From assembly GCA_949130485.1 (NCBI GenBank), contig OX422193.1:928501-992500 (forward strand): 64,000 nt of DNA. Reading direction: 5' to 3'. The DNA comes from Agelas oroides (taxonomy: Eukaryota > Porifera > Demospongiae > Agelasida > Agelasidae). The position numbers and the translations under genes were made by a program. The notes under the pieces are model-generated. The model worked only from the letters and a program-made list of their open reading frames with translations. It did not search any database and was not told the DNA's origin. Of this stretch, positions 1 to 64,000 are shown piece by piece. Each line of letters starts with the position of its first letter. Position 1 is the first letter of the stretch.

Positions 1-187
1 GCACTCCGATGTTTAGGGACTCTGAGGAGTTACAAATTACAAATCAATGCATAAATGCACGTCTACGTGTTATACAGATAAGTAGATCCATGTAGTAAAT
101 TAGCGATTACGTATGCAGCCGTGGGAATACTCATGTCAACGTGCTGCAGATGTTGATAATCATCTTTTTCTGGCTACACTGGGCTAA

Positions 188-563
188 GGCCACTCCAAAT
201 GAGACTATAGTTTCCCGTCCTCCGCCCGCCCCCTCCGGAGTCTACCGCGCCATTTGACCATTATGGCCATTATTATTCACGTTTCAAAATTATCTGCAAC
301 ATCCAACGCGCACTAGTATGCAGTACAGTAGCAAACGTAGACTCGTGTAAAAGCAGGCATTGCGCCAACGTTGCCCGATTCAGTGGAACGCTAATAGCGT
401 GAATGCATTCGACAGCTCCAGGATGCGGACATTCCGACGCAGTTAGGTTTTCGCGCAAATTTATAATGAGATTCATAGTAATGGTTAATGGTAATAGACC
501 GCCCGCCCGCATCGAAAATGACAGAAGTCCGGACGGGAAACTAAAGTCTCATTTGGAGTGGCC
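188..563. mobile_element. MITE, PIF/Harbinger-like, 376 bp
   Basis: The ends are inverted repeats of about 33 bp. The left end begins GGCCACTCCAAATGAGACT and the right end is its reverse complement with one mismatch in the first 33 bp. TAA flanks both sides (185-187 and 564-566), a 3-bp target duplication typical of PIF/Harbinger elements. The inside has no transposase; the small open frames within it are chance. Confidence 0.85.
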
Positions 564-947
564 TAACTTGTAAGCCTGGATGCGAAATTTGGGGCGAGTC
601 TGAGTACAACTAGGCAGGGAGTTCGACAGTGCATTTCTCTATACAGAACTATGCGTAACTGCAAAAAATCTTCCACACGCATGCACTGATCCATCCAGCC
701 AGCTGCCAAACAGGCAAACCTACTCTGCGATCTCTTTGAAACAGCTCTGACAAAGGCGAATTCCATCCTCTGTTTGCACTGCACTTCGCAGCAGTAGCTT
801 GCAGTGGGGGCAGACAAGTCCTATCCTCTCGTGGACTGGTGTGGCTCTATAGCCCGGCATCTTCGTCCGATGATTCACCAAGGCCTATTGCACTGCACTG
901 CATTTTATGTAATTTCATCATGCAGCTATATAATAATAGCGCTACCA

Positions 948-971
948 TAGATATATGACGTCATATATCTA
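948..971. repeat. 24-bp perfect palindrome centred on TGACGTCA
   Basis: The sequence TAGATATATGACGTCATATATCTA is a perfect palindrome. Its core TGACGTCA equals the CRE/ATF consensus, but no nearby gene start supports a promoter role. Confidence 0.6.
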
Positions 972-1003
972 GGCAGCTACGCATACGTATACAACAAGCA
1001 TGC

Positions 1004-1058
1004 AACGTAACATAGATAATAGAGCGTAACGGTTACGCTCTATTATCTATGAACGTAA
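1004..1058. mobile_element. 41-bp perfect hairpin flanked by 7-bp direct repeats
   Basis: Positions 1011-1030 and 1032-1051 are exact inverted complements around a single central G. The hairpin is flanked by AACGTAA at 1004-1010 and again at 1052-1058, which looks like a target-site duplication. The element is too short to code; it may be a minimal foldback insertion. Confidence 0.6.
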
Positions 1059-1765
1059 TCAATCATAGGAATTAATTCAATTTCCTCTAAATTCCGAATG
1101 TTGTAAACAGAACAACCAGGGAGGTAAGATCCGGGATCGAACCTTCCAGATACGTGGATACTAACGATATAAACAGGGACAAAGTAAGTTCACTGGTCGG
1201 TGTGATCGTGTACAAGCAGGTCTTCAGTAGATAATTTACGTCATTTCCATAGTGTGTGGCAAGTAACAATGGAGTTCACACATAATCCGTTCGAGTGTTC
1301 TAGCTCTGCCTTTGAATGTTGGATTGCACAATGAGCAGGGGATTGGCCTAAAAGTAGGAACGGGAAATTTTACAGACTGGCTGCTCCACAGAGGTTCAGC
1401 TAGGAATCGTACCTGGGACCTTGTAAATTCTATTTCAACACTCACCACTGAGCTACTAGACCCATGGCAAAAGAGCAGACGTACGTACAGCTGGGCTAGA
1501 GGTCTCAGTGATTTCAGTTGTCTTTATTATGTGGTTGGGGGCCTGGAGTAGATCTGGGAATGAGGCTAGTTCGTAGGTTCTACTGTCTAGTCGAGTCCGA
1601 AATGGAGTCCATAATCCAGTCCATAGACCAGTCTATAGTCCAGCTCAGAGTCCAGGTTTTGTCCCTACCCTGTGTAAGGTGTTGATGTCCACCCTCCTAT
1701 TAAAACACTGGCTATATAAATGCTGACTCTTCACCAGCTTCTCTGATAGAGCATTACTAGCCATC

Positions 1766-1805
1766 TAGCCTCGTTCCCAGGCACTTAGGTCTGGGAATGA
1801 GGCTA
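1766..1805. mobile_element. hAT-type MITE relic (ends only)
   Basis: TAGCCTCGTTCCCAGGC is followed after a few bases by its inverted partner ending GAATGAGGCTA, so almost the whole interior is gone. A lone right end of the same type lies at about 1553-1569. Confidence 0.6.
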
Positions 1806-2120
1806 TGCTATGTTCGAACAAGTACGGACATTTCATAACTCTTTTCAAAATGTCATTGTGCTATTAATTTGAGTGCTTATGCAAGCATTATATAGAGGGG
1901 ATCGTTGGTAGTGTAGGCACGCATTGTGCTAGGGTGTACACTCTCATATGTAAAATTGTAAATACTGGAGTTCCATTTGTCAGCACACAATGCAACAATT
2001 ACTGTATCGGACAATGATGTGTTCAGAAATAATGGCATTGTGGTAGCATATTGCTACAAGCTAATCCAACTATAATTATTTGCCAGAAGAGCACAATACA
2101 ACAATCTAAAAATGCACACG

Positions 2121-2380
2121 AAAACCACACTATCTTCAGTGAAGCTTAGTTCAGCTGTTTCAACATGGTGACACAGTGTTGAACTGCACCTCACCAGTAC
2201 TGGTAGGTGCACTGCAATGTGAGTAGGCACCTCTGGGAAGCTCGCATTGTTGTGTTGCTCATCACCGTTGGTTATCTGTGGTTCTTCAGCTGAGTGAGAA
2301 AACACGGATTCTCTCTCTGCACCTGAGTGCACCTGTGGCACATCGATGTGACAGTCTTCTTTCAATGTTTCACTCTCACT
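2121..2380 (-). pseudogene. duplicated fragment of the adhesion-GPCR cytoplasmic tail
   Basis: This stretch closely matches 3725-3982, the end of the last exon of the adhesion GPCR. The reading frame is still open and encodes the same tail with scattered replacements (for example ESETLKEDCH versus ESEALKEDCH) and one extra codon. The copy lacks all membrane segments. It lies 1.3 kb downstream of the true stop, so it is either a dead partial tandem duplication or an alternative last exon. A possible acceptor (TGCACATGCAG) sits directly at its 5' edge, so the alternative-exon reading is not excluded. Confidence 0.65.
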
Positions 2381-3210
2381 GCATGTGCATACACAATGTA
2401 TGTGCATGAACAATCAACAAACCACATCTCCCTAAAAGTAAATATATAGGTCTAGATGTCACCCACTGCACAGGACATGTTTCAGCCAATACCAGGCCTC
2501 ATCAGCTGCACTGGGGTGACCGGGAGATGGGGGCTGCTATCTCAATTGTTGAACAACTGGAAGAGTGGGAAGATTTCGAAGACTTCACAGTCCACCCCAC
2601 TGTTCACTGTCTTGAGATTTCTAGTGGACCCGAATTGTGAGCACGTCGCTGCAGTGGACACTTGCCTTTTACTCTGTCTATGTTGTCACTATGATTGACA
2701 TCACGGGTACATGTATAAAACTTGCCATATGCTTGCGCATAGCAAGGTGTGCGCACAACTATGTCCACCCCTCCCAATTATTTGGGGTCATTAAGGATCG
2801 AGGACAAACTGCCTTCATCATTACTGTTAGGAGTTGATACTCGACAATTCATGGCTCTTCTCACAGATGGCAGATGACAGAAGCGAAGGGCACAACATAA
2901 GAACATGATGAATGGGAATGGTTGTCACAAAAGAGAGGAAGAGTGTGAGAAATTGACTTGTATTTTAGCATAGCCAATTAAATATTAAGGTTTTCATCTT
3001 GGTGCCACAATTATTGGCTTAGGTCACTCCTGATAAGGAGTTAATGAGTGTTGTGCAACTTGTCACCTAGGTTATCCACTTTGTATCCTGTGGGCAGACA
3101 ATTTCCCAGGACAATTGAATATCTAATATTTATACATGTGGTTTCCTTTCTGTTTTCCAGCTCAGCATATTTATTATAGAGCCATCTGTCCTGCATTTCA
3201 CCAGTGTATG

Positions 3211-3217
3211 TCTGTGT

Positions 3218-3248
<31 letters not shown>

Positions 3249-3273
3249 GGTGTGTGTGTGTGGGTGGGTGGGG
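3211..3273. repeat. (TG)n microsatellite
   Basis: This is a run of TG dinucleotides with a few interruptions. It creates a spurious cysteine/valine frame on the plus strand. Confidence 0.9.
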
Positions 3274-3691
3274 GGAGATACAGTTACACCATTCATGGTT
3301 CAGCTTGGTTTTAGGGTTAAAGTTCCAGGTGGTATCTCTGTGATTGTCCTCAAGACATGCAGTGGATAGTAATTACCAATTACAAATTCAATTACAATAC
3401 TGATACACTCAGCTGCCGGATGTGCTGTTCAAGCAAGTTTGACACGTGACAAAAGCATCCTGTGTCAGCACATTTACTAATTTGTCATTTTTCTGTAATT
3501 GTAATCATTACTTGTAAGTAACCTTAGTAATTATTGCAATGGGTATATTAATTGACTACTCAGGCTCAAGTAATTATAATTAATGAAACTGTATGAGAAT
3601 TTAATTACTACCCATGGTGCATGTTAACTACTGAAATACTAACACAATACGAGAGATACTACAACCAGAGTCATAATAAAGACTGTTTTGA

Positions 3692-6600
3692 TCAAGAACT
3701 TGTGCTTTTGGTGTATGGATTGACAAAAACCACACTATCTTCAGTGAAGCTTAGTTCAGCTGTTTCGACATGGTGACGCAGTGTTGAACTACGCCTCACC
3801 ATTACTGGTAGGTGCACTGTAATGTGAGTAGGCACCTCTGGGAAGCTCGCATTGTTGTGTTGCTCATCGTTGGTTATCTGTGGTTCTTCAGCTGAGTGAG
3901 AAAACACGGATTCTCTCTCTGCACCTGAATACATCTGTGGCACATTGACGTGGCAGTCTTCTTTCAATGCTTCACTCTCACTAAACACACTTGAGTTGAG
4001 AGCTATACCGGAGGTAGTGTTAAGAGCGCCAGATGTGAGACCACCAGACTTGAGACTGGAACTGATAGTACTTGGTTCTGATAGCTTCCGGTTGGTAGTC
4101 TGTGGTCGTCGTTTGACAGTTGGCCGTGATGATGCAGTGACACCTGGTATCTTCTTTCCACAGCAGAGCACCTGGAGCCAAAGCTCTCGGCTTTCTTTTC
4201 CAAACACACAAAAGAAGAGGAAGATGAAGAAACCTTGCAGTGAATTGAATACAGCAAAGAGGATCTGGAAAGTTGTGGACGCCTCACGAACGGTGAGAGC
4301 TCCAAATACCCACATTAGTCCGAAGAGGGTCATCACTCCCATGATCCTTATCATGAGCCGAACAACTGCCAGTCGACTTGCTTGTGTCTTATTAGCCATC
4401 TTCTTTTGACTATGCTTGACGAGTACACATATTACTGTGACAAATACGACAGTGTTAAACAAAAGAATGGCAAAAATGGGTGCCAGGTAAGCGCCAAAAA
4501 AGACACCAGGTTCACCAATGAAGCAGCTGGAGGATATGAAAAGTGAATTCATGAAGAATGCTGCTATTAACCTAGTCTCGTCAACAGACCAAGAGTGTGC
4601 ACTGCAGGGCGACCCTCTGCACACTTGGCCGGTTGACATAAGGTGGTCAGTAATTGTAGTTACTAACAGCTTAAGCCTTGGTATCCACAAATCTATAAAT
4701 CTGTCATGTCGTATAAAGTAATTTACTTGCTAAGTAATCTGATTGGTGCGACAACATGCCAATACACTTTATAATTAGGGCCTATTTTTCCTAGTGAAAG
4801 TGTCCAGATCTTATAATTATGAGGTTGCAGGGTGTGCACAAAAAGGTTGGTCTGGGATGAGACTACTATTAACCATGCATCGTTCAGATCTCTTACTATC
4901 TTATTGTGTGTTCCATGTTCCTGTCAGAAGAATATGTGACCATGAAGTCACGATCAATAGCCAATGAAATGACCACTGGAACAATTGGTACCACTGCAGT
5001 GAAAAAGATCGAGGTACATAAAACAATATTTGTTGGTAACAACATTTGGTGGTGATCACTGTGATTCTGGGAACTTACACCAACAGACCAATGAGACAGC
5101 AATAATGTGTCTGGTGCTGATGTGGACAAACACAATGACCAGTTTCTGGTACATGTGCACAGCCAGTGCCCCCATCCACATCCACGTCACCAGCGTAAAG
5201 TAGTGGATCAGAGCCGACATAGTCACACAGACTCCGTATACCCTTGTTCGATTAATACCACTTGCAAAGACAATCAGCATAAAGAATAGGGATATGCAGA
5301 GCTGGATTTGAAATTTAGAGACATCTCGCTGGCGTAACTTCCTATATAATGCAGTGCATACATAATAATTAGTGATGAGGATGTGTGTAATTTTTAGTAT
5401 ACAGATGCTCATCACTATTTAATCACACATTGTGATATGGAATGTGCCGTATTAAAGTTATATTGTACAGTGTGCTCACTTGAACACTAGTAGTGTGAGG
5501 ACAGTCACTGCAAGACCAAACAGGGAGAGGGATATTCCAATGATAGAGATAGTGTCAAGTACAAGCTGCACGATAGGAGACTGTTCAGTCGGACAGCCAG
5601 TCCGTGCACAGATGTCCTAAAGATATATAGTTCTCAACATCAGCAGGAACAGCTAATATTAACATCCACACAATGCTATAAGCAATTCAGTGTACAACAA
5701 ACCCAATCTTACTACATGTGCTACACACAGCTATACTAGATAACTGCACACATTCGGAATTGCATCACCAGTGCTACAAGTTGGTCTTTCCATGTGTGCC
5801 TACTTAGAGGGTGCGTGTTAATGTATGTACATACCACAAGTACACCAAAATTGGTAAGGTGGTTGCAATGACAGGTGACAACACTGCCATTACTTTCACG
5901 ACTTAGTTCACATCCGTCAGTGGTCCAATTTCCACGACCTCCTAAAATAGGTAGTGTAGAATTTACTTATAGCCTCGTTCCCAGGCTCTCCTGCAATATT
6001 CCAGGGTCTCCCCCTTTTATACAGGAAGAGCATGGGAATGAGGCTAATTTTGACTCATATACAAAAAAAAATATCTAGAAGCCATGTACAAATCTCAGTG
6101 CTGATTACCTGCTACAGTAAAGTTCCAACTTGCACATCGTGGATTTGTTGAGTTCTACATCAGCAAATTAGATGTGAGTTCAACAACATAAATCAGTATG
6201 TACATGTAATACAGTAACAATACACAGCATACATACTGGCTGTGTCAGGCGAAGAAAGATGGTGACAGAATCACTCAGATTAGAGACGTTTTGACCAGCC
6301 ACAAAGGCTCCAATCACATGAGATCCAACGGTGAGGTTTGAGGGAGAGTCCTCAGGGAGAGGAAACAGAGCTGCCGTCTCATAGAATGTAAAACCAACCC
6401 CAGTCTCTGTGGCATTCCTTAGCTCTGCAAAGAGTGACGGTGGTAGGACTATGGAAGCATCCTGATCTTCTGGGAAGGTGTTGCTGGCTGCATCATTCCT
6501 AACCATTACTGAGCAGAGACAAGAGATTTGACTGTCAAGGTGCTGCAGCTTACAAGGTTCATATGAGTTGACATACCTTGACCGTCATCACTTGCACTAG

Positions 6601-9600
6601 CTGCAATCATTCTTCCGTTCTGTTCTAGATTCTCATGACCTACCTGTAAAATTATCAATTGGTGTGGTTATTGTTAATGCACTTTTGTTGCTTGTTTCAA
6701 AGACTCATGGCTGTTTTACCCTCTCTGCCCTAAGTGCCACATCATCTTCTGCAACCAATAGTAGCTCATCAAAATTCATGTCGAGTAGAATCACATTCAC
6801 AGTATCTTCAAATGCATCTATGATCCTGCAAAAGGGAGACAGTGTGCCTTCAAGTCATACAGTGCAACCATGTGCTCCAGTGTAAATACATACGTGGAAG
6901 CAGCTGCGTTAGTTACGTCAACTGGCCACCGTGTAACATTGTCAATAATCTGTACCACGTCCACGGTAATCTGCAGAAGAGAAGAAAAGCACCCTCACAC
7001 ACACTAGTTCTGCTCAGCAAGGGAAACTCCCCAGTAGCAATTGTTACATATAGTAAATAGGGAGAAAGGTAACACAGGCATGGGATTTAAACCTACATTT
7101 CCATTGCTTGCATTATAGCTGAAAATGACCTTAATCCCAACCATCTCCTACAAATGACAGAAAGCTGGGTGGTACCTGGGGTGTGCCCTGCTATCAGGGT
7201 TACGGGTTTATCTAGAGTCAAAACATGTACATACATTGATCAGTGGTTCAAGAGAGATGTTCCTGGCTTCCACTATATCCCTGGTGTTCACTAGGACTTC
7301 AGTGATCACATTAAAGTTGATGGATATCTGGTCCTCTTCATCACCCAGTTGTATAATTGTAGTCAGGTTGTTGATAACTTCCTGGGCATTTTCACTGTCA
7401 ATTTCAATCTAAATGGATGTGCGGAAGTAATCATGTTATGATCAAATATATTTAGAAACCGTGAGAAGTTTACCTCGCCAATCCTTTGAATATCACCAGT
7501 GACTTCAGTGAAACACTCATTCAGAATCGGGACTTCCCACTGTGGCATGGATTCATTGCAGACTCTCATTGCAACTGCTTCTGGGCCATTTGAGCCACCA
7601 AATGTGCAAGGCAGAGAGACAGCTCTTCCAGCCACTGTTTCTGGCCAGTTGTACTCTCCGCGATTTGAGTCTGTCACTTCAAAGTTACAAAATCCACTTT
7701 CTGTGTGCAGTACAGTAAGCAATATATTGAATGGCTCAGAACTTGAGCTAACTCACTCACTGAAAGTATTAGTTGACAATCTTACCTGACTTGACTTAAC
7801 ATAGATATGTAACTGCTAATCGTATTATATTGTAAACCATTTGCAACAAGTGTATTAGATAACAATAATCAATTTCCTGTATTACAAGCTTCCTAATTCT
7901 GAAGCCATGTATATTTTATTGGTAGATGATTCTGTTGCTAAGCTTGTGCTTCTCAATGTCACACTGCATGCATGGTGTGGGTAGTATGGACAATCATCTC
8001 TCCGCTAAAAGGCAGGCCTTAGATATTAAGAGTCACTCACTAGTGTGCAGCATTTAGGCCAATAGCATGCCTCTTCAGTTACAATGAAGTGACCATATGC
8101 CTTACATGAATTGAAAACGCATGGTCAGAATTCTCCGAGAGGAGTCACATTTTTGTAGCCAAGTGACTTGCAATATAGCACTTATAGCCCAGCTACTAAC
8201 ACACAGATTTTGTGTGGGCAAAAATAGTAGGTCTATATGAAAGTGAACTCAGAATAATTGCAGGGCTCGTGAGCTACCGGTAATTAAGGTATTTGCTGGC
8301 TTGCAGTCTTCTTGTTAGCTACCAGTAGATATGACTCTAGGTGTTGGTATGGGAATTGGAATGAGTTAGAAGGAGTAGGCTTCTAATAGTTGGCTATGGA
8401 ATATAGCAACCAGCTGCAACACACAAACCTGATACGATGATTGTTCTGTTTACTGGCACTAGAGACTCTTCAAGGCCAGCTTCAATGACAGCAGTAACTG
8501 TTGTGTTGATAGCAGGTGCAGTGGTTGAGTTAAAGAAGATGGTACACTCAATTCTGTCCAGGTTTAGATCTTCAAGTCGTCTGCACAAGAGAGAGAGACA
8601 GAGAGAGAGCTTATTCAAGACATGTGGCTTCCCTGCAGGGATGGTTGTGTACCTTTGAGTAGCATTGCATTCAACTTCTTTTACTTGTAGGGAGGGTAGC
8701 CTATCAAACACTCGCAGAATCTATAAAATCATGACAAAAGAAGTCATTCACCAACTAAACACTATTCCTTGAGCATCGTGTGCTACGATATACAATGATA
8801 GTAGGTCTATGAAAGTGAACTCAGAATAATTGTGATCCATCCAATGATGGATCTTGACTATGACGGTAGTTGGCAAATTCATGGTAACGCTTCAATCACA
8901 CTCTGGTAATTTTCTTCAGGCAGAACAATTTAATCAAATAAAAATTTGCTAACTACCGTGATAGTCCAAGATTCATTATTGTATAACTAAACACTATGTT
9001 ATAAGGAAGTGGAAACATGCTGCTGCATGGTGCATGCAACGTACTGCAGTGTTGATATGGAAAAGAGCCAGTCGTTGGGAAGGTAGTCTCAGCCGTTGTT
9101 GAAGCTCATTCAGAGGTATGGTAGAGAATCGCAGAAATACAGAAGAACTCAACGATGGTACTGCAATGTAACAGAAAGGCCTGCTATTATGTGTGCACAG
9201 TAATTTATCATCATGTGACAACCAAAGCATACCTCATATTATGCATTTTTAGGGTGCCATGTTTACCTCTAACAAACACACAAACAGCTAGATTAACATA
9301 CAACTGTGCTTATACTGCAGGTATATACAAATAAACAATTAGCACTTGTACATTCATTGCAAGGTACAAACAAACAATTACACATTGCACTTATACATTC
9401 CTTGCTGCTTCAAGAAAGGCAGTTGAATGGCAAAGCAAAGTGGTTTGCTGACATGGATCCAGTTAACCATTATTCTGTTACATAGCCTCGTTCCCAGGCC
9501 CCGCCCAGCTTTCCGTCGCTTGCAGTACCATATTATATAAACGACGGAAAGCTGGGCGGGGCCTGGGAATGAGGCTACTGTTACATAGATTTCAGGATTT

Positions 9601-10380
9601 TCACAGTGTACCCACTGTATTAGTTTCCTGACTTGTATTTCTGCCACTGCCTGCGCGTGCCATAATTAAAAACTTGTGCCTTAAACAGTGTAAGAGTAAG
9701 CACGTAATTTCATATCTGTACATAGCATTCCATCCCCAGTGTAACTGTGGCTGCACATGCAGCTAAAGCTGCCACACTGCAAAAACAGTTCGGTTACTTC
9801 AACCACATCGTTAGGTTGTTTCAGTTGCATCAGAGCGACCAAGCAATGCTACCAATAGGTTTTCTTGAAGGTTCATTGAGGAACTTTTTCATTAGTTACA
9901 TTAGCTTGTCTCTTTTTTTTCAGAAGACCTATTTGGCTACAATCCTGGCATTACTGCTACAACCATGTAACCAAGGAACTCCTTCAGGGGCAGATGTGTA
10001 GGATCATAAACACAACAACACCTCACCACAATTGCTGATTTATAGGCTTTCTGAAAGGAGATACTAATTAACAAAAGAGGGAATCTTCTCAACTGCACTC
10101 TGGTTCAAATTGCAAGCATTCCTTGAACTTTACGTGTCACTCACACATGCAATGCAACTAAGGTGACCAAAATGTGGTTGAAGTAACCTAAACATTTTTA
10201 CAGTGTGCATCAGTGTTGATGCAGACAGCATTGACATCACATAGTGCAGATGCACACGTACCTGTTTGGTGACATTTATTCTGCCAAAGTTTGTTCTTTT
10301 TTTTATGTTGAAACAAATTGATCAAAATTAGGCCCCAATAGCTGTAGCTAATATAAAGGAGTTTTTTTTTTTCTTGTTCT

Positions 10381-10415
<35 letters not shown>

Positions 10416-12623
10416 GGACAGTAGTAATAAAAAACTGGACAGTTAAAGTCCTTGGAATGAGGCTAATATAAATACACACCCCACAAAGAATTAAGACTGC
10501 AATTAATGCAACCATATCACTTACCTTCATCATCGAAAATGCTAACAGTGACAGGACCACCTACAAATACAGCTTCAGGTACTCCTGGACTTCCTGCACT
10601 GCCAGAACCAGAATCTTGACTACTTGTACTACCAGATCCAGATGCTGATGGACTACCTATACTGCCAGAAAGAGTAAAGCTCTCCATTCCTTCCACAAAG
10701 AGATCATCCAGAATGTCAACAAAAACGGTCATAATGTTGCCATCATTAGCACCTGAGTCAAAGGTCACTTCACTTTGAGACAGATTAAAGTCCTGACCCA
10801 CTGCAAATGAAAAATATAGCAACATGTAACAATGAACATGCACGCACTACAATAATCTTAGACCTACTTGTAGCACTGCCACCAGTCACTGAGAGGATAA
10901 TGACAGTATCAGATGTCAGGAGGTTATTAGGAGGGTTGACAATGTGGGCCACAACAGGAACTGCTACATCCAGTGTGGTTGAACCATCTGTAGCCTCATT
11001 TCCAATTCGTGAAACGGGTCCAAAACTAAACTGGAATGATGCTGCATGAAAATCAATGCATTGCAATTGCTATACTACAAAAAAGGTTTTCTATCAGGAG
11101 AAGATCCTCGATCCTTGTTCATTGCTATAACTAAGCAGGATCTTGGATGACTGGTAACGGCAGTGCATGCACAATCAAGTTCAGTACCATGATGACACAC
11201 ATGCAAAACTGTAAAAGGCATTTTGTATTCTAAACACTTGACTACCCAGTATTTACCAGTGGTCATTATCACAGAAGAGTTGGCAGTATCATTGGTGTTC
11301 ACATTGGGATCAGAGGTGTTCTGGAGTACTACAAATGAAGAAGTAAACATGCAATGGTTTTGTAAGGCATTTGTGTTTGCATATACACATATCCTAGCCT
11401 TGTTCCTGGCCTTCCCACAGTCCAGTTTTTGGACAGTAGCAATAAATCAAGAACTGGATGTTCAAAGGCCTGGGAAGGAGGCTAATAATATACACCCAAC
11501 ATTCACAATAAGCTGCTGAGCTGCAAATACAGCCATGCATATCACTTACCTTCATTATCGAGAATGCAAACAGTGACTGGACCACCTACAAATGTGGACC
11601 CAGGTGCTGCTGGACTACCTATACTGCCAGAAAGAGTAAAGCACTCTGTTCCTTCCACAAGGAGATCGTCCAGAACGTCAACAGAAACAATTATGAAGTT
11701 GCCGTCGTTGGCACCTTGGTCAAATGTCACTTCAGTCCGAGACAGAGTAAAATCTTGACCCACTGCAAGTGAAAGGAAACAACAAAAAACACAATCATAT
11801 AGCAACAGTACTAGACATATATGTATACTTTGAAGTGAAACGTTGCACAAATAATTCGTAGACCCACATGTAGCATTGCCACCAGATACTGAGACAGTGA
11901 CAACAGTATCAGTTGACAGAAGGCCAGTAGAAGGGTTGTTCATCACAACAGGGACTGCTACATCCAGTGTGCCTGAACCATCTGTAGCTTCATCCCCAGT
12001 GCGTGAGACTGGTCCAAAACTAAACTGGAATATTTGTGCTGCAGGAAATCAATACACTACTTTCATACCATTGCTATACTAAAAAGTTTCTACCAAGAGA
12101 AGATTCTTGGCACTGATGGTATACTGGCAAAACTTCATTTGCAGTTGACATTTTGAAAGCACTTTGAGTGCATAAAGTTTACAGAAACATGACCCTCAAG
12201 AAGATCTTTCTTGTTCATTGCTATCACTAAACAGGACCTTGGATGAGATAGCCCACAGTAAACTTGCTTATTACACTAGTACTCTATCAAGTTAATGACG
12301 TCAATAGACCTTGGAAAATTGAAGGCTAACCCTGTAGTATTCCTGGAGCTGGTATTCTACATTGAGTCAGTACCATGATGACACACAAAATTACACTAAA
12401 TACATAATGATAACTGGTGTTATGAGCTGAGTTGTTATAGGATCTATTTCTCTGGCTTATTTAGAATGAACTTGCAAAGTGCACTGTACGTGCAGCTCAT
12501 TCAAGTAAAACCTCTGACAGTTATGATATAGCACTTAAAATTACAGGAACATGTACCTTTTGTTTCTATTGCTGCAAGAAGTAGTATATATACTAGCACT
12601 GCATTGATTTTCTGCCCAGCCAT
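3692..12623 (-). CDS. adhesion G-protein-coupled receptor with Calx-beta, HormR and GAIN/GPS domains
   Basis: Exons, minus strand: 12557-12623, 11868-12038, 11550-11762, 11257-11328, 10868-11041, 10525-10800, 9045-9160, 8653-8720, 8429-8580, 7474-7700, 7235-7408, 7097-7147 (weakest), 6894-6970, 6720-6825, 6577-6643, 6237-6508, 6109-6154, 5835-5941, 5480-5616, 5079-5341, 4897-4993, 3692-4526. Every junction has GT/AG and compatible phase; the sum is 3768 nt, about 1255 aa. Exon 1 starts MAGQKINAVLVYILLLAA, a signal peptide. Two Calx-beta units follow (about 24-150 and 175-324; GQDFTLSRTEVTFDQG and GQDFNLSQSEVTFDSG). A HormR-like cysteine domain is at about 437-512 and a GAIN domain at about 513-812. 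The GPS reads CHCNHLTNFGVLV, with the HL|T cleavage site intact. TM1-TM7 end with FGLMWVFGALTV and NSLQGFFIFLFFCVFG. The tail is about 180 aa. The ligand is unknown. Calx-beta units resemble ADGRV1, but ADGRV1 lacks HormR, so I give no symbol. Confidence 0.9.
5970..6046. mobile_element. hAT-type MITE in GPCR intron
   Basis: It begins TAGCCTCGTTCCCAGGC and ends CATGGGAATGAGGCTA as an inverted partner. It sits in the intron between the GPS exon and the preceding GAIN exon. No clean 8-bp flank repeat remains. Confidence 0.75.
9483..9577. mobile_element. hAT-type MITE with perfect 8-bp TSD
   Basis: The 95-bp element is almost a full hairpin (GCCCCGCCCAGCTTTCCGTCG and its complement). CTGTTACA lies directly outside both ends (9475-9482 and 9578-9585), an exact 8-bp target duplication diagnostic of hAT-type transposition. 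It lies in an intron of the adhesion GPCR. Confidence 0.9.
9773..10207. mobile_element. MITE with CACACTGYAAAAA termini
   Basis: The left end CACACTGCAAAAACAGTTCG and the right end are inverted copies that share CACACTG, AAAAA and GGTTACTTCAACCACAT. The inside is non-coding. A related internal segment recurs at about 51242-51515 inside an NLR B intron, so this is a dispersed family. The superfamily is not determined. Confidence 0.75.
10381..10417. repeat. (TTG)n microsatellite
   Basis: A triplet run in a GPCR intron reads as poly-Q on the minus strand but lies outside the exons. Confidence 0.9.
10425..10467. mobile_element. hAT-type MITE, right half only
   Basis: ACAGTAGTAATAAAAAACTGG followed by CCTTGGAATGAGGCTA matches the right half of the element at 11395-11484. 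The left half is absent or replaced by the TTG repeat. Confidence 0.6.
11395..11484. mobile_element. hAT-type MITE in GPCR intron
   Basis: It starts TAGCCTTGTTCCTGGCCTTCC and ends AAGGCCTGGGAAGGAGGCTA, with inner arms CCAGTTTTTG / CAAGAACTGG. It lies between the exons of the two Calx-beta units. Confidence 0.75.
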
Positions 12624-13517
12624 TCTTGGATATATAATGCAGACCATGGACCTATCTGTACAGCCTATCACTACTCACAGAGTGGATACGCACATGATCC
12701 CTAGCTATTTGAACTCAGAATCCATTAGTATGAATGTACATACCAATTACCAACCATTTCTCAGCTTCCAAGAGCTTCTGATCCTAATTTTGAAGCCTTC
12801 CAGTCACATACAATTATACAACAGCTCTGATACATAATGCTGTAGGTACAAGCCATATATCTCAGCTAATTCCAAAGTCTTGATTGATTTGCAAGCACTC
12901 ATCAGCCATAACACTTGGGACAGGGGAACTCAGTGGCCCTGCATGCAGAACCATGGCTCCTATATATGATTGGCTCTACATTGGAAACTGGTAGCTCTGA
13001 TACATATACTGAAGTAAAACCATCAACACACCTGTGGACCAGTTGGAATATAAAACAGAAAGTCACTAAACTACAATCATGCTGTTGATACTGACATTCT
13101 TTGTTCCACTATGATCCTAGTCTCGTGCCCAGCTAGACTACAATTATCCCTATTAATTTCGACCTCAAGGAAATTCTGGTCCTAATTCTGAAGTCTTCCA
13201 ACTGCATATGGTGATAGCAACTGCATGAACCAAGCACTCAGCCCTAGCTCAGCCATAAAACTAAGTGGGTGGTGGGGCTCAGTCTTCACCACCTACTTTC
13301 AAGTCTACGATGTCATGTATTATTACAGAGCAAAAAAACAGTTACAGCATAATTACTCCATAGAGGTGGAGGTGTAGGCTCAATCGCACAACGTTGTACA
13401 CTGGCAGTTCTACATGTAATACATAATACTGAAGATATTTTTGAGTGAAACTGTCAACACACATTGTGGACAAGTAATATAGTAGAACAGAAAGCGACCA
13501 CAATAATATAATGTATC
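12624..13517. other. intergenic: 5' side of the adhesion GPCR and 3' side of METTL14
   Basis: I see no coding exon. The region must contain the upstream sequence of the minus-strand GPCR, whose ATG is at 12623, and the METTL14 3' UTR at its right edge. Two similar stretches (around 12770-12960 and 13160-13280, with LRR-free text such as CCTAATTTTGAAGCCTTCCA versus CCTAATTCTGAAGTCTTCCA) suggest an old local duplication. Confidence 0.5.
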
Positions 13518-16500
13518 TCAAAACGTTCTCCCAGGTCCATGCATCCCTCCTCGTGACATCATTGGTGATCCTCTCCCCATCCCCCCTCCAGCCATCCCTC
13601 CACCTCTCCCCGTCCCTTGACCACGCCCCCCTCCTCTCGACTTCATGGGAGGGGTCTTGGGTCTGAGTGTCTCGATTTCCTCAGAGAAGGACAGGAGGTA
13701 GCCGTCTGGTCCCTCAAAGAAGGACGAGTAGAGCTCCTTGGAGAAGTTAGAGCTAGTAAGGTGAGGGCCAAGAGTTAGCCAGCCTAGAGAGGAGCAGAGA
13801 GCAGAAAACCACAAGCTTACTAGACTGCATCCACACACATACATTACACACGGGCAGTGAATGCTTAGTATCAATATTGGCGTCACAAGTGTACGGAAGT
13901 ACATCCATAGTATGTGGAGGCAGAGGAATTCCACCGCGATTAAGCACATGTGCAAACAGCTGGAACCAGGCCCTTTTTTCTCCTCCTCTTCGGGCCTGGG
14001 AATAAGGCTAGACCACACTGTACAGTGGGGCGGGACATGGCTTGTATACACAGTTCACCAGACCCTTCCCTTTTTTTTGCGGAAGTGGGTCTGGCTTGTG
14101 AGACTACCTCCCCTTTCCCCTCCCCTCCCACACACACACCCTCACACCCTCACCAGGTCTGATGGTGTTGTCAGTCCCAAACAGATGCAGTCTCCTCCTG
14201 CCCAGACAAAAGTGTTCAATAATATGGAAGATCTCCTCCGGCTTCTCCACACTACCCAGCTCTGGCTGCAGATGAGAAGAAGAGAATCAGATTGGAGTGA
14301 AACCTGTCTAAATGGTTGCCATAAAAACATTTCTTAAGCATTATAGAAAAGTGATTGCTTTACACAGGTCATTATGCACAGGATTAGTACAGCTTCACCA
14401 GGAGTAGTGCATAGTAAAGAACTAAGTTACCCCATGAGACACAACTCTTAAATTGCTTGGTTCAGTAGGTGTGACATTTACCACTTCAAATTACCGTAAC
14501 TAAAACACTCCACTTGGCCTTAGGCACTGCATGAAATCTTTTGTGTTTTCTGTATGTGACATGTGCAAGTTGTCACACTAAATCAAGGTGTTAAAACAGT
14601 ACAACAGTATGTACATGGTAAAATCTACAAAAAAAATCGATCCAAAGTTAATGTCACTTGTAAAAATGCAAGCAGCCTAACAGGCTTACGAGACAAAAGT
14701 TGGTATGGTGTACACAAACAGGATGAAGTGGGGGGAGAAATAGTTTGTATAAAAAGCATCAGGGGTAAATAAGGATGGTACAGGGTTATATTGTGTGCTA
14801 CATGTATGTGGTATAGAATATATAGGAAAGTGTGCCAGTAAAAGAGGTAGTCTGATATCGGGGTCCCAGAAAACAAAACACATAGTGGTGAAAGACAGAC
14901 AAGTCTTTAACTGGCACCCTTCTCAGGATAACCAGAGGACAGACTACAAATTAACTTGCTAGTGTGAGTAGAGTTTTCAGTTTTCAGTCTTCAGGGTCAT
15001 ATTTATCTTTTGGAGTTGTCAATGTCATCATCATCAGATACTCCAGTTGTCTCATCCTCACAGACAAGCTTTATCCCGGTTCCTAGCACCGAGGGGAGGT
15101 TTCACGCCAGAAACCAGGCTGTGAGAAGCCTGAGCTATCAAAGATTCCACTGTCCTACACCATCAATAGACCATATCTGTGCACTAGACATTTTTGCACC
15201 TGTCACAGTATTGTGTATTGTGCATGCACTTTATACCATAAAACTATTGTTATTAGCGAAGCTTGCAGTGCCAGAAAACATGACATTCTTCGCTACAGGC
15301 CCCACTCCCAACAACATACACTGCCTGACCAGGGTAACCCTGGGGGAAAGGAGCAAATAATGAAGACACTATGCCTATTGTGGTGCAGCTTATGTGGCCT
15401 CACGCCCAAACAATGGTATAGAACCAAAGTCTACAGGAAACAACACACCCGCATGGCTGAGTTGCTGATTTTTTTTTCTTTTTCAACGTAAGGTAAGGTA
15501 ATACGTAGTCAAGAATCTACAACCTTCATTGAAATTATATCCCATCATGGTGTAAACAGCAACTCCTCAAGAGATGGTGTCTGTTGCTCCCATCTGCCAT
15601 CTGCCATCTTGTGCCATTGCCACAGATGCCACAAACCTTTCCTGCTTTGCAAGCCTAGGCCACGGCTAATCACTGCTTACTAGCTATTACTATGAACCCC
15701 CCTAATACATTTGTACATGTAATACTGCGGCTCGCCACTTCTTTGGGGAATCCCGCGTGCGTTATCCGTATACTGGGTACATGTACACATGCGCACGCAC
15801 TTTGCCACTTTTCTGGAGGGTGAGAGATGGTCTAGCTAGCTTGACAGATAGCGGCCGTCCCTATTTTCCGGAACGGAACGGAACGGAACTCTACCCTAAA
15901 ACACGGAACGGACCAAGCGTCAAAGATGCATGCGCAAGACATCTCACCGGTACTTCTACATGAGTTTAGTTATGTAGCGAAAGTCTCAGCTTGTCCACTG
16001 GCTGTTGCCAGTGCTGGCATTATAATCTGTATCCTATGCATGGTGAGACGGTCTAGAAAGGGTATATGCGTGTAAAATTATACTATCAGTAGCATATCTG
16101 CCTTATCAAAGTTCAAAGTGGCACATCCACAGTATTTTGTCCGAACCTGCAGTATAGAGCATAGGAAATAAGTATACTTGTATACATTCAAGACTCCATT
16201 TCAAACTGGATTATAGAGTGTGCACGTTTGAAATTTCAAACTTGTGCACACTCTATAATCCAGTTTGAAACGGACACTTTGAATAAACATGTGTATGTAC
16301 AAACTATACTATCTTGTCCAAAAAATGCACCTGCATGGTACTGACATTCTCCCTTATTCCAACATCTGTGTGTTCTCCACAAGTACATGTACCCAGGCTC
16401 TCTGCCCAATTGAAAACTGAGTATAAAGTGTTCAATGTTGTTTATTGTGCAGGAATTCATCACTGTGTATTAAATTTAATGTCCCTGGAGGAGCAGTTGT

Positions 16501-19500
16501 AGCTGTGCATGTGTTGATGCTTAGGACAGACTTCTGCGTATACTCCACAACAGTCAGATATTAGTGATAATGACGATTTTCTGGATATGGAGATATATGT
16601 CATAGTTGTACTGAAGTATGGTTTAGGTGCATGGAGCAACTTGGGACATGCCTAACTTGGAATGTGGCACTTTCTTCAGCTCCACCACAACAAAGACTGC
16701 TAGACAAGCTTTGTGGGATGGTGTTGCAAGGTACATTTGCACTTTCTTACCATGGGTAGCAAGTCTCTTGCTTTATCATGCACGCAGACAGATCTATAGA
16801 CTTTTGACAAATGCACAGGCTCGACAAACTCAAAATTTTGGTAGGTCTTCTAAGCGAAATTATTTTGCTGCTGTCACATGAAAAGTAAATCTTACATGCA
16901 AAAGTTGCAAACAGAACACGCCTCAAAGGCATGTACAGCAATAAACTAGAGGCAGATGAACAACCTACCATCTTATTGCATGTGCATGATTTCTAGGCAG
17001 TATATCATTTACTACACATCCGAAAACAAAAATCCAAATTCAAGCAGATTTAACTACAGGTTTTGTTGAGATGCCATATGTATGCAACCTACCAGCTAAA
17101 TTAGTATAATTATACGTGCATATCCTTTCATATGTCTCACCATGCACAGTATATAATGCCAGCTGCCACTGGACAAGCTCAAACCTTCGCTACATAACTA
17201 AACTTACGTTGAGGTAGCGGTGAGATGTCTTGCGCATGCGTCGGATCTCTTGGTCCGTTCCGTGTTTTAGGGTTGCGTTCCGGTCCGTTCCGTTCCGTTC
17301 CGGAAAATAGGGACGGCCATAGATAGCTCGCTACTTTGGAATCTCGTGTGCGTTATCATATTGTACGCATGCGCGCACACTTTGCAGCGTAAAAGGAAGC
17401 CCTAAAAAGGCGGGATGTTGTCAGCTGTTTTCATGTAGGCCGTGAGAATTTTTGTACGAACGACAGCAAAGGGCTCCTTGAACTGAACAGCTCCGAATTC
17501 TTTCCGCCGTTCCCGGTAATCACTTTGTAGAGACACAATGGGTAAGTTGTTCTGCAATTGCAGTATTTGTTGCATGAAGAAGGCTACAGATGAATAACTG
17601 AAACTTTCTTCGGCTTCCCACAGGAAATATATTCAATCTGTTTGTAGCTGGAACCAGCCTTGCGGTTGCAGCTGGACTGCTCTACTACGTAATGACTACC
17701 AAGACCAAAGATAGAGCAAGCTCAAGTCAAGTCAACTGGAGGGTAACAACAGCTTGCTGTGAAGAAACTGCCAATCGGTTCATACACTCTGAAATGGTTA
17801 CAAATTCAATGGAGAACTTCATCATTGAGAAGATATTATACCTTGTACAACCTGCATTGTCAACCCTTGACATTGTGCATTCCTGCGACTATACAATGCA
17901 AATGTTTATAGAGTTTGCCCATCAATACTAAGCAAGCAGCTGTGAATCCTGTTCATTGACTGTTCTGACAATATTAGTATATTCTGTACTAGCTTGGTTT
18001 CTTGCACAGGGTTGGGGAGGCCGCACATAATCTCATCTCTCATTGCTGCCACTAGGAAGAGTCACACAGCACAGCAGACCATTGGAGCAGGATGGTGCCA
18101 CGGATAATACACTCAGTCTATAAGTAAAGTGGTGCTTAAATAATTGAAAATGGGGTCACCTTTAGTTATTGTGAATAGTAGGTAGAAGTATAGCTTTATA
18201 TGCAAGTCCTATAGCTTGCTTTTGATCAATATAGTATCAGCAGTGGATGAAAATTCTTACTCCAATGACAGCAGAACAAGTGCAGAGGCGCTGTTGTTAC
18301 AGTTTGCATTCTGGCTCTAGTCTCTGTCTGAGGTATACTGTGCCCATGTAGCATGAACCATCAGTCTGGTCACTCACCACAAGAAAATTGAAGTCATGAA
18401 ACAAGTACTTGAGTAGGTATCTCTATGTACAACCACTAACTATACACAACACTAAATTCATTCCATAATCCATCTAAGTGCATGTACCAATCCTATAAGT
18501 ACATGTACCACAAACAAACCTGCACTATGCCTACTTGTCAAAACCAATAACGATGCAGACAGCTATTTTTAAATTCTTCAGAAATGACTGTATCAGTTTT
18601 TGCCGCAAAAAGATGGCTTTCCAAGTAAATATTCAGGTACGTGATACTTCAAGAAGTCGCTTTCTTTAGTCTGCATGCAGTTTTTCAGCTGATGTATGTT
18701 ATTAGTCCTGCGCTGAAGAATGATATTTCCAAGGGCATGCGTATCACCATTTGTCCAACACAACAGCAACAGTCACCAATCATTCTCATTGTCGAGTTCT
18801 CTTCGAGTCTCCAATACTTCTTCTAAACAAAGGGCTTTGTAGATGCTGCACACAATCTTCTCACTTCTGAAACTCTCTGCCATAACTTCCAACCAACACC
18901 ATGCAGTGAGCTCAGCATTTGTAGCAGTCCAAGGATCACCAATAACTAGGATCACTCCAATTGATCCAACAAATCAACCAATCAGGATGCAGCATTGCTG
19001 ACCAACAAATGTCAGTTAAAAGGCATGAAATAAATTGTGAATTCACTAATCAGTCAAACTATACAGCAAATTACTGAAGAAGGCTGACGGCTCAGTACAC
19101 GCTTCATCTCCAGCTTAAACTCCAGTTCTGAAGACCCCCAACAAAATATTGCATGGGCTTTCATCAAAGTATAGACTAGCACAAAATTCTTTCTGAGCTG
19201 TTGCATAAGATGACTATGAAACAGTGAAGGATGCTGATACTGAGACAACTCATAAACTGTAATAGCAAGACTGAAAACTGTATTATCAAAACAGAAAACT
19301 GTATTATCATCTTTAATGTTATTCAGTGTTACTATCACACTATACTGGGATGGCACTGGAAGAGTGAATTTACTTGTGCATTGGGAGGTAGGTTTTATCT
19401 TGTGAGAAATACCCAAACATATAGTGTACATTCTATGCCCAACCCCCATTTTGAAGAACCACTTAGTAGTAAAGTTGGCCCTATTTTACGTAAGCAATCA

Positions 19501-22500
19501 AAAACTGGATGGTGAAGGCCTGGGAACGAGGCTAGTTTCACCCACCTCCTCTGTGATAATGATGTCTAGATCAATGTTTGCGTGAATGAAGTGGCCATCT
19601 TGGTTCCTGCGGACTGTGCCTTTAATACCCATGAGACAGTGTTCCTTGTGTGTGTAAGTACATGTAGAAAGGGGGGGGCAAGCACACATGTACATGTAGT
19701 TGAGTAGTAATTACCACTATGATTCATATACATGTACGTCTAGTAACAAATTAGCAACATCCCAAATACATGTAGCAATATACTTATGTACATGTAACTC
19801 TTGCAGAACCATACCATCTTAGCCACTGTGAAACAAAATTTGGCAAGATGCTTACCTCCAACACAGCTAACATAAGTAGCAGGGAAGATCCGACACAAAT
19901 GACATCATGTACGACAAGGTTCAATGACCAAGCGATCTTGATTGGCAAATTATATTTTGTAATTGCTAACATTCCAAAGTTTAAATGTGATTTCTGGGCA
20001 TCACAAGCTTTTATCCTGCTAGGTTCACCAGATTCAGGGGTGTTTTGGACCATGCTAAAGCTGTTGAGACAGAATCTTGTTAATTATCTTAACAGTCATG
20101 TAAATTGCATTTGGAGGTGAAAAATCATACAAGCAACTTTTTTGTAGTATAATTGTGTAATATAAGCAGAACGCAATTCCTGCAGATGTAGTACATGTAT
20201 ATGTTTGTAAGTGCATTAAGCATTAATGTATTCTCTAGCAACAGTTTCCCAGGTGGACGAGAGCATTCACACAACACGTGGAGGACACTACCTTAGTGTT
20301 CCGGAAGATGGACTTCTGGTCGATGTGCTGCTTCTTGCCGGGGTTCTTGATGTTTGTCTTCACCCAACAAATGTCCTCACACCTACGAAACCCCCACTTC
20401 TTTAGACACTGGGAGAAGGACAGTAGGAGTGACATTGATAGACACGTGCAGGGGGAGAGACATGTGCAGGGGGAGAGACACGTGCAGGGGGAGAGACACA
20501 GAATGAGAGGTGCCATAGGAGAAAAGGGGAGATGTGAGGGGGAGGACAAGGGGAGGAGAAACATAGAACATGAGAATATAATTAAAACAGTTGTGGTGAA
20601 TTCTGTGTGTACTCAAATCATCATCATAACTACCATGATCATAAGTACAAGTTAATCATATTATGGTTGTGTTCTGAAGGTTGATAATCCTGACTGAATT
20701 TTACTCCTACATGTACCCAAGGATACACATGTGCAACATGACAACCACAAATGTTCATGTACACTGTAAAGATGCAATGAAGCCTCCCACCAACCTCTCC
20801 CCCTCCTTCTCACATTCCCCTGTCCCACCCACCTCCCTCCCAATGTCCAGCCCCTCACAGGACCCACACCAGAGGAAGACAAACGATCTCTGAGCAGCCA
20901 CATCCTCCAACTTCAGGTTCATGATCTGTAGACAAGAGCCCGTTATGAGTCAGTACCCTCCTACAATGCATATGCATACCGTCTACATTGCACATCATAC
21001 ATGTACTTTCTGTGCGCAGTTTAACAATTAAGCCAAGTTGAGCTACCAGAGTTGTGACTGAGTTGTGGGGCAACTTGAAGGCACAGACACTTGAGCTAAT
21101 TGCACCTACAAATAGAAAACTTGCAAGATTGATAGCCCCAGGAGTGACCAGGCCAGCAATCTAGATCCAAAAACATCAAGTCAACACTTTCTGTCTACAG
21201 CAGGATCCTGTCAGGACAACATAGACTACACAACCTCCCAAATATTCTCACACCTTTCCATACTCATTTTCCTTCTCATCTCCACTCTCCCACACTCATC
21301 ATCCCTCTCCACCCTCCCACACTCATCATCCCTCTCCACCCTCCCACACTCATCATCTCTCTCCACTCTCCCACACTCATTATCTCTCTCCACTCTCCCA
21401 CACTCATCATCCCTCTCCACCCTCCCACACTCATCATCCCTCTCCACCCTCCCACACTCATCATCCCTCTCCACTCTCCCACACTCATCATCCCTCTCCA
21501 CCCTCCCACACTCATCATCCCTCTCCACCCTCCCACACTCATCATCTCTCTCCACCCTCCCACACTCATCATCCCTCTCCACTCTCCCATACTCATCATC
21601 CCTCTCCACTCTCCCACACTCATCATCCCTCTCCACCCTCCCACACTCACATCCTCCCAGTCAAGGGGGCTCCAGTTGAATGTGATCCCGCTGGCCCTAC
21701 GCTGGTACTCCTCCAGCGGAGGGTCCACCAGAATCACATCGAACTTTGACCCCAGGGAGTTGAGGTCAAAGGCCCTGAGGTCACACTTGAGGTACATCGG
21801 CTGCGTAGCTCCTCTCTCAATCTGTTCATCCTATAGTGGGAAACACTAGAAAACTTTAATGTATAAATAAAGTATGTAGTCTATATTCACGGTTTATTGA
21901 TATGTGTGTAGATACTGCTATACCGTGATTGTTCAGCCAAAACACAATGTATAACAGCTACCAGGAAAGATATGACTTGCCTATACCTGACTATAGCTGG
22001 TTTTGGCTACCAATATTACTGCTGAGCATCCCAGCCATGGGCAGGCGTGGTTAGTGGTCCGAACTTAGCAACTTGTAGTGGTAGAATGGGATTACCATAT
22101 TCACTCATGAAGCAGTTTATTATGCATTCCAATTTCCCTTCAACTGACTTTGGCATAGAAGGAGGGGATTGCAACCTGGTGGCTGCCACTAAAACAAAAC
22201 TTACAGTGTACATACATCCTTGTAACATGGTAACAGTAAATAGTACCCTTGTTTCAGGATGATGATATTTTATTGCAATGAAAATTAGCCTCGTTCCCAG
22301 GCTCTCCCCTCGCCCCGACGAAAAATAAAAACGGAGGGGGAGAGCCTGGGACCGATTCGCATGTGATATCGCGGCACGACTGGGTACTTCTCCGCCGTCG
22401 CTGCTGTTTGACCCGCGCCGAGGTCTCACCGACGCAGTCACAGCTCACTTGTTTCAGTAGTATATCGTAGCTGTTCGAGTCAGCCAATCACGTGGCCACA

Positions 22501-25404
22501 TAATTGCGTCACGACTTTTGTAATTATTGCTGTGACGTCTACGTGTCGCGATATCACGTGCGAATCAGTCCCAGGCTCTCCCCCTCTGTTTTTATTTTTC
22601 GTCGGGGCGAGGTGAGAGCCTGGGAACGAGGCTAATGAAAATGACATCATTTGCTTTTGTTGCTTGTCACCTCTCAGACTACAACCAGCTAACCTTGAGG
22701 CGAATCAATTCCTTCAATTTGGGATACTCCTTGAACCGCTCATCCATCCCTAACAGAAAGATTACATCCATCCTTATAATTAGGAAACAATCCATCCCTG
22801 CTAATGGATACATGTACATGTACATACAGCGCACACACACAGAAAGAATACATCCATCCTTATTATTCATCCCTGCTAATGGATACATGAGGCGAGCACA
22901 CACACACACACACACACACACACCAGCTGTAGCTATACATTTACATGTAGGTGGGTTGGATAGTTTAAGTAGGTGGAGCTGAATTGGTATGCTTGGAATG
23001 TTCCAAACAATTATGTCTGCCTAGAGCACTTGGAACACTACATAAACTATTATTACAATGTACATGTATATCCCGCTACCAACAAAACCCTTAGAATAAA
23101 CTCACGTCATATACCAGATCAGACAGGGTGAAACTCTAGCCCCGCCCACTTACCCACGTCTCTGATGAAATTTTGTGGACGTTGTCCGATATCCACGAAA
23201 TGTTGTGAGTAGTCGTTGTGTGGGTTAGCACTCTGTGTCCCCTTCAGAAAGATGTTGGAATCCTTGTATGTGGACTCAGACCCTCCCACATTCAGGATCT
23301 CTGCTACCTCCTGGAGGGAGGGGGAGAGGAAAATACACAATAGGGCCTGAACAAATGTACTCACATTAGAAGGTTTGTTTGATGGTCAGAATGTTCAGAA
23401 AGTGAATTGCAGGCAGTGGTACAAGTAGTTCTACTAGCAACTCTATTCGTTTCTGGTATTTTTGTCATTCTATAGGAGTCTTGTTGACAATGAAAACACT
23501 TGAAGTATGTTGTTATATTTTGGAGAGCTTTTCATATTACCGTTGACCTCTCAAGGAGATTGTTGCTTTTACTGCCCACACACACAACGGAGCAGAATAA
23601 AACTGTACCACACAATGTATGCAAATAAATGACCTCTAATTCCATGGCAGAATCAAAAGCGCATAAGAACAGCGGCTAGAGTAAGTGTATAACTCCGTGA
23701 AAGTAGGCGTAATTTACCGCCAGTACTAAAAAACAGTAACACGTACCATGCATGCTGCGTAGATAAAAGCCATTGTTGCTAAGCACGTGACCGGGTGTTC
23801 TATTTTCAGTTACACTAGCCGCCCGTTCTTATGTGCTCTTGCATGATATCACAAGATACCAACACAATATTGATATCAAGTGATGCAGCACAAGGTCATG
23901 ATTTCGTTCTCACATCATCCTCAGCTGATCTGCCATATTCTCGTCTCCTGTCTCGAGATCGTGCGGAGGAGGAGGAGGAGGGAAGAGGGTCCTCATAGCG
24001 AGGAGTAGCCCTGAAAAATGGATACAAATAGGTACAAGTAAATTTATGTGGTCTTAACAGAAATGTTTCATGCGAACTTCAGTGTTGTTTGGCAAACACG
24101 AACTTCACTGTTGTTTGGCAAACACGAACTTCAGTGTTGTTTGGCAAACACAAAATTCAGTGTTGTTTGGCAAACACGAACTTCAGTGTTGTTTGGCAAA
24201 CACAAACTTCAGTGTTGTTTGGCAAACACAAAATTCAGTGTTGTTTGGCAAACACGAACTTCAGTGTTGTTTGGCAAACACGAACTTCAGTGTTGTTTGG
24301 CAAACACGAACTTCAGTGTTGTTTGGCAAACACGAACTTCACTGTTGTTTGGCAAACACAAACTTCAGTGTTGTTTGGCAAAACGAACTAAAGTGTCATT
24401 GAACTTACGTGAATGAAAGATCATACACATGTATACTGTAGCCTTGTAGCCTCTATACTGTTCACAGGCTCTCATGCCCCCCAGCTTTCATTGCTCACAG
24501 CAAGCAAGGACATGAGAGTCTGGAAGCGAGGCTACAAACACTCATCTTGGTATGAAACTTGAGGTACAGACTGCAGACTGGTACCTGTATTTGTTTGGGT
24601 TGATCTTGTACAGTAGTCTCCTGTTCTCGTCCAGTTCTCTGCGACTACACAAAGCAAACCTGATGTTCTGAGGACTGGCCACCCCCAACTAGAGTGTGTG
24701 AGACACACATTACATGTAAGAATGATTGTGTCAGTGTGTTAGAGGAAGGGCAACGTACACGTGAGGTATACTGTTCCCAAACTCCTCCCCAACCGTTTTT
24801 TGGTACAGTATGTCTCATACCGTACTAAAAAGGTGAGGAGGAGTTCCATACAGTGTATGAGTATACTACAAAACTGGGAAGATACTAAGCATATGGGAAA
24901 TCTCTCATGATTTAGCTAATTCATGTGATTCCAGGATTTAGGCAAGTTAGAATTTCGTGATTGCCCCATCCTTCCAGAAATTAGGCACACGTATTTTCCA
25001 GAATCTTCTCATCTCATTGTGGGAATGATTCCCCATCCCATCATGTGCTGGAAAATACAGTAGCTGGATCCCTACACCCCGTGCCTTGGAGGATATACAA
25101 TTCTAAATAATGCACACCTACAAGTACTGCTTTGCATGTACTCAAGTACTCCAGGTAGATCAACAACTTTCACTAAAAGAAGCAAAGTCTCACCACCATT
25201 TTCACCCACCTCCCTTGCCAGTAGCTGTCTCCTGAGCTCCGATCTACGCTTCAACTTTTTCATGAGAATGCTCTGCCGACTGCTCCCTCCCTCGCGTGAG
25301 GATCTGCCTTTCATCCTCTCCCTACGTACGCCATGAAGCTTTCGCTCTTTGGCGCCTTCTCCTGGTCGCTTGGGCTGAGGCTCTGCTCTCCCTGGAGGCG
25401 CCAT
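13518..25404 (-). CDS. METTL14: METTL14, non-catalytic subunit of the N6-adenosine methyltransferase complex
   Basis: Exons: 25210-25404, 24585-24688, 23914-24010, 23154-23310, 22694-22749, 21651-21830, 20833-20925, 20292-20408, 19546-19644, 14154-14265, 13518-13783. The sum is 1476 nt (491 aa plus stop) and every junction is phase-compatible. Family hallmarks in order are RRQLLARE near residue 60, [28 protein letters not shown], the DPPL motif at about 239-242, [57 protein letters not shown] and a glycine/arginine-rich tail. In known complexes METTL14 forms a heterodimer with METTL3 that methylates RNA in the nucleus, where METTL14 supports RNA binding and METTL3 catalyses. The vertebrate motif is EPPL; this one keeps D in first place. 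An upstream in-frame ATG at 25431 could add nine residues. The 5.3 kb intron hosts a nested gene. Confidence 0.96.
13966..14010. mobile_element. hAT-type MITE relic in METTL14 intron
   Basis: Only the right half survives: CAGGCCCTTTTTTCTCC..., then GGGCCTGGGAATAAGGCTA. Confidence 0.5.
15755..15815. repeat. diverged copy of the sequence flanking the nested gene's 5' end
   Basis: GCGTGCGTTATCCGTATAC...CACGCACTTTGCC resembles, in the same orientation, 17345-17387 (GTGTGCGTTATCATATTG...CACACTTTGCAG). The two copies flank the foldback element at 15853-17318. Confidence 0.5.
15853..17318. mobile_element. 1.47-kb foldback element with ~210-bp terminal inverted repeats
   Basis: The left arm (about 15853-16070) and right arm (about 17108-17318) are inverted copies. 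Shared text includes CGGCCGTCCCTATTTTCCGG, the ACGGAACGGA repeats, AAGACATCTCACC, GTTTAGTTATGTAGCGAA, GGCATTATA and GCATGGTGAGAC. The 1 kb interior has no recognisable transposase; a frame at 16627-16881 shows no family. It lies entirely in the long METTL14 intron, just upstream of the nested gene. The superfamily is unknown. Confidence 0.7.
16199..16270. repeat. 72-bp near-perfect palindrome
   Basis: TTTCAAACTGGATTATAGAG...CTCTATAATCCAGTTTGAAA forms one long hairpin with a 16-bp inner palindrome (GTTTGAAATTTCAAAC) and a 2-bp asymmetry. It is inside the foldback element. Confidence 0.8.
17538..17931 (+). CDS. small single-pass membrane protein, nested in the METTL14 intron
   Basis: Exon 1 ends with ATG G at 17538-17541, followed by GTAAGT. 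Exon 2 starts at 17624 after CTTCCCACAG. The intron is 82 bp. Joined, this gives 103 aa beginning [20 protein letters not shown], with one hydrophobic segment at residues 4-25 and a short positively charged stretch after it. The coding part splits right after the start codon, a pattern common in small conserved membrane proteins. The gene runs opposite to its host METTL14 and has its own GC-rich upstream sequence (17330-17530). I do not recognise the family. The region after residue 42 looks less protein-like, and a donor-like AGG|GTAACA occurs at about residue 42, so the true C-terminus may be spliced differently. I am fairly sure of the start and unsure of the end. Confidence 0.5.
17932..19545. 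other. remainder of the METTL14 long intron
   Basis: No supported exon. Small frames on both strands (for example 18773-18955 minus and 19054-19449 minus) have no splice signals in the right places and no family. A lone right end of the hAT-type MITE (GAAGGCCTGGGAACGAGGCTA) is at 19513-19533, just before the next METTL14 exon. Confidence 0.5.
20440..20497. repeat. 18-bp tandem repeat, three copies
   Basis: GACACGTGCAGGGGGAGA repeats three times, once with ATGTGC. It lies in a METTL14 intron immediately upstream of an acceptor. Confidence 0.75.
21276..21650. repeat. 27-bp minisatellite abutting a METTL14 splice donor
   Basis: About 14 copies of a 27-bp unit (plus strand CTCCACCCTCCCACACTCAT plus CATCCCT). 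Because 27 is divisible by three, it reads through as a nine-residue repeat in several frames. The array ends exactly at the donor of exon 21651-21830. The first intronic bases (GTGAGTGTGGGAGGGTGGAG on the minus strand) are themselves a repeat unit, so the array appears to have grown from the splice junction. Confidence 0.9.
22286..22634. mobile_element. hAT-type MITE, 349 bp, perfect 8-bp TSD
   Basis: The ends TAGCCTCGTTCCCAGGCTCT and its inverted partner continue inward as GGGGCGA/AAAAATAAAAACGGAGG arms. ATGAAAAT flanks both sides exactly (22278-22285 and 22635-22642). It is in a METTL14 intron. The centre is GC-rich and non-coding. Confidence 0.9.
22894..22923. repeat. (CA)n microsatellite
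   Basis: A short CA run in a METTL14 intron, next to two copies of GCTAATGGATACATG. Confidence 0.85.
24074..24388. repeat. 26-bp minisatellite, about 12 copies
   Basis: The unit is TTCAGTGTTGTTTGGCAAAC plus ACGAAC, with small variants (AAAATTC, ACAAAC, TTCACTG). It contains no stop in any plus-strand frame, so it gives three overlapping spurious ORFs. It is in a METTL14 intron. Confidence 0.9.
24440..24533. mobile_element. diverged hAT-type MITE
   Basis: It runs from TAGCCTTGTAGCCTC to AGTCTGGAAGCGAGGCTA, with inner arms CTCTCATG / CATGAGAG. It is in a METTL14 intron. Confidence 0.6.
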
Positions 25405-25472
25405 CTTTCTCCGGTTGATCTCAATTTGCACTTTGACCTGGGCACTTTGACCCGTGGATCCGGGAACCAGAG
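25405..25472. promoter_or_regulatory. divergent METTL14 / RBM22 promoter region
   Basis: Only 68 bp separate the METTL14 ATG (minus, 25404) from the RBM22 ATG (plus, 25473). If the alternative upstream METTL14 ATG at 25431 is used the gap is 41 bp. The two 5' UTRs must therefore be very short or overlap as antisense transcripts. No TATA box is visible, as expected for a housekeeping bidirectional promoter. Confidence 0.75.
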
Positions 25473-28400
25473 ATGGCGCTCTCTAAAACTGCTAACACTT
25501 ACAATCGAGCAAACTGGGAACAATCTGTAAGTGAATGAGTTAGTGAGATATCAGATTAGCCATTAGGCTGAAGTGATTTTCCTCAACGGATACCAATTTC
25601 GAATAGGCATGGTTTATATGCTAGTGAGAAAACTCCATTATTTACACTTCTTGTTTCATTCAACCTTCAGGAGTTTCCAATCTTGTGTCAGACGTGTCTG
25701 GGTGACAACCCCTACATTCGTATGGTTAGCCACGCACCACTGTAGAATTTAGGTTACATGTGGATGTGCTCTAATTGGAAATGACTGCCACTCTTTTCTC
25801 CTTTTTATAGCTCAGAGACAACTATGGGGATGAGTGCAAGGTGTGTGTATGTGTGTCCAGATAGAGTTGCAACAATTGTCTTCACTTATGTGGGCCTAGC
25901 ATTACATTAATCATCATAAATTGATTACTTCATTTTTCGTTCATTCATTCATCTACCAATCAGATTTGTTCCCGTCCCTTCACGGTGTTCCGGTGGTGTC
26001 CTGGGGCTCGCATGAGGTACAAGAGAACAGAGATCTGTCAGGCGTGTGCCCAGCTAAAGAACGTCTGCCAGACATGCCTCCTAGGTGAGTGGTATATAAC
26101 AGCGTGGAAGTTGACAAACACCCTGAATTGAACTCCCCCCTCTCTTCTGCATGTCCATGCCATATGCTAGGCACAAGGCAATCATATTGTACATGTACAT
26201 GTATGTAGTAGTCATCTCGAAGCATTCTTTTTTACTCTTCCAATACAAATAAAATGAAACCATCTCCTTTTATTGTTTTATTGTATGTAACAGAGTACAA
26301 AACACCAGGAGGCCTAGGTTGCCAGACCTGTCGAAACATGTTGAGCTATTACATGGCACAGGATTATGCTCTGGACCTAGGGGCAACTAGAATATAAAAA
26401 CTGATGACTAAATACAAGTGAAAGTATATAATGTTCCTCGTAGTCCAGATTCTTCGTGACTGAAGTTCTTGTTTCCTCCTGTCTCTCCTCCCTCCCTCTT
26501 CCCTTTCTCCAACTTTCTTCTTTATTCCCTCCCTCCTCCTCTTCTCCTTCCCTCTTATCCCCCCTCACCCCATCCTCCCTCCTCACTCAGATCTGGAGTA
26601 TGGTCTCCCAGTGCAAGTACGAGACCAGGCCCTGGGGGTGAAGGACAATCTTCCTCAGAGTGACGTAGGAAGAGAGTACTACCTGCAGAACATGGAGAAG
26701 GAGGTGGGTCATGTGATGGTTGCCATGGTAATCATAGTGCTGTCGCGTGGCATACTCTCAACTGCTAAAAGCCTTGAGTTACGTGTAAAAGCATTCTTAC
26801 ATTTGTAATGTTGATTCGAGAGGATTACATGGTCTACATGTAGCTGATTTCGCCTCTCTTCAAATAACATGACATGAACATACCAGTTTGCGTACGCTTG
26901 TATTTTGGCTAGTGCTATGTACTACACCTCGGGAACAGAGCATGGTACTGCTAGTACATGTACTGGAACATGAGCTAACTACATGTAACTGCTGGTTGCA
27001 CTCTTCCTAACCTTGGTGGTCGTACGCACTGTGGCTACGAGGTCAATAGAGTGTGCTAGAACGAGAGTTGGTGCGACAATTGGCTCTGTCGTCAACCAGC
27101 CGTGGACAGAGGTCAATACACATCCAACAACATTAACATGCGCTCTTGGATACCCTCATTCAGAAGTTTAGGATTCTCTTGCATATCCTTGTCCACTGTT
27201 GCATTCTCTTGCACACTCTTGTATTCTCGTTCTCTTGCACACTCTTGCACACTCTTGTATTCTTTTGTTTTCTCGTGGATACTCTTGCATACTCTTGGAT
27301 ACTCTTGGATACTCTTGCACACACTTGCATACTCTTGGATACTCTTGGATACTCTTGCACACACTTGCATACTCTTGGATACTCTTGGATACTCTTGCAC
27401 ACACTTGCATACTCTTGGATACTCTTGCACACACTTGCATACTCTTGGATACTCTTGCACACACTTGCATACTCTTGGATACTCTTGCACACACTTGCAT
27501 ACTCTTGGATACTGTTGCACACTCTTGTTCACACCTTTATACTCTCTGTGCATTCTCTAGCTTGCCATTACTGGTAAAACGGAGCCGGGAGGATCAGTGG
27601 GGAAGGCCCAGGCACCCAGTGACCTGCTAATGAAGCTAGCGAGGACAACACCCTACTACAAGAGGAACAGACCTCACATATGCTCGTTCTGGGTGAAGGG
27701 AGAATGTACCAGAGGAGAGGAGTGTCCATACAGGTGAGTGAGAGGGAGAGAGAGAGAGGGATAGAGGGGGGGGGGGGGGGGGGAAGAATGCCCATACATG
27801 TAAGACAGAGCCTTTATGAATTCTTTCCTCCTTCCTTCCACCCTCTTCCATCTCATTCTCCCTCCTTCCCTCTCTCCCTCCCTCCCTCCCCCCCTCCCTC
27901 CCTCTCTCCCTCCCTCCCTCCCCCCCTCCCTCCTTCCCTCCCTCCCTCCCTCCCTCCCTCCCTCCTTAGACACGAGATGCCTACAGACCCCAATGACCCT
28001 CTGTCTCACCAAAACCTAAAGGACAGGTACTATGGTGTCAACGACCCAGTGGCAGAGAAGCTGATGAGCCAAGCGTCAGACATGCCCATGCTCTCTGCTC
28101 CAGACGACAGGAGCATCACCTCTCTGTACGTGGGTGGAGTGGACATCTCCATCACCGAGAAGGACCTAAGGTCAGTTATTGCAGAGAAGTCGTCTTGCCT
28201 TCACGCACGTGAATGATTTGTCATGTTGTCTCCACATAGCCTCGTTTCCAGGCCTTCCCTGCCTCCATTTTTTTGATTGCTTGCAGTATGCAAAAACAGA
28301 GGGAGATGGCCTTCTTACCATGTGATCCGCGGCACACATGACGTCACAGGTTTTTGCATACTGCAAGTGATCAAAAACTGGAGGCGGGACAGGCCTGGGA

Positions 28401-30622
28401 ACAAGGCTAGTATCCACATACCACCAAATTTTCTGAATGAAAAATGAAAATTTAATGTACATTGTATACTGTGTGCATAACGAAATATTTTTAATGCAAA
28501 ATACATGTACACAGGTTGAATGCAATCCTCGAACATTGCTCTAACAAAACATAAAATTTTAACACAAGAATTTCTCGTTCTTAAACATCCATTGTCGTGG
28601 TATTTCTGACATGGTTGCTTAGCAACATAGTTTTTCTCTCTCTCACACAGGGATCATTTTTACCAGTTTGGTGAGATCTGCAACCTCCACATTGTGCCCA
28701 AACAAAAGTGTGCGTTTGTGACCTACACCACCCGGGAGGCAGCAGAGAAGGCAGCAGATGGCTCCTTCAACAAGATCATCATCAACGGTATGGCAGTTGT
28801 GATAGTGTGTGGTACATTGAGGTAGAAATGGCTAACCTCATTCCCAGACCTTCCACTTCCAACTTTTTGATTCTGTGTGTGGTGCAGTTTATCATTGAGG
28901 GAGATGTTATCTGCCTAGATAGATAGGGGGTACTTTCCTTGTAGTGTCTAACCAAGAGCTCGAGTTTGCAAAGTGGATTAAGACATCAAGTATAGGTTTA
29001 TTGAACAGGATGAAGAGTGCATTTGCTATACAGGGGAACCCCTCTATAACGGACACCATTGGGAACCAACATTTTATCCCTTATAGCGAGGTGTCCCTAG
29101 CTCAGGGGCTTCCGGTATATATCCAGTAGGCGTGGTATGCATAATCAGGCTGTTGAGCACAACGTGGCTGTGTTTTCAGAGCTTTCCTTTGCTGTACGCT
29201 GGCAGCGGCAGGGAAGGCTAAGCAGAGGCTAGTACTGCGAGTAACAGCACTAATCTAATGTCAAGCTGTTAACTACAGCAGCGATGGTGGACAATCTTGC
29301 TGAAAATGTCGACGAGTGTCCGCTAAATCAGGGTCGTTGAGTATTGTTTGCGTACAATTGGGACCGCGAAAACTGTCAGTTATATGGAGTAGCGGGGTGT
29401 CCACTATTCAGGGGTTGCTTTAAGTATTGAAGTGAATGGAAGGACAGTCGGGACTTTCAGAATTGTCCGTTATACTGTGGGTGTCCACTGGGGTGTCCAT
29501 TAAGCGGGGTTCGACTGTATGCATTCCCTTGGGTTAGGATCCCTCCAAGTGCTGATTCCCATACCACTGATATGTGTAGTGGGATTCAGACTAGGAAATT
29601 AAGAGTATTAATGTCATCTTGGCATAATGTACTCCATGTAGGTCACCGGCTGAAGATCTTGTGGGGAAAGTCCCAGGCTACTGTGCCCGCCCCTGGGAAG
29701 AGGGGTGGGAGAGAGCTGGCCCCTGTACCTGGGCTTCCAGAAGGTATGCATATACCATAGTCTCGCAAAAGAGCGCCCATGAGCGGAGCACCTTACAACT
29801 TACAAGTCTGCCAAAGAGGGAGGTGGACGCTCTTTCGAGTGTTCCATGTTTAACCACGAAAGAGCACCCATGTCATGTTTACAGCCTCTGCCCTCGATGC
29901 CCTCTCAGATAGCGCTTGAAGCCTTGCTTCTCAAACTCCACGAGTGCACTCTGTTAGCTTGCTCCAGGGTGGGCGCTCATTTGAGTAAACTTTGACCCCA
30001 TACAGGAAATTGGACGAAAAGTAGGGGTGGGCGCTCTTTCATGAGACTAGTGTGAGCATGCATAAATAGATTAGACTAATAGGAAGTGATGTTAATCACC
30101 CGCCTTCTGATGTAGTTCTGATGGAAACCAGTGGTGACCCCCGCTTTCTCTCTCCCTGTCTCCAGCTCTGCCTCCCTTTGACCCTTTCAATCTCCATGGC
30201 AGTGACCAGCCCCCTCCTCCCCCTCCCAGCCAGCAGAAGGGTGGTCCCCCTGGTAATCAACAGCTTCCCCCCAGACCACCTGGCCCACCACCCCCTTTCC
30301 CCCCACCTCCTGGGGGCTATGGCTATCCTCCTCCTCCACCTCCTGGTAAGACCGACAAAACTGCTAGGGCAATGGATGTACAAATTCAACTAAAACTACA
30401 CCTTTTCATTTCATCCACCACACTCTTCCCCTCCTTTCTGCTGCTACACACACTCTTCCAGGTGCCCCTCCCCCTCCTCCCCACATGTTCTATCCCTATC
30501 CTCCCCCTCCACCTGTTCCCCCCTCCACACTTCCCCACCCTCACCCCATCCACTACCCCTCTCAAGACCCCCAACACCTGGGCGCACGGGCACCAAGGGG
30601 GAGGGGAGGAGGACCACCCTGA
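25473..30622 (+). CDS. RBM22: RBM22, pre-mRNA splicing factor (zinc finger plus RRM)
   Basis: Exons: 25473-25526, 25671-25724, 25811-25840, 25964-26084, 26591-26703, 27561-27733, 27970-28170, 28651-28787, 29642-29743, 30166-30345, 30462-30622. The sum is 1326 nt, 441 aa, and all phases agree. The N-terminal cysteine cluster ([49 protein letters not shown]) matches the RBM22/Cwc2-type zinc-binding region. A CCCH finger C-x7-C-x5-C-x3-H follows at about 163-182 ([20 protein letters not shown]). The RRM begins [10 protein letters not shown] and runs to about 310. The tail is proline-rich and ends near [14 protein letters not shown], as in the family. In known spliceosomes RBM22 contacts U6 snRNA and the intron at the catalytic core in the nucleus. 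It is the intact source of two broken 3'-end copies further right (44.1 and 54.1 kb). Confidence 0.97.
27166..27546. repeat. 30-bp minisatellite built of 10-bp ACTCTTG-type subunits
   Basis: The repeat is ACTCTTGCACACACTTGCAT plus ACTCTTGGAT in about eight regular copies, preceded by irregular 10-bp units. The 30-bp period keeps both strands open in several frames, giving long spurious ORFs. It lies in an RBM22 intron just before the exon at 27561. Confidence 0.9.
27757..27968. repeat. G-run and CCCTCC pyrimidine tract in RBM22 intron
   Basis: A run of about 18 G at 27765-27783 is followed by an almost pure pyrimidine tract at 27825-27967, ending at the acceptor CCTTAG of the exon at 27970. 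It serves as an extreme polypyrimidine tract; the serine/proline ORFs across it are artefacts, although one plus-strand frame joins the real exon. Confidence 0.85.
28237..28409. mobile_element. hAT-type MITE in RBM22 intron
   Basis: It begins TAGCCTCGTTTCCAGGCCTT and ends GGCCTGGGAACAAGGCTA, with inner arms TTGCAGTATGCAAAAAC and TTTTTGCATACTGCAAG. The flanks TCTCCACA and TATCCACA match at 7 of 8 positions. Confidence 0.85.
29031..29517. mobile_element. pogo/Tigger-like MITE, TA target duplication
   Basis: The left end CAGGGGAACCCCTCTATAAC and the right end (reverse complement CAGTCGAACCCCGCTTAATG) are inverted relatives and continue GGACACC. TA lies at both flanks (29029-29030 and 29518-29519). 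CAGTNGAACC ends with a TA duplication are typical of pogo-type Tc1/mariner elements. It is non-coding and lies in an RBM22 intron. Confidence 0.75.
29758..30049. mobile_element. MITE with TAGTCTC termini in RBM22 intron
   Basis: TAGTCTCGCAAAAGAGCGCC at the left is matched by the inverted TAGTCTCATGAAAGAGCGCC at the right. Internal AAAGAGC motifs repeat. The corresponding intron in the duplicate RBM22 fragments at 44221 and 54212 lacks this insert, so those act as empty sites. Confidence 0.8.
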
Positions 30623-30779
30623 CAATGAACCATCTGTCCTGCATGGACATTGCACAGTTGTTATAAATCCTGTATTGTACATACATGTACCTTCTACCTT
30701 ATTTCCGTAACACATTTTGGACCCAATATCATGTTCGAATTCTGCATGAATTCAGTGAAAAATCTTCTTAATCCTGTAA

Positions 30780-31180
30780 AGAACCCAGATGTCTACATCT
30801 CCAGAATATATCCTTGAAACAGCAGTGGAGGATCTGGAGCTTCTACAAATCTTAATTTTAAGTGGTAGATTGTCAGTAAGAAAGGAGGGATGTAGCCTTG
30901 TACCCAGGCCATTCATTTTTGCAAGTGGCCTGGGCTAGGAGAGATGGTGATGGCTAATCAGATCTGAAGGATTGCTTGGAAGTGGGATGTAGCAACAACA
31001 ATGAATCCATGTATTACGTCCATGTATATATATACATAGACATCCACCCAGTAAGCTTACTGTTTACATCACTCATCATACGACAGCCAGGAAGTATAGC
31101 CTCGATCCTTGTGGCTGGTGTGACATCCCTGATATGTACTGTACGTTGATTTCAACTCCCTTTGAATACAAGACTAGTTC
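30780..31180 (-). pseudogene. decayed copy 1 of the multi-pass membrane gene
   Basis: Segments align in order with the intact gene at 54552-56480. CTTGAAACAGCAGTGGAGGA to GGAGGGATG resembles 55184-55290, then ATCTGAAGGATTGCTTGGAAG and ACGACAGCCAGGAAGTATAG resemble 56105-56250. The interior between these is deleted and no long frame survives. It follows the RBM22 3' UTR directly, so the last ~190 codons of the gene are missing. Confidence 0.75.
30893..30940. mobile_element. short hAT-type MITE inside the pseudogene copy
   Basis: TAGCCTTGTACCCAGGCCATT is followed by the partly inverted AGTGGCCTGGGCTAGGA. Confidence 0.5.
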
Positions 31181-31259
31181 ACTGTTCATAGTTCTAAGTG
31201 GGGATAATAGAATCAACTACAAGACTTACCAGCCACGAACATGTCTGGTCCACGTTACA

Positions 31260-32330
31260 GTTTAACCCCTGCAAAGTTACATCCCCAGTAGGTGTCATCC
31301 TTGATACTTGTCAATGTATAAAGAGGCATACGTGGCACTAACAGCGTTAACAGTTGAGGAGCTTCTAGAAATCTTGTAAGTGGTAGATAATAGTTAGAGA
31401 GGAGGGATGGTGATGATACAAAACTAATCAGATCTGAAGCATTGCTTGGAAGTAGCGACAACAATGAATTAATGTAATATGTCTCCATGTATGTATATAC
31501 ATAGACATCCACCCAGTAAGCTTACTGTTTGCATAACTCTTACATCATACAACATACAATATAGTGTAGCCTCCTTGTGGCTGGTGTTGTAATGGATGTT
31601 ATCACTGATACTGTTGATTTCAACTCCCTTTGAACACAAGACTAGTTCCGTCGTTCATATAGTTCAATGCAACGTATGTCGATCTGATCCACTTATGGAA
31701 GTCAATGAAATGCACACTGTGTACTGCTGCAGTACCAGTTTGCATGCTTAGTTAATTGAGTATCCCAGTTTTCAGTAAGTGACACACTCATTTGTTCCAC
31801 ACCACACACTTAGGCCATACCTTGATGTTTTGTTTCATGGGGCATGACGGCTGTAGGGAGTGACCAAAGTGGCCAAAATTATTATTTGTAAATGTGTTAT
31901 GAATATCATTTTGAAAACGAAGTGAACCGCAAGTGCATTAAGTGAAACAAAGGGTTGGCAGATGCAACAGCACAAACTAGCTACATCCTATATGCTCAGA
32001 TGTGTTATATTTTTGACACGGCTCTCTGCTGGCACTTGTCCCTTCTTCACGGCCGATACAGAACACCAGCTCAGTGCAATGATGAGATCAATTATTACAT
32101 GTATTGGCACATGCTAACCTTAGCTATAGTTTAGTTTACGTGAAAGCTAATGATGTCATGATTTGATCAAGCCACTCCCAGAAATTATTTGGGAAAAAAT
32201 AACCTGCTGTACCTGTGAAACAAAAGATCAAACTGGCATGGCCTTACAGTGGCTACTCCCCCTGAGGCAGTCACAGGAACAAAAATTGAGGTCTGATTCA
32301 TTCTTTTGGATAACGGTAGTGGTAAGTCCC
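31260..32330 (-). pseudogene. decayed copy 2 of the multi-pass membrane gene
   Basis: 31262-31420 resembles 55131-55300 (CCCCAGTAGGTGTCATCC, GTTGAGGAGCTTCTAGAAA). 31435-31600 resembles 56100-56290 (CTGAAGCATTGCTTGGAAGT, CATCCACCCAGTAAGCTTAC). 32250-32325 resembles the ectodomain start at 56310-56385 (CTACTCCCCCTGAGGCAGTC, TTGAGGTCTGATTCATTCTT). Stops and deletions interrupt all frames. Together with copy 1 it is a local tandem duplication of the same broken gene. Confidence 0.75.
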
Positions 32331-32429
32331 ACTGAGAACCCCAAGAAAAGAAAGTGTCAAAGTGATGCTGTTCTCTACTCTCATCATCACAAGCTGATGT
32401 TATGCAGGCACATGAATACAATTTGAGGA

Positions 32430-32947
32430 AGAGGATCATATTTGCATTACGTTACGAATGAGCAAGCCGCTATCATCACACAATACTTGGAAAATCACTT
32501 CAAAACTTTTCAGTCAAGTTAGGACTACAACAAAGCAAGATTTTGTCACAACAGGAGAATTACAAGGCAAACAGAAAACTTCTGAGGTATATTAAGAAAC
32601 TTAAATATATCACATCATTATAACACAATAAGGTGTAGCACTAAAGGAGATGCATACCAAATTAATACATACATTTGTAGATGCACAATTTTGTCCAGGA
32701 GAGAGCTATCACTGTTTTCATCACTTGAGTTATGCAGTTACATCAAGACTATATGGGGAAGAGGATCATCGCATAGGTCAATTTGCATTATGTTATGAAT
32801 GAGCAAGCCGCTATCATGACACGATGTGTTGAAAATCACTTCAAAACTTTTCAGTCAAGTTAGGACTACATGTACAACAAAGCAAGATTTTATCACAACA
32901 GGAGAATTACAAGGCAATCAAACAGAAAACTTCTGAGGTATATTATG
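32430..32947. repeat. imperfect tandem duplication (~170-bp unit)
   Basis: About 32435-32600 and 32765-32945 share GAGCAAGCCGCTATCAT, AAATCACTTCAAAACTTTTC and AACAGGAGAATTACAAGGCA, in the same orientation about 335 bp apart. No gene is seen from 32331 to 33110 otherwise. Confidence 0.75.
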
Positions 32948-33048
32948 TACTAACATAAATGCATATCACAGTTACTAGAAAATGTAGAACATTGTGGGGG
33001 TGAGCCTGAGCAAGCAGCTACTATGGCTACACATGAATAGACTAAGCT

Positions 33049-33398
33049 TCACGCCGCTGAAATCATGAGCTGGATCGCTAGCGTTTATGAGTGCCGTTTA
33101 TGCATGGGCCCTACCTGAAACGGTCACAAACTGGCGTGTATAATTTGTATGGTCTGCGAGCAGCCTGCCGTTGAAGGTCGGTCCGTAGCTGCCGTGACAA
33201 AAAAAAAGAAGTAAGGTACCGTACATGCTTCAACTTGAGGCGTCTCCGCAACGGTTGCCGACACTTCACTCTGGCAGTAGCCCACCAGGCTGAGAAATTC
33301 GCTAAATTTCTGGAACCATGTACAACTAATAACAATTAACATACCTAAGCATTCATCTTCCTGTTCACAATCAGCAGATCTACTTCTTTTAATCCCTC
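33049..33398 (-). CDS. possible 3'-terminal exons of NLR A (or a separate small gene)
   Basis: Three putative exons, 33345-33398, 33220-33289 and 33115-33188, each have GT/AG sites. Their phases chain with each other and with the last NLR A exon at 34416-34605. The translated parts read GGIKRSRSADCEQEDECL, then AWWATARVKCRQPLRRRLKL and beyond, then YGPTFNGRLLADHTNYTR and beyond. A tiny final exon at 33049-33056 would supply a stop. I recognise no domain, and short exons can chain by chance, so the assignment to NLR A is inference. Confidence 0.3.
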
Positions 33399-34415
33399 CT
33401 AAAAGATTAAACATGATGCCAGATACATACAATACTTATTCTAATAGAACACATGATCCAATCCAGCACAAGAAATTCAATTCTGAGAATTTATTTATGA
33501 GTGGATCTAAATTAGTGCAAAGCAGCACTATATAATTTTGGGTTGACCCAACATAGCACAATACCGGGAATTAAGGGGACACTATTAACACTGGACCTGA
33601 AGATTGAGGACCCAACGATCCAAGGGCCAGGAACCCAAGGACTAGGGAATCTGAGGACTCAGACTCTCGAGGGCTATTAACTGTTGTGACAGAAATGCAG
33701 CTACAAGGAACTTGAGTCAATTTTCTAAGCCCAAACTCACTGCTGTGTATAACATAGCCCTCAAGACTCAGTGTTTACAGTGTCATAGTGTATTTTGTAA
33801 CAAGAAATCATGATCAAGACAAATTCCTGGAGAAAGTGCCCATAAATGTCCCAGTTTTGCTGCAGCTGCTGTACCAACCTCACTTTCTGACTACAAAAAA
33901 CAAATTGAGGACCAGTAACCAGGCTTTGCATGTGAATTTTGTTGAGAGCATACCCACTCAAAAATATTTAATTTGTTATTTAGTTGTAACTCTGAAAATA
34001 GGCCCACCCTTGAAGATAAGCCCGCCCCCTTTTTCAAATGAAAAGGGTGCTTTGCTCTTGAAAGTACACCCACCTATTTATACCACCACCCACCCATTTA
34101 TACCACAGTACATGCAGTTATGTTAAGCAAGTAGCACAGAAGAAGCAGTACTGTGAAAGAGGAGGGACTAAGAAATGAAGGCAGACATAATTTGCTGTTA
34201 TTGCAGATGCAAGCGCGTGACAAAAGAGGCATTGCAGAATCGCTGCACAGCTACATAAATAGGGCTAGACTAACTGCAGTGTGAGGTGGGAGTGAGGTGG
34301 ACATATTTTCAAGAGAAAATCGCAACTCTTGAGGAGACACTTGAATTCATCACCCATAATATTTTCATGAGATTATGGTAATACAATAATCTGCAGACCC
34401 CACTGTGGACTATAC

Positions 34416-37400
34416 CTTTAGTAAGTAGAATTTTCTTCTCAATTGATTCAGTAGCTCCTTGAAACTTGAACACTGCATAGCAATCTTCAGCAGAACTGGT
34501 GTCTTTAAATGAAATTACAAACCTTGGTGGATACAACTTCAGGCTTTCACTAAGCCGAAGTTCTTCTTTATCCATACTTTGAAAGTCCACGTCCTTGGCT
34601 GATATCTAGAAGAGCACAGGCAAGAGATAGCTTTATGACTTGTATGAACTTCATATGTTACCATGCGTACAAAAACTGCATCCAGTTGCTTGACTTTCCT
34701 TACTACATCAAATGCTAGCCAAATTAAATTCTACAACTGAAATTGATTGTTTTCACTTGGGATGAAATTATCACACTGAATAGGTATACTGAGTACGAGA
34801 TACTTTTTATATGAGACAGTTGTCATGTGTACCTTGTCAGAGGACTCCAAAGCTAGAAGCCATTGGCCCCTCACTGGTTCATCACGATTGTTGACAACTT
34901 GATACTTTAGTTCTATGGCCCCATTTACTCCTGCAAACATAAACTTGGTTGGGTGGATCTTCATCAAGTTGTTATCCAACTGCCTTTCCACAGTCTGCAC
35001 AATGGGACACCAGTAAAAGAGAACACTGCAATAAGGACTCAAATACCGATGTTATGAGGTAAAAATAGAGGTAAGTGAAAAAGCTGGCAGTCAAACTCAG
35101 GACACCTCTGGCTTGAGCTGCCAGTGCTCTGCCACTGAGCATGACAGCTGGACAACTACCAGCCCTTGATCACAATCCTCCATACTGCACAGGTGGTACT
35201 GAATGCTCCAGTCACACACATGGATGCCACTCAGTATGTGCCGTCAGAACTCCATTAGTACAAAAAAAGGATTGTAAGAGTTGGTGGTTGTCCGGCTGTC
35301 GTAGCTCAGAGGCAGAGCACTGGCAGAAGTGTCTTGGGTTTGGCTCCTGGCAACTGCTGGCCTTTTCACTTGCCTCTATTTTTGCCTCATAACATCTCAA
35401 TTCCTTTATAATAAAGACTCAGTTACACATATACATGTACACATGCAGTTGTATTTGTGGCCAAACCTACCCCAATGCAAGATTTCAGGAAATAGCAAAT
35501 GATGAAGATAATCTGTCCACCTTCTGTGTTTGAAGTAATTCGTGTTCCACCAATAAGGCAATATTTGGTGTACTCATCAGGGAAAATCGAGCTAGCTAAA
35601 CACATTGAGCAGAAATGTCTTGTTGACAGTGTGCCATGTGTAGCACGATCAAACACTGCTGTGCCATCAGCTGGTTTGAACTGATACTCCACTTCACCAT
35701 TTTCATCTGATATGTAAGGTTGATGATCAGCTTTCAGAAATCTCAGGTATGTATACGCATATTCAGTGGAGAAGTGAAGAAAATGTGGAATAGATATTTT
35801 CACATCCTTCTGAAATCCACTAAAGTCTTGTTGCTTGATGCACAGCCATACAATAGGGGACACTCTTCTCACACTTATCCCATCTGATAGTTTAAAAGGT
35901 CCATGCATGCCAACACCAAATTCAATATCAATTCTGCCTTCACTGGGTAGGACAGCTCCTTGTGGGATCATGACTCCCACATCATGCCTAGAGTTGTAAT
36001 ATTCACAGCCACGTGTGTCACAGGATATGATGTCAACGAATTGAATGCCAAGCTGGCTGACTTTAATACCCTCACTCAGTAGAGGTTTCACTTAATTTGT
36101 AGAGACATGTAAAGAGAAGAGAACCACAACAGTTACGCATGAGTGAGTGAGAGTTTTGATGCGTGTGTAATCAGGTCCCTGACTACTGTCAAAAAGTCTA
36201 CCCTGCAACATTATGGCACAGGATTAGTGCAAAAAATTTACCTCAGCTAAAGACAAGTAATAAAATTCCTCTATGCAGGCTATCCAACTGAATGCATAGT
36301 AAGGTTATTGAACTATTTGGATTTACCCAGGTCACCTAAATTGTCAATGCTGTTTCAGCTGAGAGAAGTGCAAAATATTCCGTGCAGTAAGCTAGAACTC
36401 AAAAATGCTGGACTAAACTGTCAGTGCCGCTTCATTTTAAACTGCTAAGTTTAAACTGAAGCAGCACTGACAGTTCTGTGGTGCATACACCACCACATAC
36501 CATGCATGGGACACTGCTAAATTTGCAAAACAATGAGCAGAATAATTTGGAGTTAAAAACATGGTCATATATAAACTTACTTGGCAATCTGGAAACTTCA
36601 CCTATGCCATGGGGTCTGCACATTACAGAAAATAATACATTACAATCAGAATTAGTATCTTTAGCTATATATCAACCACACTAAGATCGCTACTGGACCA
36701 TCACAGGATTTCAGCTTCAAAGTCAACTCGAGCTAAGATGCTTCATGCAGACATGTAGGAGTGATACACTACTGTTGGTAATAGCAGTTGTAAACTTCTA
36801 TTTTGAAGCCCATGCAACTACATTCTCAACATACCCTTCAGTAGCACTGTTACTGATGCGTGGATTAGTCAACATCTTCAGTTGGGTAGCAGTGTTTTCT
36901 TCCAGTGCTTTTCTTAGGTGGACAGAATCACTTTTCTGAATACAATGTCTAATGTCCAATTCTTTCGATGTGGTGTTCACTCTCAGGACAGACGCAAGGC
37001 TGAGTATGTTTTCTGAGCTGAACTTTGACCTTCTCATGTCAAGTTTCTCAAGGGAGGTATTGTGAGAAAGGCCATCAAGAACAAACTTAATGCTGTCAGG
37101 TGATAATTGATTACCACCAATGTTAAGCACTTCTATACACATGGAACTAGCCAGCAACTCACTCAAGGCCTTGCAGTCCTCAAAACCAATACCAGTGTTA
37201 TTTAAGTGCAGTTCTCTGATGGTACTGAACTTAGTGAGAGATGTGATGAGATTCACTGCACCTCCTCTGCCAATGGGGTTGTCACTAAGGTTCAGGTACT
37301 GAAGGTGTAGTAGCAAATCAGTGTGTTTAGACAAGAGGTTGCAGGTTTCTGATGTAACATTACTCTCCTTCAAACCAAGATGGGTTAGGTCCTGAAATAC

Positions 37401-40400
37401 CAACATTTGTGGCACGTTATCTACTAACAAATGGACAGCAGCTTGGTCAGATTCCCTCAACCATATTCCTCTGATCTGCCCGGCTGTTGGCAACAGACAC
37501 TGGTCCTCATAGAGGCTTAATGCTTTCAAAAATAATTCGACAGATTCAAGCTTACATCTAACCAACCCTAGCTTCCAGTCGCATCTGCTGTGGCTAATGA
37601 CATAGCCCAGAACATACCAATCAACTGGCCGTGCATAATCACAACCAAACTGATCAAAGCACACACAGTCAGAACCACGGACACTAGTGATCGCTGTCAG
37701 ACCTTGAGACTCAAAAAGCCAGTGAAGAACTTCACGCTTGATCGAGTTTTTTTCCTCCCCTAACAATGAATAGGTTGGTATAGGTTTCCTGGCAAACCCT
37801 TTCACAAGATCCCACAAGTCTTTTCCCAACTCACTGAGTCCTGCTAGGCATATCAGTACCACTTCCAACTTCTTAGTTTTAATATGATTTCTCATGAATG
37901 CTACCTGCTCATCTCTGTTCTGCTGGGAAATGTGGTAGGCTGCTAAATATTCTTGGACTGTTAAGTGAAGGAAGTTATATGAAACACAAGCCCCCCTGTC
38001 CACATATACCTCTGGACAGCTCTGCATCAATCCCAGGGGGTCAAAGTCACTGGGAAACTCTTGGAAGATAAGCTCAGTCTCAGAACTCATCAGTCCAGTG
38101 TACGCAATTTTACAAATCTCACAAAACTGATCATACACAGGTTGAGGAAGATCTTTGAAACTGTTGATACTTGTACATGTATCCTTGTACTCCTCTTTAT
38201 CTTTCAAATAGCGGAGCAGTAGGGTTCTAATCAGGGATGAGTAAAGCTGGGTCATGGTTTTGGGAACAACTGTGCCACTTGACTTACAAGACTCATAAAC
38301 ATGAGTTACTATAGCTGAGTTGAGTGGCACATACATCATGCTGTGAATGTGGGGATAGAGGGAGAGGTACTCCTTGAAATTGGATCGTGACTGCTCATCT
38401 GAGAAGGCATAATGAATGTACTCATCTATCTCCTTTTTACCAAAGCCTACTATCTCAATTCTGCGAGAGTTCACGCTATTACAAAATTGACGAAGCCCTG
38501 CAGCAGCACTGGGTCTAGTGGTCAAAATCACAGTGGCCTTGGGAAGTTCATCACCTCTAAACAGCCTAACAAAAATGGAATCCATTGTTCGTATTGAGGC
38601 AGGAGCCTCATTAAATCCCTCAAGGATTAGTAAAAGCCTGTCGCCACCAGATAAGATGATGTAATCAACAATTTCAGACTGCAGCTTGGGGTGGGGATAA
38701 TAAAACAGATCAGAAACACTCTTGGCTTCCTGCACCCTCTTATCTCGAAATTTCAACAGGACCACCATGGAATAGTCATTGAAAAGCTGGTGCTGGCCCC
38801 ACTTCTGACACACCTCCCATGCAAATCTTGATTTACCAATGCCAGGGGCACCTTCAATTAGCAACTGTGTTACTGGGTAGTGTTCGTGTTTCTCATCATC
38901 ATGCACACAGTTTGGTTTGAGAATATTCTTCATTCTAATTGGAGCCTTCCACTCTAAAATATCATCAATAGATCCATGAATAGTTTGCTGTCTGAATTTT
39001 ACCAGATCTTCTCTGTTAGCATACTCATTGTTGATCACTGCTAAGTTGATGTAATTTTTTGTGTTCAGTTGAGGCCACTTGGTGCAAGGTGCATGGTGTC
39101 GTGTGTAATAGTCTCTAAGAAATAAGGCATACTTTCCTAGTGGGCTATCAGGGTGAGGGGGAGGGGGCTGTTGGGAAGGAGGTGACCTGGCTGGTTGGGA
39201 AGAGGGTTGATATGAGTGGACAGGCCGACCAGAAAGTTGGAAAGGGGCTTGGTGAGAAACACTGAAGGGAGATTGGTAGAGGGGTGGGTTATTAGCCGGA
39301 AAGGAAGGGCGGTGTGGTAAGGGAGTATAATGGAAGTACGCAGCCTGTAAGTGCCCTAATCCAGAATGTCCAAGTGTAGGAGGCTGATGAGGAGCCGAAA
39401 GAGAAAGAGGTTGGGAGTGAGTTGAGTGCCGATCTTGGGGATGGGTAGGTTGTTGGGGGAAATGATGATGCTGACGATGTAGAAGCTGTATACTTGATGT
39501 CACTGGCTTACTTTCTAAACCTGACACAAGTGACACGCCGTCTTCCTCATGCACACATATACGTTTCACTGCTGGGGTACTTAGTTCCTCACCACCATCT
39601 CTTGGTTCAACTGACCCACCTCCTCCATGTGCACCTGATGTTGCGCTCGAGAGTCCTCCTGTGTGGGTGCATGGGATAGGGGAGGAGAGAAAGGGGAAAG
39701 TAATGTGTGTGAAAAGAGAGGATTAAGAGGATTAGACTTTGAACTTACACTCTGCAGTGACAAAGTAACAGCACATTTGCAATTATTGTATCCTTGTTAT
39801 AGAAAAAACAAAATAATAAGCCTAAATTATACTCCAAGATATTTACAAAATTTAGAGCTGAAGATTTACCTAACTAACAAGCTTTAGAGCTTAGGCCTTA
39901 ATTATCGTATTTATATCAAAACCAGCTAGTGTTACTTAGCTTATTTCAAGGTAACGAGTACTTTATAAATGGCATTTATCTTAGCTATACGATAAAAGGT
40001 ATGCAATCGACCACATGATTTCAACTTGCTGTTACCTAGCCTCTGCTTCTGTTGGCTTGTATTGATGGTCTTTCAGCTTCCTTCGTGCCATGCACAAGCC
40101 CTGTCTACATACACGTGGACGCAAAATTTTTGGCTTTCTTGTAGATCAGGTAGTGCAAAAAGTTTATAATAAGACAAGCATGTTTTCACATATTTGGTAC
40201 AGTTTATCTCGGGAATTCTGCTGATACATAGACCGTACAGAATGCTTCTGGCATAACAAAATATATTGTGCAGGGATGTTGATTGAGTTATACGCGACAA
40301 TGTTGATAAAAGCCACTCATATGCCACCTAACCTTGCCTGACACTGAATGTAAAGCTAAGGTACCATTGCACAGAAACGAGCGCAAGTCCGGCTTGAATC

Positions 40401-42012
40401 AGCCATGTTTGAGAGAGCTGTCTGTTGGAAAGGACAGGAAGTAAGTGGCATGCTATAATTACACATTGGAATGAAGCCTCCCGGACACTTCCTGTTCTTG
40501 CTTTAAAATCCTGGACTGCTACCCTAACTACTGATGAGGGTAGCTACAGTCTGTTGTCAAAACAGAAGCAGAACAGTGTACATGCATGGAACAAGTAAAT
40601 GTATATATGCCTTTACAGGGCTAGAAACAAGGCATCAACAGCATCAATAGCATTATCAGTAGAAGCACTATCATAGTCTCAAACCCAGGCCTTCCATTCC
40701 GGATTTAGTCTTGCAGCTTTGGAGAAAAATCAGCTTTATGTTCCAAACTTTTCTCCAAAGCTGTGAGACAAAATCCGGAACGGAAGGCCTGGGTTTGAGA
40801 CTAGCAATTGCGTACACACCTTGTGAGATGTGAGACAGGAAAGAATCGTCAGGTGGGGCTAGGTAGGTCTGGTTTGCTCTCTCTGTTCTTGGGCAGTACT
40901 TGTCTCTCAGTTGTTGGGCCAGGAGCCTCTCCCCCACAGGAGGACTATCAAGAGCTTCAATGAGAACGTCCCAAGTACAAGGAGGGTTGATTTGCTTCAA
41001 CCAGACAGTCAGCATTTCCAGTAGACACTCTTCTGCTGTGCAGTTGTTACTTTGAATGGACTTAAGTGTTTCAATGGAAACTTGTAACTGTACTCCAAGA
41101 GAGAACCACTTGTCAGAGACTAGATGTAGCTCACAGTGCAGCAACCTCAGGTCATCTAGGCCTACAGAGAGCAGGGACACAAAATGGTACCATGGGGTGA
41201 CTGGATCATCACCAACAGAAGAGAACTAAAAGCAAAGTTAAAAAATGACTGTAATGTCTTGATATTCACTGAACAAATATGCCCACATAACCCATATAGT
41301 TATACACATTTAATGACTCAGGAACGTTATGTGCAGAGTTGCCTACACTCAACTACATGTATAGATGCAATTTCAATGAGAAAAGCTGCCTGTCTTCATT
41401 TGTCCTTTCACTGTGCAGCCTCTCCACTGCTTTCCTGTTTCTTATAATTAGGCATGCATAGTTTGGTACAAAAAAAATAAGGGCTTATTTTCAGGAGATT
41501 ATGATGCGGTAGAAGGTCTTACACTAATCCAGATACTCACCGAAAGGTCCTGGGTTCAGCTCTACATCGCCACTCAACAATAACAGGAGAACCACTACCC
41601 CTGCCACCACTGTCCTCGCCAGACTGAAGAACACCCTAAGACTCAGGGTGGGAGAAACACGTCGGACATTGGTGTAGGTGTAGGATGAGAAACATGACAT
41701 ATATCCAGTGTTCAGCCTTACTCTTCTGTTCAAGAGGACCATGGCTGGTAGCACATTGTTGGGGGATGGAAGCACAACAGGTGTGCGGATGAAGGTCATG
41801 TGATTACATCGGTCAAGTGGGTTCATGCGGTATGTGGTTGCTAGCTGCCTGTGTTCGACTACTACCATCAACATTGGTAGCATCAAGATACACACAGCCA
41901 AAGGAAGGGTGTAGCTGGGGGTCACATGACTGAGTTGGTGGTGGTGGTGGATGTGTGGCCTCAGGGAAGCTCTCCTATAGTTCTTCCAGCTTCTGTCATT
42001 AATGATCTGCAT
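34416..42012 (-). CDS. NLR A: membrane leader with 2A motif, Death domain, NACHT, LRR, ZU5 and UPA-like region
   Basis: Exons: 41541-42012, 40820-41161, 36835-39658, 36581-36615, 35471-36090, 34833-34994, 34416-34605, possibly continuing to 33049. Phases agree throughout. Exon 1 (157 aa) has hydrophobic stretches at about 36-53 and 127-146 and ends GDVELNPGPFG, a canonical 2A motif with the skip expected before P156. Exon 2 is a Death domain (KWFSLGVQLQVSIETLKSI, ECLLEMLTVWLK). Exon 3 has a Pro/His/Gln-rich linker, a NACHT with Walker A GAPGIGKS near residue 540 and a Walker-B-like LLLILEGFNEA, then LRRs. If unspliced, the frame stops at 36798. The GTATGT donor at 36829-36834 leads instead through a 35-bp exon into a ZU5-like domain (VGVMIPQGAVLPSEGRIDIEF). 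Two further exons are beta-rich. Expected role: intracellular danger sensing. The 3' end is uncertain. Confidence 0.85.
35048..35396. mobile_element. foldback element made of inverted tRNA-like (SINE) heads, in NLR A intron
   Basis: The ends are about 45-bp inverted repeats (GATGTTATGAGGTAAAAATA on the left and its partner on the right). Each arm continues with a tRNA A-box-like string; TAGCTCAGAGGCAGAGCACT at about 35297 appears inverted near 35100-35130. A degenerate B box (GGGTTTGGCTCC) follows. This suggests two head-to-head copies of a tRNA-derived SINE. Confidence 0.65.
39659..40673. other. intron of NLR A between Death-domain and NACHT exons
   Basis: No exon supported. In NLR B the matching interval contains an extra small exon and a second Death domain. 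I searched this part for an equivalent of the linker exon (NLLSSQ...PHIIAHT) and did not find one. Confidence 0.55.
40674..40803. mobile_element. MITE with TAGTCTCAAACCCAGGC termini
   Basis: TAGTCTCAAACCCAGGCCTT and its inverted partner close a near-complete hairpin with arms CCGGATTT / AAATCCGG and AGCTTTGGAGAAAA / TTTTCTCCAAAGCT. It lies directly beside the 3' end of the Death-domain exon of NLR A. Confidence 0.8.
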
Positions 42013-42378
42013 CTGGAGAAGAGGGAGGAATCATAATCCTAACTCCACACCCAAACCAAACCAGCATCATGTACAGAGAAGGCATTACTGTTTTCCGATG
42101 TGTTAGGCCAAGGCTGAACTCGCGATGTTAAGATGGGTAGGAAGAGTACTTATACAATCATGCGGACACATAACATAAGTACAAAGGGCGCAAAAGTACA
42201 AATGGGGCCAAGCCACCATGAGAGAATGGAACAATGATCTATTCAAATACAACAAAGCACACAGATAGAAGATGAGGCCTCTAAGGTCAAACAACAAATT
42301 AACACCTAATTAGCACAAGCCAGCACTTAAAACAAAGACAGAGTTTGGTCCACCACATACACACACCCAGCATAAATA

Positions 42379-42560
42379 TAGCCTCATCCCCAGGAACCAC
42401 CCGGAAACACCGGCCTGGTAACACTTGCAAAAATTCCTGTATGTGTTGTGTCAGCGGCCTTTGTTTGGAATAGACAATTTGAAAATGGGAACTTTTGAAT
42501 TTTGCAAGTGTGACCAGGCCCTTTTCCCGATTTTTCGAGTGGGGCCTGGGGACGAGGCTA
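42379..42560. mobile_element. hAT-type MITE upstream of NLR A
   Basis: It begins TAGCCTCATCCCCAGGAAC and ends GGGGCCTGGGGACGAGGCTA, with inner arms ACACTTGCAAAAATTC / GAATTTTGCAAGTGTGACC. The flanks CATAAATA and CATGAATA match at 7 of 8 positions. It sits about 370 bp upstream of the NLR A start codon. Confidence 0.8.
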
Positions 42561-43440
42561 GCATGAATACAGTAGTTATGATCACAATTAGGGTTGGACT
42601 GCCGTAGGTTTTTAGATTATAGTTATACAATTCTTGGTACGTGATTTCACCAGACTAAGGTACACATATAACAGCATCACATGATCCTATATCTTCCCTC
42701 CCCCTTCAGTACAAACTGCCATACTAAAATCATCAATCTGTTTGAGTGCTTTAAAAGTAGGCTGTCGTAAGTAAACCCCAATATGCTGTGGAAAAAAGTA
42801 CAAGTCAATTGACCTCCTTAGCCTCTGGTTGGCCCCTCACTTAGCGAATGTACCTGTACTGTGCATGCTCAGTATTCGATTTTGAACTTTGCATTTGGCA
42901 GCACGAGCGTCAATCCTGTTGGTGACTGTTGCTGCTTTTCAGTCGTTTACACATCACGCTTCTCAAAGATAAAGTATACCCCAAAATTTCACACCTTGCA
43001 GTGACGTCACTGTGTCGTACCTCCTGCCGTTTATATTGTATCCCAGGCTTGGTCTTTCACTGGTAAATCGGCTGGTCTCCGCTCTAGGGCTCTTCTTCCA
43101 CATTGGGAGTATTTGTCGATACAGCAGCAAAATGGAGCGCGGTTCTGCTTTTCTCTGACCGTCGGTTTCTGTAGTCTCGCCGGCCAGACTCTAGCCCGCG
43201 AGACTACGGTTTCTGTTGACACTGGTATGATGTAAGATCCTGTCACATGATTGAAGTAGCCCCACCCACCTTGAGACCATCATTGTGGGCATACTGTACC
43301 ATACAAAAACAACAAAACACAAACAAAAAATAAACAACAACAACGAAAAAACTTTGCCTCTCCCCTCTCACCCTTTGGTGTCTAATTCTTATACAACAAT
43401 GAACAGCTGTTAGTGAACACTGCTGTATACTTATACCATG
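42561..43440. other. upstream flank of NLR A, part of the segmental duplication
   Basis: 43045-43290 is related to 53615-53730: TGGTCTTTCACTG, TTTGTCGATACAGCAGCAAA versus TTTGTCGATCCAGCAAA, and TCACATGATTGAAGTAGCCC versus TCACATGATCAAAGTAGCCC. A 31-bp hairpin (GTAGTCTCGCCGGCC...CGCGAGACTAC) is at about 43175-43206. No gene is seen. Confidence 0.6.
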
Positions 43441-44073
43441 ATGTAACTGTGTAGCTACAGTGTCTCATAAGCCATCATAGTTGCGGAAATTTTATACCAA
43501 GAAGGCCACGCTCCTCCCAACATGCCCATTGCTGACGGTCCTCATCCACTTTGACAACTACACTGGACCTGCTCTATTCAACAGCCAACCAAACTGTATC
43601 CCAATCCCACTGCATACATTTGAATGGATATCAAATGGACAACACCTTTCAAGGCAACAGCTTCCCATTGCGCTCCGTTATGCTATCACTATACATAAAA
43701 GCCAGGGCCAAACCCTAAAGCTGTTGTTGACATCGGTCAATCTGAACACTCTGCTGGAACTACATTCGTAGCAATTTCAAGACTGAAACAACTAAATGAC
43801 TTGCTTATCCAACCTATGTCATTTCAACGGTTGGAATCAATTTCGCGATAACGGCACCTACATGAGAGACTTTTAGAAGAAAGAAGATTACATGAACTTC
43901 AACAGTAACACCTAAATTTGCTACTTTAAGTTAATATTATATATATTTGACAATTTCATTCCTACATATCATTCACTGCATGTTTGTAGTCGCCAGGCTC
44001 TGCTTTGCGTGAGGCTTGCTGCATGTCATGTACCCCTAGTATGTAACTGTGTAGCTACAGTGTCTCATAAGCC
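43441..44073. repeat. 33-bp direct repeats, exactly 600 bp apart, bracketing a helicase relic
   Basis: ATGTAACTGTGTAGCTACAG plus TGTCTCATAAGCC occurs at 43441-43473 and again at 44041-44073 without mismatch. The repeats enclose the PIF1-like fragment. They could be ends of a deletion derivative or a duplicated target. Confidence 0.85.
43481..43860 (+). pseudogene. C-terminal fragment of a PIF1-like helicase (mobile-element type), frameshifted
   Basis: The frame contains HFDNYTGPALFN and then RQQLPIALRYAITIHKSQGQ, the conserved helicase motif near the end of PIF1/RecD-like proteins. After one frameshift near 43750 it continues as FVAISRLKQLNDLLIQPMSF, the next family motif. The N-terminal helicase motifs are absent. 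Such helicases are carried by Helitrons and related elements, so this is probably a transposon remnant; the exact element type is not determined. Confidence 0.75.
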
Positions 44074-44127
44074 GTCATGGGCTGGCTCCATTCCTGCAGG
44101 TTACATTAAAAATTGATAGATTGTACG

Positions 44128-44760
44128 GGTCACAGGCTGAAGGTATTGTGGGGGAAGTCCAGGCTGCTGTGGCACCCCTGGGAAGAAGGGTGGGAGAGAG
44201 CTGGCTACGGCTTCCAGAAGGTATGTGTAAAAGTTTGTAGGGTGTGAGCATGTGAAACTAGATGATTATAGAATAAGTCACTTCCTTCTGATGGAGTTCT
44301 GATGAAAACCAGTGGTGGCTCCTCCCCTCTCTCTCTCTCCCTGTCTGAAGCTCTGCCTCCCTTTTACCCCTTCAATCTCCATGCCAATGACCAGCCCCCC
44401 TGGTAATCAACAGCTTCCCCCCAGACCACCTGGCCCCAGGGCTACAGCTACCCTCTCCTTCACCTCCTGGTAAAATTAACAAAACTGTACAAGTTGATAC
44501 ACTTTCAAGTCTGCTGTTACATTTCCTTTCATCCCCCCCCCCCCCCCCCCTTTGCTGTCACATACACACCACACTTCCAGGTACCCCTCCCCCTCCTCCT
44601 GTCCCCCTCCGCACATCCCCACCCTCACCCAATCCACTACCCATCACCCCCAACACCTGGGTGCACGGACACCAAAGGGGGAGAGGAGGAGGACCACCCA
44701 GACAATGAACCATCTGTCCTGCATGGACATTGCACAGTGGTTATAAATCTTGTAATGTAG
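44128..44760 (+). pseudogene. duplicated RBM22 3' end (exons 9-11 plus 3' UTR), broken
   Basis: Three pieces match RBM22 in order: 44128-44220 (exon 9, with small deletions that shift the frame), 44350-44470 (exon 10, with an internal loss after CCAGCCCCCCTGG) and 44581-44700 (last exon, shortened). Donor and acceptor sites are still visible. The 3' UTR text (AATGAACCATCTGTCCTGCA) is nearly unchanged. The RNA-binding part is missing, so it cannot make RBM22. Confidence 0.9.
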
Positions 44761-44862
44761 CCTTCTACCTTATTTCTGTAATACGTTTTGTACCCAATAT
44801 CATGTTATGTTCTGCATGAAATCTGTGAATATCTTCCTTACAAGGCAGACCTACATGTTTAC

Positions 44863-45145
44863 CTGCAAAGAACCATGCATACAGATGTTACATCCCCAGT
44901 AGGTGTCATCCTTGAAACAGCCGACAGTTGAGGAGCTTCTAGAAATCTTTTGTGGTAGAACGTCAGTAATTTAGCTGGTGATGACAGTGGCTATATGTAT
45001 AGGAGCAGAGCACTTGGTAGAGCTAGCGCAGGGAAGGTGTCAGTTACTGAAGTATGCTACACTTGGATCCTAATAGAACAAAGTGGGACCAACTGTATCA
45101 CCATAGGCATTATGGATCTATGTAAAACTAAGCATATATATCAGT
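44863..45145 (-). pseudogene. decayed copy 3 of the multi-pass membrane gene
   Basis: It follows the RBM22 fragment directly and resembles 55131-55455 of the intact gene: CCTGCAAAGAACC, GAGGAGCTTCTAGAAATC, GTTACTGAAGTATGCTACAC, TGTATCACCATAGGCATTAT. It has the same left junction with RBM22 3' UTR sequence as the copy at 30780, so both derive from one already truncated ancestor. Confidence 0.75.
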
Positions 45146-46287
45146 AGCAGGTATAGCTATCCAGCACTGCATGACACCTCGGACTTTAATTTGTCTCTAC
45201 TGTGTTATTGTGCATTTCAGGTACTCATAATAGGTAACAACAACAAGCAGCACAATCACCCTGTTTGTGTGATTACAAAATCAGGTGAGCTATACTGCAG
45301 TGTAGATCTTTAAGATGGAGCAAAAGATGTATAGGGTTGACCCTCATACCAGAGCAGAGTAGGGGGATAATAGACCCACTCCCTCCCATTGTGTGCAAGT
45401 GTTTCAGAGTATGTTAGCATCATTCCCAGACCACTCCTAGATAAAATTCTCCACTTGCAGCTGCTAGATTAAATCTAGCTGCATGTGAGTACCATGAGAT
45501 ATGTTTATAGGACTCGTAAAAATCATGCATTTCAGTTTGCCTCTCCTATTGCATGCTGTCACTTGCATGAAAACTGGTGGTGAAGTTGCCTAGTACCACG
45601 TCTACACTTCATCAAATATGACCCGATCTTGTGGTACTGTATTGGTGAGGATAGATTATACACTTGGGTGAAAGGTAGAACAAAAAACGGGGGAGAAGGG
45701 GGGGTTGGGAACAAGAGGTAGAAAGGTCTCACAAATTGAAAGTGACAGTATTTGGATGATGTAAGCTACTCCTCGAGCTTATCTTGTAGACAAAATGAAT
45801 CAGGATATAAACGAGCACATAAAGTGAAATGGCATTTGAATCAGATTCAAATTGTAGGGGGCAACTTAGTACATGTAGAGCACATACACAGAGGCACAGG
45901 GATCACCAAAGTGAAGAAGAAAGAGCACATCACCAAGACAAGAACATGTTGATCTCAGTGTCTTGAGAAAGAGAAAGGCATACACAGGAGTCTCTTGACG
46001 GAGGAACATAATCATTTAAATTGGATTTCATATATCATGGTGAGGCACATTCCTCTTCTTCTTGTCTGCCTCTACCTCATTCAAACCACTTTGGCAATCC
46101 TCTGTGTGTGTTTTTAACACAAATGTAATAGTTATCTTACAAATTCTTTAGCTCAAACATTTCCCAATTTATGATCTTCACAACAATCTCACCGTACTTG
46201 TGTGGAAATAAACTGGAGAGGGTTCTCCTTGGTGCTTGTATGATGATGTGCTGTGAAATAAATTAGTCACCTTAGGCTAAAAAATTG
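45146..46287. other. intergenic, no gene seen
   Basis: No supported exon between the membrane-gene relic and the 3' end of NLR B. A run of C lies nearby at 44536-44551. No ZU5-type sequence comparable to the NLR A downstream exons was found here. Confidence 0.5.
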
Positions 46288-49200
46288 TTAGCTAAATGTG
46301 ACACGATCTTGTAGAGCTTTGTCTAATGTAGAAAATGAGGGTGTTTCACATTCGTATGAAAGTCCAAGTTCCTCCAGTGTTGTATTGTGTTTCAGGCTCT
46401 CAATCAGTTCTAAGGCATCCTCAACACCAATCACATTACCTAAATCATCACCACAGATCATAAGTGTCTCTAGACACTGGTTCTTCTTAAGCATACTAGC
46501 AAAAGCAACTGCACCTTCTGACCCAATTGGATTGTGACTAATGTTAAACTCTCTCACAGTGGAATTCTTTTCCAGTGCCTTTGCCAGACAGACAGCACCT
46601 TCTCCATGAATAATGCACCATCTCATGTTGAGTTCAGTTAAGCTCTTGTTTGTAGCTAACATGTCAGCAAAAGCAACTGCGCCTTCAGATCCAATTGGAT
46701 TACTAGCAACATTAAACCCACTCACAGTGGAATTATTTTCCAATGCCTCTGCAAGATGGACAGCCCCTTCTCCCTGAATTTTGCAATAACCCAGGTTTAC
46801 ATTGGTTAAGCTCTTGTTTGTAGCTAGCATGTCAGCAAAAGCAACTGCACCTTCTGATTCAATTGGATTACCCATCAGTTCCAGGGTTTGTAGTTGGGTA
46901 GTGGTGTTTTCTTCCAGTGCCTTTGCTAGGTGGACAGAATCACTACTCTGAATATCGCACTCCCCAATGTTCAACTCCTTCAACCTGGTGTTCCCTTTCA
47001 GCACTGAAGCAAGGCTCAGGACATTCTCTGAACCAAACTTTGCGTCACTCATGATCAGTATCTCAAGGGAGGTATTGAGAGAAAGACCGTCAACAATTAA
47101 CTGAATGCTATCAGGTGATAGCTCATTATCACCAATAGTAAGAACTTCTATGCACTCGGAGCTAGCCAGCAACTCACTCAAGGCCTTGCAGTCCTCAAAA
47201 CCAATAGAAGTCATCCTCAAACCCAGTTTACTGATGGTACTAAAAGTAGTTAAGGAGATAATGAGGTTTACTGCACCTCCTCTGCCAATACAGAAGTTTT
47301 CACTAAGGTCCAGGTACTCAAGGTGCTGTAGCAAGTCACAGTGTGCGGCCAAGAAGTTGCAGACTTCTGAATCAAGGTAAGTATGCTGCAAATCAAGATG
47401 TGTCAGGTTGTGATGCACATTCTCTAATAGCCAATGGACAGCTATTGGGGATGAAAATTTTAAGCGCATCCTCTTGATCTTCCCTGTTGTTTGCAGCTGA
47501 CATGGGTCCTGCACAAGATTTAATGCTTTTGGAAGCATTTCAAACAATTCCAGTTCAACAACTTTAATATCAAGGCTCCAGCCACAACAGCTGTGGTTAA
47601 TGCAATACCCCAAAACATACCAGTCAAATAGCAGGGCACCCACATATTTGAAACTCACACAGTCAGAACCAAGGATTCTATTGATTGCTGAAGGATTTTG
47701 AGACTCAAAAAGCCAGTGGAGGACTTCAAGTGTAACGATTCCTTCCTCCCTTAATGAAAAACAAGTTGATCTAGTCTCAATTGCAAACACCCTGACAGCA
47801 TCTGGTAAGTCCCTTCCCAATTCACTGATGCCTGCTAGAAATCTTACTACCATTTTTAACTTTTTAACTTCAATAGATTCTTACATAAATGCTTCCAAAT
47901 TATTTGCTTTAATGTACTGTCTCATGAATGCAACCTGCTCATCTCTGCTTTGCTGGAAAACGTGGTAGGCTGCTAAATACTCTTGGACTGTTAAGTGAAG
48001 GAAGTTATATGAAACAGAAGCCCCCCTGTCCACACACAGCTCTGGACAGGTTTGCATCAATCCCAGGGAGTCAAAGTCACTGGGAAGGTCTTGGAAGATA
48101 AGCTCAGTTTCAGCACTCATGATTCCTGTGTATGCTATTTTACAGATCTCACAAAACTGATCATACACAGGTTGAGGAAGATCTTTGAAACTGTTGATAT
48201 TTGTACATGTATCCTTGTACTCCTCTTTATCTTTCAAATAGCGGAGCAGTAGGGTTCTAATCAGGGATGAGTAAAGCTGGGTCATGGTTTTGGGAACAAC
48301 TGTGCTACTTGACTTGCAAGATCCATACACATGAGTTACTATAGCTGAGTTGAGTGGTACATACATCATCCTGTGGATGTGAGGATAGAGGGAGAGGTAC
48401 TCCTTGAAATCTAATAGTGACTGCTCATGTGAGAAGGCACACTGAATGTACTCATCTATCTCCTTCTTGCCAAAGCCTACTATCTCAATTCTGCGAGAGT
48501 GTTTACCCTTACAAAGCTCACGAAGCCCTGCACTAACACTGGGTCTGGTGGTCAAGATCACAGTGGCCTTGGGAAGTTCTTGGCCAATAAACAGCCGAAC
48601 AAAAATGGAATCCATTGTTCGTTTTGAGGCGGGAGCCTCATCAAATCCCTCAAGAATTATTAAGACCCCATTTCCTCCACTTGTTGTAATCACATCAACA
48701 ATTTCAGACTGCAACTTGGGGTTGGGATGGTGAAACAGTTCAGAAACACTCTTAGCTTCCTGCACCCTTTTATCTCGAAACTTCAACAGGACCACTAGGG
48801 CATACTCATTGAAAAGCTGGTGCTGGGCCCACTTCTGACACACCTCCCATGCAAATGTAGACTTGCCAATGCCAGGGGCACCTTCAATTAAAAGTTGGGT
48901 TACTGGGTAGTACTCGTGTTTCTCATCATCATGAATGTCACAAACACAGTTTGGTCTGAGTATATCCTTCATTCTAATTGGATCCTTCCACTCTAAGATA
49001 TCATCAATGGAACCATGAATTGCTTGTTCTCTGAATTTTACTACATCTTTCCTGTTGTCATACTTATTACTGATCACTGCCAGGTTGACGTAGTTTTTGG
49101 AATCTAAATGAGGCCATTTCATGGAAGTAAAGTCATGTTCTACATAACATAATTGAAGAAAATTGGCATACTTTCCAAGAAGATTTACTAAATGGGGAGA

Positions 49201-52200
49201 TTGGGAAGGTTGGTGAAAAGGTTGATACATACATGTACATGTAGGCCGAACATGTATTGGGTAATAGGGTTGATGGTGTGGAGTTTCATCAGTAGGTGGG
49301 TAGGATTGTAGAAAGGGATGTGGGTAATGGAAATATGAAGGCTGTATATGCTCAGTGTGTTGGTAGCTAGGTTGCTCCAGTGATGGCTGAAAGGGAAGAT
49401 AGTGGGATGTATATGACTGAGCCTGAGGTTGATGGGAAGGTTGGTGGCAACCTTGAGGAAAATGAATGGATGGGTGGTACAAAGGTTGGGACGGAGGTTG
49501 GAAGCTAGAATTGTGACAATGTTGACCTTGGTGTTGTCGCTGATGTTGAGGAGGATGATGTTGATTCTGATAGCACTGATGGGTAGGTAGTGTTGCTGAC
49601 TCACTACCTACTGACAGAGTTTCTAAACCTGACACAAGAGACATACTGTTTTCTTCCTGCACTTGTTCCTCACCACCATCTCTTGATTCAACTGACCCAC
49701 CTCCTCCATGTGTACCCAACAGTCCTCCTGTGTGGAAAGAGAAAGAATGGGGTCTGGTGTTTGGGTGTAGTTCAATACTTTCTCTTTGCTTAGCATGACA
49801 ACCAGTACATGACAACCAGTACATAACAACCAGTACATGGACAACATGCAAACACTCAAGACACATGCAATGCACAATTACATAACTATTTCACAAAATT
49901 GATTTGAGGGAGGCATACTATGCAGTTCAAGCGAAGTGTGAAGTGGAAAACCAGCATGCCTGGGAATGAGTGCAACACCGCAGATTCACAGTATCATTAT
50001 TAGTGATAGATCTAGGGTTAGCAACTTTGAAAGATGGAGAGAGCATGAATGCATGTAGGTCCTCAGATGGGATAGCCATGGGTGAACTCAGTTACAAGTG
50101 ACATACCTGTGTGTGCTATGATGTGAGGGTGAGGGAATGTGGTCATCTCTGGAGGAGTGAGGTGAGTGGAGACTGTGGAGTAAGGAGCACTGGCTTGTGG
50201 CTGCACAAGTTGGACAGCAGACTGAGCAAACTGATATAGTGGAGTTTGTGATGAAAGGAGATTTCCATGCTCACCATGTTGCACTATAGGAAAATAGAAT
50301 AATTATGTGGTCACAATGGTATACAAATGTCAGCACACTGAGTTAGCTATATACCTTGTGGGGCACTAGGTCGGAATGTTTTTCCAAGGGTGGGGGAGCC
50401 ATCAGGTGTCCCTCCTTCTGTTCTTGGGCAGTACTTGTCTCTCAGCTGTTGAGCCAGGAGCCTCTCCCCCACAGGAGCACTCTCAAGAGCTTCAGTGAGA
50501 ATGTTCCAGGTAGGAGGAGGGTTGGCGCACTTCAACCAGACTGTCAGCATTTCTAGTAGACGTTCAGTCATTGAGATATTTTCCATTCGAATGCACTTGA
50601 GAGTTTCGATAGGAACTTGTAACTGTACTCCAAGAGAGAACCACTTGTCAGAGACTGGATGTAGCTCACTGTGCAGGACCCTCAGGTCCTCTTGGCCTAC
50701 AGAAAGTAGGTACATAGGATAGGTAAGCAACTGACAAACAGACTTATGACCAACTGCATGGAGTTAACAAGTCAACATATAACAATTGCATAACTATTTC
50801 ACAAAATTGATGTGAGGGAGGCATACTATGCAGTTCAAGCGAAGTGTGAAGTGGAAAACCGGCATGCCTGGGAATGAGTGCAACACCGCAGATTCACAGT
50901 ATCATTATTAGTGATAGATCTAGGGTTAGTAACTTTGAAAGATGGAGAGAGCATGAATGCATGTAGGTCCTCAGATGGGATAGCCATGGGTCAACTCAGT
51001 TACAAGTGACATACCTGTGTGTGCTATGATGTGAGGGTGAGGGAATGTGGTCATCTCTGGAGGAGTGAGGTGAGTGGAGACTGTGGAGTAAAGAGCACTG
51101 GCTTGTGGTTGCACAAGTTGGACAGCAGACTGAGGAAACTGATATAGTGGACTTTGTGATGAAAGCAGATTTCCATGCTCACCAAGTTCCACTACAGGAA
51201 AATAGAATAATTATGTGGTCACAATGGTATACAAATGTCACACAGCAAAAACATTTGAAAGTTCATTGAGGAGCTTTATCAGTTCCATTAGTTAGCCTCA
51301 TCTTTCAGAAGACTTATTTGGCTACATTCCTGGCATTACTACCACAACCATACAACCAAGGAACTATCCAGGGGCAGCTGTGTAAAATCAAGAAAGAAAC
51401 AACAAACCTCACCAGAAATGCTGATTTATAGGCTTTCTGAAAGGAGATACTACTTTTTCCAAGGAATACTTACAATTTGAAAGAGTTTAGTTGAGAAGCT
51501 TCCCTCTTTTGTTAAATTAGTGTGGTCACAATGGTATACAAATGTCAGCACACTGAGTTAGCTATATACCTTGTGGGGCACTAGGTCGGAATGTTTTTCC
51601 AAGGGTGGGGGAGCCATCGGTTGTCCCTCCCTCTGTTCTTGGGCAGTACTTGTCTCTCAGCTGTTGAGCCAGGAGCCCCTCCCCCACAGGAGGACTCTCA
51701 AGAGCTTCAGTGACAATGTTCCAGGTAGGAGGAGGGTTGGTGCACTTCAACCAGACAGTCAGCATTTCCAGCAGACACTCTGCCACTGTGCGAATGTCAC
51801 TTCGAATGCACCTGAGAGTTTCAATAGAAATATATAACTGTACTCCAAGAGAGAACCACTTGTGAGAAACTGGATGTAGCTCACTGTGCAGGGACTTCAG
51901 GTCCTCTTGGCCTACAGAAAGAAGGGACACAGGATAGGTAAGCAGCCAACGAACAGACTCATGACCAACTGGAGTTAACAAAAGTGCCCAAGTCAATGTA
52001 ATAAAGATTGACCATGCAAAATGTATTTATCATACTTGTAGGTGAGCAATTCATGAAAAGTAGAGTGGTAAGACAATTCTATACTATCTATGCCTTCACC
52101 AACTTCTATACAAGAAGCATCATAGCAATAAGGTCACTGATACTATTTATGTGTAGCACAGTAATCTAGACACTCACCAAGGGGCCCTGGATTCATCTCT

Positions 52201-52607
52201 ATGTCTCCACTCAACAGTAATAGGAGAAGCATCACCACCATCACCCTCCCACTAGAGCATACTTTGAGACCAATGCTGGAGGAAGTACGCTGAATATTGG
52301 AGCGGGATGGGGAACATGACAAATGTCCAACATTTGACCTCTCTACTCTGTTCTGAAGGACCATGGCTGGTATTACACTGTTGAGGGATGACAGTACCAG
52401 GGGGGTGTGGTTGAAGGTCATTGAGTTCATGGTTGCTAGCTGCTTGTGTTCGACTGCTACCACTAACATTGGTAGCATCAAAATACACACAGCCAAAGGG
52501 AGTGCGTAGCTAGGGGTCACATGACTGAGTTGGTAGGGGTGGTGGATGTATAGCCTCAGGGAAGCTCTCCTGCAGTTCTTCCAGTTTCTGTCTTTATTGA
52601 TCTGCAT
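46288..52607 (-). CDS. NLR B: membrane leader with 2A motif, two Death domains, NACHT, LRR; one in-frame stop
   Basis: Exons: 52178-52607, 51570-51911, 51015-51191, 50355-50696, 50107-50283, 46288-49727. Total 4908 nt (1636 codons) with consistent phases. Exon 1 (143 aa) has two hydrophobic segments and ends GDIEMNPGPL, fitting the 2A pattern DxExNPGP with the skip expected before P142. Two nearly identical Death-domain exons (342 bp each, the size of the NLR A exon) alternate with two 177-bp linker exons. The large exon has a Gln/His/Pro-rich linker, a NACHT (Walker A GAPGIGKS, Walker-B-like GVLIILEGFDEA) and at least eight RI-type LRRs. TAA at 47881-47883 interrupts the frame between NACHT and LRR, inside a short insertion relative to NLR A; the same frame reopens at once. 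So the locus is either a young pseudogene, a two-part product, or an assembly error. No ZU5 part follows. Confidence 0.8.
49881..51560. repeat. tandem duplication of the linker plus Death-domain exon pair in NLR B
   Basis: Sequence from 49881 (CATAACTATTTCACAAAATTGA) is repeated from 50789, an offset of 908 bp, and the linker exons at 50107 and 51015 keep this offset. The Death exons are 1215 bp apart because the second unit has a 307-bp insert. Identity appears high in introns as well as exons, so the event is recent. Confidence 0.9.
51239..51544. mobile_element. insert in NLR B intron flanked by a 27-bp duplication
   Basis: TGTGGTCACAATGGTATACA plus AATGTCA lies on both sides of an insert that is absent from the sister unit. 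The insert shares TTGAAAGTTCATTGAGGA, TTTATAGGCTTTCTGAAAGG and ACCAAGGAACT with the MITE at 9773-10207, so it is a relative with lost ends. Confidence 0.7.
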
Positions 52608-52779
52608 CTGGAGAAGGAAGGAACTCAGGAGTCATGGCCAGCATGACATACTGTTCTAGTTGCCTGGATATCTTACAAATTGCTTATGTCACATGATGGA
52701 CATGTAGTTAGCCATACACTGCTCTAAGTTAGTCTCTCACTCCAGCACAGGTCACTTTTGATGTTATGTGCATTGCACA

Positions 52780-53189
52780 TAGACTCGTTCCCAGGCCTCC
52801 CTCGTTTTAACTTCCGTTTGTGTTCACAATAATACATGGGAGCGGAAGACCGGCGAAAAAAGGGGAAGGCCTGGGAGCATTCATCACGTCAGTGGACGCG
52901 AGGTGGACGTAGGGGGGAGGGGCCGATATATGAATATGTATGCACTAAACTTGAAAACGAGTTTCTTACTGGTCAAGACGAGTAGTTACGATCATGCTAA
53001 CGTCTGGACTGCCAAAACTGCAATAGAGCGCTCGAACGGATGATCTAGTGTGTTGTTTTGGCAGTGGGTCCCCTCCCCACCTACGTCCACCTGACGTCAT
53101 TCATGTGATGAATGCTCCCAGGCCTTCCCCGTTCTTTGCCAGCCATGTACATTGTGAACACAAACGGGGGAGGCATGGGAACAAGGCTA
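52780..53189. mobile_element. hAT-type MITE upstream of NLR B, 410 bp
   Basis: It starts TAGACTCGTTCCCAGGCCTC and ends AGGCATGGGAACAAGGCTA, with inner arms CGTTTGTGTTCACAAT / ATTGTGAACACAAACG and GACGTCA-type GC-rich sequence in the centre. ATTGCACA and ATTGTACA flank it (7 of 8). It lies 170 bp upstream of the NLR B start codon. Confidence 0.85.
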
Positions 53190-54108
53190 CATTGTACATG
53201 TGAGATGCTAAAAGCGATTCACACTGGGGTTGGTTGAGCTTGTGAGACTAAGTAAGCCATTTACTCACCCAACCATGACATGGAATTTTCCCAAGGGTCA
53301 CAACTATGTATGAGATCTCAAAACCTCTACATTTCAACAACAATATTAGCAGAGGGTGTAATTAACATTAGTAGTATACAAGTTCTTAGGTTAGTTTACG
53401 AAGATTTATAATACAGAGATTTCAGATTTCGGCATTTCAAGATTTCAGGATGTACAAGTTTTCATACTAGATGGGGATCCCTCACATATCTAGTTTTGTA
53501 ACAAACTATCATATTGCTATGCTGGGCACTGAGCATCACAAATAATTTAGGTTGCTAATACACGGTACAAGCTGCCACGTGATTAAGTGTGCACATCTTA
53601 CCATCCCAGGCCAGATTTTTTTTGCCATGGTCTTTCACTGTCTTCTTCCGCCCTCGGATGTTTGTCGATCCAGCAAATTCTTGTCACATGATCAAAGTAG
53701 CCCCACCCACTTTGAGACCCACCCGCAGTTCACAGAAAGCGGATTCTGTATCAAAAGCACATGGAACTGCAAAACACAGCAATTAAAATGAACAGAGAAA
53801 CATGAAGGTGTAAGTCAAGTTAACTTTGCAGCAACTTTACTATCCACTAGCCCCGTACCCAGGCCATTCACTTTTTTTTTTTGATGAACGGTCTGGGTAC
53901 GAGGCTTATCGACCAGACACTAATGAGGAAATCCTCCATTTCTTCCTCCCCTTCCAAGTATTGAATTTTGCAGTTAATATGAAAAAATGCGTCGTCTTGC
54001 AAAAATAACTATAATTTACATCTGTGATAACAAGTATACACAGTGTTAGTAGTCTCGCTCTCTGGCCATGCACAGATAGTGTCATCTGTGCATACTGTAC
54101 GCCATGCT
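53190..54108. other. upstream flank of NLR B, segmental duplication with the NLR A flank
   Basis: 53615-53730 matches the NLR A upstream flank at 43045-43290. No gene seen. It holds a short hAT-type MITE. Confidence 0.6.
53848..53908. mobile_element. short hAT-type MITE
   Basis: TAGCCCCGTACCCAGGCCATT is followed by a T-run and the inverted GTCTGGGTACGAGGCTTA. Confidence 0.7.
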
Positions 54109-54109
54109 G

Positions 54110-54211
54110 GTCACCAGCTGAAGATTTTATGGGGGAAGTCCCAGGCTACTGTGCCTGCCCCTGGGAAGAAGGGTGGTAGAGAGCTGGCTCCTGATCCTGG
54201 GCTTCCAGAAG
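54110..54211 (+). pseudogene. isolated copy of RBM22 exon 9
   Basis: The 102-bp segment has the same length as RBM22 exon 9 (29642-29743) and about one change in ten. It reads [20 protein letters not shown] and ends with the same GAAG|GTATGC donor. About 100 bp of the following intron is also conserved (AGACTAATAGGAA, TTCTGATATCGATGCAGTTC). No other RBM22 exon is present, so it is a leftover of segmental duplication. Confidence 0.9.
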
Positions 54212-54551
54212 GTATGCATATTATAGTACTGTAAAAGTTTGTACAGTGTGAGAATGTACAACTAGACTAATAGGAATTTAAGTGATGTTAAGTCACTTCC
54301 TTCTGATATCGATGCAGTTCTGATAAAAACCAGTGTTGTCCCCAAGAGAGGGGCCTATTTGTATGATTAACTAGTAACTGCAAGTGCACATGACAAATAT
54401 CATAATATAGTTTTGATATACATTTGACAACATGTGATATGCATGTACTATGTACAACTATCTACCTGCATGTTGACCAAACAAACTGACTGGTAGACAG
54501 TGGAATGTTGAAGGAAGCTGTAGAGGTATAGGTATAGATTCACACGACAAC

Positions 54552-56480
54552 TCACTTGTATTTAGGCAATGAAAGGCTGGTTTCCAGGGACTGGTATGCC
54601 TGTGGGTGCACAACCCTGTCTGGGAGGGAACTGTCTAACTCTTGTCCACTGTTTTCAACACTTTCGATCAGAGTGGATGTTACATGGTTACGTACTGTAG
54701 CGATGGGGGTAACTTCATAGTCCAGTTCTGAGTATGATAAAATCAGTTCCCGACGGTTCTCACTGATGCATATACACAGCGCCAGGCACTTGTGCAAGAG
54801 TTTACGTTTAACGATAACCCAATAGAATGTGAAAACAATGATGTAAATAAGTGGCAGTATACCTAATATAAATGTCAAAACACTTGGTAGCTTTGCAAGT
54901 GTTAAGTCTTCGCCAGTAAACACTAGTCTCTGAACTAAAACTATGCAGAAATATGCTAAAGCCAGAAGACCAAAGAAGACGGAATCAAGCTTGTTGTAAA
55001 AGTTTCGCTTGTAAGGTCGCATCAGTGCAAACGCTAGTGATGTAGTCATGGAAAGAATGAGCAAAACGTAAGGCCACGTGGATACTGAAGTCACTACAAC
55101 AGCAAAGACGATCCTCAGTGCAAAGTACAACCCTGCAAAGAACCGGAAGTCATGTCCCCAGTGACTGCCATCCCTAAAGCAACCTTGATATTTGTCGACA
55201 AAGGTGCGTAAAGTGTGGCACCGACAGCAGCAGCAGTTGAGAAGCTTCTGGAAAGCTTTCAACTGGTAGAACATAAGTAGGAGAGGAGGGATGGTGATAA
55301 CAGTGGCTAAGAGTAGAGCACTTACTAGTGCAAAGGGAAGGTGTTGCTTACTGAAGTATTCTACATTTGCATCGTAGTAAAACAGGGTGGGCCCAACTGT
55401 GTCACCATAGGCGTTGTGGATTTGTGTAAATCTAAGCAGCCGTATGCATATCAGGACAAGTTTATTGTAGCAGAGGAGGAGGAAGGTTGCGAATGCATCA
55501 ATCATTGTTGACTGAAGATTCCACGTCCGCTTGAACCGAGTAAAACACTTGTGAAAAGGCTTCCATAGGATTACAACTATCCTGCAGTTACGACTGTGAA
55601 GTACAATACCCACATATGTGACTACTGTCAGCAGTAGCAGAAAGGCAGCAGAGGTGAACTCCAATGCAAAGGCATAAAGTGTGGTCACACCAGTACTGAG
55701 GCAGAGATTGGGGATGAGTGGACGAAAGAGGTCAAGGTTCCAAACTCCGTAAATAGAGAAGAGGATGGACTGGAATTCTTCGGCAGCAGGGCTGATGAGT
55801 TTGGCCATAAAGATCACAAACTCGATAAACTCTGGTAGGGTAGTCAACTGGCAAATGAAGACAAAAGCATTCATGGAGGGTGTGACAGCACTGACCTGAA
55901 ACACCACCACTATAACAAACAGCATTGTAACTGGCAGAAGCTGCACCGCTATGTAAGCTGTCCACCCATATGTTGCATCAGACCGTGAGCAGTTGACACA
56001 CTTGTGATTGTAAATGAATGTTGCTACGCCAGGTGAATAGCCGTCTTTACACCTGCCACACAGCAGCCCATCTCTATTGTACCGTCCACATATGAAGCTA
56101 TTCAGGTCTGAAGGGTTGCTTGGAAGTGGGATGTAGCCGTATTGCGACGACGGATCGACGTAGTATGTCTCCGTGTACAGGCATCCACCCAGTACTGTTT
56201 GGTTTAAATTTACATCATACGACATGCAATAGCCAGGAAGTATAGCTACCTCGTGGCTGGCATTGTTGCAGCGGACCTTACCGCTGATATCCCCACCACA
56301 GTCGCAGTAGCTACTCCCCCCTGAGGACATTACGGGAACAAACCAGGTCGAACAATCGAGGTCCGATCCATTCTTGCTGACAGCTGCCGTCGCTTCGACA
56401 CTGCCACCACCATTGGTGATAATTCGCACTGAGCAGAGCGCTAGGAGAAGGAAAACGATGCTATTCTGCACCATGTTCAT
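54552..56480 (-). CDS. intronless multi-pass membrane protein with cysteine-rich ectodomain, unknown function
   Basis: One exon encodes 642 aa. The best start is the ATG at 56480 (MNMVQNSIVFLLLALCSV), which begins a clear signal peptide; the in-frame GTG at 56483 is not needed. The ectodomain, about residues 25-170, is cysteine-rich (SYCDCGGDISGKVRCNN, CGRYNRDGLLCGRCKDGYSP, CVNC) with several N-x-S/T sites. About nine to ten hydrophobic helices follow, with a cysteine cluster LLNCCCCRC in a loop and a soluble tail of about 75 aa. I do not recognise a named family. The architecture suggests a receptor or channel-like surface protein. At least three dead copies lie to the left, so it belongs to a locally duplicating family next to the NLR genes. 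A 580-bp transposon sits 13 bp upstream of the ATG. Confidence 0.85.
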   Translation of the reverse strand: MNMVQNSIVFLLLALCSVRIITNGGGSVEATAAVSKNGSDLDCSTWFVPVMSSGGSSYCDCGGDISGKVRCNNASHEVAILPGYCMSYDVNLNQTVLGGCLYTETYYVDPSSQYGYIPLPSNPSDLNSFICGRYNRDGLLCGRCKDGYSPGVATFIYNHKCVNCSRSDATYGWTAYIAVQLLPVTMLFVIVVVFQVSAVTPSMNAFVFICQLTTLPEFIEFVIFMAKLISPAAEEFQSILFSIYGVWNLDLFRPLIPNLCLSTGVTTLYAFALEFTSAAFLLLLTVVTYVGIVLHSRNCRIVVILWKPFHKCFTRFKRTWNLQSTMIDAFATFLLLCYNKLVLICIRLLRFTQIHNAYGDTVGPTLFYYDANVEYFSKQHLPFALVSALLLATVITIPPLLLMFYQLKAFQKLLNCCCCRCHTLRTFVDKYQGCFRDGSHWGHDFRFFAGLYFALRIVFAVVVTSVSTWPYVLLILSMTTSLAFALMRPYKRNFYNKLDSVFFGLLALAYFCIVLVQRLVFTGEDLTLAKLPSVLTFILGILPLIYIIVFTFYWVIVKRKLLHKCLALCICISENRRELILSYSELDYEVTPIATVRNHVTSTLIESVENSGQELDSSLPDRVVHPQAYQSLETSLSLPKYK

Positions 56481-56493
56481 CACAGATCAAGTT

Positions 56494-57073
56494 TAGCCTC
56501 GTTCCCAAGGCTCTTGTGCGGGGGAGGAGGAAAGAGAGCCTGGTACACACTGTTCGCGCATGCGCCAAATTCCCTTGGTAACCTGCATACTACTCCGCTA
56601 CACTAAAATTACGGTCAATTTCTGTTTACCTTCTGAAAGGCTGCACTGCCTGGTTATACACCATGTGGGATACATACGGGCGGTTTTGAAGTCAAAAACG
56701 ATATCGCTTTGACGGTAACGGTCTGCATTGCTTCGTTCGAGGCGATCGGTAAACTTCAAAGGGAAAGATGCGTCAGTCACGTGCCGCAGCGTTTAGCTGG
56801 AATGGACAAACGCGTGGACAATTCCTGCAAGCGAAGAGCTGAGTACCTTCGTCGCTCCCTCGTCATCGTCTACACAGAGCGTGGTCAGTGGCAGGCATCT
56901 TTTATACGGGAGAAGTCGGCGTGCCTCGCGGAGGTTAGTGTAACGGAGCAGATTTTACGGAAATTTCCAAATTCCCAGAAATCCTGGGGGAACTGAGCAT
57001 GCGCAAACAGTGTGTACCAGGCTCTTTTTTCTCCGCCCACGCACAAGAGCCTGGGAACGTTCGAACGAGGCTA
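56494..57073. mobile_element. hAT-type MITE, 580 bp, in the promoter/5' UTR of the membrane gene
   Basis: The ends TAGCCTCGTTCCCAAGGCTC and its inverted partner continue inward as GCCTGGTACACACTGTTCGC / GCGCAAACAGTGTGTACCAGGC. AGATCAAGTT flanks both sides exactly (56484-56493 and 57074-57083). It is the largest copy in the window. The frames at 56598-56780 and 56709-56996 inside it show no transposase. Confidence 0.9.
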
Positions 57074-57083
57074 AGATCAAGTT

Positions 57084-57644
57084 ATGCAGTCACGTGAATA
57101 CTATTTAGGGGAGGGGCTCATTAACAAATGCATGCGTGGTCAGCTTCATTACGTCACGATTAGGAGCTTTACTACAGCTTACATGACTCAGATTATGATA
57201 ATACCAGTTTTACCAAAAATCTTTTAGTAAGAGATGTTGTTATTGCAATGTATATAATTATTACCTGCTTTCCCAGGAGTCAATCGTACTGTAAGCAATT
57301 CCAAATTCGTGTCGAGTCATTCTAAGACCACTGTATATAGCTAGTAGCTGAATGATGGCCTCCTCCTCCTGGACAGTTCAACTTCTGTGCTCAACATGGT
57401 TTGAGGTTTTTAGTCACTAAAATTTTTGGAGAGCTCGAGAGGCTGCAGGATGTAAAATGTGACTGCTTGTTATGAACATCAGCATAATAGAGTGATATGC
57501 CTCTTGAGACAAAGCTACTGCAAGCAGCCACATGGCCATATTCATAGTCACACAAAAACATTCATAACATGACGTCACCACTGAGCTGAACACATTTTTT
57601 TTTGCAAATTCATCGCGCGTTATTTTGCCAAGATCGATCTAGTA
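57084..57644. other. intergenic between the membrane gene and the GABA-B-like receptor
   Basis: About 560 bp of non-coding sequence between two divergently transcribed genes. It must hold the receptor promoter; no TATA box is evident close to its ATG. Confidence 0.5.
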
Positions 57645-63125
<5,481 letters not shown>

Positions 63126-64000
63126 GTAAGTATCAGTGTAATGCATCAACTACATCTATGTACCCTTTACTTTTGCCATTTATCTTGGCAAATATGAGTG
63201 CATGTAGTGGTCTTAGCCTTTCTGTCAGTTCTTACAAAGCGTGCTTGACCTTTTTGTGAAGTTGTAAGCACTCGTAAAGCCACAAAAGTAAAGTGCACAC
63301 AAAACATTACAGCATTATGGTAATTCAGGAATACTTCTATGGGTGGGAGGGAGAGGGGAGGGGGGGAGGGAATCGGGGAAGGGGGAGAGGGGAAGGGGGA
63401 GAGGGGAACAGGGGGAGGGAGAGGGAGAGGGGAGGGGGGAGGGAATCAGGGAAGGGGGAGAGGGAAAGAGGGGAACAGGGGAAGGGGGTGAGGGGAGCAG
63501 GGGGAGGGGGAGGGGGGAGGAGGAGAGGGAGAAAAGGAAGAGGGAGTTTTAGCCAATAGAAATCACACTTGTATGTTGCAAAAAAAAAATCAACTATCAT
63601 GGCCATGGTAGACAATCCATATCTGCCACGTTCAGCAGCAATAAAATTTCACAACATAACTTATTAAATAAAACTCCCAACATACCATACAGATCCAACG
63701 CTGCTCACAGTTTCTGCATACAAGACAGACTATACCTGCCATGCTCAGTAGCAACTACATTGCATCCACCCACAACATAACACACTCTCCATGCACATCA
63801 ACATGCATTACACACCCAGGACTACCCTCCCCACTGCCTTCCACAACCCTCCTATGCATGCACACAACTAACAAACACAAAACACAGTTGGCAAAATGGC
63901 ACAAGATGTAGGGATGGTGTGAATGTGTTGTGGTGTCATTCCCATCTAGTTTGTTTTGAGGGTTCCATCCCTACATGCAATTCAGAAAACTTTTTTGTGA
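63126..64000. other. receptor intron up to the window edge, with G/A-rich tract
   Basis: No further exon could be supported. 63341-63548 is an almost pure GGGAGA/GGGGAAG purine tract that yields long Gly/Arg/Glu frames on one strand and Pro/Ser/Leu on the other; these are artefacts. The remainder shows no exon-like pattern. Confidence 0.6.

Follow-up and report, generated by a model that had tools for sequence, protein, structure and literature searches.

A sponge NLR gene predicted to splice from a shortened LRR end into a ZU5 and UPA-like module

The window, that is the whole stretch of 64,000 nucleotides analyzed here, covers positions 928501-992500 of contig C11 of the Agelas oroides genome, which was searched as 259 Mb in 141 contigs. 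NLR A, its leader frame and the exons of the module lie on the reverse strand. The list of open reading frames places a leader frame at 41524..42030, upstream of the gene termed NLR A. It carries the motif SGDVELNPGP, putatively of the 2A type, and has no Pfam match. NLR A itself comprises a Death-domain exon (40820..41161; phase 1 at both ends; Pfam Death, E=4.3e-5) and a NACHT-LRR exon (36835..39658 up to a predicted donor; Pfam NACHT, E=3.1e-21), the LRR end of which is shorter than in the compared paralogs. A home-made Death HMM gives E=1.4e-41 on the Death exon, which is itself among the seven training rows.

The 3' end of NLR A can be drawn in two ways. Left unspliced, the frame reads through 36798..36834 to a TAG. 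Alternatively, 36835 is the final exon base and a GTATGT donor begins at 36834, 37 nt before the end of the stop at 36798. The donor is followed by a predicted 35-nt adaptor exon (36581..36615), which leads from phase 2 to phase 1, is flanked by gtgcag and gtaagt, and has a TACTAAT branch-point-like site ∼37 nt upstream of it. The ZU5 exon of 620 nt (35471..36090; attaag/gtaggt) has a phase-1 acceptor, a phase-0 donor and an HF|C motif. Two further exons of the module are conserved in relatives, the second (34833..34994) being UPA-like by position and weak similarity and the third (34416..34605) ending in a strong phase-1 donor of 9.2 bits, so a further downstream exon may exist; if the third exon is not spliced any further, its frame stays open until a TGA at ∼34311. 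The intron between the 35-nt exon and the ZU5 exon contains a palindromic stretch of 60 bp (36416..36475), and the intron after the ZU5 exon contains a dispersed inverted-repeat element (35048..35409) with many partial copies in the genome.

The first-pass annotation had read these exons as one transcript, and the borders, residues and phases it gave (GG|A and A|TG) are exact on recheck. When the six exons (Death, NACHT-LRR, 35-nt, ZU5 and two more) are joined, they encode 1391 aa without a stop and with GT-AG at every intron. The Pfam matches to Death, NACHT and LRR_6 are all above cut-off, and the order, strand and phases fit.

Splice sites were scored with a home-made matrix trained on sites of this genome (25 donors, 22 acceptors), many of them related, and the tests based on it are post hoc, with the observed scores as thresholds. 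The donor at 36834 scores 9.6 bits and is the sole donor of at least 9 bits inside the NACHT-LRR exon, as well as the sole donor of at least 4 bits in 36900-36616. Shuffling the 85-nt LRR tail produces a donor of at least 9.5 bits in 62 of 2000 trials. The 35-nt exon scores 7.8 bits at its acceptor and 6.1 bits at its donor. It was initially expected to be a chance fit, which is disfavored because only 24 of 2000 shuffles of the intron that preserve dinucleotides contain a phase-fitting open exon with both scores as good; an exon of the same quality and fitting phase appears in 30 of 1000 random stretches of the window. TACTAA-like sites precede two of the 101 window acceptors that score at least 7.7 bits, and the 35-nt exon has one of these two. 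The acceptor of the ZU5 exon is poor (-0.4 bits), and the acceptors of seven relatives are weak too (2.2 to -10.2 bits). No second copy of the 35-nt exon was found in the genome, and the 784 bp that separate NLR A from ZU5 (36878-36095) showed no DNA relative apart from their own palindrome, so comparative support for the 35-nt exon is absent.

The in-frame stop of the LRR exon counts against a fusion, as does an in-frame ATG where the region of the 35-nt exon begins (frame ...MCRPHGIGEVSRLP), which makes an independent first exon possible. Both would fit two adjoining genes, with NLR A ending at 36798 and a separate short ZU5-UPA-like gene starting in the interval, perhaps at this ATG. The same arrangement agrees with the 35-nt exon having no relative and with relatives of the module adjoining other genes. 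A first exon, however, has no need of a good acceptor and a TACTAAT site, and this one would be a very short first coding exon.

Comparison with the paralogs of NLR A bears on the same question. By sequence relationship, the NLR half is a member of a local C11 NLR group: the last 200 aa of NLR A match 15 other places on C11 at 60-76% among the matches listed; 13 of the alignments end at residue 176-178, and the other two at 189 and, in a copy with an internal stop, at 150. The 3' ends of eight paralogs were compared, namely seven of the C11 loci and NLR B, and all eight continue for 253-407 aa and end in a shared cap (FSTLDK.LQDRV, slightly varied). NLR A, at 200 aa, has neither the longer LRRs nor the C-terminal cap. 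In the corresponding part of the eight paralogs no donor reaches 9.5 bits, the best scoring 8.2. Good homology between NLR A and the paralogs stops at ∼36866-36867, and weak gapped similarity continues to residue 187-199 of 200 in three of the eight alignments (L067, L066 and NLR B), so the unspliced tail may be decayed LRR rather than foreign sequence. This LRR-like similarity favors two genes; against them, NLR A would then be an unusual paralog lacking the family cap. Poly(A) signals do not discriminate between the two ends of NLR A, as none is found in the 700 nt searched for NLR A and none in six of the eight paralogs. Two adjoining genes are judged a serious, if unlikely, alternative to the fusion.

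The mean dN/dS of NLR A against seven relatives is 0.37 over 601 shared codons, which lies inside the range of the relatives (0.29-0.47), and NLR A is thus no obvious pseudogene. The neighboring NLR B has an in-frame TAA at 47881-47883 of the reverse strand, at codon 670 of an otherwise open NACHT-LRR frame of 1200 codons; it may reflect a pseudogene, an allele or a sequencing error.

The first-pass annotation took the 620-nt exon for a ZU5 domain, which is right, although the match is weak for the exon alone (Pfam ZU5, PF00791, E=0.036, 14.8 bits; cut-off 21) and becomes firm only through relatives in the same genome. Pfam ZU5 matches all eight module proteins at E<=1, the best at 1.6e-9. A profile of the eight gives E=1.2e-4 and 9.3e-4 against ZO-1 ZU5 structures, and E=3e-5 against the ZU5 of UNC5B by hhalign. 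An AlphaFold model of the exon made without an alignment had a mean pLDDT of 31 and was set aside. At least 80 places in the genome match PF00791. A genome search with the exon itself gave at least 26 matches, the window included, with six close relatives at 61-67% (C9:2056370, C9:8073206 and four on C3); the others are fragments on C16 and distant matches (24-38%) on C17, C18, C2, C23, C1, C7 and C3.

Against the six close relatives the ZU5 exon of the window has a dN/dS of 0.25-0.33 at a dS of 0.70-0.82; against two C17 copies dS is saturated. The window copy is the most diverged of the group of seven and has the lowest dN/dS ratios. It is without three residues near its start that all seven other aligned modules have. 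Inspection by eye finds a phase-1 acceptor in C17:6100565 and in each of the six close relatives, one of these seven offering two possible AGs. An exon that is constrained and shares a phase-1 acceptor with its relatives is expected to be internal, with an upstream coding partner in phase 1. The Death exon of NLR A also ends in phase 1, so joining it to the ZU5 exon would keep the frame without the adaptor. Skipping from the Death exon, which ends at 40820, directly to ZU5 would yield a Death-ZU5-UPA-like protein, alone or beside the NLR A transcript, and would omit the constrained 2.8-kb NACHT-LRR exon; such skipping is considered very unlikely.

On sequence grounds, the ZU5 half belongs to a ZU5-UPA-like-Death family of this genome. 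The order ZU5, exon 2, exon 3 and Death is present in four relatives (C17:6100565, C9:2056370, C9:8073206 and C3:2610622), three of which have a Pfam Death match above cut-off, with C3:2610622 falling below it (19.3 vs 22.6 bits). At C17:6492746 (L060), Death is absent in ∼1.1 kb after exon 3. The sequences upstream of the module are diverse. The ZU5 exon of C17:6100565 is in frame with a long membrane-protein reading frame. At C9:2056370, a phase-1 donor of 11.8 bits lies in the upstream frame, 759 bp ahead of the ZU5 exon, and phase-1 donors of 8.4, 8.5 and 9.1 bits lie upstream at C9:8073206. Among the C3 copies, by contrast, L034 is the only one of the four with an upstream frame that offers a phase-1 donor of at least 7 bits (8.2 bits), and the donors of the other three are in other phases, which counts against the fusion. 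As the module adjoins different kinds of genes, it appears to be a shuffled cassette.

Several of these loci have further features. The four C3 copies (C3:2557658, 2610622, 2709823 and 2801461) lie inside 250 kb, and one of them has a retrotransposon-like reading frame close upstream. The closest ZU5 relative, L057 (C9:2049000-2058999), has upstream frames that by eye are LRAT/NlpC-like and glycine-zipper-like, both names being guesses, and a phase-1 donor that faces its ZU5 exon; L057 is a possible effector-ZU5-UPA-Death gene. In the window, a reverse-strand frame at 54552-56486 is cysteine-rich, apparently spans the membrane several times and is without a Pfam match. It is related to the membrane part of the C17:6100565 frame (21% over 459 aligned columns, E=3e-9).

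The proximity of NACHT and ZU5 was counted from 131 NACHT rows, in which at least three places were entered twice, and 92 ZU5 rows. Among these listed matches, the pair in the window is the only one within 10 kb, and by chance 0.07 pairs would be expected with the ZU5 on the same strand and no more than 3 kb downstream. The distance from NLR B to the ZU5 exon of the window is 13 kb. On C2, a second NACHT and ZU5 pair (C2:16880704 and 16891641) is located on one strand 10.9 kb apart and may be another NACHT-ZU5 gene.

The first-pass annotation extended the parallel with NLRP1 to a ZU5-UPA module of the FIIND kind. The ZU5 part stands, and UPA is only suggested, by its position and by a weak hhalign match of exons 2 and 3 with the UNC5B UPA (E∼0.04, probability 1.3%, with three of 100 shuffled targets as good). 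Pfam UPA (PF17217) matches none of the eight module proteins and nothing in the genome search, nor does it match in control genomes. Membership in FIIND is not borne out: Pfam FIIND (PF13553) matches none of the eight module proteins at E<=1 and nothing in the genome at E<=0.1, a search that is silent in control genomes too and so carries little weight alone. An NLRP1-like C-terminal effector likewise was not found downstream. Tblastn with two Death queries detects no Death domain downstream of the module, and the Death HMM, run over window reading frames of at least 20 aa, returns nothing beyond the Death exons already known in NLR A and NLR B, three in all. In eight downstream reading frames Pfam reports no death-fold; these searches would miss a domain divided among small exons, and a CARD lying in other frames.

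These observations, namely the Death exon not found after the module in the window, the lost LRR end and cap, the three-residue loss in ZU5 and the in-frame stop of NLR B, could also reflect decay, in which a rearrangement broke NLR A and left an orphan ZU5 fragment alongside, neither end giving a working product. In contrast to this expectation, the NACHT-LRR and ZU5 exons are both open with dN/dS far below 1, and the splice sites of the module are retained. Decay of this kind is regarded as improbable.

The first-pass annotation also called for an F/S autoproteolysis site. The window has HF|C rather than SF|S, in the form RHF|CSM, at the place of the cleavage site when aligned by eye. It stands where PIDD has HF|S and CARD8 has SF|S, and YGSIQLSHFS, HGTLSTRHFC and YAVLESPSFS of CARD8 align by eye without a gap. 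A result that cuts against this placement comes from hhalign in relaxed mode, which pairs HFC with an earlier stretch of UNC5B and not with the cleavage-site place. The motif is HFC in nine of 13 aligned exons, HLC in one, HCC in one and neither in two. Residues H158, C160 and C163 are invariant across the eight modules. Of the 30 top-ranking ZU5 exons in the genome (L001-L030), 20 have HFS as the first motif found, mostly within GSIQLSHFSG; HFS is the sequence of PIDD and a motif of the PIDD/Nup98 type. On this motif, the HFS-bearing ZU5 proteins of this genome form a candidate self-cleaving set. One study gives SF|S as the site in CARD8 and NLRP1, Leu-677 as the equivalent of the cleavage site in UNC5B, and Ser, Thr or Cys as residues able to start this reaction (PMC3210808). 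By analogy, the Cys of HF|C is a possible nucleophile.

A Death-NACHT-LRR-ZU5 transcript, as in the first-pass annotation, would account most economically for the constraint on the ZU5 exon, the shortening of the LRR end and the splice signals. This predicted join, with NLR A splicing into ZU5, is the best reading and is held to be somewhat probable. In this reading, a member of the local NLR group with the order Death-NACHT-LRR would have lost its last LRRs and its C-terminal cap, and the donor at the shortened LRR end would splice through the 35-nt adaptor to the ZU5 and UPA-like exons. These exons would derive from a captured ZU5-UPA-like-Death cassette now without its Death exon. The domain order of the predicted protein is Death-NACHT-LRR-ZU5-UPA-like, preceded by the 2A-like leader if that is included.

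In UNC5B, a membrane receptor, ZU5-UPA closes on the Death domain. By analogy, the ZU5-UPA-like tail of NLR A may clamp the N-terminal Death domain, and activation of NACHT-LRR would open the clamp. Cleavage at HF|C, if it occurs, would leave the clamp held only non-covalently. A further step is to view the gene as an independent NLRP1-like receptor that cleaves itself at HF|C by Cys, with an N-terminal Death domain and a non-covalent ZU5-UPA-like clamp, and hence as an inside-out NLRP1 design that arose by recent capture of a cassette. This fuller proposal is tentative and thought rather unlikely.

The first-pass annotation left the choice between deep ancestry and convergence open, and the evidence leans to convergence. 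The halves come from the C11 NLR group and from the ZU5-UPA-like-Death family, and since each half has paralogs in this genome, recent capture is suggested rather than deep ancestry. Deep common ancestry with NLRP1 was set aside given the close paralogs of each half and the finding that, among the matches listed, none of the other NLR A paralogs has a ZU5 nearer than 10 kb.

Three known proteins resemble parts of the predicted NLR A. NLRP1 is a human inflammasome sensor with the order PYD-NACHT-LRR-FIIND-CARD, in which FIIND consists of ZU5-UPA. It shares with the predicted NLR A the order NACHT-LRR-ZU5-(UPA-like), and both NLRP1 and CARD8 share with the window a motif of F and nucleophile at the end of ZU5 in the gap-free alignment made by eye. 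In contrast, NLRP1 has PYD where NLR A has Death, a C-terminal CARD where none is found in NLR A, and SF|S where the window has HF|C; the FIIND and UPA profiles are unmatched in the window, and a separate origin seems probable. PIDD1, which is LRR-ZU5-ZU5-UPA-Death, resembles NLR A in that LRR is followed by ZU5 and that HF precedes the nucleophile, whereas NLR A differs in its NACHT domain, its single ZU5, Cys in place of Ser, and an N-terminal instead of a C-terminal Death domain. UNC5B (ZU5-UPA-Death) matches at ZU5 by hhalign (E=3e-5) and has the same order, with a UPA-like part, as the four relatives in the genome, so that their module plus Death is in UNC5/PIDD order. It differs in being a membrane receptor, and in the window copy no Death exon is found.

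In the parts of the literature available here, the components of the predicted NLR A are already known. The sponge NLRD proteins of Dysidea avara (PMC12909245) share Death, NACHT and LRR with NLR A, which differs in its shortened LRR and its predicted ZU5-UPA-like tail. NACHT and ZU5 occur in one protein in cnidarians (PMC8260672) and in early animals, Dysidea avara among them (PMC12909245), and this pair of domains is what they share with the predicted NLR A. A lineage-specific expansion of ZU5 in sponges, perhaps for defense, was noted in 2012 (PMC3482391). FIIND and ZU5-UPA fusions with TRADD-N domains are described in animals (PMC8195603). Sponges are known to have Death-NACHT-LRR proteins, and the sections available of one survey name FIIND NLRs only for human and fish (PMC11508797). 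A NACHT-LRR-ZU5-UPA protein outside vertebrates was not found in the accessible portions of the open-access literature. What is new is that these known parts are predicted to be joined in this way, and that the join apparently arose separately and recently, as suggested by its absence from the nearest NLR A paralogs among the matches listed.

If the join is true, NACHT-LRR-ZU5 would have been assembled a second time, recently and from two unrelated families of paralogs in one genome, and the layout would be one that is easily reached by exon shuffling. It would also provide a natural test of what role ZU5-UPA plays when the NLR that carries it has no C-terminal CARD. The set of ZU5 exons with the PIDD-type HF|S, together with the HF|C subfamily, makes the chemistry of cleavage in sponges directly testable.
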